A stretch of 64,000 bases of DNA, from assembly GCF_004168365.1 (NCBI RefSeq), contig NZ_CP035704.1, positions 2,666,001 to 2,730,000 on the forward strand, read 5' to 3'. The notes beneath the pieces were generated by a model, which made no database searches, was not told the DNA's origin, and saw nothing but the letters and a program-made list of their open reading frames with translations. Below, in pieces: positions 1-64,000 of the stretch. Made by a program: the position numbers and the translations under genes. Each line of letters begins with the position of its first letter. The first letter of the stretch is position 1. Source of the DNA: Pseudolysobacter antarcticus (GTDB lineage Bacteria > Pseudomonadota > Gammaproteobacteria > Xanthomonadales > Rhodanobacteraceae).

Positions 1-263
1 TGAAATCTGCCGGGATAAAAATTTAGCGCGCCATCATATCGTCTTGGCGGGTTTGGGTCAAACTGCGGATAAGCTTGAATTTATCGGCGTTGGCCTAAAC
101 ATCGAAGGGCCAGCGTCGCATTGCTTTACCGAGCCGTTCAAAAGGCAGACTTGGATGGATGCCTTTCGAGGCAAACGCCGCCGGAAATCCTTCGTGCTGG
201 TCGCCCACGCAGCGGGCTTGACGAGCGCGGTATAGTACTTCGTTTCCTCTCAAACGGCAGCAC
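1..263. other. Window edge and uvrA leader, no gene supported
   Basis: No reading frame here has a recognisable protein, and the longer open frames are compositional. The stretch leads into uvrA. A TATAGT hexamer near position 231 could be a -10 element, but I see no matching -35 at the right spacing and no LexA-type CTGT-N8-ACAG box, so SOS control of uvrA is not supported by the visible sequence. Confidence 0.5.
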
Positions 264-3134
264 ATGGATACCATCCGCATCCGCGGCGCCCGCACGCACA
301 ACCTCAAGAACATCGATCTCGACTTGCCGCGCGACAGCCTGATCGTCATTACGGGTTTGTCAGGTTCGGGCAAGTCGTCGCTCGCGTTCGACACCATCTA
401 CGCCGAAGGCCAGCGTCGTTATGTCGAGTCGTTGTCGGCGTATGCGCGGCAGTTTTTATCGGTCATGGAAAAGCCCGACGTCGATCACATCGAAGGCCTG
501 AGTCCGGCGATCGCGATCGAACAGAAATCGACCTCGCACAACCCGCGCTCGACCGTCGGCACGATCACCGAGATCTACGATTATCTGCGTCTGCTGTTTG
601 CGCGCGTCGGCACTCCACGTTGCCCGGATCATCACTTGCCGCTGGAAGCGCAAACCGTGAGCCAGATGGTCGATGCGACGCTGGCGATGAATCCCGAGCA
701 CCGCTACATGCTGCTCGCGCCGGTCGTGCGCGATCGCAAGGGCGAGCATTTGCAGGTATTCGAACAGTTACGCGCGCAAGGTTTTGTGCGTGCACGCGTC
801 GATGGCGTCTTGCATGAGCTCGAAGCCGTGCCTGCGCTCGTGCTGCGGCAGAAACACACGATCGAAGCCGTGATCGATCGCTTTCGTCCGAAGGCCGATC
901 TCAAGCAACGTTTGGCTGAATCGTTCGAGACAGCATTGCGGCTCGGCGAAGGTATCGTCAAAGTCGTGGATATGGACGGTGGACAGGACAGTCCAAAAGC
1001 CACCGATGCAAAAGCTACGGAGACACTTTTCTCGTCGCGCTACTCGTGCCCGATCTGCGACTACTCATTGTCCGAACTCGAACCGCGGCTGTTCTCGTTC
1101 AACTCACCAAATGGCGCTTGCCCAAGTTGCGATGGCCTCGGCGTCACGCAGGTATTCGACGCCGCGCGCGTGGTCGTGCATCCGAACCTGAGCCTCGCCG
1201 CGGGTGCAGTGCGCGGTTGGGATCGACGCAATGCATATTATTTCCAGCTGATTTTGTCACTCGCGAAACACTACGGTTTCGACATCGATATGCCGTGGGA
1301 GAAACTTTCCGCAGCGATCCAGAAATCGGTGCTGTACGGAAGCGGCGATGAGCTTGTCACGTTTCGTTATCTCACCGAAACCGGCGGCAACGTCCAGCGC
1401 AAACATCGCTTTGAAGGCATCATTCCGAATCTCGAACGCCGCTACAAGGAAACTGAATCATCGGCGGTGCGCGAGGAACTGGCCAAGTTCATCAGCCAGC
1501 GGCCGTGCCCGGATTGCCACGGCCAGCGCCTCAATCGCTCGGCGCGCAATGTGTTTGTTGCGGACAACAATTTGCCGAAAATCACTTCGCTGCCGATCTC
1601 CGAAGCGCAGGATTTTTTCCATACCCTCACCCTGCCCGGCTGGCGCGGCGAGATCGCGACCAAGATCGTCAAGGAGATTCGCGAGCGTCTGCGTTTCCTG
1701 ATCGACGTCGGCCTCGACTACCTCACGCTGGATCGCCAAGCCGATTCATTGTCAGGCGGTGAGGCACAGCGCATTCGCCTCGCGAGCCAGATCGGCGCGG
1801 GCTTGGTCGGTGTGATGTACGTGCTCGACGAGCCTTCGATCGGCTTGCATCAGCGCGACAACGAGCGTCTGCTTGCGACCCTCACGCGACTACGCGACCT
1901 CGGCAATACCGTGATCGTGGTCGAGCACGATGAAGATGCAATGCGCGTCGCCGACTATGTCGTCGACATTGGTCCCGGCGCCGGCGTACATGGTGGCGAA
2001 ATCGTCGCACAAGGCAAGCTCAAGGACATTCTCGCCAGCAAGCGTTCGCTGACTGGGCAATACTTGTCGGGCAAACGTCGCATCGAAATTCCTAAAAAGC
2101 GTAACGTGCCCGATCCCGACCGCGTGCTGCGTGTGCTCGGCGCGTCCGGCAACAATCTGCAGGATGTCGATCTGGAAATTCCGGCCGGATTGTTCGTCTG
2201 CGTAACTGGCGTTTCGGGTTCGGGCAAATCGACGCTGATCAACGACACCTTGTATCGCCATACCGCTACCGAGCTCAACGGCGCGAACGAAAAATCCGCG
2301 CCGTTTCGCGAAGTGCAAGGCATGGAATTGTTCGACAAGGTGGTCGATATCGATCAGGCGCCAATCGGGCGCACGCCGCGTTCGAACCCGGCTACATACA
2401 CAGGCTTGTTCACGCCGCTGCGCGAATTGTTTGCCACGGTGCCGGAATCGCGTGCACGCGGTTACTCACCCGGTCGTTTCAGTTTCAACGTCAAGGGTGG
2501 CCGCTGCGAAGCCTGCGAAGGCGATGGCCTGATCAAGGTCGAGATGCACTTTCTGCCCGATGTCTACGTGCCGTGCGACGTCTGTCATGGCAAGCGCTAC
2601 AACCGCGAAACGCTGGAGATTTTGTACAAGGGTCACAACATCAACGACGTGCTGCAGATGACGGTTGAAGACGCCTTGGCGCTGTTCAAGCCGGTGCCAA
2701 CGCTCGCGCGCAAACTCGAAACCTTGCTGGATGTCGGCCTGAGTTACATCAAGCTCGGCCAGAGCGCGACCACGTTATCCGGCGGCGAAGCGCAGCGCGT
2801 AAAACTGTCACGCGAGCTTTCAAAACGCGACACCGGCCGCACGCTCTACATTCTCGATGAGCCAACCACCGGCCTGCATTTCCACGACATCGAACAGTTG
2901 CTGAAAGTGCTGCATCGACTGTGCGACGCCGGCAATACCGTGGTTGTGATCGAACACAATCTCGACGTGATCAAGACCGCCGACTGGGTGATCGATCTCG
3001 GCCCGGAAGGCGGCCATCGCGGTGGTTTGATCCTCGCCACGGGCACGCCGGAACAGATTGCGAAAAACAAGAAATCGCATACCGGACGTTTTCTCGCACC
3101 GGTGTTGGCGGCAGGAAAAAAAGCTGCGGTCTGA
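264..3134 (+). CDS. uvrA: UvrA, excinuclease ABC subunit A
   Basis: DNA-damage recognition ATPase of nucleotide excision repair; it works as a dimer with UvrB in the cytoplasm. The protein is 956 aa, close to the usual 940-950. It has two ABC modules. The first P-loop (GLSGSGKS) is at about residue 31, the second (GVSGSGKS) at about 650. The ABC signatures [11 protein letters not shown] and [11 protein letters not shown] are at about 497 and 839. Zinc-binding cysteine pairs lie at about 262 (CPIC) and 285 (CPSC), and again at about 748 (CEAC) and 775 (CDVC). The ATG at 264 gives the standard N-terminus [14 protein letters not shown]. The gene stands alone on the plus strand and is convergent with the copper chaperone gene. 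Confidence 0.98.
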
Positions 3135-3142
3135 CCTGCTTT

Positions 3143-3173
3143 GACGCCGCACGCGTGAGCTACGTGCGGCGTC
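3143..3173. terminator. Hairpin between convergent genes, possible bidirectional terminator
   Basis: An 11-bp perfect stem (GACGCCGCACG at 3143-3153 with its complement at 3163-3173) and a 9-nt loop sit between the uvrA stop and the convergent copper chaperone stop. There is no good T-run on either side, so its role as an intrinsic terminator is inferred from position and stem strength. Confidence 0.5.
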
Positions 3174-3182
3174 GATTCGAAT

Positions 3183-3692
3183 TTAGTGCGCCGCAGGCGA
3201 CGGGGTGTCAGCACTCACGATAAATGCCGCAGACACCTTGCGGCCATCGGTCAAAATCAGCGTGAGCTCGATCACTGTGCCAGCAACTACCGGTATTTTT
3301 GCATCCATCAACATCAGATGTTTGCCGCCCGGCGCGAGTGCGACTTCCGCGCCCGGCGCGATCTGCAATCCGTGCAATTCGTGCATGCGCGACACGCCAT
3401 TTTCCAGCACAGTTTCGTGGATCGAAACATCGCCGAAAACTTTGCTTTGCGCTGTGCTGATTTCGACCGCTGCATCGCCATCGTTACGCAGCACCGCATA
3501 ACCGGCCAGCATCATCGCACTGGGCGGCGCTTCGCGAATCCATGCGTGTTCGATCAGTAGATGACCAGCTGCGCTGGCCTGCATCGTCATCGCCGCGAGC
3601 AACGATGCAAAAACCCACGCGCAGCGATTGCCCTGATTATTCTCACTCCGTCCGCTCACACGCGGCAAATTGGATCGCATATCGAATCTCAT
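3183..3692 (-). CDS. Periplasmic copper chaperone, PCu(A)C family
   Basis: Small periplasmic Cu(I) carrier family that delivers copper, typically to cytochrome oxidase CuA/CuB centres. The 169-aa product begins with a charged stretch and a hydrophobic segment (WVFASLLAAMTM) ending near ASAAG, consistent with a signal peptide. The core carries the family's H-M...H-x-M copper motif: HETVLENGVSRMHEL, then GKHLMLM about 20 residues later. The ATG at 3692 is preceded by AAGGAAAC, a good ribosome binding site. The gene is divergent from the dioxygenase gene across a 126-bp gap that must hold both promoters. No cytochrome oxidase genes are nearby. Confidence 0.85.
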   Translation of the reverse strand: MRFDMRSNLPRVSGRSENNQGNRCAWVFASLLAAMTMQASAAGHLLIEHAWIREAPPSAMMLAGYAVLRNDGDAAVEISTAQSKVFGDVSIHETVLENGVSRMHELHGLQIAPGAEVALAPGGKHLMLMDAKIPVVAGTVIELTLILTDGRKVSAAFIVSADTPSPAAH

Positions 3693-3818
3693 TGTTTCCT
3701 TGGGATGCCTTGATTGGTTGCCCGTGGTCGGTTCAAGATCACACCGAGACGACCATTGAAATTATCGCACTATCACGCCTCGATCCGTCGATGCCAAGCC
3801 ATTCGCAAGGACTGACCC

Positions 3819-4616
3819 ATGACGACCATTTCAACCTCGATGCCGGTGCTGTTCATCGGCCATGGTTCGCCGATGAACGCGATCGAGGACAATGCATTTC
3901 ATCGCAGCTGGCGTGAGCTCGGCCAGCAACTGCCGCGACCACGCGCCATACTTTGCATTTCCGCGCATTGGCAGACGCCGGGCGTTTTTGTCACAGGCAG
4001 CCAGCAGCCTGAAACCATTTACGATTTTTATGGTTTCCCGCAAGCATTGTTCGATGTGCGTTATCCGTCGCCTGGCGATCCCGCATTGGCGCGACGCATA
4101 ACCGATCTGCTGGCGCACGAACACGCCGATGTAGATACGACACGCGGACTCGATCACGGCGCATGGAGCGTGCTCTGCGCGATGTATCCCGCGGCAGATA
4201 TTCCGGTGCTGCAGCTCAGTCTGGATCGACGCAAAAACGGTGCGGAGCATTATCAACTGGCGCAGGCACTGATGCCGCTTCGCGATGAAGGCGTGCTGAT
4301 CATTGCCAGCGGCAACATCGTGCACAACTTGGCGCTGTTTCGCTTCCACGACTTCGCGCCGCTGGCGTGGGCGCAACGACTCCGCGAGCTCGTGAATGCA
4401 CATATCGCGCAGCGTTCGCACGCCGTCTTGTGCGACTACACAGCACTCGGTGCAGACGCTGCATTGGCCATCAACAGTGCCGAGCACTACCTGCCACTGC
4501 TTTATGCGCTCGGCCTGCAGCGCGACGACGATGAAGTCGGCTTTTTCAACGATGAAGTGCTGAGCGCCATTTCCATGACCTCGCTGCTGATTGCAAAACC
4601 CACTGTTGCTGGATGA
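3819..4616 (+). CDS. ygiD: DODA-type extradiol ring-cleavage dioxygenase (YgiD family)
   Basis: Member of the class III extradiol dioxygenase family that includes E. coli YgiD (4,5-DOPA dioxygenase). These are cytoplasmic enzymes using a single metal ion bound by His/Glu residues. The 265-aa product shows family landmarks: FIGHGSPMNAIE near the N-terminus, SAHWQTPG at about 50, LDHGAWSVL at about 111-119, and SGNIVHNL at about 165. The length matches the family (about 260). The natural substrate cannot be told from sequence. The isomerase gene begins about 120 nt downstream on the same strand, so cotranscription is possible. Confidence 0.85.
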   Translation: MTTISTSMPVLFIGHGSPMNAIEDNAFHRSWRELGQQLPRPRAILCISAHWQTPGVFVTGSQQPETIYDFYGFPQALFDVRYPSPGDPALARRITDLLAHEHADVDTTRGLDHGAWSVLCAMYPAADIPVLQLSLDRRKNGAEHYQLAQALMPLRDEGVLIIASGNIVHNLALFRFHDFAPLAWAQRLRELVNAHIAQRSHAVLCDYTALGADAALAINSAEHYLPLLYALGLQRDDDEVGFFNDEVLSAISMTSLLIAKPTVAG

Positions 4617-4733
4617 TGCGGTATGCGCGCATCACCAGCACACTTCGGTATGATGGAACAGGCGCCGATATCGCGTTCAGCGCGATACGCCGAGCTACCG
4701 ACTTGCCAACTAGAAATCGACGAGAAAATTCCC

Positions 4734-5492
4734 ATGCTGGAAATCATCAAACACGATCAGATCCACGAACTGCGTCTGCAGCGTCCACCAGTCAATGCGC
4801 TGAATCCGGAGCTGATCCGCGCCTTGCGCATAGGGGTCGAACAAGCGCCGCAGAATGGCGCGCGCGGCATCGTGATTTCTGGCAATCCCGGCATGTTCAG
4901 CGCCGGCTTGGACGTGCCCGCGTTGCTCGCACTGGATCGCGCACAACTCACCACGACCTGGCAGGATTTTTTCGGTTTGACGGCGGCGCTGGCGTGCTCG
5001 CCGATTCCGAGCGTCGCCGCGATCACCGGCCACAGCCCGGCCGGCGGTGCGGTGATCAGCATTTTTTGCGATTACCGCATCATGGCGAAAGGCGCGTTCA
5101 AGATCGGCTTGAACGAAGTACAAGTCGGCTTGTTCGTGCCCGAGAATATTCAGCTTGCACTGCGTCGGCTCGTCGGTGCTTATCGCGCCGAACGCCTGCT
5201 GGTGGCGGGTGCGATGATTGATGCGGCTGAAGCCTTGCGTATCGGCATGGTCGACGAACTGATCGACATCGATACCGTCGTACCGCATGCATTGTCGTGG
5301 TTGCGCGAGTTGCTCAAATTGCCACCGAAGGCGCAGGCGGCGACCCGCAAGATTGCGCGCGCGGATTTGATCGCGGCTTTTTCCGACCCCGACAAATTGC
5401 CGCTGGGCGATTTTGTCGACGGCTGGTTTGCAGAAGAATCACAGACCGTGTTGAAGAATCTCGTGGCAAGACTCAAGGCACCAAAAAGCTAG
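4734..5492 (+). CDS. Delta3-delta2-enoyl-CoA isomerase-like crotonase
   Basis: Crotonase-fold protein, 252 aa from the ATG at 4734 (MLEIIKHDQ). An upstream in-frame start at 4623 would add a non-homologous tail and is less likely. The oxyanion-hole segment reads MFSAGLD and GHSPAGGAV, and a GLNEVQVG segment follows. That arrangement resembles the mitochondrial-type enoyl-CoA isomerase, where the Glu of GLNE is catalytic, more than a hydratase, which carries a first Glu in GGGxE. I therefore favour shifting of 3-enoyl-CoA double bonds during unsaturated fatty-acid oxidation. It is convergent with the sulfurtransferase gene. Confidence 0.8.
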   Translation: MLEIIKHDQIHELRLQRPPVNALNPELIRALRIGVEQAPQNGARGIVISGNPGMFSAGLDVPALLALDRAQLTTTWQDFFGLTAALACSPIPSVAAITGHSPAGGAVISIFCDYRIMAKGAFKIGLNEVQVGLFVPENIQLALRRLVGAYRAERLLVAGAMIDAAEALRIGMVDELIDIDTVVPHALSWLRELLKLPPKAQAATRKIARADLIAAFSDPDKLPLGDFVDGWFAEESQTVLKNLVARLKAPKS

Positions 5493-5561
5493 AAAATACC
5501 GACGTTGTTTTTGCGGCGTCAGTGCTTCAATCGAAACCGACGCCGCACAAAACGCGATGCA

Positions 5562-6410
5562 TTATTCGCCGCGTGCGACCGGTCGTGTCGGGTCACTGAT
5601 CCAGCCACTCCACGATGGCGCGAACACGCGCGAGCCGACCAGGCCGGCGTGTTCCATCGCCAGCAAGTTATGGCACGCAGTCACGCCGGAGCCACAGCTG
5701 TGGATCACCGTATGCGCGGAATGAACACCAAGCAGCGCAGAGAATTCATCACGCAATAAAGGTGCGGATTTGAAACTGCCGTCTACAGCAAGGTTTGATG
5801 AAAACGGGCGATTGATCGCGCCTGGAATATGTCCGGCAACCGTATCCAATGGTTCGACCTCGCCACGAAAACGCGGTGCGCCGCGCGCATCGAGCAGCTG
5901 TACGTTTTCACTTTGCAGCTTTTTTGACAATTCATCAAAGTATACAATTTCACCTGTCTTGAAATTGATAGCCACTTGGGTCGGCTCGGGCTGTGGCACG
6001 ACGCTGTCGACAACCAGGCCGGTAGCCAACCACGCCGGCATGCCACCGTCGAGCACCGCCACGGCATCATGCCCGATCAGGCGCAACATCCACCACGCAC
6101 GCGCCGCGATAGCGCCACCCGCATCGTCATACACCACAACCTGTTGCTGCGAATAATAGCCCCAACGCGCCAACGTCATCGCAAACGCTGATGCATCAGG
6201 CAACGGATGACGGCCCAAACCCGGCTTGGACAAATCGGACAGATCGCGATTCAGATCAGCATACTGCGCGCCCGGAATATGACCTTGCGTATAGGCGCGT
6301 TGACCGCGCGAAAGATCGGCAAGGTCGTGGCGACAGTCGAGAATCAGCAGATCGCCGCTGCCGATCAACGGCGCAAGTTCTGCGGGTGTAATGAGAGTAG
6401 TGAAACTCAT
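5562..6410 (-). CDS. sseA: Sulfurtransferase (3-mercaptopyruvate/thiosulfate, two rhodanese domains)
   Basis: 282-aa tandem rhodanese. The N-terminal inactive domain has LLILDCRHDL and GHIPGAQYADL; the C-terminal domain has QLLDARGAPRF and GHIPGAINRPF. The persulfide-carrying cysteine is C239 in the loop CGSGVTA. The CG[S/T]GVT form is the one usually associated with 3-mercaptopyruvate as donor, but substrate choice is inferred. Its ATG overlaps the stop of the upstream Nudix gene by four bases (ATGA), so DUF1289, Nudix and sulfurtransferase form one translationally coupled minus-strand operon. Confidence 0.92.
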   Translation of the reverse strand: MSFTTLITPAELAPLIGSGDLLILDCRHDLADLSRGQRAYTQGHIPGAQYADLNRDLSDLSKPGLGRHPLPDASAFAMTLARWGYYSQQQVVVYDDAGGAIAARAWWMLRLIGHDAVAVLDGGMPAWLATGLVVDSVVPQPEPTQVAINFKTGEIVYFDELSKKLQSENVQLLDARGAPRFRGEVEPLDTVAGHIPGAINRPFSSNLAVDGSFKSAPLLRDEFSALLGVHSAHTVIHSCGSGVTACHNLLAMEHAGLVGSRVFAPSWSGWISDPTRPVARGE

Positions 6411-7024
6411 GCCGATCGCTCCAGGCGGGAAATCAGGTTGACCAGCATCGCGGCGGTGGCGCCCCAGATCAGATAGTCGCCATAGCTGAACTCGACCACT
6501 TCACGCGGCCGATTGCGATAATGGATGCGGCGAATACGCTTGTTTTCCGGCGCCAGAAAAAAACTCAGCGGCACTTCAAAAACTTCCGCGACTTCGACCG
6601 GATCGGGAATAGCCAAATAGTCGCTGGCGACTTCGCCAAGCACCGGCGTCACCTGGAAATTGCTGATTGTTTCGTAACAATCGAGATAACCGAACGGACG
6701 CACTTGCTGCGGCGAGATGCCGGTTTCTTCATGCACCTCGCGCAGCGCTGCGGCAACCGCGTCGGTATCGCTGGCTTCGATCCGTCCACCCGGAAAACTG
6801 ATTTGCCCGGCGTGGTTGTTGAGATGCTCGGTGCGGCGCGTAAATATCACGGCCAAACCCTGTGCACGTAGCACCAGCGGCACCAGCACGGCAGCAGGTT
6901 TGCGCGGCTCGGGGCCGAGCAAATCCACTAGCTCATCGTGATTCCATGCCGGCTCACCCGGCGGATCATCTAGCGCGCGAACGGCGCGCGCCAGCATATC
7001 GAGAGTGACGTCAGCGATGATCAC
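6407..7024 (-). CDS. Nudix hydrolase, CoA pyrophosphatase-like (NudL family)
   Basis: 205-aa hydrolase. The Nudix box is at about residues 79-103, running from FPGGRIE to ALREVHEETGI, with the NudL-type spacing before the REXXEEXG core. The preceding PAAVLVPLV and HLNNHAGQISFPGG match the CoA diphosphatase branch, which cleaves CoA to phosphopantetheine and 3',5'-ADP. The assignment is family-level and no substrate test is possible here. The start overlaps the DUF1289 stop (ATGA) and the stop overlaps the sulfurtransferase start. Confidence 0.88.
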   Translation of the reverse strand: MIIADVTLDMLARAVRALDDPPGEPAWNHDELVDLLGPEPRKPAAVLVPLVLRAQGLAVIFTRRTEHLNNHAGQISFPGGRIEASDTDAVAAALREVHEETGISPQQVRPFGYLDCYETISNFQVTPVLGEVASDYLAIPDPVEVAEVFEVPLSFFLAPENKRIRRIHYRNRPREVVEFSYGDYLIWGATAAMLVNLISRLERSA

Positions 7025-7212
7025 TGCCCTGCCCTGGCCAGTTCGCGTGCAGGCAACAGCTGCTCCATGATGTAACGACGTTGTTTATCGTCGTAACTGA
7101 TCCAGCGTGCGATTTCGTCCCCGGTACGATGACAACCTTCGCAATAACCCTGCGCATCGAGATAACAGATACCGATGCACGGACTCAGGATTGGCAGATT
7201 CAGATTGCTCAT
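7021..7212 (-). CDS. DUF1289 domain small cysteine protein
   Basis: 63-aa cytoplasmic protein with the conserved DUF1289 core: SPCIGICYLDAQGYCEGCHRT, two C-x(3-4)-C-type pairs suggesting a metal site, followed by the W-x-S-x-x-E/D-like region IARWISYDDKQR. I chose the ATG at 7212 (MSNLNLPIL); a TTG at 7242 would add ten residues but lies inside the upstream terminator hairpin. It is first in the coupled operon with the Nudix and sulfurtransferase genes. Function is unknown; the family often sits beside tRNA or sulfur genes. Confidence 0.8.
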   Translation of the reverse strand: MSNLNLPILSPCIGICYLDAQGYCEGCHRTGDEIARWISYDDKQRRYIMEQLLPARELARAGQ

Positions 7213-7240
7213 GTCTATAAAATTCTTGATCGCAGATGAC

Positions 7241-7267
7241 AAAACGCCGCGGCAGGCCGCGGCGTTT
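7241..7267 (-). terminator. Rho-independent terminator of the FKBP gene
   Basis: An 11-bp perfect GC-rich stem (7242-7252 paired with 7257-7267, loop CAGG) followed on the minus strand by TTTT. It lies about 60 nt past the stop of the minus-strand FKBP gene and just before the DUF1289 operon. Confidence 0.85.
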
Positions 7268-7326
7268 CTGTCTGCGCTTTTTATCCCGATTGGCGGAAAT
7301 AAAAGCTTGGAACAACCGCGTGGCTG

Positions 7327-8055
7327 TTATTTCACATCGAGCAATTTGATCTCGAATACCAGCGCTTCGTTGGGTCCGATGCGCGGTGGCTGGCCGCGGT
7401 CACCGTAAGCATCTTCCGGTGGTACAAACACTTGCCAATGATCGCCGATCTTCATCTTCGGCAAGACTTCCTGCCAGCCCTTGATGACCGAATCGACTTT
7501 GACGTGCACCGGTTCACCGCGTGCGAACGAGCTGTCGAATTCCAGGCCGCTGGCGAGCGAACCGCGGTAATGCACGGTGACTTCGCTGGTAGCGGTCGGA
7601 CTCTTGCCGCTACCGTCTTCGATCACGCGATATTGCACGCCGCTGGGCAATGCAACGATGCCTTTCTTGCTGCGATTATCCGACATGAACTTGGCGCTGG
7701 CCGCCTTGTTGGTCGCCGCAGCCTTGTCGAACTCGGACTTGGCTTCGGTCATCATCTTCTGCTGCATGCGACCGAGCACGTCACGCATGGTGGCTTCGGG
7801 CACCGTCGGCGGACGCTTGGCGTAGCCGTCCTGCAATGCCTTGATCACGGTATTGATATCGATATCCATCTTGCGTTCGACAAAATCGTTGCCGATCTGG
7901 AAACCGATCGCATACGAAAGATTATTCTTGTCAGCCGCTGTGAGCGGTGCAGGCGCACTGGCTGCGGGCGCAGTAGCTGGGGCCGATCCGCTTTGCGCAA
8001 AAGCGATGCTTGTTGCCAATAACGTCGCCGTGGCGAGAGTCCAACGCAATATCAT
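7327..8055 (-). CDS. Periplasmic FKBP-type peptidyl-prolyl cis-trans isomerase
   Basis: Folding catalyst for prolyl bonds, of the FkpA/Mip type. From the ATG at 8055, preceded by a perfect GGAGGT ribosome binding site, it is 242 aa. The signal peptide is MILRWTLATATLLATSIAFA. A low-complexity Ala/Pro/Ser linker follows. Next is the N-terminal FKBP dimerisation domain (AADKNNLSYAIGFQIGNDF) and a long helix. The C-terminal FKBP domain has VTVHYRG, GLEFDSSFARGEP and VFEIKLLDVK. A start at 8094 is possible but lacks such a site. The gene has its own terminator at 7241-7267. Confidence 0.92.
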   Translation of the reverse strand: MILRWTLATATLLATSIAFAQSGSAPATAPAASAPAPLTAADKNNLSYAIGFQIGNDFVERKMDIDINTVIKALQDGYAKRPPTVPEATMRDVLGRMQQKMMTEAKSEFDKAAATNKAASAKFMSDNRSKKGIVALPSGVQYRVIEDGSGKSPTATSEVTVHYRGSLASGLEFDSSFARGEPVHVKVDSVIKGWQEVLPKMKIGDHWQVFVPPEDAYGDRGQPPRIGPNEALVFEIKLLDVK

Positions 8056-8326
8056 GCTACCTCCAGACTGTGGATAATTTCGAGAAAATGTCATGCAATG
8101 AGATGCTGGAAAGCCAGCGTGCAGCGCTGCATTCTATCCGAGCGCATGCGCTTGAGCCACTATTACCGTGCTTGCGATCCGGCTTCGAGACGCGATGCCC
8201 GGAAAAGGTTCCCCCAACGCGTTTCAAGCCTAACCATGTCTAGCTGAACCGTGCCTGCTATTATCCGCGCCCTTCGCTATCGGGATCGCGCGCGCGCGGC
8301 TCCCGCACCACCACGAGGAATAGACA

Positions 8327-9109
8327 ATGGCTTACCGCAATTTGCTGATCGAGGATACCGCTTCGATTCGCCGCATCACGATCAATCGCGCCGACAAACT
8401 CAACGCACTGAATCGCGACACCATCGACGAATTGCATGATGCATTTCGTGTGGCGCAGGCTGACGATCAAGTGCGCGTGATCGTGCTTGCAGGAAGTGGC
8501 GACAAGGCGTTTGTCGCTGGTGCCGATATCAGCGAACTGACGCAGATGAATGCACTGCAGGCACAGGCATTCTCGCGCGCCGGCCAGCAGATGATGCTGT
8601 TCGTCGAACGCCTCGGCAAACCGGTGATTGCGCGTATCCAGGGATTCGCACTCGGTGGCGGTATGGAACTGGCGATGTCTTGCCACCTGCGCGTCGCCAG
8701 CGAAAAAGCAAAATTCGGCCAGCCGGAAATCAATCTCGGCGTCATTCCAGGTTTCGGCGGGACACAGCGGTTATTGCGTCTTGCGGGCCGTGGCGCGGCG
8801 CTGGAAATGTGCCTGCTCGGTCAGAATATCGACGCGCAGCGCGCGCACGCACTCGGTCTGATTACCCGCGTCGTCGCGCCGGAAAAGCTCGATGAAGAAA
8901 TCAACACGATCGCCAATCAGCTCGCGCACGCCGCGCCACATGCATTGGCCGGAATTCTCGATGCAGTATTGCTTGGCGGTGAGATCAGCATCGATCAAGG
9001 GCTTGAGTTCGAAAGCCAGGCGTTCGGATTGTGTTTTTCCACCGCCGACATGCGCGAAGGTACGCAGGCTTTTCTCGAACGCCGCAAACCGGTATTTCAA
9101 GGCCGATAA
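8327..9109 (+). CDS. Enoyl-CoA hydratase
   Basis: 260-aa crotonase that hydrates 2-enoyl-CoA in beta-oxidation. Both catalytic glutamates are recognisable: the first in LGGGMELAMSC, the second in GQPEINLGVIPG. The oxyanion-hole segment is FVAGADISEL. The start ATG at 8327 is preceded by GAGGAATAG. Length and motifs match bacterial short-chain hydratases (about 258 aa). The gene is divergent from the FKBP gene over about 270 bp and convergent with the K+ channel gene, so it appears monocistronic. Confidence 0.93.
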   Translation: MAYRNLLIEDTASIRRITINRADKLNALNRDTIDELHDAFRVAQADDQVRVIVLAGSGDKAFVAGADISELTQMNALQAQAFSRAGQQMMLFVERLGKPVIARIQGFALGGGMELAMSCHLRVASEKAKFGQPEINLGVIPGFGGTQRLLRLAGRGAALEMCLLGQNIDAQRAHALGLITRVVAPEKLDEEINTIANQLAHAAPHALAGILDAVLLGGEISIDQGLEFESQAFGLCFSTADMREGTQAFLERRKPVFQGR

Positions 9110-9139
9110 ACGCCGCGACGATAGTCGTGAAACCTGCCG

Positions 9140-10051
9140 TCAGAGCGGGATCACGTCCTGGAATTTGGTGAAATCCATATGCGTGATGCCATCGCCGTCA
9201 TCGGTTGCGATATCGGCGTAACGATGTGACCAGCGAATCTGCCCATGGTCGTAGTTCATGCGCGCACGCATCGGCTGTACCGTGGTTTCGTCGGTGCCTT
9301 CGATGATCAGAACCAGACTGGCATCCATTTCCGCAAGCGATTCCGCGTTCATGCCGTATAGCGGACTGCGTTCATCGATCACGTGCATGAGATTCCATCC
9401 AAGCGAAAAAACCGGATGGTGATCGCGTATCAATTCGAGATCATGCAGACGGCGCATCGTCATGCCTTCGGCGGATAACTCCCTACGCACCATGCGCAAG
9501 CGCGCACTGGCTTCGGAGATCACATTCTGTCGTCCGTTGGCAGCACGGATCGTCAACGTCGGCTTGCCCTCGACGGGGCCGATCACTGGATGATGCGTGA
9601 ACATGATCTTGGCACGCGGTCGCGAGAAGCGCGCGAACACCAGACCAGTGACAACCGCAATGCTCATCATGCCGACGAAGATCTCCAGTGTCGCAAGCAT
9701 GTGACCATACAACGACTGCGGATGCATATCGCCGTAACCGACCGTTGCCAGCGTTTCCACGCTGAAGAAAAATGCGCCCCAGAATCCCGCCGGAGCCTGG
9801 TTTGCAATCGGCTGTTCGCCCAGGCCGTAAAGCAACGCGAAAACCGCATTCAACGTCAGGAACAACAACGCGATCAGGCCAAAGAATACCGGCCAGCGCA
9901 AGGTCAGGCATTCATGAAAAAAATCCGACCAAAAATAGCGCGGACGACCGTACGTGACGATAGTGCGATTGCCCAGGCTCACACGCTGCGACTGAACGCC
10001 GCGCCGCGGTGGCGCAGCGTTTTTTATTGGCAGTTTGCGATCGGGCTGCAA
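9140..10051 (-). CDS. Inward-rectifier-type potassium channel (KirBac family)
   Basis: 303-aa two-TM channel. TM1 is at about 53-77 (WPVFFGLIALLFLTLNAVFALLYG), the pore helix at about 90-102, and the selectivity filter TVGYGD at 103-108. TM2 is at about 115-138. A long beta-rich cytoplasmic domain follows (PKIMFTHH-like region, LRMVRRELSAEGMTMRRLHDL, VFSLGWNLMHVIDE), typical of Kir channels. The TTG at 10051 is the longest start; a GTG about 23 codons in is an alternative. It lies 13 nt downstream of the DUF1684 gene on the same strand and is probably cotranscribed. Confidence 0.9.
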   Translation of the reverse strand: MQPDRKLPIKNAAPPRRGVQSQRVSLGNRTIVTYGRPRYFWSDFFHECLTLRWPVFFGLIALLFLTLNAVFALLYGLGEQPIANQAPAGFWGAFFFSVETLATVGYGDMHPQSLYGHMLATLEIFVGMMSIAVVTGLVFARFSRPRAKIMFTHHPVIGPVEGKPTLTIRAANGRQNVISEASARLRMVRRELSAEGMTMRRLHDLELIRDHHPVFSLGWNLMHVIDERSPLYGMNAESLAEMDASLVLIIEGTDETTVQPMRARMNYDHGQIRWSHRYADIATDDGDGITHMDFTKFQDVIPL

Positions 10052-10064
10052 GATCGGATCGATA

Positions 10065-10964
10065 TCAGTGGTGCGAACCGCGATATTTCTTTTCGCCAGC
10101 CGTCACGGCCAGGGTGAGGCGATTTTCCGGCGGCGCCAGTGGACACGTCGCATAAGGCGTAAACGCGCATGGCGGGTTATACGCCTTGTTGAAATCGATC
10201 ACGATCTTGCCATCCTTCGGCATCTCTGCATAGAGGAAACGTGCCGAGCCGTAAGTCTCCTTGCCGCTGGTCTTGTCGGCGATGATGAACCACAGTTCCT
10301 TGGCATCCGGTTCTTCGAGCACCGGCAACAATTCGTAGCTGTGTCCGTCACGCTCGAACACTGCCTTGCCTGGCACCGGCATCTTGTCGACGGTGCCGAT
10401 CACGCTCGGGATTTCGAGCTCATGCGGCGGATCGTACGCGATCCATTTTGCCTCGATCCTCCACTTCGGATCGGTTGGAAAATTATCCAGCCCGACAAAA
10501 TGCGTACGCGTTTCGGCTTCGGTGTCTTTCACGCGCAGACCTTTGCGGCCGGAACGATCGATCAGATAAAAACTTACGTTGCCGAACGATATCGTGGTCG
10601 GTTTTTCGTGCGAGTCGTCGAGCAGTTCCGCACTCGTTGCGGCCTTGCCATCGATCTGCGCGTTTGCGGCAAGGTCCAGCGTGATTGTCGCCTTGCCATC
10701 TTTCAGGACGATCTTGCCGAGATGAGCTGGCCCCTTGGTCAACACGACGTCGTTGTCCTTGGCGCTGCCGACGCTGTTGCTGCCGTCCTTGAGCCACGGC
10801 AAACCGATCAGCGACAGCCAGCCATTCGGCGCCTGCAAACGCTGCAGGCGTTGCGCACGCCAAGTATCGATCTGCTTGGTGTAATCGCCATCCAGCCCCG
10901 CGGAAGTCACGCCGACGCCGGCAAAAAGTACACTGAACAACAGACTCAAGTTCAACATTTTCAT
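10065..10964 (-). CDS. Secreted DUF1684 protein
   Basis: 299 aa with a clear signal peptide (MKMLNLSLLFSVLFAGVGVTSA). The mature part has the DUF1684 features: W-R-x-x-R at the start (DTWRAQRLQRL), GWLSLIGLPWL, DPKWRIEAKWI, and the C-terminal DFNKAYNPPCAFTPYATCPLAPPENRLT. Family members are predicted extracytoplasmic and of unknown function. The start has GAGAG just upstream. It sits 15 nt downstream of mutL and 13 nt upstream of the channel gene, so it is likely part of the mutL operon's distal end. Confidence 0.88.
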   Translation of the reverse strand: MKMLNLSLLFSVLFAGVGVTSAGLDGDYTKQIDTWRAQRLQRLQAPNGWLSLIGLPWLKDGSNSVGSAKDNDVVLTKGPAHLGKIVLKDGKATITLDLAANAQIDGKAATSAELLDDSHEKPTTISFGNVSFYLIDRSGRKGLRVKDTEAETRTHFVGLDNFPTDPKWRIEAKWIAYDPPHELEIPSVIGTVDKMPVPGKAVFERDGHSYELLPVLEEPDAKELWFIIADKTSGKETYGSARFLYAEMPKDGKIVIDFNKAYNPPCAFTPYATCPLAPPENRLTLAVTAGEKKYRGSHH

Positions 10965-10979
10965 TTCTCTCGTTGAGGA

Positions 10980-12833
10980 TTAACGACCACGCAAAAACAG
11001 ACGATCGAGTTCGGCTATCGACAATTGCACCCAGGTCGGTCGACCGTGATTGCATTGACCCGAGCGTTCGGTGATTTCCATCTCGCGCAACAATGCGTTC
11101 ATTTCGGGCAAATTCAAGCGGCGGTTGGCGCGTACCGAGCCATGACATGCCATGGTCGAGATGACTTCGTTTTGCACTTCTTCAAGTCGTCGCGAGCTGC
11201 CGTGCGTGATCAGATCGGCGATCACGTCGCGCACCAGACTGCCGACGTCGGCGCCTTCCAGTAACACCGGATAACGCCGTATCACGAGGCTTTGCGGGCC
11301 GCTGCGACGAATCTCGAAACCGAGCTCGACAAATCGTTCGGCCTGCTCCTCGACACAGGCAGCTTCGCGCTCGCTCACAGCAAGTGTCAATGGCACCAGC
11401 AGGATTTGCGCGCGAATGCCGTCGTTCTCACGTGCTGCCTTGAGTTTTTCGTAGGTGATGCGCTCGTGTGCTGCGTGCATGTCCACCACGATCAGACCAG
11501 CCGCATTCTGCGCGAGCACATAAATGCCGTGCAGTTGCGCCACCGCAAAACCCAATGGCGGAATGCTGCCATCGCCTTCGTCCATGGCGGATGACGAATG
11601 CCGCATTGTGGATATTTGCGCATAGTCCACAATGGCACTATTTTGCTCGATACCAGCAAGCAACGCATATTCGGCCAATGGTTCGCGCACGCCAAGCGCG
11701 AGCGGCGATTGGGTGCGCCAATCCGCGCGCTGTGCCGACCACGCAGTATTTGTTGATGCTTGCATGCCGTTACTCGGCCCAGAACTCGAAGGCGCTGGTG
11801 CCAGACCGGTCGGTGCCGACGATACCGAACCCGCACGTGTGTCGGCCAATGCCGCATGCAGCGTGCGATAAAGAAAATCATGTACCAGCCGGCTTTCGCG
11901 AAAGCGCACCTCGCTCTTGGCCGGATGCACGTTGACGTCCACCATTGTCGGATCGAGTTCTAGGTACAACACGAACGCCGCGTGACGTCCGTGATACAAA
12001 ACATCGGCGTACGCCTGACGCACCGCATGCGCGAGCACACGATCACGCACCAGACGTCCGTTGACATAAAAAAACTGCTGATCGGCCTGGCTGCGCGAAG
12101 CGGTCGGCAGACCTACCCAGCCGGACAAACGCAAACCGGCCGCGGCATGATCGAGATGCAAACTCTGGCCGATGAAGATATCGCCGCAGACTTCACCGAT
12201 CCGCTGCAACGCGCTGCTTTCGTCAGTGGTCGGCCGTAGTAATCGCACCGGTTTGCCGTTGTGGCTCAGGCGAAATTCGACGTCCGTGCGCGCCAGCGCC
12301 ATTGATTTGACAAGCTCATCGATATGGCTGAACTCGGTGCGCTCCGCGCGCAGGAATTTGCGACGCGCTGGCACGTTGTAGAACAGATCACGTACTTCGA
12401 TCGTTGTACCCACCGGATGCTGCGCCGGCTGCTGCGTCTGATTGCGCCCGCCTTCGATTTCCAGACGCCAACCTGCATCTTGTGTTGCCGGACGCGAACT
12501 CAACGCAAAACGTGCGACCGAGGCAATGCTCGGCAACGCTTCGCCACGAAAACCCAGCGTCAATACGTGCTCCAGATCATCGAGCGAACCAATCTTGCTG
12601 GTCGCGTGCGAGGTTACCGCCAACGGCAGTTCATCGACTGCGATGCCGCTGCCGTTATCACGCACGCGAATCAGCCGCGCGCCGCCATCTTCGATCTCGA
12701 TTTCGATGCGCGTCGCGCCGGCATCCACACTGTTTTCGACCAGTTCCTTGACCACCGACGCGGGGCGTTCGATCACTTCACCAGCTGCGATCTGGTTGAT
12801 CAGTTCGGGAGAAAGTTGCCGGATACGGGACAT
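10980..12833 (-). CDS. mutL: MutL, DNA mismatch repair protein
   Basis: 617-aa GHKL ATPase that couples mismatch recognition by MutS to strand incision. N-terminal ATPase motifs: [12 protein letters not shown] (about 32-43), RDNGSGI, and [11 protein letters not shown] Ser/Pro/Ala-rich linker spans about 335-400. The C-terminal dimerisation domain contains [13 protein letters not shown], which fits the endonuclease motif D-x-H-A-(X)2-E-(X)4-E (Met in place of the usual Gln), as in Pseudomonas-type MutL and unlike E. coli MutL. This suggests MutH-independent nicking. Last core gene of the nnr-tsaE-amiC-mutL series. Confidence 0.97.
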
Positions 12834-12961
12834 GCGAATGCTCGGTTACAAGCTCGACATGATAGCCGATGCCTGCGCGACATGAGCATTGAGATGGGAC
12901 CGCGAGAAGAACGTAGAATTGATCGATGCTACAACACTTGCCGACGCGGGCGGCGACGCAC

Positions 12962-14200
12962 TTACTCTGACACCGCAGACATGCTGTCGCTGCGCGCGGC
13001 GATATGCTGACTGCTACTCTTGTCGCGTGACGCATTAGCGGCAAACATGGTGCCCGGCGGCGGCGTTGCACGGAAATAATCACGCACACCATCGAGAATC
13101 GCGCTCGCCAGTTTTTCGCGTTCGCCCGGCGAATTCAGGCGCTTCTCTTCGCTCGGATTACTGATGAACGCAGTCTCGACCAGGATCGACGGCACATCCG
13201 GCGAACGCAATACGACGAAGTTCGCACGCTCGATATAGCCGCGATGTGTGGTTCCGATTTTGCCCAGCGCGCGCAATACGTTTTCCGCGATATTGCTGCT
13301 CGCTTCGAGCGTCGCGCCCTGCTGCAAATCGAGCAATACCGCAGCGAGAGTTTGATCCTTGTTGTCCATCGACACACCGCCGACCAGATCGGAACGGTTT
13401 TCTCGATCCGCGAGCCAGCGCGCCGCCTGATTGGTAGCACCGCGCGAGGACAACACCCATACCGAGGAGCCGTGCGCATCGCTGGAAGAAAATGCATCTG
13501 CATGCACCGAGACGAAAAGATCGGCCTTGGCTTCACGCGCCTTTTTGTAGCGATCTTCGAGTGCCACGAAATAATCACCGTCACGTGTCAGCACGGCGCT
13601 CATGCCGGGCTGCTTGTCGATCATCTGCTTGAGTTCGCGCGCGACCGACATGGTGATATTTTTTTCATGCGAACCGGAGGCGCCGATCGCGCCCGGATCT
13701 TCGCCGCCGTGGCCGGGATCAATCATCACGACCACGTTGCGCGTCTTGCCGCTGTTGCTTTGCGCAACGCTTTTGATGACCGCGCGTGCGGATTTTTCTT
13801 TCGGATACAGATCAACGACGAGGCGATAACCGAGATTGTCCGCAGGCGGCAACAGGAAACTTTTCGGCAACGCGGCGCCAGCGAGATCGAACACCACACG
13901 CACATCGCCCTTGCCCTGCTTGCCGGTACGAACCGACTTCATCAGACCCTTGCCGTTGACGATACCGAGACTGTCAGCAGCAACGCTGCCACGGATGTCG
14001 AGCACGATGCGATCTGGATTGGCGATCTGAAACAGCCGGTAATCGAGCGGACCGCTGACATCAAAAACAGCGCGCGTGTAATCGGGACTGGCCCAGACGC
14101 GGACAGCAGAAATTTCAGCGGCGGACGCAGCAAAACTGGCGGAAAGCAAACCGCTTCCCATCAGCATCACACTACCGATTTGTCGCCATATCGCCTTCAT
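12962..14200 (-). CDS. amiC: N-acetylmuramoyl-L-alanine amidase (AmiC/AmiB type)
   Basis: Periplasmic zinc amidase that splits septal peptidoglycan during daughter-cell separation. I place the start at the ATG at 14200, giving 412 aa with signal peptide MKAIWRQIGSVMLMGSGLLSASFAASA; an ATG three codons earlier is equally possible. An N-terminal AMIN domain (about 30-130, VRVWASPDYTRAVFDVSG) would target the septum. The Amidase_3 domain has the zinc ligands in IDPGHGGEDPGA and SVHADAF, and the catalytic Glu in LVETAFISN. Placement between tsaE and mutL matches amiB in E. coli. Confidence 0.93.
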   Translation of the reverse strand: MKAIWRQIGSVMLMGSGLLSASFAASAAEISAVRVWASPDYTRAVFDVSGPLDYRLFQIANPDRIVLDIRGSVAADSLGIVNGKGLMKSVRTGKQGKGDVRVVFDLAGAALPKSFLLPPADNLGYRLVVDLYPKEKSARAVIKSVAQSNSGKTRNVVVMIDPGHGGEDPGAIGASGSHEKNITMSVARELKQMIDKQPGMSAVLTRDGDYFVALEDRYKKAREAKADLFVSVHADAFSSSDAHGSSVWVLSSRGATNQAARWLADRENRSDLVGGVSMDNKDQTLAAVLLDLQQGATLEASSNIAENVLRALGKIGTTHRGYIERANFVVLRSPDVPSILVETAFISNPSEEKRLNSPGEREKLASAILDGVRDYFRATPPPGTMFAANASRDKSSSQHIAARSDSMSAVSE

Positions 14201-14363
14201 GACTCGCATTAAACGCAAATCAGATGGCGATTTCAAGCACTTTTTCCATAAAAATCTGAAAGCTAGGCGAGCTTTCTCATACTTGGTACAGGAACATGCT
14301 TCAAGTGGCCGAATAATCTGCGTGGAGAGAGGATGAGATGCGATTAAAAAAATCCATCGCGAA

Positions 14364-14837
14364 TCACTGAAATGCGGCGTCACTCATCCAGCATTTTCCG
14401 ATTGCGCTACATGCCTCCACGACCAGATCGCGGCGTAATCCGGCGTGGCTTAATCGTATCTGCAAATCCGCCGACGGCAACGTATTGCCGGCGCGCTCAG
14501 GCCATTCGACCAGCAGCAATGCATCGGGCGTGAGCAAGTCAGCCAAGCCCAACCATTCGAGTTCACCCGGATCGGCGATGCGATACAGATCCAGGTGATG
14601 GATGTTCAAAAGTGCGCTGCGATAGGATTCGATCAGGCTGTAGGTCGGACTCTTGACGCGTTCCGCCACGCCGAGCGATTTGATCAAGGCGCGTGCGAAG
14701 GTGGTTTTGCCAGCGCCGAGATCGCCGATCAGATATATCAGGCCACCCTGCGTTATCGCTGCAGCTAGCCGTTGCGCGAGTGATACCAGCGCCGCTTCGT
14801 CGAGATTGTTGCAGCTGATCACGTTACGGTCATCCAT
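14364..14837 (-). CDS. tsaE: TsaE, tRNA t6A biosynthesis ATPase
   Basis: 157-aa P-loop protein needed with TsaB, TsaD and TsaC for the t6A37 modification of ANN-decoding tRNAs. The Walker A motif is GDLGAGKTTFARAL; SPTYSLIESY and HHLDLYRIADPGELEWLG follow, then the WPERAG segment, all standard for the family. The ATG at 14837 overlaps the nnr stop by eight bases, which argues for translational coupling. An upstream in-frame start (14990) would give an Arg-rich non-homologous tail. The next gene, amiC, follows after about 160 nt. Confidence 0.94.
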   Translation of the reverse strand: MDDRNVISCNNLDEAALVSLAQRLAAAITQGGLIYLIGDLGAGKTTFARALIKSLGVAERVKSPTYSLIESYRSALLNIHHLDLYRIADPGELEWLGLADLLTPDALLLVEWPERAGNTLPSADLQIRLSHAGLRRDLVVEACSAIGKCWMSDAAFQ

Positions 14838-16320
14838 TCGTCTTGACCCCGTTCGCCAGCAAACGCAGATGCGGAAAAAGATCGCTGGCAAGCAAACCAC
14901 GTTGGCCTTGTTTTGCGGCGGCGTCCCCCGCCAGCGCATGCAAGGCGACGCCGAGTTGCGCCGCCGGCCACGCGGGAATGCCTTGCGCAAGCAACGCCGC
15001 GATCACGCCAGTCAGCACATCGCCCATGCCGGCCACCGCCATACCTGGATTGCCCCACGGACAGATCCGCACTTGGCCGTCGGGCGCGCAAACCAGCGAA
15101 CCCGCGCCCTTGAGCACGATCACGGCATTGAATTTTTTTGCGAGTTTACGTGCAGCAGAAAAACGATCGCTCTGGATTTCTGCTGTCGTGACTTCGAGCA
15201 GGCGCGCCGCCTCAGTCGGATGTGGAGTGAGCACGGTTGGCGTAGAAAATTGTCTGGGTTGCAGCGCTAGCATGTTCAGCGCATCGGCATCGACGACTTG
15301 CGACTTGCCGACATCCAGCGCGGTGTGCCACAAAGCATGTCCCCATGCGCACTGACCAAGCCCAGGCCCCAGCGCCAGCGTGCTGATGCGCGGCAACAAA
15401 TGTTCCAGCGCCTGCGCATCCTCGACGCCTTGCGCCATGAGTTCGGGACGCGCCGCATTCAACGCTGGCACATGCCCGCCACGCGTTGCCACGCTGACCA
15501 AACCCGCGCCACAACGCAACGCTGCTTCGGCCGCCAGCCGGATTGCGCCTGCCATGCCGTGATCGCCGCCGATCGCAAGTACATGTCCGAATGATCCCTT
15601 GTGTACGTTTTTCTTGCGCGGCGCAAGCCACGTATCAAGCTCATGCCTATCCAGCAAACATGCATCTGCGGTTTCGTTGGCATACGCAGTTGCGGAAGCG
15701 TCCAGTGTGTCCAGCAACAACTCGCCACGAAAATCCAGCGCATCGCTAGTAAATAGTCCACGCTTGTGCGCGATGAGACTGAGTGTGACATCAGCCTGCA
15801 CCGCAACGCCTTGCGCGCCGCCGGTATCGGCATTCACGCCGGAGGGGATATCCAGCGACAGCACGGGCGAGTCTGATGCATTGAGTTGCGTGACAAGTAC
15901 CGCGGCGATTCCGCTAAGCGGGCGCGTCAGACCTGTGCCGAACAACGCATCGACATACACATCGGCTTGCGGCAACAGCGTATTTTCATGGCTTGAAATA
16001 ATAGTTCCACCGCCATCTCGAAATACCGAATGGGCGCGCGCCGCGTCACTGGCACTTTTGGCTGTGCCAAACGCAAGCACGTCGACTTGCAAACCCGCCT
16101 GATGCGCCAACAATGCGAGCAGATAACCGTCGCCGCCGTTATTGCCACTGCCACACAGCACCACGACGCTGCGCACCGCAGGCCAACGCTTTTGCAGAAG
16201 GGCGAATGCCGAAGTGGCCGCACGTTGCATCAACGTGTAACCCGCAACGGATTGTTGCGCGATCACCTGCTGATCGATACGGCGCACTTGCGCAGCGGTG
16301 TAGAGGTCGTGACTGATCAT
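14830..16320 (-). CDS. nnr: Bifunctional NAD(P)H-hydrate epimerase / ADP-dependent NAD(P)H-hydrate dehydratase
   Basis: 496-aa two-domain repair enzyme for damaged NADH and NADPH. The N-terminal YjeF_N epimerase (about 1-210) has VVVLCGSGNNGGDGYL and DALFGTGL. The C-terminal ribokinase-like dehydratase (about 225-490) has LAIGGDHGMAGA, LALGPGLGQ, TPHPTEAARLL and MAVAGMGDVLTG, where the Asp of GMGD is catalytic. Full length versus E. coli YjeF (515). The ATG at 16320 is divergent from queG across only 24 bp, so the two promoters overlap the opposing genes. The stop overlaps tsaE. Confidence 0.95.
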   Translation of the reverse strand: MISHDLYTAAQVRRIDQQVIAQQSVAGYTLMQRAATSAFALLQKRWPAVRSVVVLCGSGNNGGDGYLLALLAHQAGLQVDVLAFGTAKSASDAARAHSVFRDGGGTIISSHENTLLPQADVYVDALFGTGLTRPLSGIAAVLVTQLNASDSPVLSLDIPSGVNADTGGAQGVAVQADVTLSLIAHKRGLFTSDALDFRGELLLDTLDASATAYANETADACLLDRHELDTWLAPRKKNVHKGSFGHVLAIGGDHGMAGAIRLAAEAALRCGAGLVSVATRGGHVPALNAARPELMAQGVEDAQALEHLLPRISTLALGPGLGQCAWGHALWHTALDVGKSQVVDADALNMLALQPRQFSTPTVLTPHPTEAARLLEVTTAEIQSDRFSAARKLAKKFNAVIVLKGAGSLVCAPDGQVRICPWGNPGMAVAGMGDVLTGVIAALLAQGIPAWPAAQLGVALHALAGDAAAKQGQRGLLASDLFPHLRLLANGVKTNG

Positions 16321-16344
16321 TCAGCGATTATACTGAGCATTGCC

Positions 16345-17439
16345 ATGATCACAGCGACTACGCCATCACCTCAACGAGACTCTGCCGAACTGGTTGTCGA
16401 AATCAGGCGCTGGGGTATGGATCTCGGCTTCCAGCAGGTCGGCATTACCGGCATCGATTTGCACGAGGATGCAGCGCATTTGCAAGCGTGGCTGCAGGCC
16501 GGACATCACGGCGAAATGGATTACATGCAACGGCACGGCAGCAAACGCAGTCGCCCCGATGAATTGCATCCCGGCACCTTGCGCGTGATCTCGGTGCGCA
16601 TGGATTACGATCCGCCGAATGCCCGCGACGCCTGGGAGGTGCTCGACGATGCGCAACTCGCTTATGTCTCGCGCTACGCGCTCGGGCGCGACTACCACAA
16701 GGTATTGCGTGGGCGTCTGCAGCAACTCGCAGATCGCATCGCGGCGGCGATTGGGCCATTCGGTTATCGCGCGTTTGTCGACTCGGCGCCGGTCATGGAA
16801 AAAGCACTGGCGCGAAATGCTGGACTCGGCTGGATCGGCAAGCACAGCAATCTGCTCAACCGTCACGCCGGTTCGTGGTTTTTTCTCGGCGAACTTTACA
16901 CCGACTTGCCATTGCCGCTGGATCGGCCGACCACGTCGCACTGCGGTACCTGCACACGCTGCATCGATATCTGTCCGACACAAGCCATCGTTGGTCCCTA
17001 TCGCGTGGATGCGAGACGCTGCATTTCTTACCTGACGATCGAACTGCGCACGGCGATACCCGAAGAGTTGCGACCGTTGTTGGGCAATCGCATTTACGGC
17101 TGCGACGACTGCCAATTGGTCTGCCCGTGGAACAAATACGCGCGTAAAACTACCCTGCCCGATTTCGCGCCACGCAACGGCCTCGACGGCGCGCAATTGA
17201 TCGACTTGTTCGCTTGGAGCGAGGAGGAATTTCTCAAGCGCACCGAAGGTTCGCCGATCCGGCGCATCGGCTATGAATGCTGGCTGCGTAATATTGCCGT
17301 GGCGCTGGGCAATGCACCCAAGAGCGAATCCGCGACAGACGCCTTGCGACAACGCGCGGACCATACTTCCGAGCTGGTGCGAGAACATGTGCGCTGGGCG
17401 TTAATCGAGCAAACACGAAAAATTTCGACAGCTGCGTGA
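16345..17439 (+). CDS. queG: QueG, epoxyqueuosine reductase
   Basis: 364-aa cobalamin- and iron-sulfur-dependent enzyme for the last step of queuosine synthesis in tRNA. The start ATG at 16345 gives MITATTPSPQRDSAEL. Two [4Fe-4S] sites are visible: CGTCTRCIDICPTQAI at about 200-215, and GCDDCQLVCPWNK at about 252-264, with a further Cys at about 229 (RCISYLTI). GLGWIGKHSNLL and SWFFLGELYTDL are family hallmarks. It completes the classic queG / nnr-tsaE-amiC-mutL neighbourhood, here divergently arranged. Confidence 0.96.
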   Translation: MITATTPSPQRDSAELVVEIRRWGMDLGFQQVGITGIDLHEDAAHLQAWLQAGHHGEMDYMQRHGSKRSRPDELHPGTLRVISVRMDYDPPNARDAWEVLDDAQLAYVSRYALGRDYHKVLRGRLQQLADRIAAAIGPFGYRAFVDSAPVMEKALARNAGLGWIGKHSNLLNRHAGSWFFLGELYTDLPLPLDRPTTSHCGTCTRCIDICPTQAIVGPYRVDARRCISYLTIELRTAIPEELRPLLGNRIYGCDDCQLVCPWNKYARKTTLPDFAPRNGLDGAQLIDLFAWSEEEFLKRTEGSPIRRIGYECWLRNIAVALGNAPKSESATDALRQRADHTSELVREHVRWALIEQTRKISTAA

Positions 17440-17758
17440 TTCGAATACTTGCTGATCTAGCAAGCCGCAGGCGTCTCTTATTTACAACAACACTCGCAAT
17501 TAGTCCAATACCGCACCGCACAATATGCGTCCCAAGGCTGCATATTCGTTGTTTGAGGCAAAAAAAACCCCCGGCGCATAAGCAGCCGAGGGTGAGATTT
17601 GTAAAGACTATCGCCTAAACGTGCGCCCTGCGCCACTGGCACAACGGCTGGACGTTGCGAAAAACCCAATGGACAGTATCAATATTGCCACAACGTTTGC
17701 AGAAAAGCTACTGCGGGAACAAAAATCATCCTAATCTGGCAGCCAGCTGAGTAAATAT
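17440..17758. other. Intergenic stretch with an orphan minus-strand terminator, possible small RNA
   Basis: About 320 bp between queG and the IS200-type element. I find no protein-like frame on either strand. The only strong signal is the minus-strand terminator at 17560-17593. Between the IS boundary and this terminator the minus strand could encode a transcript of about 100-170 nt, or the terminator may once have served panC before the IS inserted. Confidence 0.5.
17560..17593 (-). terminator. Strong rho-independent terminator with no adjacent gene
   Basis: A 9-bp stem with one mismatch (17567-17575 with 17585-17593), a 9-nt loop, and then eight Ts on the minus strand (the A-run at 17560-17567). 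The nearest minus-strand gene upstream is the IS200 transposase ending at 17820, over 220 nt away. Confidence 0.8.
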
Positions 17759-17819
17759 CCCCCGGCAAAGCCGGGGGCGCTAACGCGTCCCCAGTTTCAG
17801 TGGCACCTTGTGGTGCCGG

Positions 17820-18251
17820 TTAACGCCACAGATTCAACTGTTCCAGTCGGCGATCTTCATGCTCCTGGTTCTGTATGTACGCTCGTATCTGCGCTTCGTC
17901 TCGACCCACCGTTGATACGAAGTACCCTCTAGCCCAGAAATGTTGCCCCGTGAAATTTCGTTTCCGCTCGCCATACGTCCGCGCCAGATGGATCGCGCTC
18001 TTGCCTTTGATATACCCCACCACTTGCGACACCGCATACTTCGGCGGTATCGCAATCAGCATGTGCACGTGATCTGACATCAAATGCCCTTCTTCTATTC
18101 GGCTCTCGCGTTGCCCTGCCAACTGACGGAACACCTCCCCCAGATGCCGACGCAAATCTCCATACAAACTCTTCCTGCGAAACTTCGGTATAAACACGAT
18201 ATGGTATTTGCACTCCCATTTCGTGTGACTTAGGCTTTCGTACTCGTCCAT
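17820..18251 (-). CDS. tnpA: IS200-type HUH/Y1 transposase TnpA
   Basis: 143-aa single-strand transposase. The HUH metal-binding motif is HVHMLI at about 61-66, and the catalytic tyrosine is expected in the C-terminal helix (EAQIRAYIQNQEHED). The N-terminal SLSHTKWECKYHIVFIPKFR is diagnostic of the family. The ATG at 18251 has a GGAG eight nucleotides upstream. Full length compared with IS200 TnpA (about 140-152 aa), with no frameshift, so it may be active. A GGCACC/GGTGCC hairpin (17802-17817) lies just past the stop. Confidence 0.93.
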   Translation of the reverse strand: MDEYESLSHTKWECKYHIVFIPKFRRKSLYGDLRRHLGEVFRQLAGQRESRIEEGHLMSDHVHMLIAIPPKYAVSQVVGYIKGKSAIHLARTYGERKRNFTGQHFWARGYFVSTVGRDEAQIRAYIQNQEHEDRRLEQLNLWR

Positions 18252-18258
18252 CGGGATT

Positions 18259-18292
18259 CTCCGTTCATGTGCTTGGCGGCTCACGAACGGAG
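18259..18292 (-). promoter_or_regulatory. Hairpin sequestering the tnpA ribosome binding site
   Basis: On the minus strand GAACGGAG (18259-18266 complement, containing the GGAG ribosome binding site) pairs perfectly over 8 bp with CTCCGTTC (18285-18292 complement). In IS200 an analogous structure blocks tnpA translation, so this is likely the element's own silencing device. Confidence 0.75.
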
Positions 18293-18371
18293 TTTCTTCG
18301 ATGGACTCCCGGAATTGTCAAACTGTTACTGCCACCCCGGCATAGCCGGGGGATCTCCCTTATTGGTTTAG

Positions 18372-19217
18372 CTAAATCAGAATATTATCGATCAAGCGCG
18401 TGCTGCCGAGCTTAGCGGCAATCAATCCCACCAAATCCGTATTTTGTCCAAGCGCAGGTTTTGCCAGATCGCCGCTGGCGCGCAAAACCACGTAGTCTGG
18501 TTGCAAGCCCGCATTCTCAAGCAAACGACGCGCCTCAGCCTCGATCTTTTCGAAATCGGTAATTCCCGAGCGCACGTTTTCAGCCATGCTGAGCAAACTC
18601 TGATGAATTACCGCCGCGATTTCGCGCTGGCCATCGATCAAGTATTGATTGCGCGAACTGCGCGCCAAGCCGTTCGATTCACGCAAGGTTGGTCCAGCGA
18701 TGATTTCGATCGGCAAGCCCAGATCACGGGTTAGTCGGCGGATCACCAGCAGTTGCTGATAATCCTTCTGCCCGAATACCGCGACATCCGGCGTGACCAG
18801 ATTGAACAACTTGGTCACGACCGTGGCCACGCCAACAAAATGACCGGGGCGGCACGCACCTTCCAGAATATCGCCGAGCTGAGGTACTTCGATACGCACG
18901 CCGTGTTCGGCGCCGTAGGGATAGATTTCATCCACGGCTGGCACAAACAAGACATCACACGAATGTTGCTCGAGCCCTGCTTGATCCTGTTCAAGAGTGC
19001 GCGGATAACGGTTGAAATCCTCGTTCGGCCCGAACTGTGTTGGATTAACGAACACAGTCGCGATGACCACTTCCGCATGCTGGCGCGCGATCTCGATCAG
19101 CGAATAATGACCCTGATGCAAGTTGCCCATCGTCGGCACAAAGGCGATGCGTTGTCCCTGTTTGCGCTGCTCGGCCACGTAGCGACGCAGCTCGCCTGTT
19201 TGCGAAAAAATTTGCAT
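18372..19217 (-). CDS. panC: PanC, pantothenate synthetase
   Basis: 281-aa ATP-dependent ligase joining pantoate and beta-alanine, the last step to vitamin B5. Motifs: FVPTMGNLHQGHYSLI (about 28-43), VFVNPTQFGPNEDF, GACRPGHFVGVATVV, and FGQKDYQQL. The start is the ATG at 19217 (MQIFSQTGELR), 10 nt after the panB stop; the longer frame to 19397 overlaps panB and is rejected. The operon reads panB-panC. An IS200 element begins just after the stop, where panD is often found in Xanthomonads; no panD is in this window. Confidence 0.96.
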   Translation of the reverse strand: MQIFSQTGELRRYVAEQRKQGQRIAFVPTMGNLHQGHYSLIEIARQHAEVVIATVFVNPTQFGPNEDFNRYPRTLEQDQAGLEQHSCDVLFVPAVDEIYPYGAEHGVRIEVPQLGDILEGACRPGHFVGVATVVTKLFNLVTPDVAVFGQKDYQQLLVIRRLTRDLGLPIEIIAGPTLRESNGLARSSRNQYLIDGQREIAAVIHQSLLSMAENVRSGITDFEKIEAEARRLLENAGLQPDYVVLRASGDLAKPALGQNTDLVGLIAAKLGSTRLIDNILI

Positions 19218-19227
19218 CTCGCGGTCT

Positions 19228-20052
19228 CTAGAAGGAATGTTCGCTGGCGGGGAACTCACCGGCTCGCACCGCTTTTGCGTAGGCCTTGAGTGCAGTTTCG
19301 ATCGTGCCATTCTGCAGCAGAAAATCCTTGCTGAAACGCGGACGTTTACCCGGCGTGATGCCGAGCATGTCGTACAGCACCAGTATCTGCCCATCACAAT
19401 CCACGCCTGCGCCGATGCCGATCACCGGGATGCGCAAGGCATCGGTGATGCGTTTCGCCAGCGCAGCAGGCACACATTCCAGCACCAGCAGATCGGCACC
19501 CGCCTGCTCAACCGCCACGGCGTCGGCGAGCAAACGTTCGGCCTCCGACTTGCCCTTGCCTTGCACGCGATAACCGCCGAGTTTATGCACGGATTGCGGC
19601 GTCAACCCCAAGTGGGCACAGACTGGAACCTCGCGCTCATCGAGATAACGGATAACCTCAAGCACGTGTCCCGCGCCTTCGAGCTTGACCATCGCGGCGC
19701 CGCCCTGCGCGAGCAAGCGCGCCGAACTAATCGCAGCAGCATCCGGATTGCGATAACTCATGAACGGAAGATCAGCGATGAGCAATGCCAGATGCAAACC
19801 ACGCGCAACAGCGGCCGTGTGATAAACCATTTCATCGAGTGTTACCGGAAGCGTGCTCGACTGGCCTTGAACCACCATGCCCAACGAATCACCGACCAAA
19901 GCGACATCGATCCCGGCGTTGTCCAATTGCGTTGCGAAGCTCGCGTCATAGGCGGTGAGCGCGACGATCTTTTCGCCACGCGCTTTCATGCCGAGCAAAT
20001 GCGGCACCGTCACTGGCGCGCGCGCAGATGCAGTTTTGGCATTTCCGTACAT
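19228..20052 (-). CDS. panB: PanB, 3-methyl-2-oxobutanoate hydroxymethyltransferase
   Basis: 274-aa enzyme making ketopantoate from 2-ketoisovalerate and methylene-THF. Recognisable: VALTAYDASFATQLDNAG, LVGDSLGMVVQG (metal-binding Asp), DLPFMSY, VKLEGAG, and CAHLGLTPQSV. The ATG at 20052 has GTGGAGTGGAAG in front; a GTG four codons earlier is possible. About 100 bp separate it from folK upstream. With panC it forms the pantothenate pair within the pcnB-folK-panB-panC block conserved in Xanthomonads. Confidence 0.96.
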   Translation of the reverse strand: MYGNAKTASARAPVTVPHLLGMKARGEKIVALTAYDASFATQLDNAGIDVALVGDSLGMVVQGQSSTLPVTLDEMVYHTAAVARGLHLALLIADLPFMSYRNPDAAAISSARLLAQGGAAMVKLEGAGHVLEVIRYLDEREVPVCAHLGLTPQSVHKLGGYRVQGKGKSEAERLLADAVAVEQAGADLLVLECVPAALAKRITDALRIPVIGIGAGVDCDGQILVLYDMLGITPGKRPRFSKDFLLQNGTIETALKAYAKAVRAGEFPASEHSF

Positions 20053-20151
20053 CTTCCACTCCACTTTTTTGTGTTAGCCGGATATCAGGATTTGAAAAAA
20101 TTTACCGAGCACCGTGGCGACAACCATCGGCGAATCGTATCCGCGCTGCCA

Positions 20152-20670
20152 TCAGGAACTGATCGAGCTCTGTACGGGGCAATCAACTTTTTGCAGCACC
20201 TGGCATCCTTGCACATCGACCAAGCGGCACAACTCCTCGACCGTGCCGTATTCCGTGATTCGCATACTGGGGGCGAGTTCAGCCAACGGCAATAGCACAA
20301 AAGCACGTTCGTGCATGCGCGGATGCGGCAACTGCAGGCCGGACTCGATAATCGTACAATTGGCGTAACTCAATAAGTCCAGATCAATGATACGCGGGCC
20401 CCAGCGTTGCTCACCGCGCTTTCGTCCGAAGTCATTTTCAATCGCAAGCAGCGCATCCAGCAAAACTCGTGGTGCGAGCGTGGTTTCTATTTCGGCCACG
20501 GCATTGACGAAATCCGGCTGCGCGATTTCACCCCAGGGCGGTGTGCGGTAAAAATGCGAGCTGCGTCGCAGTCGTGATTGCGGCAGTTGCTCAAGTGCTT
20601 GCAGGGCGCGCTGCAGCTGGATTTCTGGCTCGGACAGATTGCTGCCGAGGCCGATATAAGCGATTTGCAT
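20152..20670 (-). CDS. folK: FolK, 6-hydroxymethyl-7,8-dihydropterin pyrophosphokinase
   Basis: 172-aa folate-pathway kinase. Starts MQIAYIGLGSNL at the ATG at 20670. RTPPWGEIAQPDFVNAVAEIET (interrupted here as RTPPWGE / QPDFVNAV) and the catalytic/metal segment GPRIIDLDLL are standard for HPPK. The longer open frame upstream runs into pcnB and is rejected. The stop of pcnB lies 20 nt upstream, so the two are cotranscribed as in E. coli, where pcnB and folK are also adjacent. Confidence 0.95.
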   Translation of the reverse strand: MQIAYIGLGSNLSEPEIQLQRALQALEQLPQSRLRRSSHFYRTPPWGEIAQPDFVNAVAEIETTLAPRVLLDALLAIENDFGRKRGEQRWGPRIIDLDLLSYANCTIIESGLQLPHPRMHERAFVLLPLAELAPSMRITEYGTVEELCRLVDVQGCQVLQKVDCPVQSSISS

Positions 20671-20689
20671 CGTTGTCGCTATTGCTCGC

Positions 20690-22168
20690 TTATTCGTTGT
20701 CCGCGCCCGATGGAGCAGAAGCGCCATCCGCAATGGCAGGACGTTTGGCACGTCGGCGCCGCGGACGTTTTTTCTTCGGGCCGTCGTCCAGCGTGGTTGC
20801 CAGAGGCGGCGCGGCCAGCGAATTGACACCGAGGCGTTCGGCAAGCTCGTGCTCGGGCAACGCGAGTGCGTCGGTCCACCACTGCGCGAGTTCCTTGATC
20901 TGCGGCGACTCGACCGCACGCAAAACCAGAAAATCATACGCCGCACGGAAACGCGGATGTGTCAGCAAACGAAATACGCGCTTGCGCGAACGTTGTTCAA
21001 AACGTGGTTGCAACGCCCAGATTTCCTGCACCGTAATGCTGAAACGACGCGGGATTGCGACGCGTGCAACCTGTTCCGCGATCACGCGATCGGATGCATT
21101 TTGCCATGCTACACCAGGGTCGGTGCCCGCTGTCACCGCGCGTTGCGCCATGGCGCGTACCGCGCCCCAGAGCAAGGTCGCGAACAGGAAAGCGGGCGTG
21201 ACCGACTTGCCTTCACGCACGCGCGCATCGGTATTTTTCAGTGCGCCTTCAATCAGATTGCGCAAATTGTCTTCGCCGGATCGCACCAGACTTTTTGCGG
21301 TGAGCGGGAAAATTTCCTGCAGCAATCCGGTTTCATCGAGACGGCGAAAACTGGCTAGTCCGTGCCCGGCCAGAAACAGCTTGAGCGTCTCGTCGAACAG
21401 TCGCGCCGGCGGTGCCTCGGCGAGCAAGGCGCCGAGCGTCGCGAAAGGTGCCTGCGCATCTGGCGCAATGGTGAACCCGAGTTTCGCTGACAGTCGCACC
21501 GCGCGCAGCATGCGCACCGGATCTTCGCGGTAACGTTGATCCGGGTCGCCGATCAGACACAGCTCGCGGCGCGTCAAATCCTCATAACCGCCGGTGTAGT
21601 CGCGCACGCTGAAATCGGCAATGTCGTAATACAAGGCGTTGACGGTGAAATCGCGACGGATCGCATCTTCGTCGATGCCGCCATACACGTTGTCGCGAAT
21701 CAGCCGCCCATCGACGATGTGCCGATCGCCGGTGCCATCGTCGCTGAGTCCGCGGAACGTCGCGACTTCAATCACCTCCGGGCCGAACATGACGTGCGCG
21801 AGACGAAAGCGCCGACCGATCAGGCGACAATTGCGGAACAGCGATTTAACCTGCTCCGGCGTAGCATCGGTGGCGATATCAAAGTCCTTGGGATGCCCGT
21901 CCAGCAACAGATCGCGCACCGCGCCGCCGACCAGAAAGGCCTGATATCCGGCTTCATTCAAACGATACAAAACACGCAGCGCGCCGCTGGAAATATTCTT
22001 GCGCGAAATGTTGTGCTTTTCGCGCGGAATGATGCGCAGGTTGAGGTTCAAACTCGGGCTTGCGGATTTTTTTGGTTTGGGTGCAGCGCGCTTCACGCTC
22101 GCGCTTGGCAACACCTCGCGCTGACGTGGTCCGCGGCGGAAAATATCTGTCAGGAAATTCAAAACCAC
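20690..22168 (-). CDS. pcnB: PcnB, poly(A) polymerase I
   Basis: 492-aa nucleotidyltransferase that adds 3' poly(A) tails and so promotes RNA decay. The active site is FLVGGAVRDLLLDG followed by PKDFDIATDATP, with the DxD metal-binding pair. RLIGRRFRLAHV and the RRDFTVNALYYD motif follow. The C-terminal tail is basic (KKKRPRRRRAKRP), common in this branch. A poly(A) polymerase is favoured over a CCA-adding enzyme by the basic tails and the pcnB-folK linkage, but the catalytic core alone cannot fully separate them. Confidence 0.93.
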   Translation of the reverse strand: MVLNFLTDIFRRGPRQREVLPSASVKRAAPKPKKSASPSLNLNLRIIPREKHNISRKNISSGALRVLYRLNEAGYQAFLVGGAVRDLLLDGHPKDFDIATDATPEQVKSLFRNCRLIGRRFRLAHVMFGPEVIEVATFRGLSDDGTGDRHIVDGRLIRDNVYGGIDEDAIRRDFTVNALYYDIADFSVRDYTGGYEDLTRRELCLIGDPDQRYREDPVRMLRAVRLSAKLGFTIAPDAQAPFATLGALLAEAPPARLFDETLKLFLAGHGLASFRRLDETGLLQEIFPLTAKSLVRSGEDNLRNLIEGALKNTDARVREGKSVTPAFLFATLLWGAVRAMAQRAVTAGTDPGVAWQNASDRVIAEQVARVAIPRRFSITVQEIWALQPRFEQRSRKRVFRLLTHPRFRAAYDFLVLRAVESPQIKELAQWWTDALALPEHELAERLGVNSLAAPPLATTLDDGPKKKRPRRRRAKRPAIADGASAPSGADNE

Positions 22169-22283
22169 GTAATGTCTCCTGACAGTGTGTGGTGACTCGG
22201 TTGGCCCGGCAACGGAAGGTTCCGTTACCTCTTAAGTTGACTCGTTACGCGCTTGTATCGCGTTCACGCGCGAAGAAACTCGG

Positions 22284-22311
22284 TGGATTTTCTTCGGTTC
22301 CAGTTTATACT
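22284..22311 (+). promoter_or_regulatory. Candidate promoter of tRNA-Glu
   Basis: TATACT at 22306-22311 is a good -10 element, placing the transcription start about 20 nt before the tRNA. The -35 region is poor (TGGATT at about 22284). Assigned mainly from the -10 match and position. Confidence 0.4.
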
Positions 22312-22339
22312 AGTCGGCACTTGGATTTCCCCAATCCAT

Positions 22340-22415
22340 GCTCCCTTCGTCTAGTGGCCTAGGACACTGCCCTCTCAAGGCGGGAACACGAGTTCGAGTC
22401 TCGTAGGGAGCACCA
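22340..22415 (+). tRNA. tRNA-Glu (anticodon CTC)
   Basis: A 76-nt cloverleaf with encoded CCA. The acceptor stem GCTCCCT pairs with AGGGAGC, the D arm has AGTGGCCTAGG, the anticodon loop is CTCTCAA giving CTC, and the T arm contains GTTCGAGTC. Layout closely follows E. coli tRNA-Glu apart from the anticodon wobble base. Confidence 0.96.
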
Positions 22416-22460
22416 TTCTTATTTGCTATCTTTCCTACCACCCATCATGGAACCAGCGAC

Positions 22461-22784
22461 ATGCCCTTCGTCGTGACGGAAAGCTGTATCAAGTGCAAGT
22501 ACACCGATTGCGTCGAAGTATGCCCGGTCGACTGTTTCCATGAAGGCCCCAACTTCTTGGTCATCGATCCGGAAGAATGCATCGACTGCACCTTGTGCGA
22601 GCCCGAATGCCCGGTCAATGCGATCTATCCCGAAGACGATGTGCCGGCGGGGCAAGAGGCATTTATCCAGATCAATGCCGAACTCGCCAAGGCATGGCCG
22701 GTACTAACCGTACGCAAGGATGCACCAGCAGATGCCAAGGAATGGGAAGGCAAGCCGGACAAACTGTCGCTGCTCGAACGTTGA
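22461..22784 (+). CDS. fdxA: FdxA, 7Fe ferredoxin
   Basis: 107-aa electron carrier with one [3Fe-4S] and one [4Fe-4S] cluster. The N-terminal half has [26 protein letters not shown], given here as CIKCKYTDC then VCPVDCF; the second cluster is [17 protein letters not shown]. The C-terminal extension ending [10 protein letters not shown] is typical of Azotobacter FdI-like FdxA. Located 45 nt after tRNA-Glu; it may share a transcript. Confidence 0.96.
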
Positions 22785-22881
22785 GCTGGATTGCCACGGT
22801 CAGGGCGAAATTCTGATCGAGTCTTCAGCCGACGATTGTAACGATCGGCGGTCAATCTGCAGCGCCTGCGCGTTGATTAAA

Positions 22882-22899
22882 CGGGGTCGCAAAACCCCG
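22882..22899 (-). terminator. Possible terminator of the dapA-bamC operon
   Basis: A 6-bp stem CGGGGT/ACCCCG with a 6-nt loop, followed on the minus strand by TTTAAT. It lies about 85 nt past the bamC stop, between convergent fdxA and bamC. Stem is short, so moderate support only. Confidence 0.4.
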
Positions 22900-22984
22900 A
22901 GTCGATCAAGCTGGAATCAGATTACGCAAGCACCAACCGCGAGAAAACATCTCGCAGTTGCGATGCCTTCAAGCCAAAGCGTGA

Positions 22985-23560
22985 TTACGACAAACGTTCG
23001 CGCAATACATCCAGCACTTGCTTGACCGCACTTGGATCGCCCGACGCATTGACGTTGGCGGCATCGCCATCGGCATCAACCTGGATGCTCACACGATTCA
23101 CGCTGACCGCCTGCTTACCACCGATGATGCGCTTGAAGAAACCGGGTTTCGGCCCCGCCGCAACGGTGACATCTACTGCATAACTGTGCGTTGCTTCATC
23201 GCGACTCACGACAGTACCTACCTTGCCGCGCTCAAGCGCCAATCCTACCCGCTGCCAAGCGTTCGCGACCGAGTCGGCAATGCGTACGCCATTGCCTTGA
23301 GCGGCTGCGCTGACGCCGCTTGCTGGCGGCGAGCCGACAGCGCCACTCGATGCGCTGGATCTACCAGCACCAGCACCCGCCGGTGGCACGATCAGTTCAC
23401 CGGCGGTGTTTGGCGTATCCAGATCCGGTGGCACGTCCAGCGGACGTGCTTCGACAGCTTTGTCGTAATCGGTATGGGTGCGGAACATGCCACAACCGCT
23501 CAGCAGCAGCGCGGTCATGCCGCCGAGCAAGAGATAACGCAGAAATTTTTCAAGGTTCAC
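22985..23560 (-). CDS. bamC: BamC-like outer-membrane assembly lipoprotein
   Basis: 191-aa lipoprotein. The N-terminus has a lipobox LLLSGC with Cys at about 23, so it is lipidated and outer-membrane bound. PPDLDTPNT resembles the BamC segment that contacts BamD. A low-complexity Gly/Ser/Ala stretch (about 60-90) precedes one C-terminal helix-grip-like domain (VANAWQRVGLALER). E. coli BamC is larger (344 aa, two such domains); this one has a single domain. It follows dapA at about 50 nt, the same order as dapA-bamC in E. coli, which supports the call. Confidence 0.8.
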   Translation of the reverse strand: MNLEKFLRYLLLGGMTALLLSGCGMFRTHTDYDKAVEARPLDVPPDLDTPNTAGELIVPPAGAGAGRSSASSGAVGSPPASGVSAAAQGNGVRIADSVANAWQRVGLALERGKVGTVVSRDEATHSYAVDVTVAAGPKPGFFKRIIGGKQAVSVNRVSIQVDADGDAANVNASGDPSAVKQVLDVLRERLS

Positions 23561-23611
23561 GGATCTGGGACTTCCTGATTGGGAAAAGGACGCATGACGC
23601 GCCGTTCAATT

Positions 23612-24520
23612 TTAAGCCGCGCTGCTGTGCCGCGGCTGAACCTCAGCAGGGAAAAGATTTCTGACTACTTCAGTCGCATGCGTATGGTGTTCGGCGCTTA
23701 GGCCGGTCAAAGGCAGGCGCAAATGCGCAGAACAAATATCCAGCAGACTCAAGCACCATTTCACCGGAATCGGATTGGGCTCGGCAGCCAGCACATCATA
23801 CAAGGATAGCAGCGCGGCATTCAGTACGCGCGCATCCTCGTGCTTTTCGGCAATACACGCATCTACCAGACGACGGAAATGCTGCGGGGCAAGATTCGCT
23901 GCCACCGAAATCACCCCGCGCGCACCGCTCAGCATTGCACGGACAAAGGTCGGATCGTCGCCGCTCAAGACACTGAAGTTCGGACTTTGCAATTCCAGCA
24001 ATTGCTGCATACGCGAAGCATCAGTACTCGCTTCCTTGATTGCAACGATATTCGGATGTTTCGCAAGCTCGGCCACGGTTTCCGGCAACATATCGCAGGC
24101 GGTGCGACCTGGCACATTGTATAAAATTACCGGCAATCCGCCGTGTTCGGCCACTTGCTGGTAGTGCTGCAACAACCCGTCCTGGGTTGGACGAACATAA
24201 TAAGGCGTGACTACCAGCGCGGCATCGGCGCCAAGCGCCTTGGCGCGCTGGGTAAGGCCAATGGTCTTGCGCGTGTTCGCTGTGCCAGTGCCGGCGATCA
24301 CCGGAATGCGACCGGCAACACGTTCGACTGCAAAGCGTATGAGATCGGCATATTCGGCATCATCGAGCGCATGCGCTTCACCGGTCGAACCGGCGACGAT
24401 CAAGCCATGCGTGCCGCCTGCCAATTGATAATCGACAAGCCGGCCGAATGCCTCAAGATCGAGGGCGCCGCTCGCTTGGAACGGCGTGACCAGCGCACAC
24501 ATGCTTCCGATGAATTTCAA
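23612..24520 (-). CDS. dapA: DapA, 4-hydroxy-tetrahydrodipicolinate synthase
   Basis: 302-aa aldolase-type enzyme of the lysine/diaminopimelate pathway. Motifs: GSTGEAHAL near 45, the catalytic Tyr in YNVPGRT at about 135, the Schiff-base Lys in VAIKEAS at about 163, and SGDDPTF. I use the TTG at 24520 (M)KFIGSMCALVTPF because FxGSxxAxVTP matches the normal N-terminus; an ATG six codons later is the alternative. Heads the dapA-bamC operon, divergent from the ACT-domain gene. Confidence 0.95.
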   Translation of the reverse strand: MKFIGSMCALVTPFQASGALDLEAFGRLVDYQLAGGTHGLIVAGSTGEAHALDDAEYADLIRFAVERVAGRIPVIAGTGTANTRKTIGLTQRAKALGADAALVVTPYYVRPTQDGLLQHYQQVAEHGGLPVILYNVPGRTACDMLPETVAELAKHPNIVAIKEASTDASRMQQLLELQSPNFSVLSGDDPTFVRAMLSGARGVISVAANLAPQHFRRLVDACIAEKHEDARVLNAALLSLYDVLAAEPNPIPVKWCLSLLDICSAHLRLPLTGLSAEHHTHATEVVRNLFPAEVQPRHSSAA

Positions 24521-24653
24521 GACAGAATCCGGGGCTTCAGATGACGCGCGATGTTACTTGCGGGTCTTGGGCATGGCAAGTATTCTGGTCGTGAGTTGCA
24601 TGAAGGCGCCGCCTTTTCCCTCTACATATCCAGTAACTCGCAGGAAGGCCGTT

Positions 24654-25217
24654 TTGACCGACACCACCGCGCCACGTCCCACCGCAAACGAAAATCATCT
24701 ATTGATCAACGCGTTTGCCGCGCAAAGCCATTCGCCACTGGTGACCCTGAGCAAACGGATTGCCGATTGCGGTTGCAATGTCGTCGAGGCGCGCGTGGCG
24801 ACGCTTGGGCGCGACGTTTCCGTGCTCGTACTCGCCATCGGCTCGTGGGATGCGATCGCCAAGCTCGAATCTGCACTCGCGCGCTACGAACGTGAAGAAC
24901 AATTGCGCCTGCTGTATTTCCGCACTAGCCAGAAGCAGCTGCAGACCAATCTGTTGCCGTATGTAGTCGAGGTGATCGCTGCGGACAAAGCGGGAATTCT
25001 TTACCAGATTGCCGAATTTTTTCTGCATCACGGCATCACGATCGAGCAGCTGCAATCCACTCGTTATCGCGCGATGCAGACCGGCGCAGACATGTTTTCG
25101 GCGCAAATCACCATCGGTATACCTTCCACCACGCATATCGCCGCATTGCGCGACGACTTTCTTGAATTCTGCGATGGGCTCAATCTCGATGCCATCATGG
25201 ATCCGATGAAATTCTGA
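24654..25217 (+). CDS. ACT-domain regulator, glycine cleavage repressor (GcvR)-like
   Basis: 187-aa protein with two ACT domains. The first starts NHLLINAFAAQSHSPLVTLSKRIADCGCNVVEAR, read in parts as HSPLVTLSKRIADCGC. The second is VVEVIAADKAGILYQIAEFF. The TTG at 24654 has an excellent AGGAAGG ribosome binding site; longer starts overlap the divergent dapA start region. GcvR-type proteins modulate the glycine cleavage regulator GcvA, but here the gene precedes bcp, as in E. coli (gcvR-bcp), which supports the name. No DNA-binding domain is present. Confidence 0.82.
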   Translation: MTDTTAPRPTANENHLLINAFAAQSHSPLVTLSKRIADCGCNVVEARVATLGRDVSVLVLAIGSWDAIAKLESALARYEREEQLRLLYFRTSQKQLQTNLLPYVVEVIAADKAGILYQIAEFFLHHGITIEQLQSTRYRAMQTGADMFSAQITIGIPSTTHIAALRDDFLEFCDGLNLDAIMDPMKF

Positions 25218-25246
25218 TGCTTCGACTCTAGAGATTGTCCGGAACG

Positions 25247-25714
25247 ATGCTGAAAATCGGCGACAAGATTCCTAACCTCACGGGCGCCACCGCTACCGAC
25301 GTCGTGATTCGGCTACACGATCTGCATGGCAAATTTGTCGTCGTCTATTTTTATCCGAAAGACAATACCACCGGCTGCACGCGTGAAGCACAAGACTTTG
25401 CGAGCCTGCATGCCGCGTTCGCCGATCGCAATGCGGTTGTGTTAGGTGTATCGCGCGATTCAATCAAGGCACATGCCAATTTCACGGCAAAATTTTCACT
25501 GCCCTTCACGCTGATTTCCGATAGCGACGAAACCTGGTGTCGCGCCTTCGATGTGATTCACGAAAAACAATTGTACGGTCGGCACTATCTGGGCATCGTG
25601 CGTAGCACGTTCCTGATTGATCCCAGCGGAAAATTCAATCACGAATGGCGTAACGTCAAAGTAAGCGGGCATGCTCAGGCCGTGCTCGACATGCTGGATA
25701 GCCCACGCACATGA
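25247..25714 (+). CDS. bcp: Bcp/PrxQ thioredoxin-dependent peroxiredoxin
   Basis: 155-aa thiol peroxidase removing H2O2 and organic hydroperoxides. ATG at 25247; a TTG at 25235 is less likely. The peroxidatic Cys lies in DNTTGCTREAQDF at about residue 45. In most Bcp proteins a resolving Cys follows five residues later (CTxEACDF); here that position is Gln. The only other Cys is in ETWCRAF at about 94, so catalysis must use a distal or intermolecular resolving partner. Thirty nt downstream of the GcvR-like gene, cotranscribed. Confidence 0.94.
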   Translation: MLKIGDKIPNLTGATATDVVIRLHDLHGKFVVVYFYPKDNTTGCTREAQDFASLHAAFADRNAVVLGVSRDSIKAHANFTAKFSLPFTLISDSDETWCRAFDVIHEKQLYGRHYLGIVRSTFLIDPSGKFNHEWRNVKVSGHAQAVLDMLDSPRT

Positions 25715-25798
25715 GTTGCCAACACGTTTTACGAGCAGCTCCGAACTAGCTTGTAAAATGCATTTCGATTTTTCCCGCAACCGCAGAGTGAGCAGCGC

Positions 25799-27199
25799 AT
25801 GACACGTGGAAAACGCATTTACGTACTCGACACGAATGTGCTCATGCACGATCCGACCGCATTGTTCCGTTTCGAGGAACACGATGTATTTATTCCGATG
25901 ACCGTACTCGAAGAACTCGATGCGGCCAAGAAAGGGGCATCCGAAGTCTCACGTAATGCACGCCAAGTCAGTCGCTTTCTGAATGAGCTGATCGTGCACG
26001 GCGGCGCCGATGGCATCAACCAGGGCATTGACCTGATCATGCCGCAAGGTCTGCAACTCAAACGAGCAGACCAGATTGGCAAGCTATATTTCCAGACCCG
26101 CACTGCCGAGGCGCCTGCGATTCACGGCAAGAAGGTTGGTCTACCCGATAACCAGATTCTGGCCAGCGTGCTGAGTCTGCGCGAGCAAAATGCGAAATCG
26201 CCAGTCGTTCTTGTTTCCAAAGACATCAATCTGCGCATCAAGGCCTCGATCTACGGAATCCCCGCAGAAGATTACGAAAACGATCGCGCGCTGGATGATT
26301 TCAACCTGCTCTATGCCGGGCATAACGAGTTACCCGAGGATTTCTGGTCGCGCCACGAAGAGGTGCGCTCGTGGTCGGAACGCGGCCATGCATTCTATGA
26401 ACTGAAAGTGCGCGAAGACGAAGATTGGCATCCGCACCAATTCCTATATATGCCAGGTGAAAACCAGCTGGAATTGCGTGTTGCAAAATTACGTGGCGGT
26501 GTGGCGACACTGCAGATTGTCGAAGATTATTCGAAAGGATCGCATACGGTCTGGGGTGTGGGCGCGCGCAATCGCGAGCAGAACTTTGCGATGAATGCGT
26601 TGATGGATCCGGAGGTGGATTTTGTCACCCTACTCGGCACTGCCGGCACCGGCAAGACCCTGCTCGCGCTGGCGGCAGGCCTGGCGCAGACCATGGATCA
26701 GCAGCGCTATCGCGAGATCATCATGACCCGCGCGACCGTTTCTGTCGGCGACGATATCGGCTTCCTGCCCGGCACCGAGGAAGAAAAAATGACGCCGTGG
26801 ATGGGTGCACTGACTGACAATCTCGAAGTACTAGCCACACCTACTGAGGGCGGTGCCTGGGGCCGTGCGGCGACCAACGATTTGCTCGCGTCACGCATCA
26901 AGATCCGCTCGCTGAATTTCATGCGCGGACGAACATTCCTGAATCGGTATGTGATCATCGACGAGGCGCAAAACCTCACGCCGAAGCAAATGAAAACTCT
27001 ACTGACCCGCGCCGGGCCGGGCACCAAGATGATTTGCCTTGGCAACGTCGAGCAAATCGATACGCCATATCTGACTGAAACCACGTCAGGACTGACCTAT
27101 GCCGTGGATCGTTTCAAGGTCTGGCAACACAGTGCGCATGTCACCTTGCGGCGTGGCGAACGCTCGCGTCTGGCCGACTTCGCATCGGAAGTGCTCTGA
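25799..27199 (+). CDS. PIN-PhoH fusion ATPase (PhoH2/YlaK type)
   Basis: 466-aa protein with an N-terminal PIN ribonuclease domain (about 5-150, YVLDTNVLMHDP with the acidic Asp, and later VVLVSKDINLRIKA) joined to a C-terminal PhoH ATPase (about 255-455; Walker A GTAGTGKTLLALAAG, Walker B YVIIDEAQNLTP). PIN-PhoH proteins are sequence-specific RNA helicase/nucleases in mycobacteria; the role here is inferred. ATG 25799, preceded by GAGTGAGCAGCGC. Stands alone between bcp and a convergent barrel gene. PIN plus PhoH distinguishes it from YbeZ-type PhoH. Confidence 0.93.
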   Translation: MTRGKRIYVLDTNVLMHDPTALFRFEEHDVFIPMTVLEELDAAKKGASEVSRNARQVSRFLNELIVHGGADGINQGIDLIMPQGLQLKRADQIGKLYFQTRTAEAPAIHGKKVGLPDNQILASVLSLREQNAKSPVVLVSKDINLRIKASIYGIPAEDYENDRALDDFNLLYAGHNELPEDFWSRHEEVRSWSERGHAFYELKVREDEDWHPHQFLYMPGENQLELRVAKLRGGVATLQIVEDYSKGSHTVWGVGARNREQNFAMNALMDPEVDFVTLLGTAGTGKTLLALAAGLAQTMDQQRYREIIMTRATVSVGDDIGFLPGTEEEKMTPWMGALTDNLEVLATPTEGGAWGRAATNDLLASRIKIRSLNFMRGRTFLNRYVIIDEAQNLTPKQMKTLLTRAGPGTKMICLGNVEQIDTPYLTETTSGLTYAVDRFKVWQHSAHVTLRRGERSRLADFASEVL

Positions 27200-27214
27200 T
27201 AGCTACGCTGTAGG

Positions 27215-27252
27215 CACTGCTCGCGGATGATTCATCTTATCCGGGAGCAGTG
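27215..27252 (+). terminator. Long hairpin after the PhoH gene, possible terminator
   Basis: CACTGCTC pairs with GAGCAGTG and, after a G-G mismatch, CGGAT pairs with ATCCG, giving a 13-bp interrupted stem 16 nt past the stop. No T-run follows, so terminator function is uncertain. Confidence 0.4.
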
Positions 27253-27293
27253 ATTCAAACTTACGCGTATCGGCATGGCGTTGAACCCACCAT

Positions 27294-27318
27294 AAAAAAC
27301 GGAACCTCACGGTTCCGT
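27294..27318 (-). terminator. Rho-independent terminator of the barrel gene
   Basis: An 8-bp stem ACGGAACC/GGTTCCGT with a 4-nt loop (27299-27318), followed on the minus strand by TTTTTT. It lies 29 nt past the stop of the minus-strand barrel gene. Confidence 0.87.
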
Positions 27319-27346
27319 CAGTTTGCTCGGCTGTATACCACTGAGG

Positions 27347-28561
27347 TCAGAAGTGCACCAGATACAAAGCTTCGAGCTCGGTCTGGTTGCCACCACTACG
27401 CGACGAAAAACCATTCATCGCGCCAAAAATGTATTCCGTGGGTGCGTAACTGGCAGCCAATCGCAACTCAGAATACTTGCCGAGCGTTTTACCAAAGCTC
27501 AAAGCAAGACTGTAATTGGACAGACGATATTTCAAAGCCTGGTACAAGGCATCCGAAGCAGGCAAAGGCTGCTCACGAGTGCTGTAACGCAACTGCCAAT
27601 CGCCATATTCAGCGCCGTGCCAAGTCCAGCCAAGGCTGAATACAGACAAGTCACGTTGGGCGTAGATTGAATTGGCAGTGCCATCACCACCAGCACCCAC
27701 ACGACTCGGCGGCGCAAAACCAACAAAAGGCGTCGTAGCGCTGTACTGGATACGTTCGGCACGCAAGTCCAGAGTCTGACTCGGACTCACCGTATACGCC
27801 AAACCCAATCGATAGCTACCGGGAATATCATAAACGCCCGGTTGCGCATACACGCCCATCGAGCGATTGTAATCGTCCACGGCTATCTTCGAGCGAAAAC
27901 CTGCGGACCAGCGCAAGGAATCATTCAGCGCATTAGCGACACCAAAACCCAGACCCGTCCCGTAGGCCGCCGCATTACTGCCATACGCGTTTTCGTTGCG
28001 CATCTCGTAAATGCCGAAACCAAATCCGGTATGGCGCTGATAGGCAAGAATTCCTGACACACCCCAAATGCCTTGACTGCCCCAGCGTTGTTCCAAGGTT
28101 GGTGAAATCAGGTCACGATGGCCGCTACCGGCACTTTCGGGAAGCAAAGTGCCGCGCACACTGCTTGAGGCAAATGCATGATTCTCAGGCAAGTTGTCGC
28201 CGGACAGACCAATTCTCAGATCGGTGCGAGTGGCATCGTCGAGCCATACGACCGTCGAAGAAGACACTGCTGATGTGGAGGCTAGATTATCCAGCACACT
28301 CGGAGGTTGAGACTTGATCTCGGCGTGATCTGCCCAAGAGAAATCAGGGGTGACGCCGGAAAGTGCATAATCGCGCCAGCGCGAAATTACTGATGAAGCA
28401 TCGGAAGGCGTGGCGGTGATCGAGGCGAGACTGCCCGAATCAGCAATAAGAGACGCTGCAGATAGTGAATCATTTGCTGCCGCAGACAAGGAAAGCGAGA
28501 GCGTCAGGCCAAAACTGACTGCTCCCGCTAACTTTCGCTCTGCCCTGAATTTGCCCTGCAT
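27347..28561 (-). CDS. Predicted outer-membrane beta-barrel protein
   Basis: 404 aa. The N-terminus has a signal peptide (KLAGAVSFGLTLSLSLSAAA). The second half alternates polar and aromatic residues in barrel strands (GIWGVSGILAYQRHTGFGFGIYE, read in parts as GVSGILAYQ and GFGFGIYEM; SYRLGLAYTV; DWQLRYSTRE; YSLALSFGKTL; ELRLAASYAP). It ends LEALYLVHF with a terminal Phe, the classic Bam recognition signature. I do not recognise a specific family and assign no substrate. Ala/Ser-rich residues 30-110 form a periplasmic or disordered region. Strong terminator downstream; divergent from thiD across about 200 bp. Confidence 0.75.
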   Translation of the reverse strand: MQGKFRAERKLAGAVSFGLTLSLSLSAAANDSLSAASLIADSGSLASITATPSDASSVISRWRDYALSGVTPDFSWADHAEIKSQPPSVLDNLASTSAVSSSTVVWLDDATRTDLRIGLSGDNLPENHAFASSSVRGTLLPESAGSGHRDLISPTLEQRWGSQGIWGVSGILAYQRHTGFGFGIYEMRNENAYGSNAAAYGTGLGFGVANALNDSLRWSAGFRSKIAVDDYNRSMGVYAQPGVYDIPGSYRLGLAYTVSPSQTLDLRAERIQYSATTPFVGFAPPSRVGAGGDGTANSIYAQRDLSVFSLGWTWHGAEYGDWQLRYSTREQPLPASDALYQALKYRLSNYSLALSFGKTLGKYSELRLAASYAPTEYIFGAMNGFSSRSGGNQTELEALYLVHF

Positions 28562-28767
28562 CGCCCTGCTCGCGATTCCGTGCTATGTAATGATGGATTG
28601 ATGATTGCAAAAAAACAACAGCGTGTCAAGCGCGCCACAGAAAATTTTTATGCGTCTTGCCTAACGCTGAAATCCTTATCCAACTTGGTACTGCTCAAAC
28701 ATTGCGGGCAATTCCGGCTATCTTTGCCGGATTCCCATCGTTGCATTTATACAACAAAGTGATTGGC

Positions 28768-29616
28768 ATGAATTCCCCTATCCCCGTGGTTCTAAGCATC
28801 GCCGGATCCGACTCCAGCGGCGGCGCTGGATTGCAAGCCGATTTAAAGACCTTTGCGGCTTTCGGAGTGCATGGAGTCAGCGTTGTGACCGCCGTCACCG
28901 CTCAAAACACAAGCCGCGTCGAGGCTGTTTTTACTTTGCCCGCGCACCAAATCGTCGCCCAGCTACGTGCCGTGCTAGCTGATACTCCGGTGACCGCGAT
29001 AAAGCTTGGCATGCTCGGCAACGTCGAATGCGTACGTGTGGTTATCGACTGTTTGCGCGAACATCATTTCGCCCACGTCATACTCGATCCAGTGATGATT
29101 GCGACCTCAGGTGATCGGCTGCTTGGCCAAGCAGGCGTCGATTTACTGCGGAACGAGCTACTGCCGCTGACGAGCATCATTACGCCAAACATCCTGGAAG
29201 CCGAATGCCTGCTCGACAGACGGCTACATTCTCAAGCCGACATGCTGGCAGCAGCGCAGGAGTTGCGTGGCTTGGGCTGCGCTGCGGTATTGCTGAAGGG
29301 CGCGCACATGGCCGGAACCGAGGTGGAGGATTGGTACGTAGACGCAAACCATAGCCTGTGTTTTCGCCATCCGCGACTGCAAATCGAAGGGCATGGCACG
29401 GGCTGCACGTTGGCCTCCGCCCTCGCCGCAGGGCTCGCGCTCGGTCATTCTGCGGAGCTGGCGGCCCGCAACGCGATCGACTACGTGCAGGCAGGACTAA
29501 AATCGGCGATCCATCCCGGCAAAGGCTCAGCTGTGCTGGGCAATTTCCGCTCGAATCAAGGCAGATTCACGAATACGAGTGCGGATCAGGATCCGTCTGC
29601 CAAAACTACGTCCTGA
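28768..29616 (+). CDS. thiD: ThiD, hydroxymethylpyrimidine/phosphomethylpyrimidine kinase
   Basis: 282-aa ribokinase-like enzyme that phosphorylates HMP and HMP-P for thiamine synthesis. N-terminal [23 protein letters not shown] (in parts, [12 protein letters not shown] and QADLKTF) and TAVTAQNT are diagnostic. [14 protein letters not shown] is at about 115, and the C-terminal [14 protein letters not shown] contains the catalytic Cys/anion-hole region. ATG 28768; the upstream 37 codons of open frame lack homology. I found no TPP riboswitch-like sequence in the 200-bp leader. Convergent with isocitrate dehydrogenase. Confidence 0.95.
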
Positions 29617-29682
29617 CTCCGATAAAACAAACAGCGCGCGATTGCCGCCTCGATCAAACATTGCCAAGCTGAAGGAGTTGAA

Positions 29683-30711
29683 TCAAGCCGCCTTGCTGCC
29701 GTGACCGCGAAGGCTTTCAATCAGTGCGTCAGCAAACAAATCGGTACTGCCATTTCCGCCGAGATCGGGGGTTACGCGGTCTTTTCTGCTCAACACATCG
29801 CGGATGGCATTGCGCAGCCGTGCTGCCTGATCCTCCATACCGAGATGACCGAGCATCTGGCAGGCGCCCAGCAATAACGCGCACGGATTGGCGATGCCCT
29901 TGCCAGCGATATCCGGCGCGGAGCCATGCACCGCTTCGAATATGGCGGCCTCGCTACCAATATTCGCGCCCGGCGCAAGTCCGAGCCCACCAACCAAGCC
30001 AGCACACAGATCGGAAATGATGTCGCCGAACAGATTGGTTGTGACGATCACATCGAACTGCATCGGGTTCATCACCAGTTGCATGCAGGTATTATCGACA
30101 ATCATTTCGTTGCAGACGATTTCCGGATACTCCTGCGCCACTTCACGCGCGACCTTCAGAAACAGCCCTGACGTGGTCTTCATGATGTTGGCCTTGTGCA
30201 CAACAGTGACTTTCCTGCGACCGCTGCGGCGCGCGAGTTCGAACGCATAACGCACAATACGTTCGCTGCCGCGATGGGTTACACGAATCTGCGACAGCGC
30301 TACTTCGCCATCCGCAGACAGGGTCTGACCTTCCGCACCGTATGCCCCTTCGGTATTTTCGCGCACGGTAATAATGTCGATGCCATCGTAACGCGCCTTG
30401 GTGCCCGGGAAAGTAATCGCCGGGCGCACATTGGCGTACAGATCAAAACGCTTGCGCAGTTCGACGTTCAGCGACGAAAACCCGCCGCCGATCGGCGTGG
30501 TCAATGGCCCCTTGAGCGCGACGCGATGCTTGGTGATCGCATCGATGGTCGCTGCAGGCAAAAGCTCGCCGTGTTTTTCTTGCGCTGAAAGACCGGCATC
30601 GACAAAATCGTAGTGCAGCCCGCATTCCATCGCATCGAGCACGCGCAGACTCGCATTGGTGATTTCCGGGCCGATACCGTCACCGCGAATCACGGCAATT
30701 GTCTTGCTCAT
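29683..30711 (-). CDS. NAD-dependent isocitrate dehydrogenase (IDH/IMDH family)
   Basis: 342-aa beta-decarboxylating dehydrogenase. Motifs: VIRGDGIGPEI at the N-terminus, LKGPLTTPIGGGFSSLNVELRK (in parts, KGPLTTPIGGG and SSLNVELRK), RENTEGAYGAEG, the Lys/Tyr region VVHKANIMK, and the metal-binding NLFGDIISDLCAGLVGGLG (D-x-x-S-D). The S-x-N-x-x-L-R phospho-loop motif and absence of leu genes favour isocitrate over isopropylmalate. This monomer size matches the Xanthomonad-type NAD-IDH. Substrate call is inferential; homoisocitrate or tartrate dehydrogenases are relatives. Confidence 0.85.
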   Translation of the reverse strand: MSKTIAVIRGDGIGPEITNASLRVLDAMECGLHYDFVDAGLSAQEKHGELLPAATIDAITKHRVALKGPLTTPIGGGFSSLNVELRKRFDLYANVRPAITFPGTKARYDGIDIITVRENTEGAYGAEGQTLSADGEVALSQIRVTHRGSERIVRYAFELARRSGRRKVTVVHKANIMKTTSGLFLKVAREVAQEYPEIVCNEMIVDNTCMQLVMNPMQFDVIVTTNLFGDIISDLCAGLVGGLGLAPGANIGSEAAIFEAVHGSAPDIAGKGIANPCALLLGACQMLGHLGMEDQAARLRNAIRDVLSRKDRVTPDLGGNGSTDLFADALIESLRGHGSKAA

Positions 30712-30781
30712 AATGTGAAAATCTCTGCAAAGGTTAAAAAGAGAGGTGGCGTCATACCAAGCTGTGCATTATCGTAGATGC

Positions 30782-31960
30782 ATGTTGCGCGAACAAGAAA
30801 ATATCGGCAGGGGCCTGCAATCCGCCAAATCATTGTCGTCATGGGCGAAATCGCCCGCACGCTGGTGCGCCTTGCTGGGCATCGTTGCGCTGTGCTTTTT
30901 CGGCTTCTCGAATGCCGCCAGTGAAAGCGCAACGGACATTCGTCTGGTACCTCCATCGAGTAGCGATCTCGTACTACCTTGGACGCTCGGTGTTTCGGGC
31001 ATGTGGCCAAATGCGTGCGCCCCCGAAATCGAACGCATCAATGTTGATGGCAACGATGTGCGGATCGATGTACGCAACAAAAAAACTCTTTGTGCCCAGA
31101 CGCCCGTACCGTTCACATTCAACGCAGCACCTGCTGCTGCCAGTGGCGTTACGCTCATGCCGGCCGGCAGCTATCACGTCAGCATCTATGCCGCCCAAGG
31201 CGCGCATGCCCCACTGCGCTTGTATGCCTTCGGTTTGGTGGATACGACCTCCGCAGATGCGGTGGCGACTCCGGAATCGGGTTACTGGTGGGCTCAACCG
31301 GAAGGTAACTCGAATGTTTCCCCTGGCACGGGGCTGGTGATCGAACTGCAGGGCCGCACCCTGACTGTTTCTGCGCTCAGCTATGAGAGCAACGGTGAGC
31401 CCGTCTGGTACCTCGGCACGGGCCTGCTTGAGAGCAGCATTGCGCATATTCCGATGCTGCGAGTGCAAGGTGGTAGCAGCCTGTTTGGTGAGAAAACGGA
31501 AGCACCACGTGCGGCGGCCGCGCTGAACCTTGATCTTGAGTTTCAATCCAGCGGCCGTGCTGTGGCGTGGTTCACTCGTAGTAGTGCTGACGACTCGAAC
31601 GCGCTGGAGCTGCGTGCGCTCACCCTCTCGCGTATGGCGTTTGCAGATCCCCCAGACGGGCACGTCTGGCAAGGTGACTGGATTTTGGTTCCTGACGACC
31701 CACTCAAGGCAACCCAGCGCCTGCACTTCGATCAACTGCAAACGCAAAGCGAGCAGAATTTTCGTCTGAGCGACAGCAATAGCGACAATTCGCTGAACTG
31801 CTGGCGCGACACGCAACGCCCGAGCGCGCCGCCGCAAAATTGTACTTTGCAAGGTAACAACGGCATCACCTTGGCACAGTTCAATGCTGTGGCGATCGGC
31901 CGGCTTGAGGGCGTGATGCCGGATCACGGGCGCATACGCCTGATTCGACTGACGCCCTGA
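30782..31960 (+). CDS. Secreted protein with W-rich GYWW/WYLGTG repeat module, unknown function
   Basis: 392 aa from the ATG at 30782. The first about 45 residues contain a hydrophobic segment (WCALLGIVALCFFGFSNAASE), so it is secreted or anchored. Residues about 165-215 carry SGYWWAQPEG, GLVIELQGRTLTVSALSYESNGEPVWYLGTG. This pattern (G-Y-W-W ... Q-G-x-T-L ... Y-x-x-x-G-x-P-x-W-Y) recalls a module I associate with secreted proteins of Xanthomonadales, but I cannot confirm it here. Four cysteines outside the signal region. Divergent from isocitrate dehydrogenase. Function not recognised. Confidence 0.7.
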   Translation: MLREQENIGRGLQSAKSLSSWAKSPARWCALLGIVALCFFGFSNAASESATDIRLVPPSSSDLVLPWTLGVSGMWPNACAPEIERINVDGNDVRIDVRNKKTLCAQTPVPFTFNAAPAAASGVTLMPAGSYHVSIYAAQGAHAPLRLYAFGLVDTTSADAVATPESGYWWAQPEGNSNVSPGTGLVIELQGRTLTVSALSYESNGEPVWYLGTGLLESSIAHIPMLRVQGGSSLFGEKTEAPRAAAALNLDLEFQSSGRAVAWFTRSSADDSNALELRALTLSRMAFADPPDGHVWQGDWILVPDDPLKATQRLHFDQLQTQSEQNFRLSDSNSDNSLNCWRDTQRPSAPPQNCTLQGNNGITLAQFNAVAIGRLEGVMPDHGRIRLIRLTP

Positions 31961-32019
31961 TCGTTATTCGATACACAGCTGGTGGCGCATAATCCGCCAA
32001 CAGCAAAACCGCGCGGCCA

Positions 32020-32421
32020 CTACTCTCCGACTCCGATACTGACATCGATGTCGTCTTCATCCACCGAATAAGTGTGACCTTCGCGCTCGATTTCGTCGAG
32101 AAAATCCACCGCGCGGCGCAGATGCGGAATCACGATCGAACCACCGACCACCAGCCCCACGCTGAACACGTCAAAAAACTCGTCGCGACTCACGCCTGCC
32201 TCGGCGCACTGCGCTACGTGATAAGAAACGCAATCGTCGCAACGCAATACCAGCGATGCCACCAGACCGAGCATTTCCTTGGTCTTGAGTGATAACGCGC
32301 CATCTTTGTAGGTTTGCGTATCCAGCGCGAAAAAACGCCGTACAACCTGATTATCCTGCTCCAGAATTCGCGTGTTCAGTCGCTGGCGAAAATCCGTGAA
32401 CTGCCTGATCCGATCACTCAC
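32020..32421 (-). CDS. Carboxymuconolactone decarboxylase / AhpD-like protein
   Basis: 133-aa all-alpha protein of the CMD/AhpD family. The redox-active motif CDDCVSYHVAQCAEAG (C-x-x-C with a His three residues on) matches AhpD-type peroxidase partners rather than true decarboxylases. GTG start at 32421 overlaps the glutaredoxin stop (four bases), so glutaredoxin and this gene are coupled, fitting a thiol-redox role. Convergent with the secreted unknown upstream. The C-terminal Asp/Glu-rich tail (DEDDIDVS) is not part of the usual domain. Confidence 0.88.
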   Translation of the reverse strand: MSDRIRQFTDFRQRLNTRILEQDNQVVRRFFALDTQTYKDGALSLKTKEMLGLVASLVLRCDDCVSYHVAQCAEAGVSRDEFFDVFSVGLVVGGSIVIPHLRRAVDFLDEIEREGHTYSVDEDDIDVSIGVGE

Positions 32422-32681
32422 GAATTTGCTCCTGCCAGCAACTCGGCCAAACCACCACTGCGATCAAACGCAATGAGATCGTCGTAGCCGCCGATGTGCT
32501 GATCGTTGATGAAGATCTGCGGCACGGTACGACGCTGCGTGCGAGTGAGCATTTCTTCGCGACGCGCGGAGTCGGTATCGATGCGAACATCGTCGTAATC
32601 GATGCCCTTCTGCTTGAGGAAGTTCTTGGCAGCAACGCAATACGGGCAAATCGCGGTGCTGTAAACAAGTGCTCTGGTCAT
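32418..32681 (-). CDS. grxC: Glutaredoxin 3
   Basis: 87-aa dithiol glutaredoxin. The active site is C12-P-Y-C15 in YSTAICPYC; TVPQIFINDQHIGGYDDL supplies the cis-Pro and the glutathione-binding GGYDD. ATG 32681 chosen (MTRALVYS); the frame extends upstream but without homology. First gene of the pair with the AhpD-like gene. Works with glutathione, for which a reductase gene (gorA) is present elsewhere in the window. Confidence 0.95.
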   Translation of the reverse strand: MTRALVYSTAICPYCVAAKNFLKQKGIDYDDVRIDTDSARREEMLTRTQRRTVPQIFINDQHIGGYDDLIAFDRSGGLAELLAGANS

Positions 32682-32732
32682 GGCGTTCTCTGCTGCGATT
32701 GTGGGACGCGATTCAGACATTATCTGCTAAAA

Positions 32733-32861
32733 ATGGCGCGGCTTGCAGGACCTCGCAGATTTTCGCTTCACGTCTTGCTTGATGAGGTCGAACGACAGCA
32801 AAACCCAGCGTGGTGGCGCGCGCTGGAATTACCAGTAGCTGCGGAACTTGCGCTGCGTTAA
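32733..32861 (+). CDS. Small ORF, 42 aa, weak support
   Basis: Open frame MARLAGPRRFSLHVLLDEVE continuing to ELALR, between the divergent grxC and M48 genes. It has an amphipathic helix-like stretch (HVLLDEVERQQNPAWWRAL) but no ribosome binding site I can see and no family I recognise. It ends 35 nt before the protease start and could be a leader peptide or chance. Confidence 0.25.
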   Translation: MARLAGPRRFSLHVLLDEVERQQNPAWWRALELPVAAELALR

Positions 32862-32895
32862 GGTTATCCAAAGCGAACTTGAATCTAGGCTTTGC

Positions 32896-34677
32896 ATGCG
32901 CGTTAAAACTCTTTTCCCTGCACTCATATTTTTTGCCTGCAGCGTGCTGACCGGGATCGGCCATGTCCGCGCGGCAGACGTGAATCTGCCGAATATCGGC
33001 AGCTCCGCCGGCGAACTTTTATCGCCGGAAGAAGCACACCAGTACGGCGCGTCAATGCTGCACGAAATGCGTTCACTGGACATGGTGCTCGATGATCCGT
33101 TACTAGTCGCGTACATCAATGCTCTCGGCTACCGCCTTGTAGCTCACAGCGACAAACCCGACCAGGCGTTCACTTTTTTTCTGGCACGCGACGACATCAT
33201 CAACGCGTTTGCTGCGCCTGGTGGATATATCGCCGTCTATACCGGCCTGTTCGTCACCACGACCACCGAAAGCGAACTCGCCGCGGTGATGGCCCACGAA
33301 ATCGGCCATATCACGCAAAACCATCTGGCGCGTGCATTCGAAGATGCGCAAAAAGCATCGCTACCGATTGCGTTGGCAATGCTTGGCGCGTTGATCGCCA
33401 CGCGCGGCGGCAGCGGCGACGCCGGAACCGCCGCCATCGTCAGTGGCATGGCCGCAATGCAGCAGCGCCAGATCAACTTCACCCGTCACGATGAAACTGA
33501 AGCCGATCGCATGGGCATACAAACTCTGGCGCGCGCCAACTTTGATCCGAATGCGATGGCCGGATTTTTCCAGCGCATGCAGCAGGCGTTGCGTCCCAGC
33601 GACGATGGCGAGGTGCCGGAATTCTTGCGCACCCATCCAGTATCCACATCACGCATCAGCGACGCCAAATCGCGCGCCGAGGCTTTGAGCAAAGAAGTCG
33701 CGAATCGCACCCCTCTGTTGGAAAGCACTGCCGGGCATACCGCGCCATCGTCCTCATGGCTATTGCTGCAACCCGGGCAAGCCGGCAAGAATCCGCTTGC
33801 TTATGGCGCCGCCACGCATGTCGATCTGCCGCATGACCGCGAGGTTTCACAACGCTACTATGAGCTGATGCGCGAACGCGTACGCGTGCTGACCGCGATC
33901 AATCCGAATGCGATTCTCGGCTATTACAGCGACAATCTGCGCGACAATCCCAGCTTCGACACTACCGCCAATCGCTACGGTTATGCTTTGGCATTGTTGT
34001 ACGCGCATCAACCGGAAAAAGCGCTGGTGCAGATGCAGAAACTCGGAGCCGCACAATCCGATCAACTGGTATTCCAGATCGGTATTGCGCAGAGCGAGTT
34101 CTCGTTCGGCAGGCGCGATGCAGCGCTGAAACGTTATGCCGAACTCGAAACCAATTACCCACGTAACCGCGCGCTAGCATTGATGCACAGCGACGCTCTG
34201 CTGCAGCAAGCGGATGCCGACAGCGCGCACAAGACCCAGGAATTACTGCGTCCGTTACTGCTGGACGAAAGCGACGATCCAAGCATGCAGACCAACTTTG
34301 CGCGTGCCTGCGAGCTCGCTGGCGACAAGATTCGCGCCGGTCAGGCATATGCCGAGGCCGCCTTGTACAGCGGACATGTCGAGGATGCATTGAACCAGCT
34401 CAAGGCCCTGACTAGTCGCGCCGATCTCGATTATTACCAGCGCGCACGCATCGAGGCGCGTATCACCGAACTCACGCCGTATGTTTTGGAGCTGCGCCGC
34501 AAGCACATCAAGCCGGATGCGCAGGACGCCAAACGGCAAGGATTGCGTGCCGGACTGGGACGTGACAACGATGCGACAGAACGCGATTCGAATACCGCGA
34601 GCTCACACAAATCCTCGACCACGTTCTGCATCGGCGCCAACGCTTGCACCCCACTGTCATCCGAGCGTAACAATTAA
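32896..34677 (+). CDS. Periplasmic M48 metalloprotease with TPR domain (BepA-like)
   Basis: 593-aa protease/chaperone for outer-membrane protein quality control. ATG 32896 gives a signal peptide (MRVKTLFPALIFFACSVLTGIGHVRA, in parts). The zinc motif HEIGH is at about residue 134, and the third ligand Glu lies in HDETEADRMG at about 200. The C-terminal half is helical with TPR-like repeats (YALALLYAHQPEKALVQMQKL). Longer than E. coli BepA (487) by a low-complexity tail (about 545-593, Asp/Asn/Ser/Thr-rich with two late Cys). Its stop abuts the duplicated phoB leader. Confidence 0.9.
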   Translation: MRVKTLFPALIFFACSVLTGIGHVRAADVNLPNIGSSAGELLSPEEAHQYGASMLHEMRSLDMVLDDPLLVAYINALGYRLVAHSDKPDQAFTFFLARDDIINAFAAPGGYIAVYTGLFVTTTTESELAAVMAHEIGHITQNHLARAFEDAQKASLPIALAMLGALIATRGGSGDAGTAAIVSGMAAMQQRQINFTRHDETEADRMGIQTLARANFDPNAMAGFFQRMQQALRPSDDGEVPEFLRTHPVSTSRISDAKSRAEALSKEVANRTPLLESTAGHTAPSSSWLLLQPGQAGKNPLAYGAATHVDLPHDREVSQRYYELMRERVRVLTAINPNAILGYYSDNLRDNPSFDTTANRYGYALALLYAHQPEKALVQMQKLGAAQSDQLVFQIGIAQSEFSFGRRDAALKRYAELETNYPRNRALALMHSDALLQQADADSAHKTQELLRPLLLDESDDPSMQTNFARACELAGDKIRAGQAYAEAALYSGHVEDALNQLKALTSRADLDYYQRARIEARITELTPYVLELRRKHIKPDAQDAKRQGLRAGLGRDNDATERDSNTASSHKSSTTFCIGANACTPLSSERNN

Positions 34678-34681
34678 CCGC

Positions 34682-34922
34682 TGCAATAGGCATGTCACAA
34701 AACGCGGCAGCCTGTTGCATAGCAGTTATTAACTAACATCATGGTGAGCTTGTGCGAAGACAATTCCTGATCGTCGAGGATAAGTCCGCCGTGACCAGCA
34801 ATCGGTGCAACGGGCATGTCATGCAACGCGGCAATCTGTCGCATAGCAGCTATTAACCAACGTCATGGTGAGCTTGTGCAAAAACATATTCTGATCGTCG
34901 AAGACGAACCCGCCATCGGCGA
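34682..34922 (+). repeat. 124-bp tandem duplication of the phoB leader and first codons
   Basis: Copy 1 (about 34682-34798) and copy 2 (about 34806-34922) align without gaps at a constant 124-bp offset, roughly four-fifths identical by eye. Each holds GCATGTCA, a CTGT(C/T)GCATAGCAG block, TATTAAC, and CATGGTGAGCTTGTGC followed by a LIVED-coding stretch. In copy 2 this leads into intact phoB; in copy 1 it becomes the abortive ORF at 34752. Confidence 0.85.
34752..34856 (+). pseudogene. Truncated phoB start, 34-codon ORF from the duplicated leader
   Basis: The GTG at 34752 is the copy-1 equivalent of the phoB GTG. It reads (M)[16 protein letters not shown], matching PhoB's [16 protein letters not shown], then continues through copy-2 leader sequence to TAA at 34854, 19 nt before the phoB start. 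Either a dead fragment or an upstream ORF whose translation may influence phoB. Confidence 0.6.
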
Positions 34923-35565
34923 AATGGTCGCCTTCGCCCTGCGTAAAGCGGGCATGGACTCGACGCATGCGCTGGACGCGCGCACCGCACAAAACGCCAT
35001 CATGGAACGCGTACCCGATTTGATCCTGCTCGACTGGATGCTGCCCGGCATGAGTGGCATCGATCTCGCGCGGAGGCTGCGCAAGGAAGATCTCACGCGC
35101 GAAGTGCCGATCATCATGCTTACCGCGCGCGGCGAAGAAACCGATCGTGTCAGTGGGCTGGATGCCGGTGTCGATGACTACGTCGTCAAGCCATTTTCCA
35201 CGCGCGAGTTGCTGGCGCGGATCAAGGCGGTAATGCGCCGCACGCATGGCGATGAAGCCGATGGCGTGATCGAGCTCGGCGGTATCACCATCGATAGCGC
35301 CGCGCACCGGGTTTTTGCGAACGGCCAGACCGTGCAGATCGGTCCGACCGAATATCGCTTGCTGCATTTTTTCATGACCCACGCCGAGCGCGTGTATTCG
35401 CGCAGTCAGTTGCTCGATCACGTCTGGGGCGGCAGCGTCTACGTCGAGGAACGCACCGTCGATGTGCATATCCGCCGCCTGCGCAAAACCCTCGAACCGT
35501 TCCATAGCGATGGCCTGGTGCAGACCGTGCGCGGCGCCGGTTATCGTTTTTCCACCAGTCTTTGA
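34876..35565 (+). CDS. phoB: PhoB, phosphate-regulon response regulator
   Basis: 229-aa OmpR/PhoB-type transcription factor, exactly the E. coli length. Receiver domain: acidic pocket VEDEP at the N-terminus, phospho-acceptor D53 in LLDWMLPG, Lys in [10 protein letters not shown] at about 105. The C-terminal winged helix has [27 protein letters not shown] (in parts, YRLLHFF and [11 protein letters not shown]) and [17 protein letters not shown] 34876 chosen on homology, with GGTGAG upstream. Followed by phoR after 96 nt. I could not place a convincing Pho box in the duplicated leader. Confidence 0.95.
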
Positions 35566-35661
35566 GCGCAGACACGGACAAGGCCGTGGCGCATCATTGC
35601 TGCATGCCGAAAACGTTCTGCTGCCATAGCGCCATGCCATTGCTCGAAGTGACGATTTGTC

Positions 35662-36972
35662 ATGGCACTTAGTCGCGCGTGGCAATTCAGTTTGTGGCGC
35701 TTGCTCGGCCTGATTGCGGCGGCGGTCGCACTCGGCTGGTGGCTGAATGCGCTGGCCTCATGTCTGCTGATGTTGTTCGCGGGTTATCTCGCTGTGACGT
35801 TATGGAAACTGCACGGGCTGGAAACCTCGCTACGTCTGCAACATCGTATCCCGCCAGCGGAAGGCTGGGGCATCTGGGGCGAATTGCATGACCTGCTATC
35901 GCGCCGCCAGCGCTCGGAGTTCCTGCGCAAGCGTCGCCTGATCGGCTTGTTGCGTGCATTTCGCGATGCCGCCACGGCGCTGCCCGATGCCACCGTCGTG
36001 CTCGACAATGCGCAGCGCATTCTCTGGTTCAACGAAGCCTCCACGCGTTTGCTCGGACTCAAATACCCGCAGGATATCGGCGGGTATTTCAGCAACCTGG
36101 TGCGTGCGCCGCGAGTCGCCGAATGGCTCGCCGACGGCACGGCTATCGATCCACTGGCCGACGTGCCCTCGCCGCCCAACGATGCGATTCGCCTGAGCCT
36201 GCGCATGATTCCGTACGGCAGCGAGCAATCGCTGCTGGTCGCGCGCGACATCAGCAACGTGATGCGACTGGAGCAAGTGCGCCGCGATTTTGTCGCCAAC
36301 GTTTCGCACGAATTGCGCACACCGCTGACCGTCGTGCATGGTTATCTGGATATGCTCGAGCCCGAGCAAATGCCCGAGTGGGATTCGATCCTGCGCGAAC
36401 TGCGCACGCAGTCGCGGCGCATGACCCAGATCGTCGAAGACCTGCTCACGCTGTCGCGTCTCGAAGCGCAGGAGAGCCTGCCAGAAGAACGTGTCGTGAT
36501 GCATTCTTTGTTGCTCACGCTCAAGCGCGAAGCCGAAGGCCTGAGTCAGGGCAAACATTGCATCACGCTCGACATCGGCAGCGAGCACGATTTGAAAGGC
36601 TCAGCCAAGGAGCTGCACAGCGCGTTCTCGAACCTCATCACCAACGCCGTGCGCTACACACCCACCGGCGGACGCATCGCGATTCGCTGGAGCGATGAAG
36701 AACACGGCGGACGCTTCGCCGTGAGCGATACCGGGCAAGGTATTCCGCCGCATCATATTCCACGCATTACTGAACGTTTTTATCGCGTATCCACCAGTCG
36801 ATCGCGCGAAACCGGTGGCACTGGACTCGGACTTTCGATCGTCAAGCATGTGCTGAACCTGCACCATGCGCGGCTCGAAATCCAGAGCGAAGTCGGTGTC
36901 GGCAGCACGTTCATGTGCATGTTTGATCGCGAACATCTGCTCGCGCCGCAATCGCTCACCGAGGAAGCATGA
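35662..36972 (+). CDS. phoR: PhoR, phosphate-regulon sensor histidine kinase
   Basis: 436-aa membrane kinase partnering PhoB. Two short N-terminal TM segments (about 8-25 and 28-45), a PAS-like domain (about 85-190, DNAQRILWFNEASTRLLGL), then HisKA with the phospho-acceptor H216 in FVANVSHELRTPLT. The HATPase has N (NLITNAVRYT), G1 (VSDTGQGIPP) and G2 (GGTGLGLSIVKH) boxes. Like E. coli PhoR it lacks a large periplasmic sensor. Its stop overlaps the pstS start by four bases (ATGA). Confidence 0.96.
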   Translation: MALSRAWQFSLWRLLGLIAAAVALGWWLNALASCLLMLFAGYLAVTLWKLHGLETSLRLQHRIPPAEGWGIWGELHDLLSRRQRSEFLRKRRLIGLLRAFRDAATALPDATVVLDNAQRILWFNEASTRLLGLKYPQDIGGYFSNLVRAPRVAEWLADGTAIDPLADVPSPPNDAIRLSLRMIPYGSEQSLLVARDISNVMRLEQVRRDFVANVSHELRTPLTVVHGYLDMLEPEQMPEWDSILRELRTQSRRMTQIVEDLLTLSRLEAQESLPEERVVMHSLLLTLKREAEGLSQGKHCITLDIGSEHDLKGSAKELHSAFSNLITNAVRYTPTGGRIAIRWSDEEHGGRFAVSDTGQGIPPHHIPRITERFYRVSTSRSRETGGTGLGLSIVKHVLNLHHARLEIQSEVGVGSTFMCMFDREHLLAPQSLTEEA

Positions 36973-37931
36973 GCCGTCAACTGCTGCTATTGCTCAGCTT
37001 GTTACTGAGTTGCAAGCACGGCTTCGCGGCACCGGCAGAAGCCGCGCTGAGCGGTACGCTGACCAGCGTTGGTTCGGATACGCTCGGCAATCTCATGACA
37101 CGCTGGGCCGAGGCATTTCAGCAACTCCATCCCGGCGTGATCGTGCAGGTGCAAACACCGGGATCGTCCAGTGCGCCGATCGCGCTTACCGCCGGCGCGG
37201 CGAGCTTCGGTGCGATGAGTCGCGAGATGCATGCCGATGAGCTGCAACGTTTCGAGCAGCGTTACGGTTATGCGCCGACGCGTATTTCGGTGGCGCAGGA
37301 TGCGATCGTGGTGTTTGTGCATCCGGACAATCCGCTGCAATCGCTGCGCCTGCTCGATATCGCGGCGATCTTCGGCGAAGCTGGCGCGTGTTCGTCATCA
37401 GCGCAAGACCCCGAACAACGCCGCATCGAACACTGGAACGATCTCGATGTGGTCGATAGCAACTTCGCCGCGCAACGCCTGCTGCGCATCGGTCGCAATG
37501 GCGTTTCCGGCACGTCGGCATACTTCAGCGAAGCCACGTTGTGCGGTGCCGATTATCGCGCCGACATCGTGCAGTTGCCCGGCTCGGGTGCGGTGGTCGC
37601 CGCGGTCGCACAGCACACGAATGCGATCGGTTATTCGGGCATCGGTTATCTCAACGCGCTAGTCAAACCTTTGGCCTTGAGCACGGCGACGCACACGACC
37701 GCGGTCAGTCCGAATAACCAAACGATCGAAAGTGGCACCTATCCACTCAGCCGTTCGTTGTACCTGTATTTCAACATGAAGCCCGAAACTGCGCCGTCCG
37801 TCTTGCTTGCGTCATTTTTCCGCTTCATCCTGTCCGCTCCCGGCCAGGGTATCGCGACGCGCGAAGGCTTTCTGGCGTTGTCCGCCGAGCAGCGCACGAC
37901 ACAGCTGACCGCGCTGCATCTGGCGCAATAA
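36969..37931 (+). CDS. pstS: Phosphate-binding protein PstS-like
   Basis: 320-aa periplasmic binding protein. The signal peptide is MSRQLLLLLSLLLSCKHGFA. The phosphate-binding pattern is recognisable: TSVGSDTLGNLMTRW, TPGSSSAP, GAMSREMHADEL, and RNGVSGTSAYF. PstS normally feeds the PstCAB permease; pstCAB are not in this window, so this copy may be an accessory sensor or ligand for PhoR signalling. Translationally coupled to phoR and 16 nt before ppk1, it places phosphate sensing and polyphosphate metabolism in one operon. Confidence 0.9.
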   Translation: MSRQLLLLLSLLLSCKHGFAAPAEAALSGTLTSVGSDTLGNLMTRWAEAFQQLHPGVIVQVQTPGSSSAPIALTAGAASFGAMSREMHADELQRFEQRYGYAPTRISVAQDAIVVFVHPDNPLQSLRLLDIAAIFGEAGACSSSAQDPEQRRIEHWNDLDVVDSNFAAQRLLRIGRNGVSGTSAYFSEATLCGADYRADIVQLPGSGAVVAAVAQHTNAIGYSGIGYLNALVKPLALSTATHTTAVSPNNQTIESGTYPLSRSLYLYFNMKPETAPSVLLASFFRFILSAPGQGIATREGFLALSAEQRTTQLTALHLAQ

Positions 37932-37947
37932 CTCCACAGGAATTTGC

Positions 37948-40035
37948 ATGAACCGCGCCCCCGAACTCGAACGCGATCTCAAGGATCCCAGCCTGTACAT
38001 CAACCGCGAACTGGCGCAGCTCGAATTCAATTTTCGCGTGCTCGCGCAGGCGCAGGATCCGGGTGTGCCGCTGCTCGAACGGCTGCGTTACCTGTGTATT
38101 TCAAACAGCAATCTCGATGAATTTTTCGAAGTGCGGGTCGCCATTCTGCGCCAGCATTTTATCTTCGGTGACGCAGTCGCCGGCGCCGATGGGCTAAGTC
38201 CTGCCGAGGTGCTCAATCGCATCCGCACGCGCACGCTGGAACTCGTGCGCGTGCAGTACGATTGCTGGAAAGACATGCTGCTGCCGGAACTCGAACGCGA
38301 AGGCATTCGCTTCGTCATGCGCGAACAATGGACGGCCAAACAGCGGCGCTGGCTGCAAGGCTATTTTCGCGATGAAATCCTGCCCGTGTTGTCGCCGCTC
38401 GGACTCGATCCGGCGCATCCGTTTCCACGCATCCTCAACAAAAGTCTGAATCTGGCGGTCATCCTCAAGGGTAAGGATGCGTTCGGGCGCGAAGGCCACA
38501 TGGCTCTGGTGCGTGCGCCGCGCTCGTTGCCGCGCATCATCCGCATGCCGACTGAAGTCGCCGAAGGTCCGTACGATTTTGTGTTCCTGTCGAGCATCCT
38601 GCAGGAATTCGTTGACGAAATGTTTCCCGGCATGCAGGTCAAGGGTTCGTACCAATTTCGCGTCACGCGCAACAGCGAACTCGTGGTCGACGAGGATGAA
38701 GTCGAGAATCTCGCGCTCGCCTTGCGTGACGAATTGCTCGGTCGCGGTTTCGCCAAACCAGTGCGCCTGGAGATCGCCGAGAGCTGTCCGAAATCGCTCG
38801 CGAAAACCTTGATGGCAAACTTTGAACTGTCCGACGCCGAGGTGTATCGCTGCGCCGGTCCGGTCAATATCAATCGCATCGTCGCGATCTACGATCAGGT
38901 CGATCGACCCGACCTGAAATTTCCAAAATTCCTGCAAAGCGTGCCGCATGCCGTGCATGTCGATCGAAATTTGTTCGACTCGATCAGCATGGGCGATATT
39001 CTGCTGCATCATCCATACGAATCGTTCAACGCGGTGATCGAATTGGTCAAGCAGGCAAGCCAGGATATCGATGTACTCGCGATCAAGCAGACCCTGTATC
39101 GCGTTGGCAACAATTCGCCGCTAGTGGATTATCTGATCGAAGCCGCGCGCGCCGGCAAGGATGTCACCGTCGTCATCGAACTGCGCGCGCGCTTCGACGA
39201 AGAGGCCAACATCAAGCTCGCCAATCGCCTGCAGGAAGCCGGCGTGCAAGTGGTTTACGGGGTGGTCGGCTACAAGACCCACGCAAAATTATTGCTGATC
39301 GTGCGCCGCGAAAACGGTCGTCTGCATCGTTACGTGCATCTTTCGACCGGCAATTATCATCAGGTCACGTCGCGCATCTACACTGATTTCGGCCTGATGA
39401 CTGCGCATCCCGATATCTGCGAAGACGCGCATAAATTATTCCAGCAACTCTCCGCGCTCGGGCCGGTGATCAAGCTCAAATGCATCCTGCAATCGCCGTT
39501 CACCCTGTACAAGGGGATCATGGACAAGATCGCGCGCGAGTCGGCCCATGCGCGCGCCGGCAAACCTGCGCGCATCATCGCCAAGATGAATGCATTGAAC
39601 GAGCCGGGTGTGATCGAGATGCTGTACAAGGCATCGGTAGCAGGTGTGCAGATCGATCTGATCATTCGCGGCGCGTGCACCTTGCGTCCGGGCATTCCGG
39701 GGATCTCGGAAAACATCCGCGTGCGTTCGATCGTCGGCCGTTTTCTCGAACACAGCCGCGTGTACTGGTTTGCCAACGACAACTCGCCGGAGATTTATTG
39801 CTCCAGCGCCGACTGGATGGAACGCAATCTCATGCGTCGCATCGAAACCTGTTTTCCGATCCTCGATCCGCAACTGGCGAAACGCGTTTACGACGAAGCA
39901 TTGGAAAATCATCTTGCTGACAACACCCAGGCGTGGGCACTGCACGCGAGCGGCGAATACGAGCGCCTGTCGCCCGGCGAAGACATGCCACATTCATCGC
40001 AGCAGGCGTTGTTGTCGAAAATTTGCAGTCCGTAA
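37948..40035 (+). CDS. ppk1: Ppk1, polyphosphate kinase
   Basis: 695-aa enzyme that polymerises ATP gamma-phosphate into polyphosphate. Four PPK1 domains are in order: N domain (YINRELAQLEFNFRVL), head, and C1/C2 with the phospho-His in VGYKTHAKLLLIVRR at about 445 and HLSTGNYHQ. Further down are VRSIVGRFLEHSRVYWF (split here as SIVGRFLEHSR) and SADWMERNLMRRIE. ATG 37948 follows ACAGGAATTTGC. Last full gene before ppx; the same operon as phoBR-pstS. Confidence 0.97.
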   Translation: MNRAPELERDLKDPSLYINRELAQLEFNFRVLAQAQDPGVPLLERLRYLCISNSNLDEFFEVRVAILRQHFIFGDAVAGADGLSPAEVLNRIRTRTLELVRVQYDCWKDMLLPELEREGIRFVMREQWTAKQRRWLQGYFRDEILPVLSPLGLDPAHPFPRILNKSLNLAVILKGKDAFGREGHMALVRAPRSLPRIIRMPTEVAEGPYDFVFLSSILQEFVDEMFPGMQVKGSYQFRVTRNSELVVDEDEVENLALALRDELLGRGFAKPVRLEIAESCPKSLAKTLMANFELSDAEVYRCAGPVNINRIVAIYDQVDRPDLKFPKFLQSVPHAVHVDRNLFDSISMGDILLHHPYESFNAVIELVKQASQDIDVLAIKQTLYRVGNNSPLVDYLIEAARAGKDVTVVIELRARFDEEANIKLANRLQEAGVQVVYGVVGYKTHAKLLLIVRRENGRLHRYVHLSTGNYHQVTSRIYTDFGLMTAHPDICEDAHKLFQQLSALGPVIKLKCILQSPFTLYKGIMDKIARESAHARAGKPARIIAKMNALNEPGVIEMLYKASVAGVQIDLIIRGACTLRPGIPGISENIRVRSIVGRFLEHSRVYWFANDNSPEIYCSSADWMERNLMRRIETCFPILDPQLAKRVYDEALENHLADNTQAWALHASGEYERLSPGEDMPHSSQQALLSKICSP

Positions 40036-40186
40036 CGTACAAATAATTCCGCCAACATAATGTTGATCATCGAATCGCGTTGGCGTGATGCGAATGGATT
40101 GCGATAAGACGGATTGCTCACTGCTCCTTTACTCGATGCCATGTCACAATCCGCCGCTGTAGTCAGTGATCGCAGGAAACCCGAGC

Positions 40187-41719
40187 GTGCCCGAAGGTAG
40201 TCACAGCGAAATCCGCAACGGCGAACTCATCGCCGCAGTGGACATGGGTTCGAACAGCTTCCACATGGTGGTGGCGCGATATGAGCACGGGCAATTGCGC
40301 GTGATCGATCGACTGCGCGACAGCGTGCGTCTTGCCGCGGGTTTGAAAGCCGATGGCAGTCTGGATGCCGAACGCCTGCAACGTGCGCTCGATTGTCTGG
40401 CTCGATTCGGCCAGCGTCTCAGCGCGTTGCCCGAACATCGTGTGCGTGCGGTCGCGACCAACAGCGTGCGTCGCCTGCGTTTTCCGCAGGAATTTCTCGA
40501 CCCAGCCGAAGCCGCACTCGGACACGCGATCGAAATTGTTTCGGGCCGCGAAGAAGCGCGCCTGATTTATCTCGGCGTGGCGCACGCGTTGCCGGACGCG
40601 CCGGGTCGGCGACTGGTGATCGATATCGGCGGTGGCAGTACTGAGTTCATCATCGGCCAAGGATTCGACGCGCTCGAAAAAGAAAGCCTGCAGATGGGTT
40701 GTGTCGCGAGCACCTTGCGCTTTTTCGCTGACGGCAAACTCACGCCGAAACGCTGGCGTCAGGCACAGACTGAAATCACGGTGGAGCTGCAGCAGTTTTC
40801 CACCGATTACCGTAGTCACGGCTGGAGCGAAACGATCGGCTCATCGGGCACGATCAAGGCGATCAGCAACATCGTGCAGGCAGCGGGCTGGTGCGATAGC
40901 GGCATCAGTCGCAGCGCATTGCAACGGCTGGTCGATACCATGCTCAGCGCGGGCAGCCTCGATAATCTACGTCTGTCCGGGCTCAGCGACGAACGTCGCG
41001 GCGTAATCGCTGGCGGCGTGTCGATCCTCGAAGCGAGTTTCAACGCGCTCGGTCTGCAGCATATGCAGGTCTGCGATACCGCGATGCGCGAAGGCCTTTT
41101 GTACGACATGATCGGTCGCTCGCAACATCGCGATCCGCGTACCACCAGTATTTCCGCGCTCGCGTTGCGCTACGCTACGGACAAAGCGCAGGCCGAACGC
41201 ATCGAGAAAACCGCGCTCGCACTTTATGAGGAAGTAGCCGGCAAATGGCAGTTCACGCATGCCGAACATGATTGGTTGTTGTGGTCCGCGCGCATCCACG
41301 AAATCGGACTGGCGATCGCGCACAGTCAATATCATGTGCATGGCGCCTACATCGTCGAAAATTCCGATCTGCCCGGATTCAGTCGACAAGAACAACAAGT
41401 GCTGGCCGCGATCGTGCGCAGCCATCGACGCAAGCCCGACCCCGCGATTTTCCAAGCCCTGCCGGAACGTCTGCGCGTATCAGGCATGCGTATCACCGCG
41501 TTGATCCGACTCGCGGTATTGCTCAACCGTTCGCGCGCAGCCGACGCGCTGCCGCCGCTCGAGCTGAGCGTCGACGACAAGCAGCTGACGCTGAAATTAC
41601 CGCACGACTGGCTGGAGCAGCATCCGCTCAGCCGCGCCGATCTGGAACAGGAGCGCGATTACCTCAAGCATCTGGATCTCAAGCTGCAGGTACGCGCCAA
41701 AGAGCGCGATGTCGCATGA
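40187..41719 (+). CDS. ppx: Ppx, exopolyphosphatase / GppA-family phosphatase
   Basis: 510 aa. ASKHA-fold phosphatase releasing phosphate from polyphosphate ends. Motifs: AAVDMGSNSFHMVVARY, RVRAVATNSVRRL, IVSGREEARLIYLGV, VIDIGGGSTEFI and GSSGTIKAI. The C-terminal HD-like half includes HEIGLAIAHSQYHVHGAYI. I choose the GTG at 40187 with AGGAAA upstream; a GTG seven codons earlier lacks a site. About 150 bp from ppk1, same direction. GppA (guanosine pentaphosphatase) is the alternative; the ppk1 neighbour favours Ppx. Confidence 0.93.
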   Translation: MPEGSHSEIRNGELIAAVDMGSNSFHMVVARYEHGQLRVIDRLRDSVRLAAGLKADGSLDAERLQRALDCLARFGQRLSALPEHRVRAVATNSVRRLRFPQEFLDPAEAALGHAIEIVSGREEARLIYLGVAHALPDAPGRRLVIDIGGGSTEFIIGQGFDALEKESLQMGCVASTLRFFADGKLTPKRWRQAQTEITVELQQFSTDYRSHGWSETIGSSGTIKAISNIVQAAGWCDSGISRSALQRLVDTMLSAGSLDNLRLSGLSDERRGVIAGGVSILEASFNALGLQHMQVCDTAMREGLLYDMIGRSQHRDPRTTSISALALRYATDKAQAERIEKTALALYEEVAGKWQFTHAEHDWLLWSARIHEIGLAIAHSQYHVHGAYIVENSDLPGFSRQEQQVLAAIVRSHRRKPDPAIFQALPERLRVSGMRITALIRLAVLLNRSRAADALPPLELSVDDKQLTLKLPHDWLEQHPLSRADLEQERDYLKHLDLKLQVRAKERDVA

Positions 41720-41876
41720 ATGCACGCGCATGAAATAGCGCGCTATCGATTTTATGGTTGCAGAGTAATTGAATGCAGGATCGACACCGCGCTGACGTTG
41801 CGCATCCAGCGGTGTTATCGCCGCGCGCGAGCAGTTATCATGGCCGTTCTTATCCTCATACCGCATGGAGTCCAGC

Positions 41877-42551
41877 ATGCTCAAGCAGCTTTTGTTAGTC
41901 CTCGCTTTCGCCGTCAGCCCAGCCTTCGCCGCCGATCAGGCTGCAGCGCCGGCCAAACCAGTTACCGCACCTGCGCCTGCCAAGGCAGCAGCAAAACCTG
42001 CGGTTAAACCCGCCGATGCCACCAAGCCGACCGATGCCAGCAAGAGCACTGGCAATCCGAAAGTGAAATTCACCACAAGCCTGGGTAACGTCACCGTCGA
42101 GCTGTATCCGGATAAAGCGCCGAAAACGGTCGAGAATTTCCTGCAATACGTCAAGGACGGTTTCTACAGTGGTACGGTTTTCCATCGCGTGATTCCGAGT
42201 TTCATGGTGCAAGGTGGCGGCTTCAGCAAGGATCTGCAGCAGAAGCGCACACGTGCACCGATCCACAACGAAGCCAACAACGGCCTGTCGAACCTGCGCG
42301 GCACCCTCGCGATGGCGCGCACTGGTGACCCGCACTCGGCCAGCGCACAATTTTTCGTCAACCTGGTCGATAACCAGCGTCTCGATTACGTCAGCGAGAC
42401 CAATTGGGGTTATTGCGTGTACGGCAAAGTCGTCGCCGGCATGGATGTCGTCGACAAGATGGCAGCCGCACCGACCGGTCCGCAAGGTCCGTTGCCGAGC
42501 GATGTGCCGACCACGCCGATCGTGATCGAGAAAGCCGAACTGGTTAAATAA
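41877..42551 (+). CDS. Periplasmic cyclophilin-type peptidyl-prolyl isomerase
   Basis: 224-aa secreted PPIase. Signal peptide MLKQLLLVLAFAVSPAFA; an Ala/Pro/Lys-rich linker (about 20-62) precedes the cyclophilin domain. Landmarks: VKFTTSLGNVTVELYPDKAPKTVENF (in parts, GNVTVELYPDKAPKT), FHRVIPSFMVQGG, SASAQFFVNL, and YCVYGKVVAGMDVVD. ATG 41877 has GGAG at six-nt spacing; an ATG at 41865 is also in frame. Followed by a strong terminator, so the gene ends a transcript. Confidence 0.94.
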   Translation: MLKQLLLVLAFAVSPAFAADQAAAPAKPVTAPAPAKAAAKPAVKPADATKPTDASKSTGNPKVKFTTSLGNVTVELYPDKAPKTVENFLQYVKDGFYSGTVFHRVIPSFMVQGGGFSKDLQQKRTRAPIHNEANNGLSNLRGTLAMARTGDPHSASAQFFVNLVDNQRLDYVSETNWGYCVYGKVVAGMDVVDKMAAAPTGPQGPLPSDVPTTPIVIEKAELVK

Positions 42552-42578
42552 ACCGTCTACTGTTTGCGCTGAAACCCG

Positions 42579-42619
42579 AACCGCCGATCTTGCATGACGC
42601 AGATCGGCGGTTTTTCTTT
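42579..42619 (+). terminator. Rho-independent terminator of the cyclophilin gene
   Basis: A 12-bp perfect stem (AACCGCCGATCT at 42579-42590 with its complement at 42601-42612), a 10-nt loop, and a TTTTTCTTT tail. Lies 27 nt past the stop and just before lpxH. Confidence 0.92.
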
Positions 42620-42633
42620 GCTGGATAAAACCC

Positions 42634-43353
42634 ATGAGCACGCTGTTTATTTCCGACCTGCATCTGGATGCAAGCCGCCCGCAGATTACCGCGCTGTTCC
42701 AGAATTTTCTTGGCGGTGAAGCGCGTGATGCGGATGCGCTATATATCCTCGGCGATCTGTTCGAGAGCTGGATTGGCGATGACGATGATGCCGAACTCGC
42801 GACGCAGGTCGGCGGCGCATTACGCGCGCTCAGCGATGCCGGTGTGCCGGTGTTTTTCATGCACGGCAATCGGGATTTTTTGCTGGGCAGAGGTTATGCC
42901 GACCGTGCCGGAATAAAGCTGCTGAGCGATCCGGCTGTGATCGATCTGTACTGCGAAAAAACGTTATTGATGCACGGTGATACCTTGTGCACCGACGATC
43001 AGGCTTACCTGAAATTTCGCGAGCAAGTGCGCAATCCAATCTGGCAGCGAAATTTTCTCGCACAACCGCTCGCAGTGCGCCGCGAATTCGCCGCGCGCGC
43101 GCGCGCCGAAAGTCAACGGCACACCGCCAATGCAAAACCCGACATCATGGATGTGAATGCGACTGCCGTCGACGCGATCTTGCGCGAACATGGCGTACAT
43201 CGGTTGATTCACGGCCATACGCATCGACCGTTTGTGCATGTCTTGAAAATCGCTGACAAAGCCGCCACCCGGATCGTGCTCGGCGACTGGTACGAACAAG
43301 GCAGTGTGTTGCGCGTGGATGCTGATGGCGCACGTCTTTCTGCGCTAATCTGA
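42634..43353 (+). CDS. lpxH: LpxH, UDP-2,3-diacylglucosamine diphosphatase
   Basis: 239-aa calcineurin-like phosphoesterase for the fourth step of lipid A synthesis, peripheral to the inner membrane. Metal-binding motifs: DLHLDASRP (D-x-H), GDLFESWIGDDD, GNRDFLLG, HGDTLCTDD and HGHTHRP. These fit LpxH rather than LpxI or LpxG. The start ATG (42634) lies immediately after a terminator, so it must have its own promoter or read-through. Convergent with ispD. Confidence 0.95.
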   Translation: MSTLFISDLHLDASRPQITALFQNFLGGEARDADALYILGDLFESWIGDDDDAELATQVGGALRALSDAGVPVFFMHGNRDFLLGRGYADRAGIKLLSDPAVIDLYCEKTLLMHGDTLCTDDQAYLKFREQVRNPIWQRNFLAQPLAVRREFAARARAESQRHTANAKPDIMDVNATAVDAILREHGVHRLIHGHTHRPFVHVLKIADKAATRIVLGDWYEQGSVLRVDADGARLSALI

Positions 43354-43385
43354 TTTCGCTCAGAACGGCGTGCTCGCAATACGCT

Positions 43386-44102
43386 TCATGCTCGTTGCAA
43401 CAGGAATTCCGCCAGCCTCAAATCGGCCGGCGTAGTCACCTTGATATTGTCTTCGCTGCCTTCGACCAATAGCGGTCGTATGCCGACCAGCTCCATCGCC
43501 ATCGCTTCGTCGGTCACGGCGATATGTTCCGTACTGGCTTTTTGCAATGCCGCGCTCAACGCGCCACGACGAAACATCTGCGGCGTCAATGCACGCCACA
43601 ATGCAGCACGCGACTCAGTCTGCATCACGTGCTGATCGGGTGTCGCGCGCTTCAGCGTATCGCGCACCGGACACGCGAGTAATCCGCCGTCGCCCGCTCC
43701 GGCTTGCGCGATCAAGCGCGACAGATCGTCATGCCGCAAACACGGCCGTGCTGCATCGTGTACAAGTATAAAATGTCCACTTGTGACATCCGTCGGCAAT
43801 ACCAGCAAACCGGCCAGAACCGAATCGGCACGCTCGCCACCACCAATCGCCGTCAGCACCGGTTTGCCGTGAAGAATATTGATGCCGGGCCAATGTCTGT
43901 CATCGGCCGCGAGCACCACAACCAGACCGGCGATTTGCGCATGCGTCGCGAGACGTTCGAGCGTGCGCAACAGCAACGACTCGCCGGCCAGACTCAAATA
44001 TTGTTTCGGGATTTCACCGCCAAAACGTGCACTGCGACCGGCGGCTGGGACGATGCACCACAGCGCAGAATTTGCAGTCGTAGTCGGCGGCGCGGCGCTC
44101 AT
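43386..44102 (-). CDS. ispD: IspD, 2-C-methyl-D-erythritol 4-phosphate cytidylyltransferase
   Basis: 238-aa MEP-pathway enzyme for isoprenoid precursors. The nucleotide-binding motif is VPAAGRSARFGGEIPKQY (in parts, AAGRSARFGG and PKQYL), with ILVHDAARPCL, VTDEAMAMEL and DNIKVTTPADL following. It ends the pyrG-kdsA-FRG-eno-ftsB-ispD run, close behind ftsB (31 nt). ispF is usually next but is not found here; instead convergent lpxH follows. Confidence 0.94.
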   Translation of the reverse strand: MSAAPPTTTANSALWCIVPAAGRSARFGGEIPKQYLSLAGESLLLRTLERLATHAQIAGLVVVLAADDRHWPGINILHGKPVLTAIGGGERADSVLAGLLVLPTDVTSGHFILVHDAARPCLRHDDLSRLIAQAGAGDGGLLACPVRDTLKRATPDQHVMQTESRAALWRALTPQMFRRGALSAALQKASTEHIAVTDEAMAMELVGIRPLLVEGSEDNIKVTTPADLRLAEFLLQRA

Positions 44103-44133
44103 GATTCAAACTATCGACCGAGATTTTTCGACT

Positions 44134-44448
44134 TCACTTGCCATCGCTGTCGGCTTTTTCCGGTACCGGCGTATTCGGCGCGACCACTTGGTAAAAAGTC
44201 TCGCCGGGTTTGATCAAGCCAAGTTCCGAACGTGCGCGTTCTTCGACCGCCTGCTTGCCGGATTTCAGATCGTTGACCTCGGCCGAAAGCGCCTCGTTGC
44301 GTTGCTTGAGGCGCTCGTTTTCCCGAGTTTGTTCGGCCACTTCTTCGCGCAGACGCTGCACTTCGCGCATGCCGCCGTGCCCGGTCCACAGCCGCACCTG
44401 CAAAGCCAGCAACAGGATCAGCAGAATCAGGGCAGCGTAGCGCAGCAC
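44134..44448 (-). CDS. ftsB: FtsB, cell division protein
   Basis: 104-aa bitopic membrane protein of the FtsQLB divisome subcomplex. One TM segment (about 2-21, LRYAALILLILLLALQVRLW) and a periplasmic coiled coil (about 28-75, REEVAEQTRENERLKQRNEAL in parts). GLIKPGETFYQVV at the C-terminus is the family's conserved tail. GTG start. Placed between eno and ispD exactly as in E. coli. Confidence 0.94.
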   Translation of the reverse strand: MLRYAALILLILLLALQVRLWTGHGGMREVQRLREEVAEQTRENERLKQRNEALSAEVNDLKSGKQAVEERARSELGLIKPGETFYQVVAPNTPVPEKADSDGK

Positions 44449-44463
44449 CGTCGGAACTCGTGA

Positions 44464-45774
<1,311 letters not shown>

Positions 45775-45821
45775 TTACCCAAATTTTCTAATTGAGAAGT
45801 AATGATTGATTTAGCATCTTG

Positions 45822-46646
45822 CTATGACACGTGCACTGACTTGCTGATTGTCTCAAAAATGACTTCCGGAGCGTCGGAATATTGTGAGTTAAACATTTGC
45901 ACATAGTGTTCTATATCTGGCCGCCGCTCGGGATAGATCGATACTTTATCAATACCTAATTGCACTAACTCTTTCAAGACGCTGTCCAAAAATTCAGCCG
46001 GAATCTGAATTTGAAACATTCGACCTAGTTTTCGTAACTTCTCCCAATGAGAAGTAAATCCCGTAAGGATGTCCATCGGACTTCGGGGAAATGGATGAAC
46101 GCTTAAGAACGAACCTTGACTCACGACCCGCATATCCACGTCATAAGGTTCAACAAACTTGACGGTGTCAATCTTGCAAGGACTATTAGTTGTTAGATCA
46201 TCCGAGTTAACCCAATCCGTTTCGAGAGGTATGACAACCCAAACCGCAGCGTGCTCATCATCTTTATGCGCGTCTCGACGCCGCGACTCAACGGCAAACC
46301 AAAGCGCGACCAAGCAATCGTGACTCCAGTCTAGAAGTCGAGTAAAACCTCCAAAGTGCTGGAGTAAAGCCAGAATCTTCCACTCAGCCTGTGACTCAGA
46401 GTCTTTTGCATATCCGCGAGAAAACCGAGCCAAAAATTCGCGAATCTGTAACTTCTCTAGCTCGGGTAGCCCGTCTTTCACGACACCCATCCGGTGAAAA
46501 CGCGGCAACGGATTTGCGATAACACCTTGGCCACGAAACAACATACGATCGTTACATCGCGGAGCCATCATCGAAATTCGATCGTGAAATTCAGCTATCG
46601 AACTAGCAACCGACCCATGCCACGGATTGAATTTTTCTTGCGCCAT
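45822..46646 (-). CDS. FRG-domain protein inserted between kdsA and eno
   Basis: 274 aa. The FRG domain is visible: MLFRGQGVI at about 35, then LLQHFGGFTRLLDWSHDCLVALWFA at about 92-117 (in parts, QHFGGFTRLLDWS), and a later QGSFLSVHPF. FRG domains occur in small proteins of mobile or defence-like character, but no biochemical function is established to my knowledge. Codon use is clearly more AT-rich than the flanking housekeeping genes, suggesting transfer. Its ATG overlaps the kdsA stop as TAATG, so it is translationally coupled into the operon. Confidence 0.85.
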   Translation of the reverse strand: MAQEKFNPWHGSVASSIAEFHDRISMMAPRCNDRMLFRGQGVIANPLPRFHRMGVVKDGLPELEKLQIREFLARFSRGYAKDSESQAEWKILALLQHFGGFTRLLDWSHDCLVALWFAVESRRRDAHKDDEHAAVWVVIPLETDWVNSDDLTTNSPCKIDTVKFVEPYDVDMRVVSQGSFLSVHPFPRSPMDILTGFTSHWEKLRKLGRMFQIQIPAEFLDSVLKELVQLGIDKVSIYPERRPDIEHYVQMFNSQYSDAPEVIFETISKSVHVS

Positions 46647-47475
46647 TATTCCGAATCTTTAAAGGCGACATTTTTAGCCACCCCATCTAGCGCAAGTAAT
46701 ATTCTCAGCAGTCCTTCCATCTTCCCCAACGGCCAAGCATTCGGCCCATCGCTGAGCGCTTTCGACGGATCAGGATGCGTCTCCATAAACACACCGGCGA
46801 CGCCAACCGCGATCGCGGCACGCGCAAGCACCGGCACGAATTCGCGCTGGCCACCCGAGGTGCTGCCCTGCCCGCCCGGCAATTGCACCGAGTGTGTGGC
46901 GTCGAACACGACCGGGCAGCCGGTATTGCGCATCACGGCGAGGCTGCGCATGTCCGACACCAGATTGTTGTAGCCAAAACTCGCGCCGCGCTCGCACACC
47001 ATGATGTGCTGGTTACCGGTGGCGCGCGCTTTTTCGACCACGTGCTGCATATCCCACGGCGCGAGGAACTGGCCTTTCTTGATGTTCACCGGTTTGCCGG
47101 CGGCGCAGACCTTGTGAATAAAATCGGTCTGGCGACAAAGGAACGCCGGCGTCTGCAAAACATCGACGACACTAGCAACTTCATCCATCGGCGTGTACTC
47201 GTGCACGTCAGTCAAAACCGGCACGCCGATCTGGCGTTTCACCTCATTGAGTATGCGCAAACCTTCTTCCAACCCGGGGCCGCGAAAACTCGCACCGGAC
47301 GAACGATTGGCCTTGTCGAAACTCGATTTGTAGATGAAAGGAATGCCGAGTCTGCTCGTGATTTCCTTGAGCTGGCCAGCAGTATCAAGCGCGAGTTGTT
47401 CCGACTCGATCACGCATGGGCCGGCGATTAGAAAAAACGGTTGGTCGAGTCCGACTTCAAATCCACATAGCTGCA

Positions 47476-47476
<1 letters not shown>
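46646..47476 (-). CDS. kdsA: KdsA, 3-deoxy-8-phosphooctulonate synthase
   Basis: 276-aa enzyme condensing arabinose 5-phosphate and phosphoenolpyruvate for Kdo of lipopolysaccharide. [38 protein letters not shown] and [13 protein letters not shown] (with N of the metal-independent form rather than Cys) are visible, as is [12 protein letters not shown]. Its ATG overlaps the pyrG stop as TAATG and its stop overlaps the FRG start, so all three are coupled. Confidence 0.97.
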
Positions 47477-49320
<1,844 letters not shown>

Positions 49321-49400
49321 TCAACGCTTGACCCTCTCGGCATCGCGCCGCATCCTTCCGTGTCTCGCAATCCCCTGCACCAACCAAGCATCCGAAATCC

Positions 49401-51290
49401 ATGAGCAGTCGCTATAACGCCGCCGATATTGAAGTTCTCTCCGGTCTGGAACCGGTCAAGCGCCGTCCGGGCATGTACACCGACACCACGCGCCCGAATC
49501 ATCTCGCACAGGAAGTCATCGACAACTCGGTCGATGAAGCGCTGGCCGGTCACGCCAGTCGCATCGAGGTGACCTTGTTTATCGACGGCTCGGTCGAAGT
49601 CACTGACGACGGTCGCGGCATGCCAGTGGATATCCATCCCGACGAGGGCATTCCCGGTGTCGAGTTGATTCTCACGCGCCTACACGCGGGCGGAAAATTC
49701 TCGGACAAGAATTACGCATTCTCCGGCGGCTTGCATGGCGTGGGTGTTTCGGTGGTCAACGCGTTGTCGACCAAGGTGGAAGTCAGCATCCGCCGCGATG
49801 GCCAGATTTATCGCATGGAATTCCAAAACGGTGATCGCAGCAGCGATCTCGCCGTGATCGGCACCGCGCCGAAAAAACATACCGGCACGACGGTGCGGTT
49901 CTGGCCCGACCCGAAATATTTCGATACGCCGAAAATCCTGCTCGGCAAGATCAAGCATGTGCTGCGCGCGAAAGCCGTGCTCTGCGCCGGGCTCACGGTC
50001 AAGCTGTTTGATGAGGCCAGCGAAGAACGTTGCGAATGGCATTATCAGGATGGCCTGCGCGACTATCTGAAATCCATGCTCGGCGATACCGATTATCTGC
50101 CGCCGGAAATTTTCGTCTCGAGCACGCAGCGCGAAAAAGAAGGCGTGGATTTTGCGCTGGCGTGGTTACCCGAAGGCGAACTCACGCAAGAAAGTTACGT
50201 CAACCTGATTCCGACCGCTCAAGGCGGCACGCACGCGAACGGCCTGCGCACCGGCCTGACTGAAGCGCTACGCGAGTTCTGCGATTTCCGTAATCTGTTG
50301 CCGCGCGGCGTCAAACTCGCGCCCGAAGATGTGTGGGATCGGCTGTGTTTTGTGCTGTCGATGAAGATGAGCGATCCGCAATTTTCCGGCCAGACCAAGG
50401 AGCGCCTGTCGTCGCGCAACGCTGCGGCGTTCGTTGAAAACGTTACCCACGACGCGTTCAGCCTTTGGTTGAATCAGCATACCGAGCTCGGTGAAAAAAT
50501 CGCGCAGCTCGCGATCGAACGCGCAGCGACGCGGCTCAAGGCCGAGAAACAGATCGTGCGCAAGAAAATCACTCAGGGCCCTGCCCTGCCCGGCAAGCTC
50601 GCCGATTGCAGTTCGCAGGATCTGTCGCGCACCGAGATTTTTCTGGTCGAGGGCGATTCCGCTGGCGGCTCGGCCAAGCAGGCGCGCGACAAGGATTTCC
50701 AGGCGATCCTGCCGTTGCGCGGAAAAATCCTGAACACTTGGGAGGTGGAATCCGGCGCGGTGCTCGCATCGAACGAAGTGCACGATCTGGCGGTCGCGAT
50801 CGGTTGCGATCCGGGTTCGGACAAGATCGACGGCTTGCGTTACGGCAAGGTCATCATTCTGGCTGATGCGGATTCCGACGGGCTGCATATCGCCACACTT
50901 TTGTCGGCGCTGTTTCTCAAGCATTTTCCGGCGCTCGTACGCTCCGGTCATATCTTCGTCGCGATGCCACCGCTGTTTCGTGTTGATGTCGGCAAACAGG
51001 TTTTCTACGCGCTCGACGAGGAAGAAAAACGCCTGCTGCTGGAACGCATCGAACGCGAAAAAATTCGCGGCCAAATCAGCACCACACGCTTCAAAGGTCT
51101 CGGCGAAATGAATCCGTCGCAGTTGCGCGAATCGACGATTTTTCCCGATACGCGCCGTCTCGTGCAGCTCACCGTCGAAAGCGACGACGGCACCCACAAG
51201 ATCATGGATATGCTGCTGTCGAAAAAACGCGCGTCGGATCGCAAGGAATGGCTGGAGACCAAGGGTGATCTGGTTTCAATCGAAGTCTGA
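49401..51290 (+). CDS. parE: ParE, DNA topoisomerase IV subunit B
   Basis: 629-aa GHKL ATPase subunit that decatenates daughter chromosomes with ParC. Motifs: RPGMYTDTTRPNHLAQEVIDNSVDEAL (in parts, VIDNSVDEAL with the catalytic-base Asp region), DDGRGMPVDIH, and GGLHGVGVSVVNALS. The TOPRIM motif is EIFLVEGDSAGGSAKQARD, and DADSDGLHIATL follows. The length (629) matches ParE rather than GyrB (about 800). ParC is not in this window. Confidence 0.96.
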   Translation: MSSRYNAADIEVLSGLEPVKRRPGMYTDTTRPNHLAQEVIDNSVDEALAGHASRIEVTLFIDGSVEVTDDGRGMPVDIHPDEGIPGVELILTRLHAGGKFSDKNYAFSGGLHGVGVSVVNALSTKVEVSIRRDGQIYRMEFQNGDRSSDLAVIGTAPKKHTGTTVRFWPDPKYFDTPKILLGKIKHVLRAKAVLCAGLTVKLFDEASEERCEWHYQDGLRDYLKSMLGDTDYLPPEIFVSSTQREKEGVDFALAWLPEGELTQESYVNLIPTAQGGTHANGLRTGLTEALREFCDFRNLLPRGVKLAPEDVWDRLCFVLSMKMSDPQFSGQTKERLSSRNAAAFVENVTHDAFSLWLNQHTELGEKIAQLAIERAATRLKAEKQIVRKKITQGPALPGKLADCSSQDLSRTEIFLVEGDSAGGSAKQARDKDFQAILPLRGKILNTWEVESGAVLASNEVHDLAVAIGCDPGSDKIDGLRYGKVIILADADSDGLHIATLLSALFLKHFPALVRSGHIFVAMPPLFRVDVGKQVFYALDEEEKRLLLERIEREKIRGQISTTRFKGLGEMNPSQLRESTIFPDTRRLVQLTVESDDGTHKIMDMLLSKKRASDRKEWLETKGDLVSIEV

Positions 51291-51343
51291 TCGAAGAAGT
51301 TCTAGATTGATCGGCAATAGCGATTTGCGTTGAATTCACGGGA

Positions 51344-52750
51344 ATGGCGATGCGAAATTTGTCTGCTTGGGTAGTGTTGATTTCGATCACAATCGGCGCA
51401 TTCAGTATGTCGGCATTCGCTGCGACACCGACCACGATCGTCGGTGCGGAAGTCACAGCGACGCTCGCGCACGCTGACTCGGTGGCAGTCGTAGTGATGC
51501 TGGCGAGTCCGCAGCAGGATAAATTGATCGCAACCAATAGCGAAACGCGACGCACGATTGCACGCTCAGTCGATCGGGTACTGGCCGAATTGCCCGCGCA
51601 CGAATTCACGCTGCGGCGGCGCTTCGACAATATCTCTGCGATCTCGCTGGATATTTCATCGCGCGCGCTGGCGATCCTGCGACGCGATACGGCGGTATTG
51701 CGTATCGACGTGGTTGCCGGCGGCTCGGCGCAATTGCTGCAGGCCGCGCCGCTCGCGCACGTCAGCGATGTGCGTGCGCTCGGATTCACCGGCAAGAACA
51801 TCAAGACGGCGGTGATCGATTCCGGCGTGCAACTCGATCATGCCGACCTCGCCGACAGCATTGTCGGGCAGCAATGTTTTTGCAGCAGCGCCACGCCCGG
51901 CGTCGGCTGTTGCCCGAACGGATCGGCGACACAAAGTGGTGCCGGCAGCGGCGCCGATGCCGAAGGACATGGCACCAACGTCACCGGCATCATCACCGGC
52001 AACGGCAGTATCGCTCCGCAAGGCGGCGCGCCCGATGCCAACGTGGTGATCGTGCGCGTGCTCGATTCGCACGGCAGCTTTTACGATGCGTCGGACATCG
52101 CCGCCGCGCTGGACTGGATTGCGACCAACCATCCCGATACCAAGATCGTCAACATGAGTGTCGGCACGAACGCGCTGTTCAGCAGCGCCTGCGGCAATGC
52201 GCAGTCCTTCACGATGGTGATGCAGGCGGCGGTGAATGCGGTCGCAGCGAACGGCACGCTGATGACCGCGTCGTCCGGCAACCAGGCATCGGCCACCAGC
52301 ATTTCGGCGCCAGCCTGCATCAACGGCGTAATCGCAGTTGGTGCGGTGTGGGATTCCACGCTGTCGAACCAAACGTTTCTCGGCTGCACCGATACCGCAA
52401 TCGTCGCCGACAAACCGACGTGTTTCACCAACAGCAATGCACTCGTGCAGCTCTATGCGCCTGGCGCCTACACCACCGCAACCGGACTGAACACGGATCC
52501 ATTCACGAGCAACGGACAATCGAGTTACGGCGGCACCTCGCAGGCATCTCCGCTGGTCGCGTCGTGCATCGCCGATCTGTTCCAACTCAAACCGAATGCC
52601 ACCGCGGTGCAGATCAAAGCTGCACTCGCCGCTTCGCCAGCGCACATCACCGATCCGAAAAGTGGCCTTTCATTCCCGCGACTGGATTGCAAACAAGCGT
52701 TGATCTATCTCGATCGCATTTTTGCGAATGGCTTCGCGATCAGTCCCTGA
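51344..52750 (+). CDS. Secreted S8 (subtilisin-like) serine protease with DxIFxxxF C-terminus
   Basis: 468-aa protease. Signal peptide (MRNLSAWVVLISITIGAFSMSAFA), then an inhibitor/propeptide-like region (about 45-125). Catalytic triad: D159 in AVIDSGVQLDH, H209 in GHGTNVTG, and S399 in GGTSQASP. Multiple Cys (178, 180, 189, 190 and others) suggest disulfides. The protein ends LDRIFANGFAISP, which resembles the C-termini of the two glycine-rich proteins at 54835 and 56856. Likely an exported hydrolase; its substrate is unknown. Lies just after parE, with its own start region. Confidence 0.9.
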   Translation: MAMRNLSAWVVLISITIGAFSMSAFAATPTTIVGAEVTATLAHADSVAVVVMLASPQQDKLIATNSETRRTIARSVDRVLAELPAHEFTLRRRFDNISAISLDISSRALAILRRDTAVLRIDVVAGGSAQLLQAAPLAHVSDVRALGFTGKNIKTAVIDSGVQLDHADLADSIVGQQCFCSSATPGVGCCPNGSATQSGAGSGADAEGHGTNVTGIITGNGSIAPQGGAPDANVVIVRVLDSHGSFYDASDIAAALDWIATNHPDTKIVNMSVGTNALFSSACGNAQSFTMVMQAAVNAVAANGTLMTASSGNQASATSISAPACINGVIAVGAVWDSTLSNQTFLGCTDTAIVADKPTCFTNSNALVQLYAPGAYTTATGLNTDPFTSNGQSSYGGTSQASPLVASCIADLFQLKPNATAVQIKAALAASPAHITDPKSGLSFPRLDCKQALIYLDRIFANGFAISP

Positions 52751-52780
52751 GACAACTCGGCGGCAAACGGGGATAGGGCA

Positions 52781-53512
52781 TCAAACCGCATTTCGGCGGC
52801 TGGTAAAAAAGCCGTTCAAGGTCAGTCGGCCAATGCGTGGGTCGGCGCTGAGTTTTTCCGGCGCAAGAATATCGCCCGAATGCAGAATGTTGCCGTCATA
52901 GAAAATCATGCGGTTCCATTTCGGCGTGATGCGGCCAATCTGTTTGAAGTACCGATTCGATTGCTGGATATAGCCCGGTTCGATGGAATACTTCTGCGCA
53001 AAATCGGCGGCGGAAAATTTTTCGGCATCACGAAACAGTTGCGCGGTTTCCTCGACCGACCGAATCTGCTCGTAAAAACTCGTACCGCCGAGAGTCTCGT
53101 CCTTGAACAGATACAGCACCGATGCCTGCACACTTTGCTGCGCATTCAGGCCGTCGCTGTCGCGATGACAAATCCACTGGTTCGGTCGCAACGTCTGCGG
53201 CGGAGTGGTCACCATCGATAATCGACAATGCATATGCAAGCTGCGCCGCGCATCGAACAGACGCCGCACATTGCGTACGAAAAAATCCTCGAGCGCAACC
53301 AAGATTTCGCGCGGCGCCGGCAGATAAATTCCCGGATACGCATTAAAATCGACCGGCTGAAAAGCCTGACGTTGCGTGACGGCAAATTGCAGCAGACGTT
53401 CGGGATCGAGCAAGGCATCATCCACTACCAGACACGAAAGCCCGTTCCCCAGTCGCTCGGTATGGATGCGTGCCTGCGGATTGAAAATGGGTATCGCCGC
53501 GGTCGCTGCCAT
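52781..53512 (-). CDS. DUF6445-type 2OG-Fe(II)-oxygenase-like protein
   Basis: 243 aa with no signal peptide. A putative iron triad is visible: HRDSDG (H-x-D, about residue 117-120) and a distal His in NILHSGDIL (about 212), with Arg near the C-terminus (RIGRLTLNGFF), the pattern of double-stranded beta-helix dioxygenases. It resembles the DUF6445 group of Xanthomonads; no reaction is known. Convergent with the S8 protease and divergent from the chromate transporter gene. Confidence 0.7.
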   Translation of the reverse strand: MAATAAIPIFNPQARIHTERLGNGLSCLVVDDALLDPERLLQFAVTQRQAFQPVDFNAYPGIYLPAPREILVALEDFFVRNVRRLFDARRSLHMHCRLSMVTTPPQTLRPNQWICHRDSDGLNAQQSVQASVLYLFKDETLGGTSFYEQIRSVEETAQLFRDAEKFSAADFAQKYSIEPGYIQQSNRYFKQIGRITPKWNRMIFYDGNILHSGDILAPEKLSADPRIGRLTLNGFFTSRRNAV

Positions 53513-53616
53513 GATTGCTGATGCCTGCCAATAATCGCCAACGATAAAGAACTTCCGCCATCAAATCCATCTTCGTCACGTTCCTCAAACTCGGCCTGAC
53601 CTCGTTCGGTGGCCCG

Positions 53617-54735
53617 GTGGCGCATCTCGGATATTTTCGCGATGAACTAGTGATCCGACAACGCTGGATCGACGAGGCGGAATACGCGGATCTGGTCGCG
53701 CTATGCCAGTTTTTGCCTGGCCCGGCATCGAGCCAGGTCGGCTTCGCACTCGGCTTGCTGCGCGGCAACGGACTGCGTGGCGGACTGGTGGCGTGGCTCG
53801 GATTTACCTTGCCATCCGCCGTTATTCTTTTTGCATTTGCGCTTGCCGCGACCACATTCAGCGGCCCGTTGGCGCAAGGATTTCTGCACGGTTTGAAACT
53901 GGTCGCAGTCGCCGTCGTCGCGCAAGCAGTTTGGGGCATGGCGCGAACGCTGACGCCTGATTTCCAGCGTATGTTGATCGCCTTCGTCGCTGCCGTGATC
54001 ACCGCGTTGCTCGGCGGCGCACTCGCGCAGATTGCCGCGATCGCGATCGGCGCGCTGCTCGGACTAACGCTTTGTCGCAGCGATAATTCACAAGCGCGCA
54101 CGCGTTTGCATTATCCGCAATCGCGTTATGCGGGGACGATCGCCTTGCTGATTTTCGCAGTCTTGCTGGTGCTGATACCGATCGCCAGAAATGCGAGCGA
54201 CTATCCGCTGCTCACGATCTTCGATGCCTTTTATCGCAGCGGCGCGCTGGTGTTCGGCGGCGGTCATGTGGTGCTGCCGCTGTTGCAAGCCGAGGTCGTG
54301 GCACCGGGCTGGGTCACGGATCAAAGCTTTCTCGCCGGTTATGGCTTGGCGCAGGCCGTGCCCGGCCCGCTGTTCGCGTTCGCGGCGTATCTCGGTGCGA
54401 TCGCACAACCCGCACCGAACGCGCTCGGCGGCGCGCTCTGCGCAATCGTCTGCATCTTTCTGCCAGGCCTGTTGCTGGTCTACGGCATGTTGCCGTTCTG
54501 GGATGCGCTACGCATGCGCCCGCTCGCGCAAGCCGCGATGCGCGGAACCAACGCCGCGGTCGTCGGCATACTCGCGGTGGCGCTATACAGCCCAGTCTGC
54601 ACCAGCGCCATTTTCAATTGGCGCGACGGCGTTCTTGCACTCGGCGGATTTGTCTTGCTCACGTATTTCAAGTTGCCGTCGTGGATCGTTGTTGCACTGC
54701 TCGCGAGCGCGGCGATGATCATTGCACTGGTTTAG
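53617..54735 (+). CDS. chrA: Chromate transporter family protein ChrA with disrupted start
   Basis: Two-domain CHR transporter, 372 aa from the GTG at 53617. Internal HLGYFRDELVIRQRWIDEAEY and CQFLPGPASSQVGFALG are diagnostic, and a second copy (YRSGALVFGGGHVVLPLLQ) is the C-terminal domain. However the homologous N-terminus (KSIFVTFLKLGLTSFGGPVAHLG) starts about 20 codons earlier and has no ATG, GTG or TTG: in that frame an ATG at 53521 is followed by a TAA at 53545 after eight codons. Either a nonsense mutation (a CAA to TAA change would fit), an unusual start, or a sequence error. Confidence 0.8.
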   Translation: MAHLGYFRDELVIRQRWIDEAEYADLVALCQFLPGPASSQVGFALGLLRGNGLRGGLVAWLGFTLPSAVILFAFALAATTFSGPLAQGFLHGLKLVAVAVVAQAVWGMARTLTPDFQRMLIAFVAAVITALLGGALAQIAAIAIGALLGLTLCRSDNSQARTRLHYPQSRYAGTIALLIFAVLLVLIPIARNASDYPLLTIFDAFYRSGALVFGGGHVVLPLLQAEVVAPGWVTDQSFLAGYGLAQAVPGPLFAFAAYLGAIAQPAPNALGGALCAIVCIFLPGLLLVYGMLPFWDALRMRPLAQAAMRGTNAAVVGILAVALYSPVCTSAIFNWRDGVLALGGFVLLTYFKLPSWIVVALLASAAMIIALV

Positions 54736-54834
54736 CGCTACGCTAAACTAGGACGCGCTCTAACTCAGCCAGTGGAACTTGCAACCGAAAGTCATTTTTC
54801 CCAACAGCAAGCATCGACAGAACGAAGGAACGTC

Positions 54835-56763
54835 ATGACACGAGCAATCACCTACAACAGCATCAACACGCGCATCTTCTTTCCTCGCACCAACCTGGCT
54901 CGTGAGAATCTGTTGCCTCGCTGTCTGCTAGCAGCGCTGCTAGTTAGCGTGGTTGCGATCACACTAGGCGCACCGCTCACGGCGCAAGCCACGACAATCG
55001 GCTGCACCGGTACCACCGGCGATAGCCATGCGCTGATCGTGGCAATCACCAACGCCAACGATAGTGCCAGCGGCGGTGACACTATCGATCTCGGCGCTGG
55101 TTGTACTTACACGTTCACGGTGGCGGATAACTGGTGGTACGGACCGAACGCACTACCACCGATCGCATCCAATGTTGTCATCAACGGGCATGGATCAACT
55201 CTGCTCGCTTCGCATATTGATGGCCCGACGCCGATCACGGCGAATGCATTTCGGTTTTTTTATATCTCGGGTGGCCTCGAACTGCGCGCAGCGAATCTGA
55301 CCCTGAACAACCTCACTTTGTCAGGCGGATACGCCAAGGGTGGCGATAGCTTGATCGGCGGCGGCGGGAGCGGCATGGGTGGAGCGATATTCAATCAGGG
55401 TTATTTGACCCTGAACGCATTAACCATCACCGGCAATACTGCAATCGGTGGCAGCGGCGGGGCACCTGCCGAAAGTGGAGGCGGCGGAGGTGGCATGGGG
55501 CAGAATGGCCAGAGCAACAATGATGGCGGTGGCTTTGGTGCGGACTATGGCGCGTTCGGCGGCGCCGGCAACATTTACCTAACTGATTACAACGGCGGTG
55601 GCGGTGGCGGTGGCTTCATTTTCGGTGCCAATGGTATTCCTCAGATTCCAGACGATGGAAGCGGCGGCCTTGGCGGTGGTTTGGGCGGTCTGGGCAGCAT
55701 GTCCGCAGATGGCGGGAACGGCGGCCGCAGCTTCTTCTACAGTGGATACGGCGGCAACTTCGGCCTCGGCGGTATCGGTGTGCATTACGGACAAGGTAGC
55801 TTCGGCGGTGGCGGTGGCGGCAGCGGAGCCGGCGGTGGTAAAGCCGGTTATTTGGCGGTCGGCGGTTCTGGCGGATTTGGGGGTGGCGGCGGTGGCGGGC
55901 GCACGGGAGGCAGTGGTGGCTTTGGTGGCGGTGGCGGCGGGAATAACACTAGCGCGACTGGCGGTTCAGGCGGTGACGGTGGGTTCGGTGGAGGCGCTGG
56001 CGGCGGAGCCACCGGCTATGGAAACGGCGCAAGTGGCGCAGGCTTCGGCGGCGCGATTTTCAACCACACGGGCATACTGACTCTGATCAATGTCACCATC
56101 AATGGAAATTCGGCCCAAGGCGGCACAGGTACGACCAGCGGCTCTGGTCTCGGCGGCGCAATCTTCAATCTCAACGGCACAGTGAATTTGAACTTCTGCA
56201 CCATTGCTGGCAACAGCGTTTCGGGCACCAACGGCACCGATACGAGCAAAGGAGCAGGCGACGGCGCGATTTATTCGCTCGCGTTCGGCAACAAGATTCA
56301 GGACGGCACAGCCAGCATCGCCAGCATGACGATTCGCAATAGCATCATTTACGCCAACGCTGGCGCGAGTAACGGCCTTGTCAACAATGTCGTCACAGGC
56401 ACGCTGGCGAGCAATACCGGCAACATCGCCCAACTGATTTACGGCGGCGGCAATATTGTCGATAGCACTGCCAACTTTGGCACTGCAACTAATAGCGGCC
56501 CTGCTCCGCTGGTCGCGAATCCGAATGTCGGGCCACTGCAGAACAACGGTGGCAATACATTGACGATGGCGTTGGCCGCTGGCAGTCCGGCGATCGATGC
56601 CGGCATGGCATGCGCCGGCAATACTCCTGCTACCGATCAAATCGGCAACGCACGCGTCTGGGCGCGCGCGCCTGATCTCGGCGCCTACGAATATGCGTCG
56701 CAAGCGGGCAGTAATGACGATATTTTCGGCGGCAACTTCGACGCTGCGAATCAGTGCCCCTGA
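54835..56763 (+). CDS. Secreted beta-helix protein with glycine-rich insert, paralogue 1
   Basis: 642 aa. The long N-terminal leader (about 50 residues, basic region then LLPRCLLAALLVSVVAITLG) resembles extended signal peptides of autotransporters. Residues about 55-165 and 405-630 are beta-helix, with PMP-like rungs GGAIFN at 55380, 56047 and 56152, then TLTMALAAGSPAIDAG and PDLGAYEY of the choice-of-anchor Q type. Between the rungs lies a glycine-rich block (about 171-405). The end is SNDDIFGGNFDAANQCP. ATG 54835 has AAGGAA upstream. No enzymatic motif; function unknown. Confidence 0.85.
   Translation: MTRAITYNSINTRIFFPRTNLARENLLPRCLLAALLVSVVAITLGAPLTAQATTIGCTGTTGDSHALIVAITNANDSASGGDTIDLGAGCTYTFTVADNWWYGPNALPPIASNVVINGHGSTLLASHIDGPTPITANAFRFFYISGGLELRAANLTLNNLTLSGGYAKGGDSLIGGGGSGMGGAIFNQGYLTLNALTITGNTAIGGSGGAPAESGGGGGGMGQNGQSNNDGGGFGADYGAFGGAGNIYLTDYNGGGGGGGFIFGANGIPQIPDDGSGGLGGGLGGLGSMSADGGNGGRSFFYSGYGGNFGLGGIGVHYGQGSFGGGGGGSGAGGGKAGYLAVGGSGGFGGGGGGGRTGGSGGFGGGGGGNNTSATGGSGGDGGFGGGAGGGATGYGNGASGAGFGGAIFNHTGILTLINVTINGNSAQGGTGTTSGSGLGGAIFNLNGTVNLNFCTIAGNSVSGTNGTDTSKGAGDGAIYSLAFGNKIQDGTASIASMTIRNSIIYANAGASNGLVNNVVTGTLASNTGNIAQLIYGGGNIVDSTANFGTATNSGPAPLVANPNVGPLQNNGGNTLTMALAAGSPAIDAGMACAGNTPATDQIGNARVWARAPDLGAYEYASQAGSNDDIFGGNFDAANQCP
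55345..56046 (+). repeat. Glycine-rich coding repeat (GGx/GGFGGGG) in paralogue 1
   Basis: About 230 codons of imperfect GG-x and FGGGGGG units lie between two beta-helix rungs. The DNA is a GGC/GGT repeat array that resembles simple-sequence DNA and would be prone to slippage. Confidence 0.85.
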
Positions 56764-56772
56764 GAAAATAAT

Positions 56773-56849
56773 TTCCCCGGTGACATTTCAACCTGCCAAT
56801 TTTCGATAGCTTGGTCAGGCACCTGAAATCCGACTCCAGCACCGGGGAA
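56773..56849 (+). promoter_or_regulatory. Long intergenic RNA hairpin masking the paralogue 2 ribosome binding site
   Basis: TTCCCCGGTG (56773-56782) pairs with CACCGGGGAA (56840-56849), the latter containing the GGGGA ribosome binding site of the downstream gene. Inside it, ATTTCA (56785-56790) pairs with TGAAAT (56824-56829), and CCTGCCAA (56792-56799) with TTGG-T-CAGG (56111-56119 region, exactly 56811-56819) leaving one bulge. About 24 bp in all. No T-run follows, so it is not a standard terminator; an inverted repeat controlling translation, or a MITE-like relic, are the options. Confidence 0.65.
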
Positions 56850-56855
56850 TCCATC

Positions 56856-58829
56856 ATGCAATACCGTACCAAGATCGTTCACCACGCCCGCACTATCGCG
56901 CTGTCCCGCGACAATCCAGTCGGGATTTTTTTCGCGCGCAAAAAAATTATTCGCGCTGCCGCCTGCGCGCTGGTATTTGCCGGTTTCCTGCCGCTCGCGG
57001 CGCAGGCGACCAGCGTTGCTTGCACTGGAACCACGGGCGATAGCGCCGGCCTGATCGCGGCGATCGCCGCAGCGAATAGCGGTAGCGGCGATACCATCGA
57101 TCTTGCTGCCGGATGCACATACGCTTTCAGCGCGGCGGACAATTTCTGGTACGGCCCGAATGCGTTGCCGCCGATCACCGCTACGATCGTGATCAATGGT
57201 CACGGTGCAACTCTGCTGGCATCGCACAGCGGCGATCCCTCGCCAGTGGCGGCGAATGCGTTTCGTTTCTTTTACGTCTCCGGCGGCCTGCAACTGGCCG
57301 CGGGCAGCCTGAGCTTGAACACATTGACGCTCGCTGGCGGTTACGCGCGCGGCGGCGATTCCACCTACGGCGGTGGCGGCGGCGGCTTCGGCGGCGCGAT
57401 CTTCAATCAAGGCACCTTGAACCTGAGTGCGGTCACGCTGAGCGGCAATACTGCACGCGGCGGCGGCGGCATCGGCGACGCCAACAATCCGCAATACATC
57501 GGCAGCGCAGGCGGCGGCATGGGCGAGGATGCCGGCGCGAATGTCTTTCACGGCGGCGGATTCGGTGGTCCGCTCAGCGGCACGTATATCGCAGGACTCG
57601 GTGGCGCCGGCGGTTCCGGTGGCGGCGGTGGTGGTGGCGGTTTTATCGTTGGCGCGAATGGCGACGCCGGCGGTGCAAGCAATGTCAGCGCGCAGGGTGC
57701 CAATGGCGGCGGCAATGGTCATCTCGGTGGTGTCGGTTATCCGGGGATCACCGGTGACGGCGGCGCGGGCGGCAATATTGGGCAATACGTCGGCAACGTT
57801 GGCGGTGCGGGCGGTGGTGGCGTCGGCGGCGGCGGCGGACCTCCCGGTGGTGGCAGCGGTCAAGGCGGTGACTTCGGCGGTGGCGGCACCTCGGGTTACG
57901 GCACCGGCGGCGCAGGCGGTTTCGGTGGCGGCGGTGGCACCTCCGGCGGCGGATTCGGTACCACCGGTGGCGCTGGCGGTTTCGGTGGTGGCGGCGGCGG
58001 CGCAGGTGGTTATGGCGCAGGTAACGGTGTTGGCGGGCGCGGCGGATTCGGTGGCGGCGGCGGCAGTAGTAGCGACAGTATCGGTGGCGGTGGCGGCGGT
58101 TTTGGTGGCGCGATTTTCAATCACACCGGCAATGTCAGTCTAACCAATGTCACGCTGAGCGGTAATAGCGCGATCGGTGGACCGTCGGTGTTCTTCTACG
58201 ACAACCCCGGTCGCAATGGCTCCGGACTCGGCGGCGCGATCTTCAATCTCAACGGTGAGGTCACGCTGAATTTTTGTACCGTTGCCGGCAACAGCGTGGC
58301 CAACAGCAACAACGCGGTCGAAGGCCCCGGCGATGGCAGCGCGCTGTATTCACTGGCCTACGGCAATCGCATCGAGGACGGCACGGCAAGCAATGCCGCA
58401 ATCAATCTCGGCAACAGCATCGTCTGGGGCAATATCGGCGCAGTTCATGCGCTGCTCAACACGGTGATTGGTGGCACGAGCGGATCGAACGGCGGCAATT
58501 CCGCGTTACTTGCCTACGTGGGTTCGAACATCGTCGATAGCAGCAGCGGCAACGGCAGTAGCAGCGGCCCCGCGCCGTTGAGTGGTGACCCGAAACTCGG
58601 CGGCTTGCAGGATAACGGCGGCGGTACTCCGACGATGGCCTTGCAAAATGGCAGCGCCGCGATCGATGCCGGCAGCCACTGCGGTGCCCTGCCCGCCACC
58701 GATCAGCGCGGTAATATGCGCAACTGGGGCGCGGAACCCGACCTTGGCGCTTATGAATCCGGTGCGCCGCTGGGCAGCAACGACGAGATTTTCCACGGCG
58801 CATTCGAGGCCGGCGTGGTGTGTCCTTGA
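56856..58829 (+). CDS. Secreted beta-helix protein with glycine-rich insert, paralogue 2
   Basis: 657 aa, collinear with paralogue 1 at 54835: basic extended leader with hydrophobic IRAAACALVFAGFLPLAAQA, then CTGTTGDS, NFWYGPNALPPI, GGAIFNQGTLNL, glycine-rich block (about 171-417), GGAIFNHTGNVSL, GLGGAIFNLNGEVTL, TPTMALQNGSAAIDAG and PDLGAYES. C-terminus SNDEIFHGAFEAGVVCP. ATG 56856 with GGGGA upstream. Higher GC than paralogue 1, so the pair has diverged in codon use. Lies 92 bp behind paralogue 1 in tandem. Function unknown. Confidence 0.85.
   Translation: MQYRTKIVHHARTIALSRDNPVGIFFARKKIIRAAACALVFAGFLPLAAQATSVACTGTTGDSAGLIAAIAAANSGSGDTIDLAAGCTYAFSAADNFWYGPNALPPITATIVINGHGATLLASHSGDPSPVAANAFRFFYVSGGLQLAAGSLSLNTLTLAGGYARGGDSTYGGGGGGFGGAIFNQGTLNLSAVTLSGNTARGGGGIGDANNPQYIGSAGGGMGEDAGANVFHGGGFGGPLSGTYIAGLGGAGGSGGGGGGGGFIVGANGDAGGASNVSAQGANGGGNGHLGGVGYPGITGDGGAGGNIGQYVGNVGGAGGGGVGGGGGPPGGGSGQGGDFGGGGTSGYGTGGAGGFGGGGGTSGGGFGTTGGAGGFGGGGGGAGGYGAGNGVGGRGGFGGGGGSSSDSIGGGGGGFGGAIFNHTGNVSLTNVTLSGNSAIGGPSVFFYDNPGRNGSGLGGAIFNLNGEVTLNFCTVAGNSVANSNNAVEGPGDGSALYSLAYGNRIEDGTASNAAINLGNSIVWGNIGAVHALLNTVIGGTSGSNGGNSALLAYVGSNIVDSSSGNGSSSGPAPLSGDPKLGGLQDNGGGTPTMALQNGSAAIDAGSHCGALPATDQRGNMRNWGAEPDLGAYESGAPLGSNDEIFHGAFEAGVVCP
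57364..58107 (+). repeat. Glycine-rich coding repeat in paralogue 2
   Basis: About 247 codons of GG-x, GFGGGGG and GGAGG units encoded by GGC/GGT/GGA runs, at the same place in the fold as in paralogue 1 but with different unit order. Confidence 0.85.
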
Positions 58830-58944
58830 TCGCTGCGTGCTGCTGAATCACGCGCTGCGCGAGGCAGGTTTTGCGCGCAGTGTCGTTGTCGTTTTTGCCG
58901 CAATACATTCACGACGCTCGCAGCCACTCGCTGCGATGCTTCGC

Positions 58945-59901
58945 TCAAGCGGTCTTCGGTAACGTCACGAGAAATACCCCGCTCATCACCAGCACGGTGC
59001 CGATGATTTGCCAGAGGCCCATCGGTTCGCCGAGCAACAGCGTGCTCATGATGATCGTCGAGACCGGGCCGATCATGCCGATCTGCGCGGCCAGCGCGGG
59101 GCCAATCCGCGCGATCGCGAGCATGACCGTGAGTACCGGCAATACCGTACATACGGTGCCATTAAGCAAGGCGAGCCAGTACAGATTGGGAGCCAGATTC
59201 ATCAGCACGACGAACGAATGTGTGAGCAGAAACTGCGCGATGCAGAACAGACACGCGACGCTACTCGCGTAGGCAGTGAGACGCATCGCACCGACACGCG
59301 CGACCAGTTGACCGCTGCCGACCAGATAAATCGAATAACTCAACGCACTGAGAAATACCAATACACTACCGAGCGCGATATCCGCTCCGCCGATGTGCAG
59401 ATCGTGCGAGAACGCCGCGGCCACGCCGACATAACTGATCAGCAACGCGATGATCTGCCGCCGGCTCGCGCGACGCTCGAAGACGAGCATGCCGATCAGC
59501 AAAACCAGCGTCGGCGTGAGATACAGGATCAGCCGCTCAAGCGTGGCAGTAATGTATTCAAGGCCAGCGAAGTCGAGAAAACTCGCAAGGTAATATCCCG
59601 AAAAACCGAGGCCGATGATTCGCCAGCGATCACTGCCATCCAGCCGCACGCGGCCAACATCGCGACGTGTCCACAGCGCCATCAAGCCGAAGAATGGCAA
59701 CGCTACCAGCATGCGTAAAGCGAGCAAGGTCACGGCATCCGCGCCGTAGCGATAACCGAGCTTGACGATGATCGCCTTGCCCGAAAACGCAATCGCACCG
59801 AACGCCGCGAGCAGCACGCCGGCCAGCGGACGGGCCTTACGCGGTGGAGTCAACAAAATCGGGGCGGACGTATCGACCAACGCCGCCGCATCGACACTCA
59901 T
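58945..59901 (-). CDS. EamA-family (DMT) membrane transporter
   Basis: 318 aa with about ten TM helices in two EamA repeats (first about 27-165, second about 180-315). FSGKAIIVKLGYR and LERLILYLTPTLVLLIG, then LLLGEPMGLWQIIGTVLVMSG near the end, are typical of drug/metabolite exporters. Substrate cannot be predicted. Its ATG overlaps the hutG stop by four bases. It is the last gene of the CocE hydrolase - gorA - hutG - EamA series. Confidence 0.9.
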   Translation of the reverse strand: MSVDAAALVDTSAPILLTPPRKARPLAGVLLAAFGAIAFSGKAIIVKLGYRYGADAVTLLALRMLVALPFFGLMALWTRRDVGRVRLDGSDRWRIIGLGFSGYYLASFLDFAGLEYITATLERLILYLTPTLVLLIGMLVFERRASRRQIIALLISYVGVAAAFSHDLHIGGADIALGSVLVFLSALSYSIYLVGSGQLVARVGAMRLTAYASSVACLFCIAQFLLTHSFVVLMNLAPNLYWLALLNGTVCTVLPVLTVMLAIARIGPALAAQIGMIGPVSTIIMSTLLLGEPMGLWQIIGTVLVMSGVFLVTLPKTA

Positions 59902-60674
59902 TGCAGTGCGGCTTCCAGCAGTTTGCGGATCAAGCTCTGTGTCGGTGTGGCACGCGTCGCGAGATAATCGAAACTGTCTTCGTCCATGTAATTCAATTGC
60001 GCGAGTTCGAGTTGCACGGTGTCAATGCCTTCGTTCGGATTCGCGTATTGGCGCGTGATGTAACCGCCCTTGAAGCGGCCGTTGAACACCCACGAATACG
60101 CCTGCTGTGCCTCCAGCACTTGGGCGAGGCGCGCCTGCAACTGCGGCGAACAACTCGTACCATTCGCGGTGCCGAGATTAAAGTCCGGCAAGCGCCCGTC
60201 GAAAAACATCGGCACAATACTGCGGATCGAATGCGCTTCCCACAATACCGCACGGCCATGCGCCGTCTTGATGCGCGCGAGTTCGTCCTGCAAGGCAACG
60301 TGATACGGTTGCCAGAACGTTTGCACGCGCGTCTGGATTTCTGCCGCAGTCGGTTCCTGCCCGGCTTGGTAAATCGGCTTGCGCGCGAACGTGATCGTCG
60401 GACACAGGCCGGTTTCGCTCTGCCCAGGATACATGGCTGCGCCGTCCGGCGGACGATTGAGGTCAACGACATAACGTGAATAGCGCGGCACCAGCATTGA
60501 CGCGCCGAGCTCGTGGGCGAAGTCGTACAACTGCGCGACATGCCAGTCGGTATCGGGTGTGCGCAGTGCGGTCGGCGTGAGGCGATCGCGCAGATCCAGC
60601 GGCAGATCATGGCCGTTGTGCGGCAGGCTGATCAGCAGCGGCGCGGTGCCGCGATGCAAAGTATAAATGTTCAC
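59898..60674 (-). CDS. hutG: N-formylglutamate deformylase / amidohydrolase
   Basis: 258 aa. FGase-family hydrolase producing glutamate and formate at the end of one histidine-degradation route. Motifs: LLISLPHNGHDLP, TDWHVAQLYDFA, VVDLNRPPDG, and LWEAHSIRS with catalytic Glu/His, and GYITRQYANPNEGID. No other hut genes are in this window, so the link to histidine catabolism is by family only. ATGA overlaps with both gorA (upstream) and the EamA gene. Confidence 0.9.
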   Translation of the reverse strand: MNIYTLHRGTAPLLISLPHNGHDLPLDLRDRLTPTALRTPDTDWHVAQLYDFAHELGASMLVPRYSRYVVDLNRPPDGAAMYPGQSETGLCPTITFARKPIYQAGQEPTAAEIQTRVQTFWQPYHVALQDELARIKTAHGRAVLWEAHSIRSIVPMFFDGRLPDFNLGTANGTSCSPQLQARLAQVLEAQQAYSWVFNGRFKGGYITRQYANPNEGIDTVQLELAQLNYMDEDSFDYLATRATPTQSLIRKLLEAALQ

Positions 60675-62038
60675 AATGTAAACTCGGTCATCAGTACCGC
60701 CTCTTCGGCGGAGGTCGGATGGATCGCAATAGTATTGTCGAAATCGCGTTTGCAGGCGCCCATTTTTATCGCCACCGCAAAGCCCTGCAGCATTTCATCG
60801 ACACCGAGTCCGAGCAGGTGCAAACCGACGATGCGTTCTTCCGCACCGACGCAGATCAGCTTGAACAGCGAACGTTGCGTCTTGCCGGTAAGCGAATAGA
60901 ACATCGGCAGAAAATTGCTGCGGTAGATACGCACCTGATCGCCATGTCTCGTGCGTGCTTCGGCTTCGGGCAGGCCGATGCTGGCGAGCGGTGGATGCGT
61001 GAATACCACGGTCGGCACATTCTCGAAATCGAGTTTTGCGTCCACCTTGCCGCCGAACAAACGATCCGCCAGATGTCGGCCTGCCGCGACCGCCACCGGC
61101 GTCAACGCGATATTCGGCGTGACATCGCCGAGCGCGTAGATTCCGGGCTGATTGGTGTTCTGCCATTCATCGACCTGGACATGCCCGCTCTCGTCGCGCG
61201 CGACACCAACCGCATCGAGGTCGAGTTCGTGCGTGATCGGTTCGCGCCCGATCGCCCAGAGCAACTCATCGAAACCCTCGGCGATCTTCTGGTCGATCAG
61301 TTTCAAGCGATATTTTCCATCGTCCTGTATTGCACTGACGATGCCGGTATCCAGATGCACGGTGATGCCGCGGCTGCGCATCGATACCACCAGCGCATCG
61401 GCGATTTCATGATCGAAATTTGCGAGTAGATGTTTGCCGCGCACGAACAATTCCACATCGCTGCCGAGCGCGTGCAGCACATTGGCAAGTTCGGCTGCGA
61501 CATAACCGCCGCCGATCACCGCAATGCGTTTCGGCGCGGCACGCAAGGCAAAAAACCCGTTGGAATCGATGCCGAGTTCACCGCCCGGAATATCAGCGCG
61601 CTGCGGCTTCGCGCCAGTGGCGATGACGATGTGCGGGGCACGCAATTGTCGTGTGCCGATATCGATGACATCGCGCGCGATGAAACGCGCTTGCGCTGCG
61701 ATCCACTCGATTTTCAGATCGGCGAACCGATGCCGATACGCGGAGTGGATTCTTTCGATGTACGCGTTGCGCAACGTGATGAAACGTTCCCAGTCGAGCG
61801 CACCAAGCTGGCTGTCGAATCCGGCCTCGCGCAACTGCGGTTGCAGATCGGCCATCTCGGCGGCGAACCACATCGCCTTCTTCGGCACGCAACCAACATT
61901 GACACAGGTGCCGCCGATCACATCGCGCTCGATCAAGGCGACGCGCGCGCCATGACGCGCCGCACGCATCGCGGTGGCGATGCCAGCCGAACCGGCGCCG
62001 AGCACGATCAGATCGTAATGCGCGTTATCGGTATTCAT
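60671..62038 (-). CDS. gorA: Glutathione-disulfide reductase
   Basis: 455-aa flavoprotein keeping glutathione reduced with NADPH. FAD motif LGAGSAGIATAMRAA, redox-active GGTCVNVGCVPKK (C-x4-C), NAD(P) motif VIGGGYVAAELANVL, and C-terminal HPTSAEEAVLM with the catalytic His-Glu. The HPTSAEE end is the standard glutathione reductase form. Its ATG at 62038 is exactly where the unshifted CocE hydrolase would stop (TGATG), indicating a coupled operon. Confidence 0.95.
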   Translation of the reverse strand: MNTDNAHYDLIVLGAGSAGIATAMRAARHGARVALIERDVIGGTCVNVGCVPKKAMWFAAEMADLQPQLREAGFDSQLGALDWERFITLRNAYIERIHSAYRHRFADLKIEWIAAQARFIARDVIDIGTRQLRAPHIVIATGAKPQRADIPGGELGIDSNGFFALRAAPKRIAVIGGGYVAAELANVLHALGSDVELFVRGKHLLANFDHEIADALVVSMRSRGITVHLDTGIVSAIQDDGKYRLKLIDQKIAEGFDELLWAIGREPITHELDLDAVGVARDESGHVQVDEWQNTNQPGIYALGDVTPNIALTPVAVAAGRHLADRLFGGKVDAKLDFENVPTVVFTHPPLASIGLPEAEARTRHGDQVRIYRSNFLPMFYSLTGKTQRSLFKLICVGAEERIVGLHLLGLGVDEMLQGFAVAIKMGACKRDFDNTIAIHPTSAEEAVLMTEFTL

Positions 62039-63854
62039 CAGAACGCCGGCTTGCTATTGACGACAGCGCCCGGCGCGAGATGATCGGCGGCGGCGATCGG
62101 TAAATACAGCACGCTGGCATGCTGCGTATCGTGATACAGCTTGACCGTGACGGTACGCGCATCTTGCCGGTTTCTTCGCCGACGACACCACCGGCGTTGT
62201 AGTTCTTTTCGCTGAACAGCGAGTTCATCGAGCTGATGACGAGGCGCAAGCGGCTGCCCTTGCGAATCTGCCGCGCGGCAAACGTGAAGTGATCGAAGTC
62301 GTATTTCTGCAGGGTATTTTTTGGCACCGGTTTGGCGCTACGATCGCTCTCGCGATAACGCGCACGCATCTGATCGTCGCTGAGGTAAACGCTGCTGCCA
62401 TCGGCGGCGATTTCGTATACGACGACGTGAAAATCGGTGTCCGGTTGATCCAGTGTCATCCATGCGGAGAACCGGAAAAATCCAGCGAGGTCGGTGTCAT
62501 ACTCGAACGGTGCGCTGTGATAGACGAGTTGTTTGCCACTGTCGGCGATCACGCTGCGCTGGTCGGTCAGCGAATTCGGCACATCGACTGCATCGCGGGC
62601 GGCGCTACTCACGTCGAGCGGATCGTACAAATAGGTATCCGATTTCGCGCTAACGGACTTTTCGGCTTGCAGACTACCGGCGGTAAAAACGTCTGCCGCA
62701 GTTCCCGCGCTGCCGAGATAAAGCGGACGCTGTTCGGCGGTGACTGCGGCCAGCGTATCGGCATAACGCCACTGCTCGGCGACACTCACGTAATACGCAA
62801 CGGCGTTTTTCAGGAACGCTGGTTTGGCGCCGCTTTTCAACGTCCAGTTCCACCAATCTTCGTGCAGTCTGTTCATGTCGAGCACACTCGCTGCGGCGAA
62901 TTTCAAACCGCCGAGCTCGGCTTGCGGCGTGCGCGTGCCGGGATGATCCCACGGCCCGATGATCAGATAATGCTGCGCCTTCGCGTGTTCGCTGGCGTTG
63001 GCCATATGCTCGGTGTAGTGCATCAGCGCACCGGGTTGATCGCCATCGTATTGACCGGTGATGGTGAGGATCGGCAGATCGATTTTCGCCAGTTGGGCGG
63101 CAGTCGGATTGAAGCTGTCCCAGTACGCATCGCGCATCGGATGCTGCACCCAGCTCTGGAAGATCGGCGACGGATTGCCAATGATCTTGTCGATGTTGTT
63201 GAACGCGAGATGTTGCAGAAAAACTTCGCTGAATTTGGCCGTCCAGAATTTGCCATCACCGAAAATCTTGTCCTGCGAAGCATGGCCGCTGGTGAAGGTG
63301 AGCCACTGCACATCGTACGGATAAGCGATGTTGTTGCGGCGGGGAAAATCAATGCCGGCGTAAGGCGACGCGACCGGCACGATGCTCGCCAGATGCGGCG
63401 GAAATTCCTTCGCCGTGGCCCATTGATCGTAGCCTGCGTACGAGCCTCCCCACATGCTGACCTTGCCGTTGCAATACGGCTGTTGCGCGAGCCACTCGAC
63501 GATGTCGTGGCCGTCTTTCGCTTCCTGCAGCAGTGGTGTGAATTCGCCTTCCGAATTGCCGCGACCGCGCACGTCAATCGTGGCGAAAACAAAACCGTGC
63601 GCGGCGAAATACATCGCACGATCGTGATAACTCTGCGCGATATACGGCGTCAGCGTGAAGATGCACGGTAACGCATCTTTCTGCGTATGCGGACGATACA
63701 AGGTGGCGTTGAGTTTCACGCCATCACGCAGCGGAACCTTTACACCCCACTGGAAATCCACATCGGCAGCATCGGTTTTGCTGGCCTCGGCAGCAAACCC
63801 AAGCGATGAAAAAACAAGCAAAAACGCCAGCGCGAAATTTTTCCCCAGATGCAT
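62025..63854 (-). CDS. CocE/NonD-family hydrolase with a 3' frameshift
   Basis: About 609 aa alpha/beta hydrolase with a signal peptide (LGKNFALAFLLVFSSLGFAAEA). The nucleophile is in WGGSYAGYDQW, the acid in TGQYDGDQPG, and the His in GPWDHPGTR; the C-terminal jelly-roll follows (AGFFRFSAWMTL, LRLVISSMNS). After GVVGEETGK the frame leaves homology (MRVPSRSSCITIRS). In the next frame the expected DARTVTVKLYHDTQHA, ASVLYLPIAAADHLAPG continues to TGA at 62038-62040, overlapping gorA. A missing C near 62163 explains it. Start ATG 63854 with GGGGGA upstream. Confidence 0.87.
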   Translation of the reverse strand: MHLGKNFALAFLLVFSSLGFAAEASKTDAADVDFQWGVKVPLRDGVKLNATLYRPHTQKDALPCIFTLTPYIAQSYHDRAMYFAAHGFVFATIDVRGRGNSEGEFTPLLQEAKDGHDIVEWLAQQPYCNGKVSMWGGSYAGYDQWATAKEFPPHLASIVPVASPYAGIDFPRRNNIAYPYDVQWLTFTSGHASQDKIFGDGKFWTAKFSEVFLQHLAFNNIDKIIGNPSPIFQSWVQHPMRDAYWDSFNPTAAQLAKIDLPILTITGQYDGDQPGALMHYTEHMANASEHAKAQHYLIIGPWDHPGTRTPQAELGGLKFAAASVLDMNRLHEDWWNWTLKSGAKPAFLKNAVAYYVSVAEQWRYADTLAAVTAEQRPLYLGSAGTAADVFTAGSLQAEKSVSAKSDTYLYDPLDVSSAARDAVDVPNSLTDQRSVIADSGKQLVYHSAPFEYDTDLAGFFRFSAWMTLDQPDTDFHVVVYEIAADGSSVYLSDDQMRARYRESDRSAKPVPKNTLQKYDFDHFTFAARQIRKGSRLRLVISSMNSLFSEKNYNAGGVVGEETGKMRVPSRSSCITIRSMPACCIYRSPPPIISRRALSSIASRRSDEYR

Positions 63855-63868
63855 ACTTTTTCCCCCGA

Positions 63869-64000
63869 TTATTTGAAACGTGCTGGACTGTAAGGCGCCA
63901 GATCCAGCGATGGCGATTGACCGCAAAGCAACTCGCTGATCAGCACGCCGGTAACCGCAGACATCGTCACCCCAAGCATGCCGTGCCCGGTCGCCAAGGT
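63869..64000 (-). CDS. Partial FAD-dependent D-amino-acid dehydrogenase-like gene, C-terminus
   Basis: Only the last 43 codons lie in the window; the gene continues beyond position 64000. They read TLATGHGMLGVTMSAVTG, then VLISELLCGQSPSLDL and APYSPARFK. The ATGHGMLG-T-x-x-A-x-T-G-x-L-I-x-E pattern and PYSPARF tail are characteristic of DadA-type flavoproteins. Stop at 63869-63871, 14 nt before the CocE hydrolase ATG, so they are probably cotranscribed. Confidence 0.75.
   Translation of the reverse strand, partial: TLATGHGMLGVTMSAVTGVLISELLCGQSPSLDLAPYSPARFK

Follow-up and report, generated by a model that had tools for sequence, protein, structure and literature searches.

The D-x-I-F-x-(D/N)-G-F-(E/D) motif is a genome-wide tag in Pseudolysobacter antarcticus, broader than the C-terminal tail first noted on three of its proteins, and hardly occurs outside species that carry a particular additional type II secretion system (T2SS-A), suggesting that it may be an address label read by that system. 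Going by this association between genome sequences, we give roughly even odds (about 0.52) to the reading that the tag is a linear recruitment signal for T2SS-A.

Three forward-strand genes of the window, i.e. the whole 64,000-nucleotide stretch of DNA analysed, end in the tag, as judged from the ORF ends and stop distances. An S8 (subtilisin-like) protease (51344–52750; Pfam PF00082, E value 7.6e-34; signal peptide read from the sequence) carries DRIFANGF followed by AISP (52712–52747) and ends in DRIFANGFAISP. The other two are beta-helix-like proteins with signal peptides, each with a choice-of-anchor Q domain (NF041518). In paralogue 1 (54835–56763; the longest start is GTG 54772, ATG 54835 being more likely), this domain (56518–56694, residues 583–641 in the frame from 54772, E value 3.8e-21) lies just before the tag DDIFGGNFD plus AANQCP (56716–56760), the ORF ending in DDIFGGNFDAANQCP; no Pfam match was returned for this protein at E values up to 1. 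Paralogue 2 (56856–58829; longest start TTG 56811, ATG 56856 more likely) has the domain at 58587–58760 (residues 593–650 in the frame from 56811, E value 1.5e-22) and the tag DEIFHGAFE plus AGVVCP at 58782–58826, ending in DEIFHGAFEAGVVCP. All three ends are as the preliminary description gave them, and DxIFxxxF within the last 25 residues was found in 3/579 window frames (stop-to-stop, at least 60 codons), namely these three ORFs only. The span given there, which started at 52700, takes in only the tail of the protease, whose gene starts at 51344. The three proteins had also been called otherwise unrelated; this is true of the protease versus the beta-helix proteins, but the latter are paralogues of each other and the window therefore contains two independent families, not three. 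An AlphaFold2 model of the window protease, built with no alignment, had a mean pLDDT of 35.8, too low to be informative.

Across the source genome, the DNA pattern for DxIFxxxF returned 111 matches versus 0 for the reversed pattern, far above chance. Among the 100 distinct matches that were read, 74 are followed by a stop 8–30 codons after the D (mode 9); three whose stop lies beyond 20 codons and seven in frames shorter than 50 residues were removed, leaving 64, among which a few chance frames probably persist. From 0 to 9 varied residues follow the tag, with 21/64 proteins ending right after it, and neither a C-terminal membrane helix nor a basic end was seen in the tails read among the 64, in agreement with the original observation that the tail has no such helix. 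The remaining 26 of the 100 matches include six tags behind a signal peptide. In all, nine proteins from at least two genera carry the tag just behind the signal peptide, and a second tag at the C-terminus was found in none of the four whose C-terminus was readable. The signal is thus not purely C-terminal, and a C-terminal cleave-and-anchor role fits poorly. Unsystematic reading of tagged proteins revealed no lipobox. A lone internal DTLFASGFD in one S8 protease (L330) was discarded as a tag because a similar stretch occupies the same place in tag-free homologues.

Almost all of the complete tagged proteins appear to be exported; they comprise beta-helices, propellers, proteases and hydrolases. 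The predicted enrichment of the motif on signal-peptide proteins was borne out. Under a strict home-made rule, which misses true cases, signal peptides were called in 19/33 complete tagged versus 15/81 untagged ORFs (Fisher P=8e-5); a loose rule, noisy in that 54/111 controls were positive, called them in 27/33 tagged ORFs (P=7e-4), and manual reading of the N-termini raised the count to 30/33. One tagged protein (L081) is a twin-arginine precursor, as would suit a system whose substrates are already folded in the periplasm. Tagged proteins show traits of type II substrates, namely a Sec or Tat signal peptide, a soluble exoprotein and a T2SS in the genome. The tail is common to 61 proteins of many folds: the top NCBIfam match, choice-of-anchor Q, accounts for 16/61 and the next, the delta-60 repeat, for 10/61, while the top Pfam family has eight matches. 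The choice-of-anchor Q domain precedes the tail and does not include it; none of the families listed (25 of 55 for NCBIfam 20.0 and 25 of 85 for Pfam-A) has a model covering the tail, although a nine-residue model may miss the E-value limit. Many exported proteins in tagged genomes lack the tag, including 13/21 S8 proteases.

The tag divides the genomes of this bacterial family sharply. Out of 233 genomes, 45 carry 10–130 copies and 188 carry none or one, so that what the preliminary description had offered as an impression, a tail recurring on exported proteins of this family, holds, and two hallmarks of a protein-sorting tag in the wide sense are present: many unrelated exported proteins per genome and a bimodal distribution over genomes. 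A wider motif, [ILVM]F..GF[ED], gave 3–6 matches in ten tag-free genomes versus 0–7 for the reversed control, as against 53 versus 2 in a tagged control genome (G520). Among readable S8 proteases, the tag was present in 8/21 from tag-positive genomes versus 0/19 from tag-negative ones (slightly varied tags counted), and for the window protease the sole orthologue that could be read (62 % identical, G437) keeps its tail as DRIFADGLE. Choice-of-anchor Q proteins of tag-free relatives showed the tag in none of nine readable tails (14 loci, five of which ran off the stretch). A role unconnected with targeting, as a structural cap or in quality control or degradation, would suit the shortness of the tail and its place at chain ends; we regard this as most improbable, however, given that the tail occurs on many unrelated folds, at either end of the chain and in one clade only, with the same cargo families present but untagged elsewhere.

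The search for co-occurring genes that had been proposed at the outset led to T2SS-A. In the source genome, Pfam confirmed its parts C, D, E, F, G, J, K, L, M and N (GspN as PF01203), with GspC, which has a PDZ domain, and D, E and F encoded at one locus and GspG–N at a second. Tagged genomes have an Xps-like T2SS as well. A T2SS-A secretin (64 % or more identical to that of the source genome) is present in 42/45 tagged versus 1/188 tag-poor genomes (Fisher P=2e-41, uncorrected for relatedness). Two of the three tagged genomes without the secretin have a canonical GspG, bringing T2SS-A to 44/45; the remaining one (G410) is 85 % complete and in 770 contigs. T2SS-A and a tagged protein were both seen in Dokdonella fugitiva and D. 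immobilis; in Tahibacter soli T2SS-A was seen, and 22 kb of its sequence showed no tag. Five tag-free genomes of group g219 lack both the secretin and the canonical GspG, and the three of these placed in the tree are nested inside the tagged clade in a ParE single-gene tree (node support 100). Group g234 and the genomes G571, G578, G585 and G593 have other canonical T2SSs and no tag; they were rejected as tag-free carriers of T2SS-A and treated as having other systems because their secretins are 41–53 % identical to that of the source genome, versus 63 % or more among tagged genomes. The G418 secretin is 25 % identical.

Independent evolutionary events are few: the pair occurs across a single clade and is jointly missing once, in a nested group. 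The tag and T2SS-A might both be ancestral to one clade and unrelated to each other, the nested group having lost both by chance: only one clade carries the two together, the well-supported joint absence is a single event, and two genomes (G522 and G616) have T2SS-A genes with the tag absent. Coincidence of descent is nevertheless very unlikely in our view, since T2SS-A was seen in 44 of the 45 tagged genomes, many of them drafts, and genomes free of both lie inside the tagged clade in the single-gene tree.

G522 and G616 indicate that the system can exist untagged and that a further factor may be involved. For G522, the idea that the tag is absent because the T2SS is absent was rejected, as this genome has gspC–F and gspG–N. 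The wider motif matched five times in G522 versus four times in its control, and no other soluble tail was found within 224 kb. The two genomes look as if they had lost such a factor, which would suit a tag reader distinct from T2SS-A (a periplasmic adaptor, chaperone or modifying enzyme), the secretion system being only a frequent companion or the last step. We consider this quite unlikely: no candidate emerged, and T2SS-A genes were the sole co-occurring genes found, in a comparison that covered few families across genomes, none of them in an unbiased way.

The main rival to recruitment is docking at the cell surface. Tagged proteins would exit, through T2SS-A or otherwise, and the tag would then bind a receptor on the surface or surface layer, giving retention rather than export. 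Choice-of-anchor Q, delta-60 repeat and M36-type metallopeptidase proteins, all among the cargo families, carry tails with an anchoring role elsewhere, and placement at either end suits binding as well as recruitment. Membrane-helix tails stand instead of the tag at the end of a choice-of-anchor Q protein of tag-free G403 (L182) and of two exported proteins of tag-free G522, and both G522 and G616 could have lost the receptor. Yet docking itself leaves the restriction of the tag to T2SS-A genomes unexplained, since the same genomes also have an Xps-like T2SS, and no receptor was found among the few families compared, again none in an unbiased way; overall, docking appears unlikely.

The closest known systems share some features with the tag and differ from it in others. 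The tail had been suggested to be a sorting, secretion or processing signal by analogy with PEP-CTERM or GlyGly-CTERM; its distribution fits sorting or secretion, whereas the processing analogy is not supported. PEP-CTERM and IPTL-CTERM likewise occur as short tails at the C-terminus of exported proteins with diverse folds, but these tails combine a membrane helix with a basic end, and the tag has neither. IPTL-like tails coexist with the tag in the source genome (L344). The type IX signal is also C-terminal, conserved on many unrelated exported folds and free of a membrane helix; however, it is a folded domain of about 70–100 residues, while the tag has about nine residues and a T2SS as its companion. 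GlyGly-CTERM/rhombosortase (PMC12369372) shares the short tail, the many exported proteins per genome and the T2SS-linked cargo, and there is partial overlap in cargo families, with NF038111 (rhombosortase-dependent M36) matched by three tagged proteins; GlyGly-CTERM is a cleaved C-terminal transmembrane helix, whereas the tag is helix-free, often forms the very last residues and can be N-terminal. Similarly, MYXO-CTERM/myxosortase tags are shared by dozens of proteins per genome and their surface export is T2SS-dependent, but they consist of a Cys motif, a transmembrane helix and an Arg-rich end and are cleaved (PMC11980579); none of these elements appears in the tag consensus. Membership of the cleaved C-terminal anchor class as a whole (GlyGly-CTERM, MYXO-CTERM and PEP-CTERM) is not supported on the two traits compared, the tag having no helix with a basic cluster and not being strictly C-terminal, with nine proteins tagged behind the signal peptide; the genome searches covered T2SS parts, cargo families and a marker gene. 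In Acinetobacter, lipoproteins are likewise steered to a T2SS, in a GspN-dependent manner, by a short stretch just after the signal peptide, and GspN is part of T2SS-A too (PF01203); that motif follows a lipobox, is rich in Gly/Ser or Asn/Asp and is required but not sufficient (PMC12802150), whereas the tag reads D-x-I-F-x-x-G-F-E and is mostly C-terminal. Finally, PMC7949064 and PMC12369372 describe T2SS substrates as folded periplasmic proteins of unrelated folds with structural determinants, the EpsC PDZ domain being required for one substrate in one study; here, by contrast, a linear motif is common to dozens of proteins.

Under the favoured reading, recruitment to T2SS-A, tagged proteins would be translocated into the periplasm by Sec, or by Tat in at least one case, and fold there with the tag exposed at a free terminus of the mature chain. 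In most proteins this is the C-terminus, in some the N-terminus just after the signal peptide. The exposed tag would recruit them to the lineage-specific T2SS-A, through whose secretin they would exit, and would separate them both from other periplasmic proteins and from the cargo of the Xps-like T2SS. The same tag at either end is as expected of a recognition peptide. We infer that T2SS-A exports the tagged proteins and reads the tag; GspC or GspD N-domains are our guesses at the reader, and an adaptor is possible. A classical PDZ C-terminal ligand, with a fixed hydrophobic last residue and a free carboxylate, is disfavoured as a description of the tag by the 0–9 variable residues that follow it and by the N-terminal tags. 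In its fullest form, in which a portable linear signal of nine residues, working at either mature end, selects one of two T2SSs for dozens of folded but unrelated proteins, the proposal is plausible but falls somewhat short of an even chance.

No description of this tag turned up in our literature searches. How T2SSs choose their cargo is a long-standing question. The view that prevails is of a structural signal, given that substrates show no linear sequence in common (PMC7949064). A clade with a shared terminal motif and one particular T2SS, in which a second T2SS serves as an internal control, makes cargo choice directly testable. The tag could find use as an export tag in biotechnology, and it would permit simple prediction of the exported proteins of Dokdonella, Tahibacter and their relatives.

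The C-termini that the preliminary description had claimed for the S8 protease and its two beta-helix-like paralogues were all three confirmed from the sequence. Across the 4.73-Mb genome of Pseudolysobacter antarcticus (the window lies at G000:C2:2666001-2730000), the DxIFxxxF DNA pattern returned 111 matches and its reversed form none; 100 distinct matches were read, and 74 of these reach a stop codon 8–30 codons past the D (mode 9). The consensus from 64 tails is D-x-I-F-x-(N 24, D 21)-(G 40)-F-(E 37, D 12), in which D, I, F and F are set by the search pattern and G, N/D and E/D are independent of it. Between 0 and 9 varied residues follow, with 21/64 tails stopping directly at the tag. A cysteine is present in 12 of the 43 own-genome tails extending beyond the tag, frequently in a terminal CP or CH, and both window paralogues belong to this type (...CP).

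An alignment of 61 tagged proteins revealed the tail as their sole common feature. NCBIfam placed 16/61 with the choice-of-anchor Q proteins, 10 with delta-60 repeats and 3 with M36-type metallopeptidases, with further matches falling in many other families by one member each; the best 25 of 85 Pfam families included DUF5122 propellers (8), FG-GAP repeats, endonuclease I, GH44 and M14, among others. Of the 33 complete tagged ORFs, 30 start with a signal peptide on manual reading (twin-arginine in L081), the exceptions being L009, L045 and L068. Home-made predictors returned signal peptides in 27/33 tagged vs 54/111 untagged ORFs (loose version) and 19/33 vs 15/81 (strict version, p = 8e-5).

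Tag placement is not exclusively C-terminal. A stricter motif gave 31 C-terminal, 4 N-terminal and 2 internal matches in the own genome and 50 C-terminal, 4 N-terminal (L330 later dropped), 6 internal (two belonging to genomes outside the family) and 1 undetermined in other genomes. Beyond what had first been observed, the tag directly follows the signal peptide in six exported own-genome proteins (L020, L025, L041, L063, L075, whose longer stretch L306 is a subtilase, and L076), and also in three from other genomes, namely L099 (a DUF1800 protein) and L102, both from G397, and L138 (esterase-like). All four readable C-termini among these nine lack a C-terminal tag, the other five proteins extending past the stretch end. 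Own-genome internal tags lie at domain borders in L038 and L051 and inside an RHS-like protein in L031; L307 (G000:C2:723500-726500) has an interior tag within an RHS-like protein.

Among 398 genomes of the phylum, a strict pattern was found in 3/4 from the family Rhodanobacteraceae (10–32 matches each), 0/6 others of the order and 2/388 of the remainder (one match each). Of 233 family genomes, 45 held 10–130 matches and 188 held 0 or 1 (1 in 11 of these); the reversed control gave 0 in every one. S8 proteases provided a matched check (107 matches in 12 genomes; 51 inspected, 11 of which extended past the stretch): with variants like EKIFNDGFG, DKLFRDQFE and DRIFADGLE included, 8/21 readable C-termini carry the tag in tagged genomes vs 0/19 in untagged genomes (p 0.004). 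The tail is retained in a G437 relative of the window protease, 62 % identical to it.

Relatives of the secretin of T2SS-A, a second type II secretion system beside the Xps-like one, were detected at >=64 % identity to the own query in 42/45 tagged and 1/188 untagged genomes (G522; Fisher 2e-41, treating related genomes as independent). Among the three tagged genomes without the secretin, G511 and G626 have canonical GspG (E ~1e-50 or lower); neither gene was found in G410 (85 % complete, 770 contigs). Canonical GspG, examined in 77/233 family genomes, occurs in 22/24 tagged vs 2/24 untagged genomes (G418, G419) of a balanced set, all 48 of which have a divergent GspG, and a secretin survey of 107 genomes agrees with this pattern. 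The gspC-D-E-F genes (G000:C2:349899-357316) lie near rho, trx, a DEAD-box gene and ftsEX, while gspG-N (L160) adjoins bioA; Pfam supports C, D, E, F, G, J, K, L, M and N. Named records yielded 19 secretin-relative loci (64–72 % identity) from Dokdonella fugitiva, D. immobilis, other Dokdonella, Tahibacter soli and a Rudaea MAG, besides Lysobacterales or proteobacterial MAGs. Tagged C-termini were seen in 7/19 of these stretches, including D. fugitiva and D. immobilis, and none within 22 kb around the T. soli relative. Several Dokdonella-like genomes encode a conserved tagged protein (...RxAANTPSCL...DLIFANGF) near gspC-F (L253, L257, L259, L266, L270).

A ParE tree of 50 genomes nested G403, G426 and G454, which have neither tag nor T2SS-A, in the tagged clade (support 100), with weak exact branching (support 25–28); two further members of their group that are not on this tree, G617 and G618, lack tag, secretin and canonical GspG. 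Conversely, G522 (80 % complete; gspC-F and gspG-N) and G616 (78 % complete; bioA-gspG-N) have T2SS-A genes that cluster with those of tagged genomes (support 100 and 90) and lack the tag, so the tag accompanies T2SS-A but the converse does not always hold; these two genomes are possibly the key to a further factor. Exported proteins with membrane-helix and arginine tails, IPTL-CTERM-like, occur alongside the new tag or in its place (L344, own genome; L182, G403; L368, G522).

Placement at either end, unrelated folds, Sec and Tat cargo and restriction to genomes with an extra T2SS are best read as indicating a putative recruitment tag for T2SS-A. Docking of exported proteins to a putative surface receptor would account for the tag itself almost equally well; however, it leaves the link with T2SS-A unexplained. 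For recruitment to T2SS-A, a tempting candidate reader is the PDZ domain of its GspC (Pfam, E 5e-11), although the tag is unlike the classical free-carboxylate ligand; L161, at the GspC place of the own-genome Xps-like set, had no Pfam match. PMC12369372 describes the EpsC PDZ domain as required to export one Vibrio substrate. As a recruitment signal for T2SS-A, the tag peptide would act from either terminus of the mature protein.
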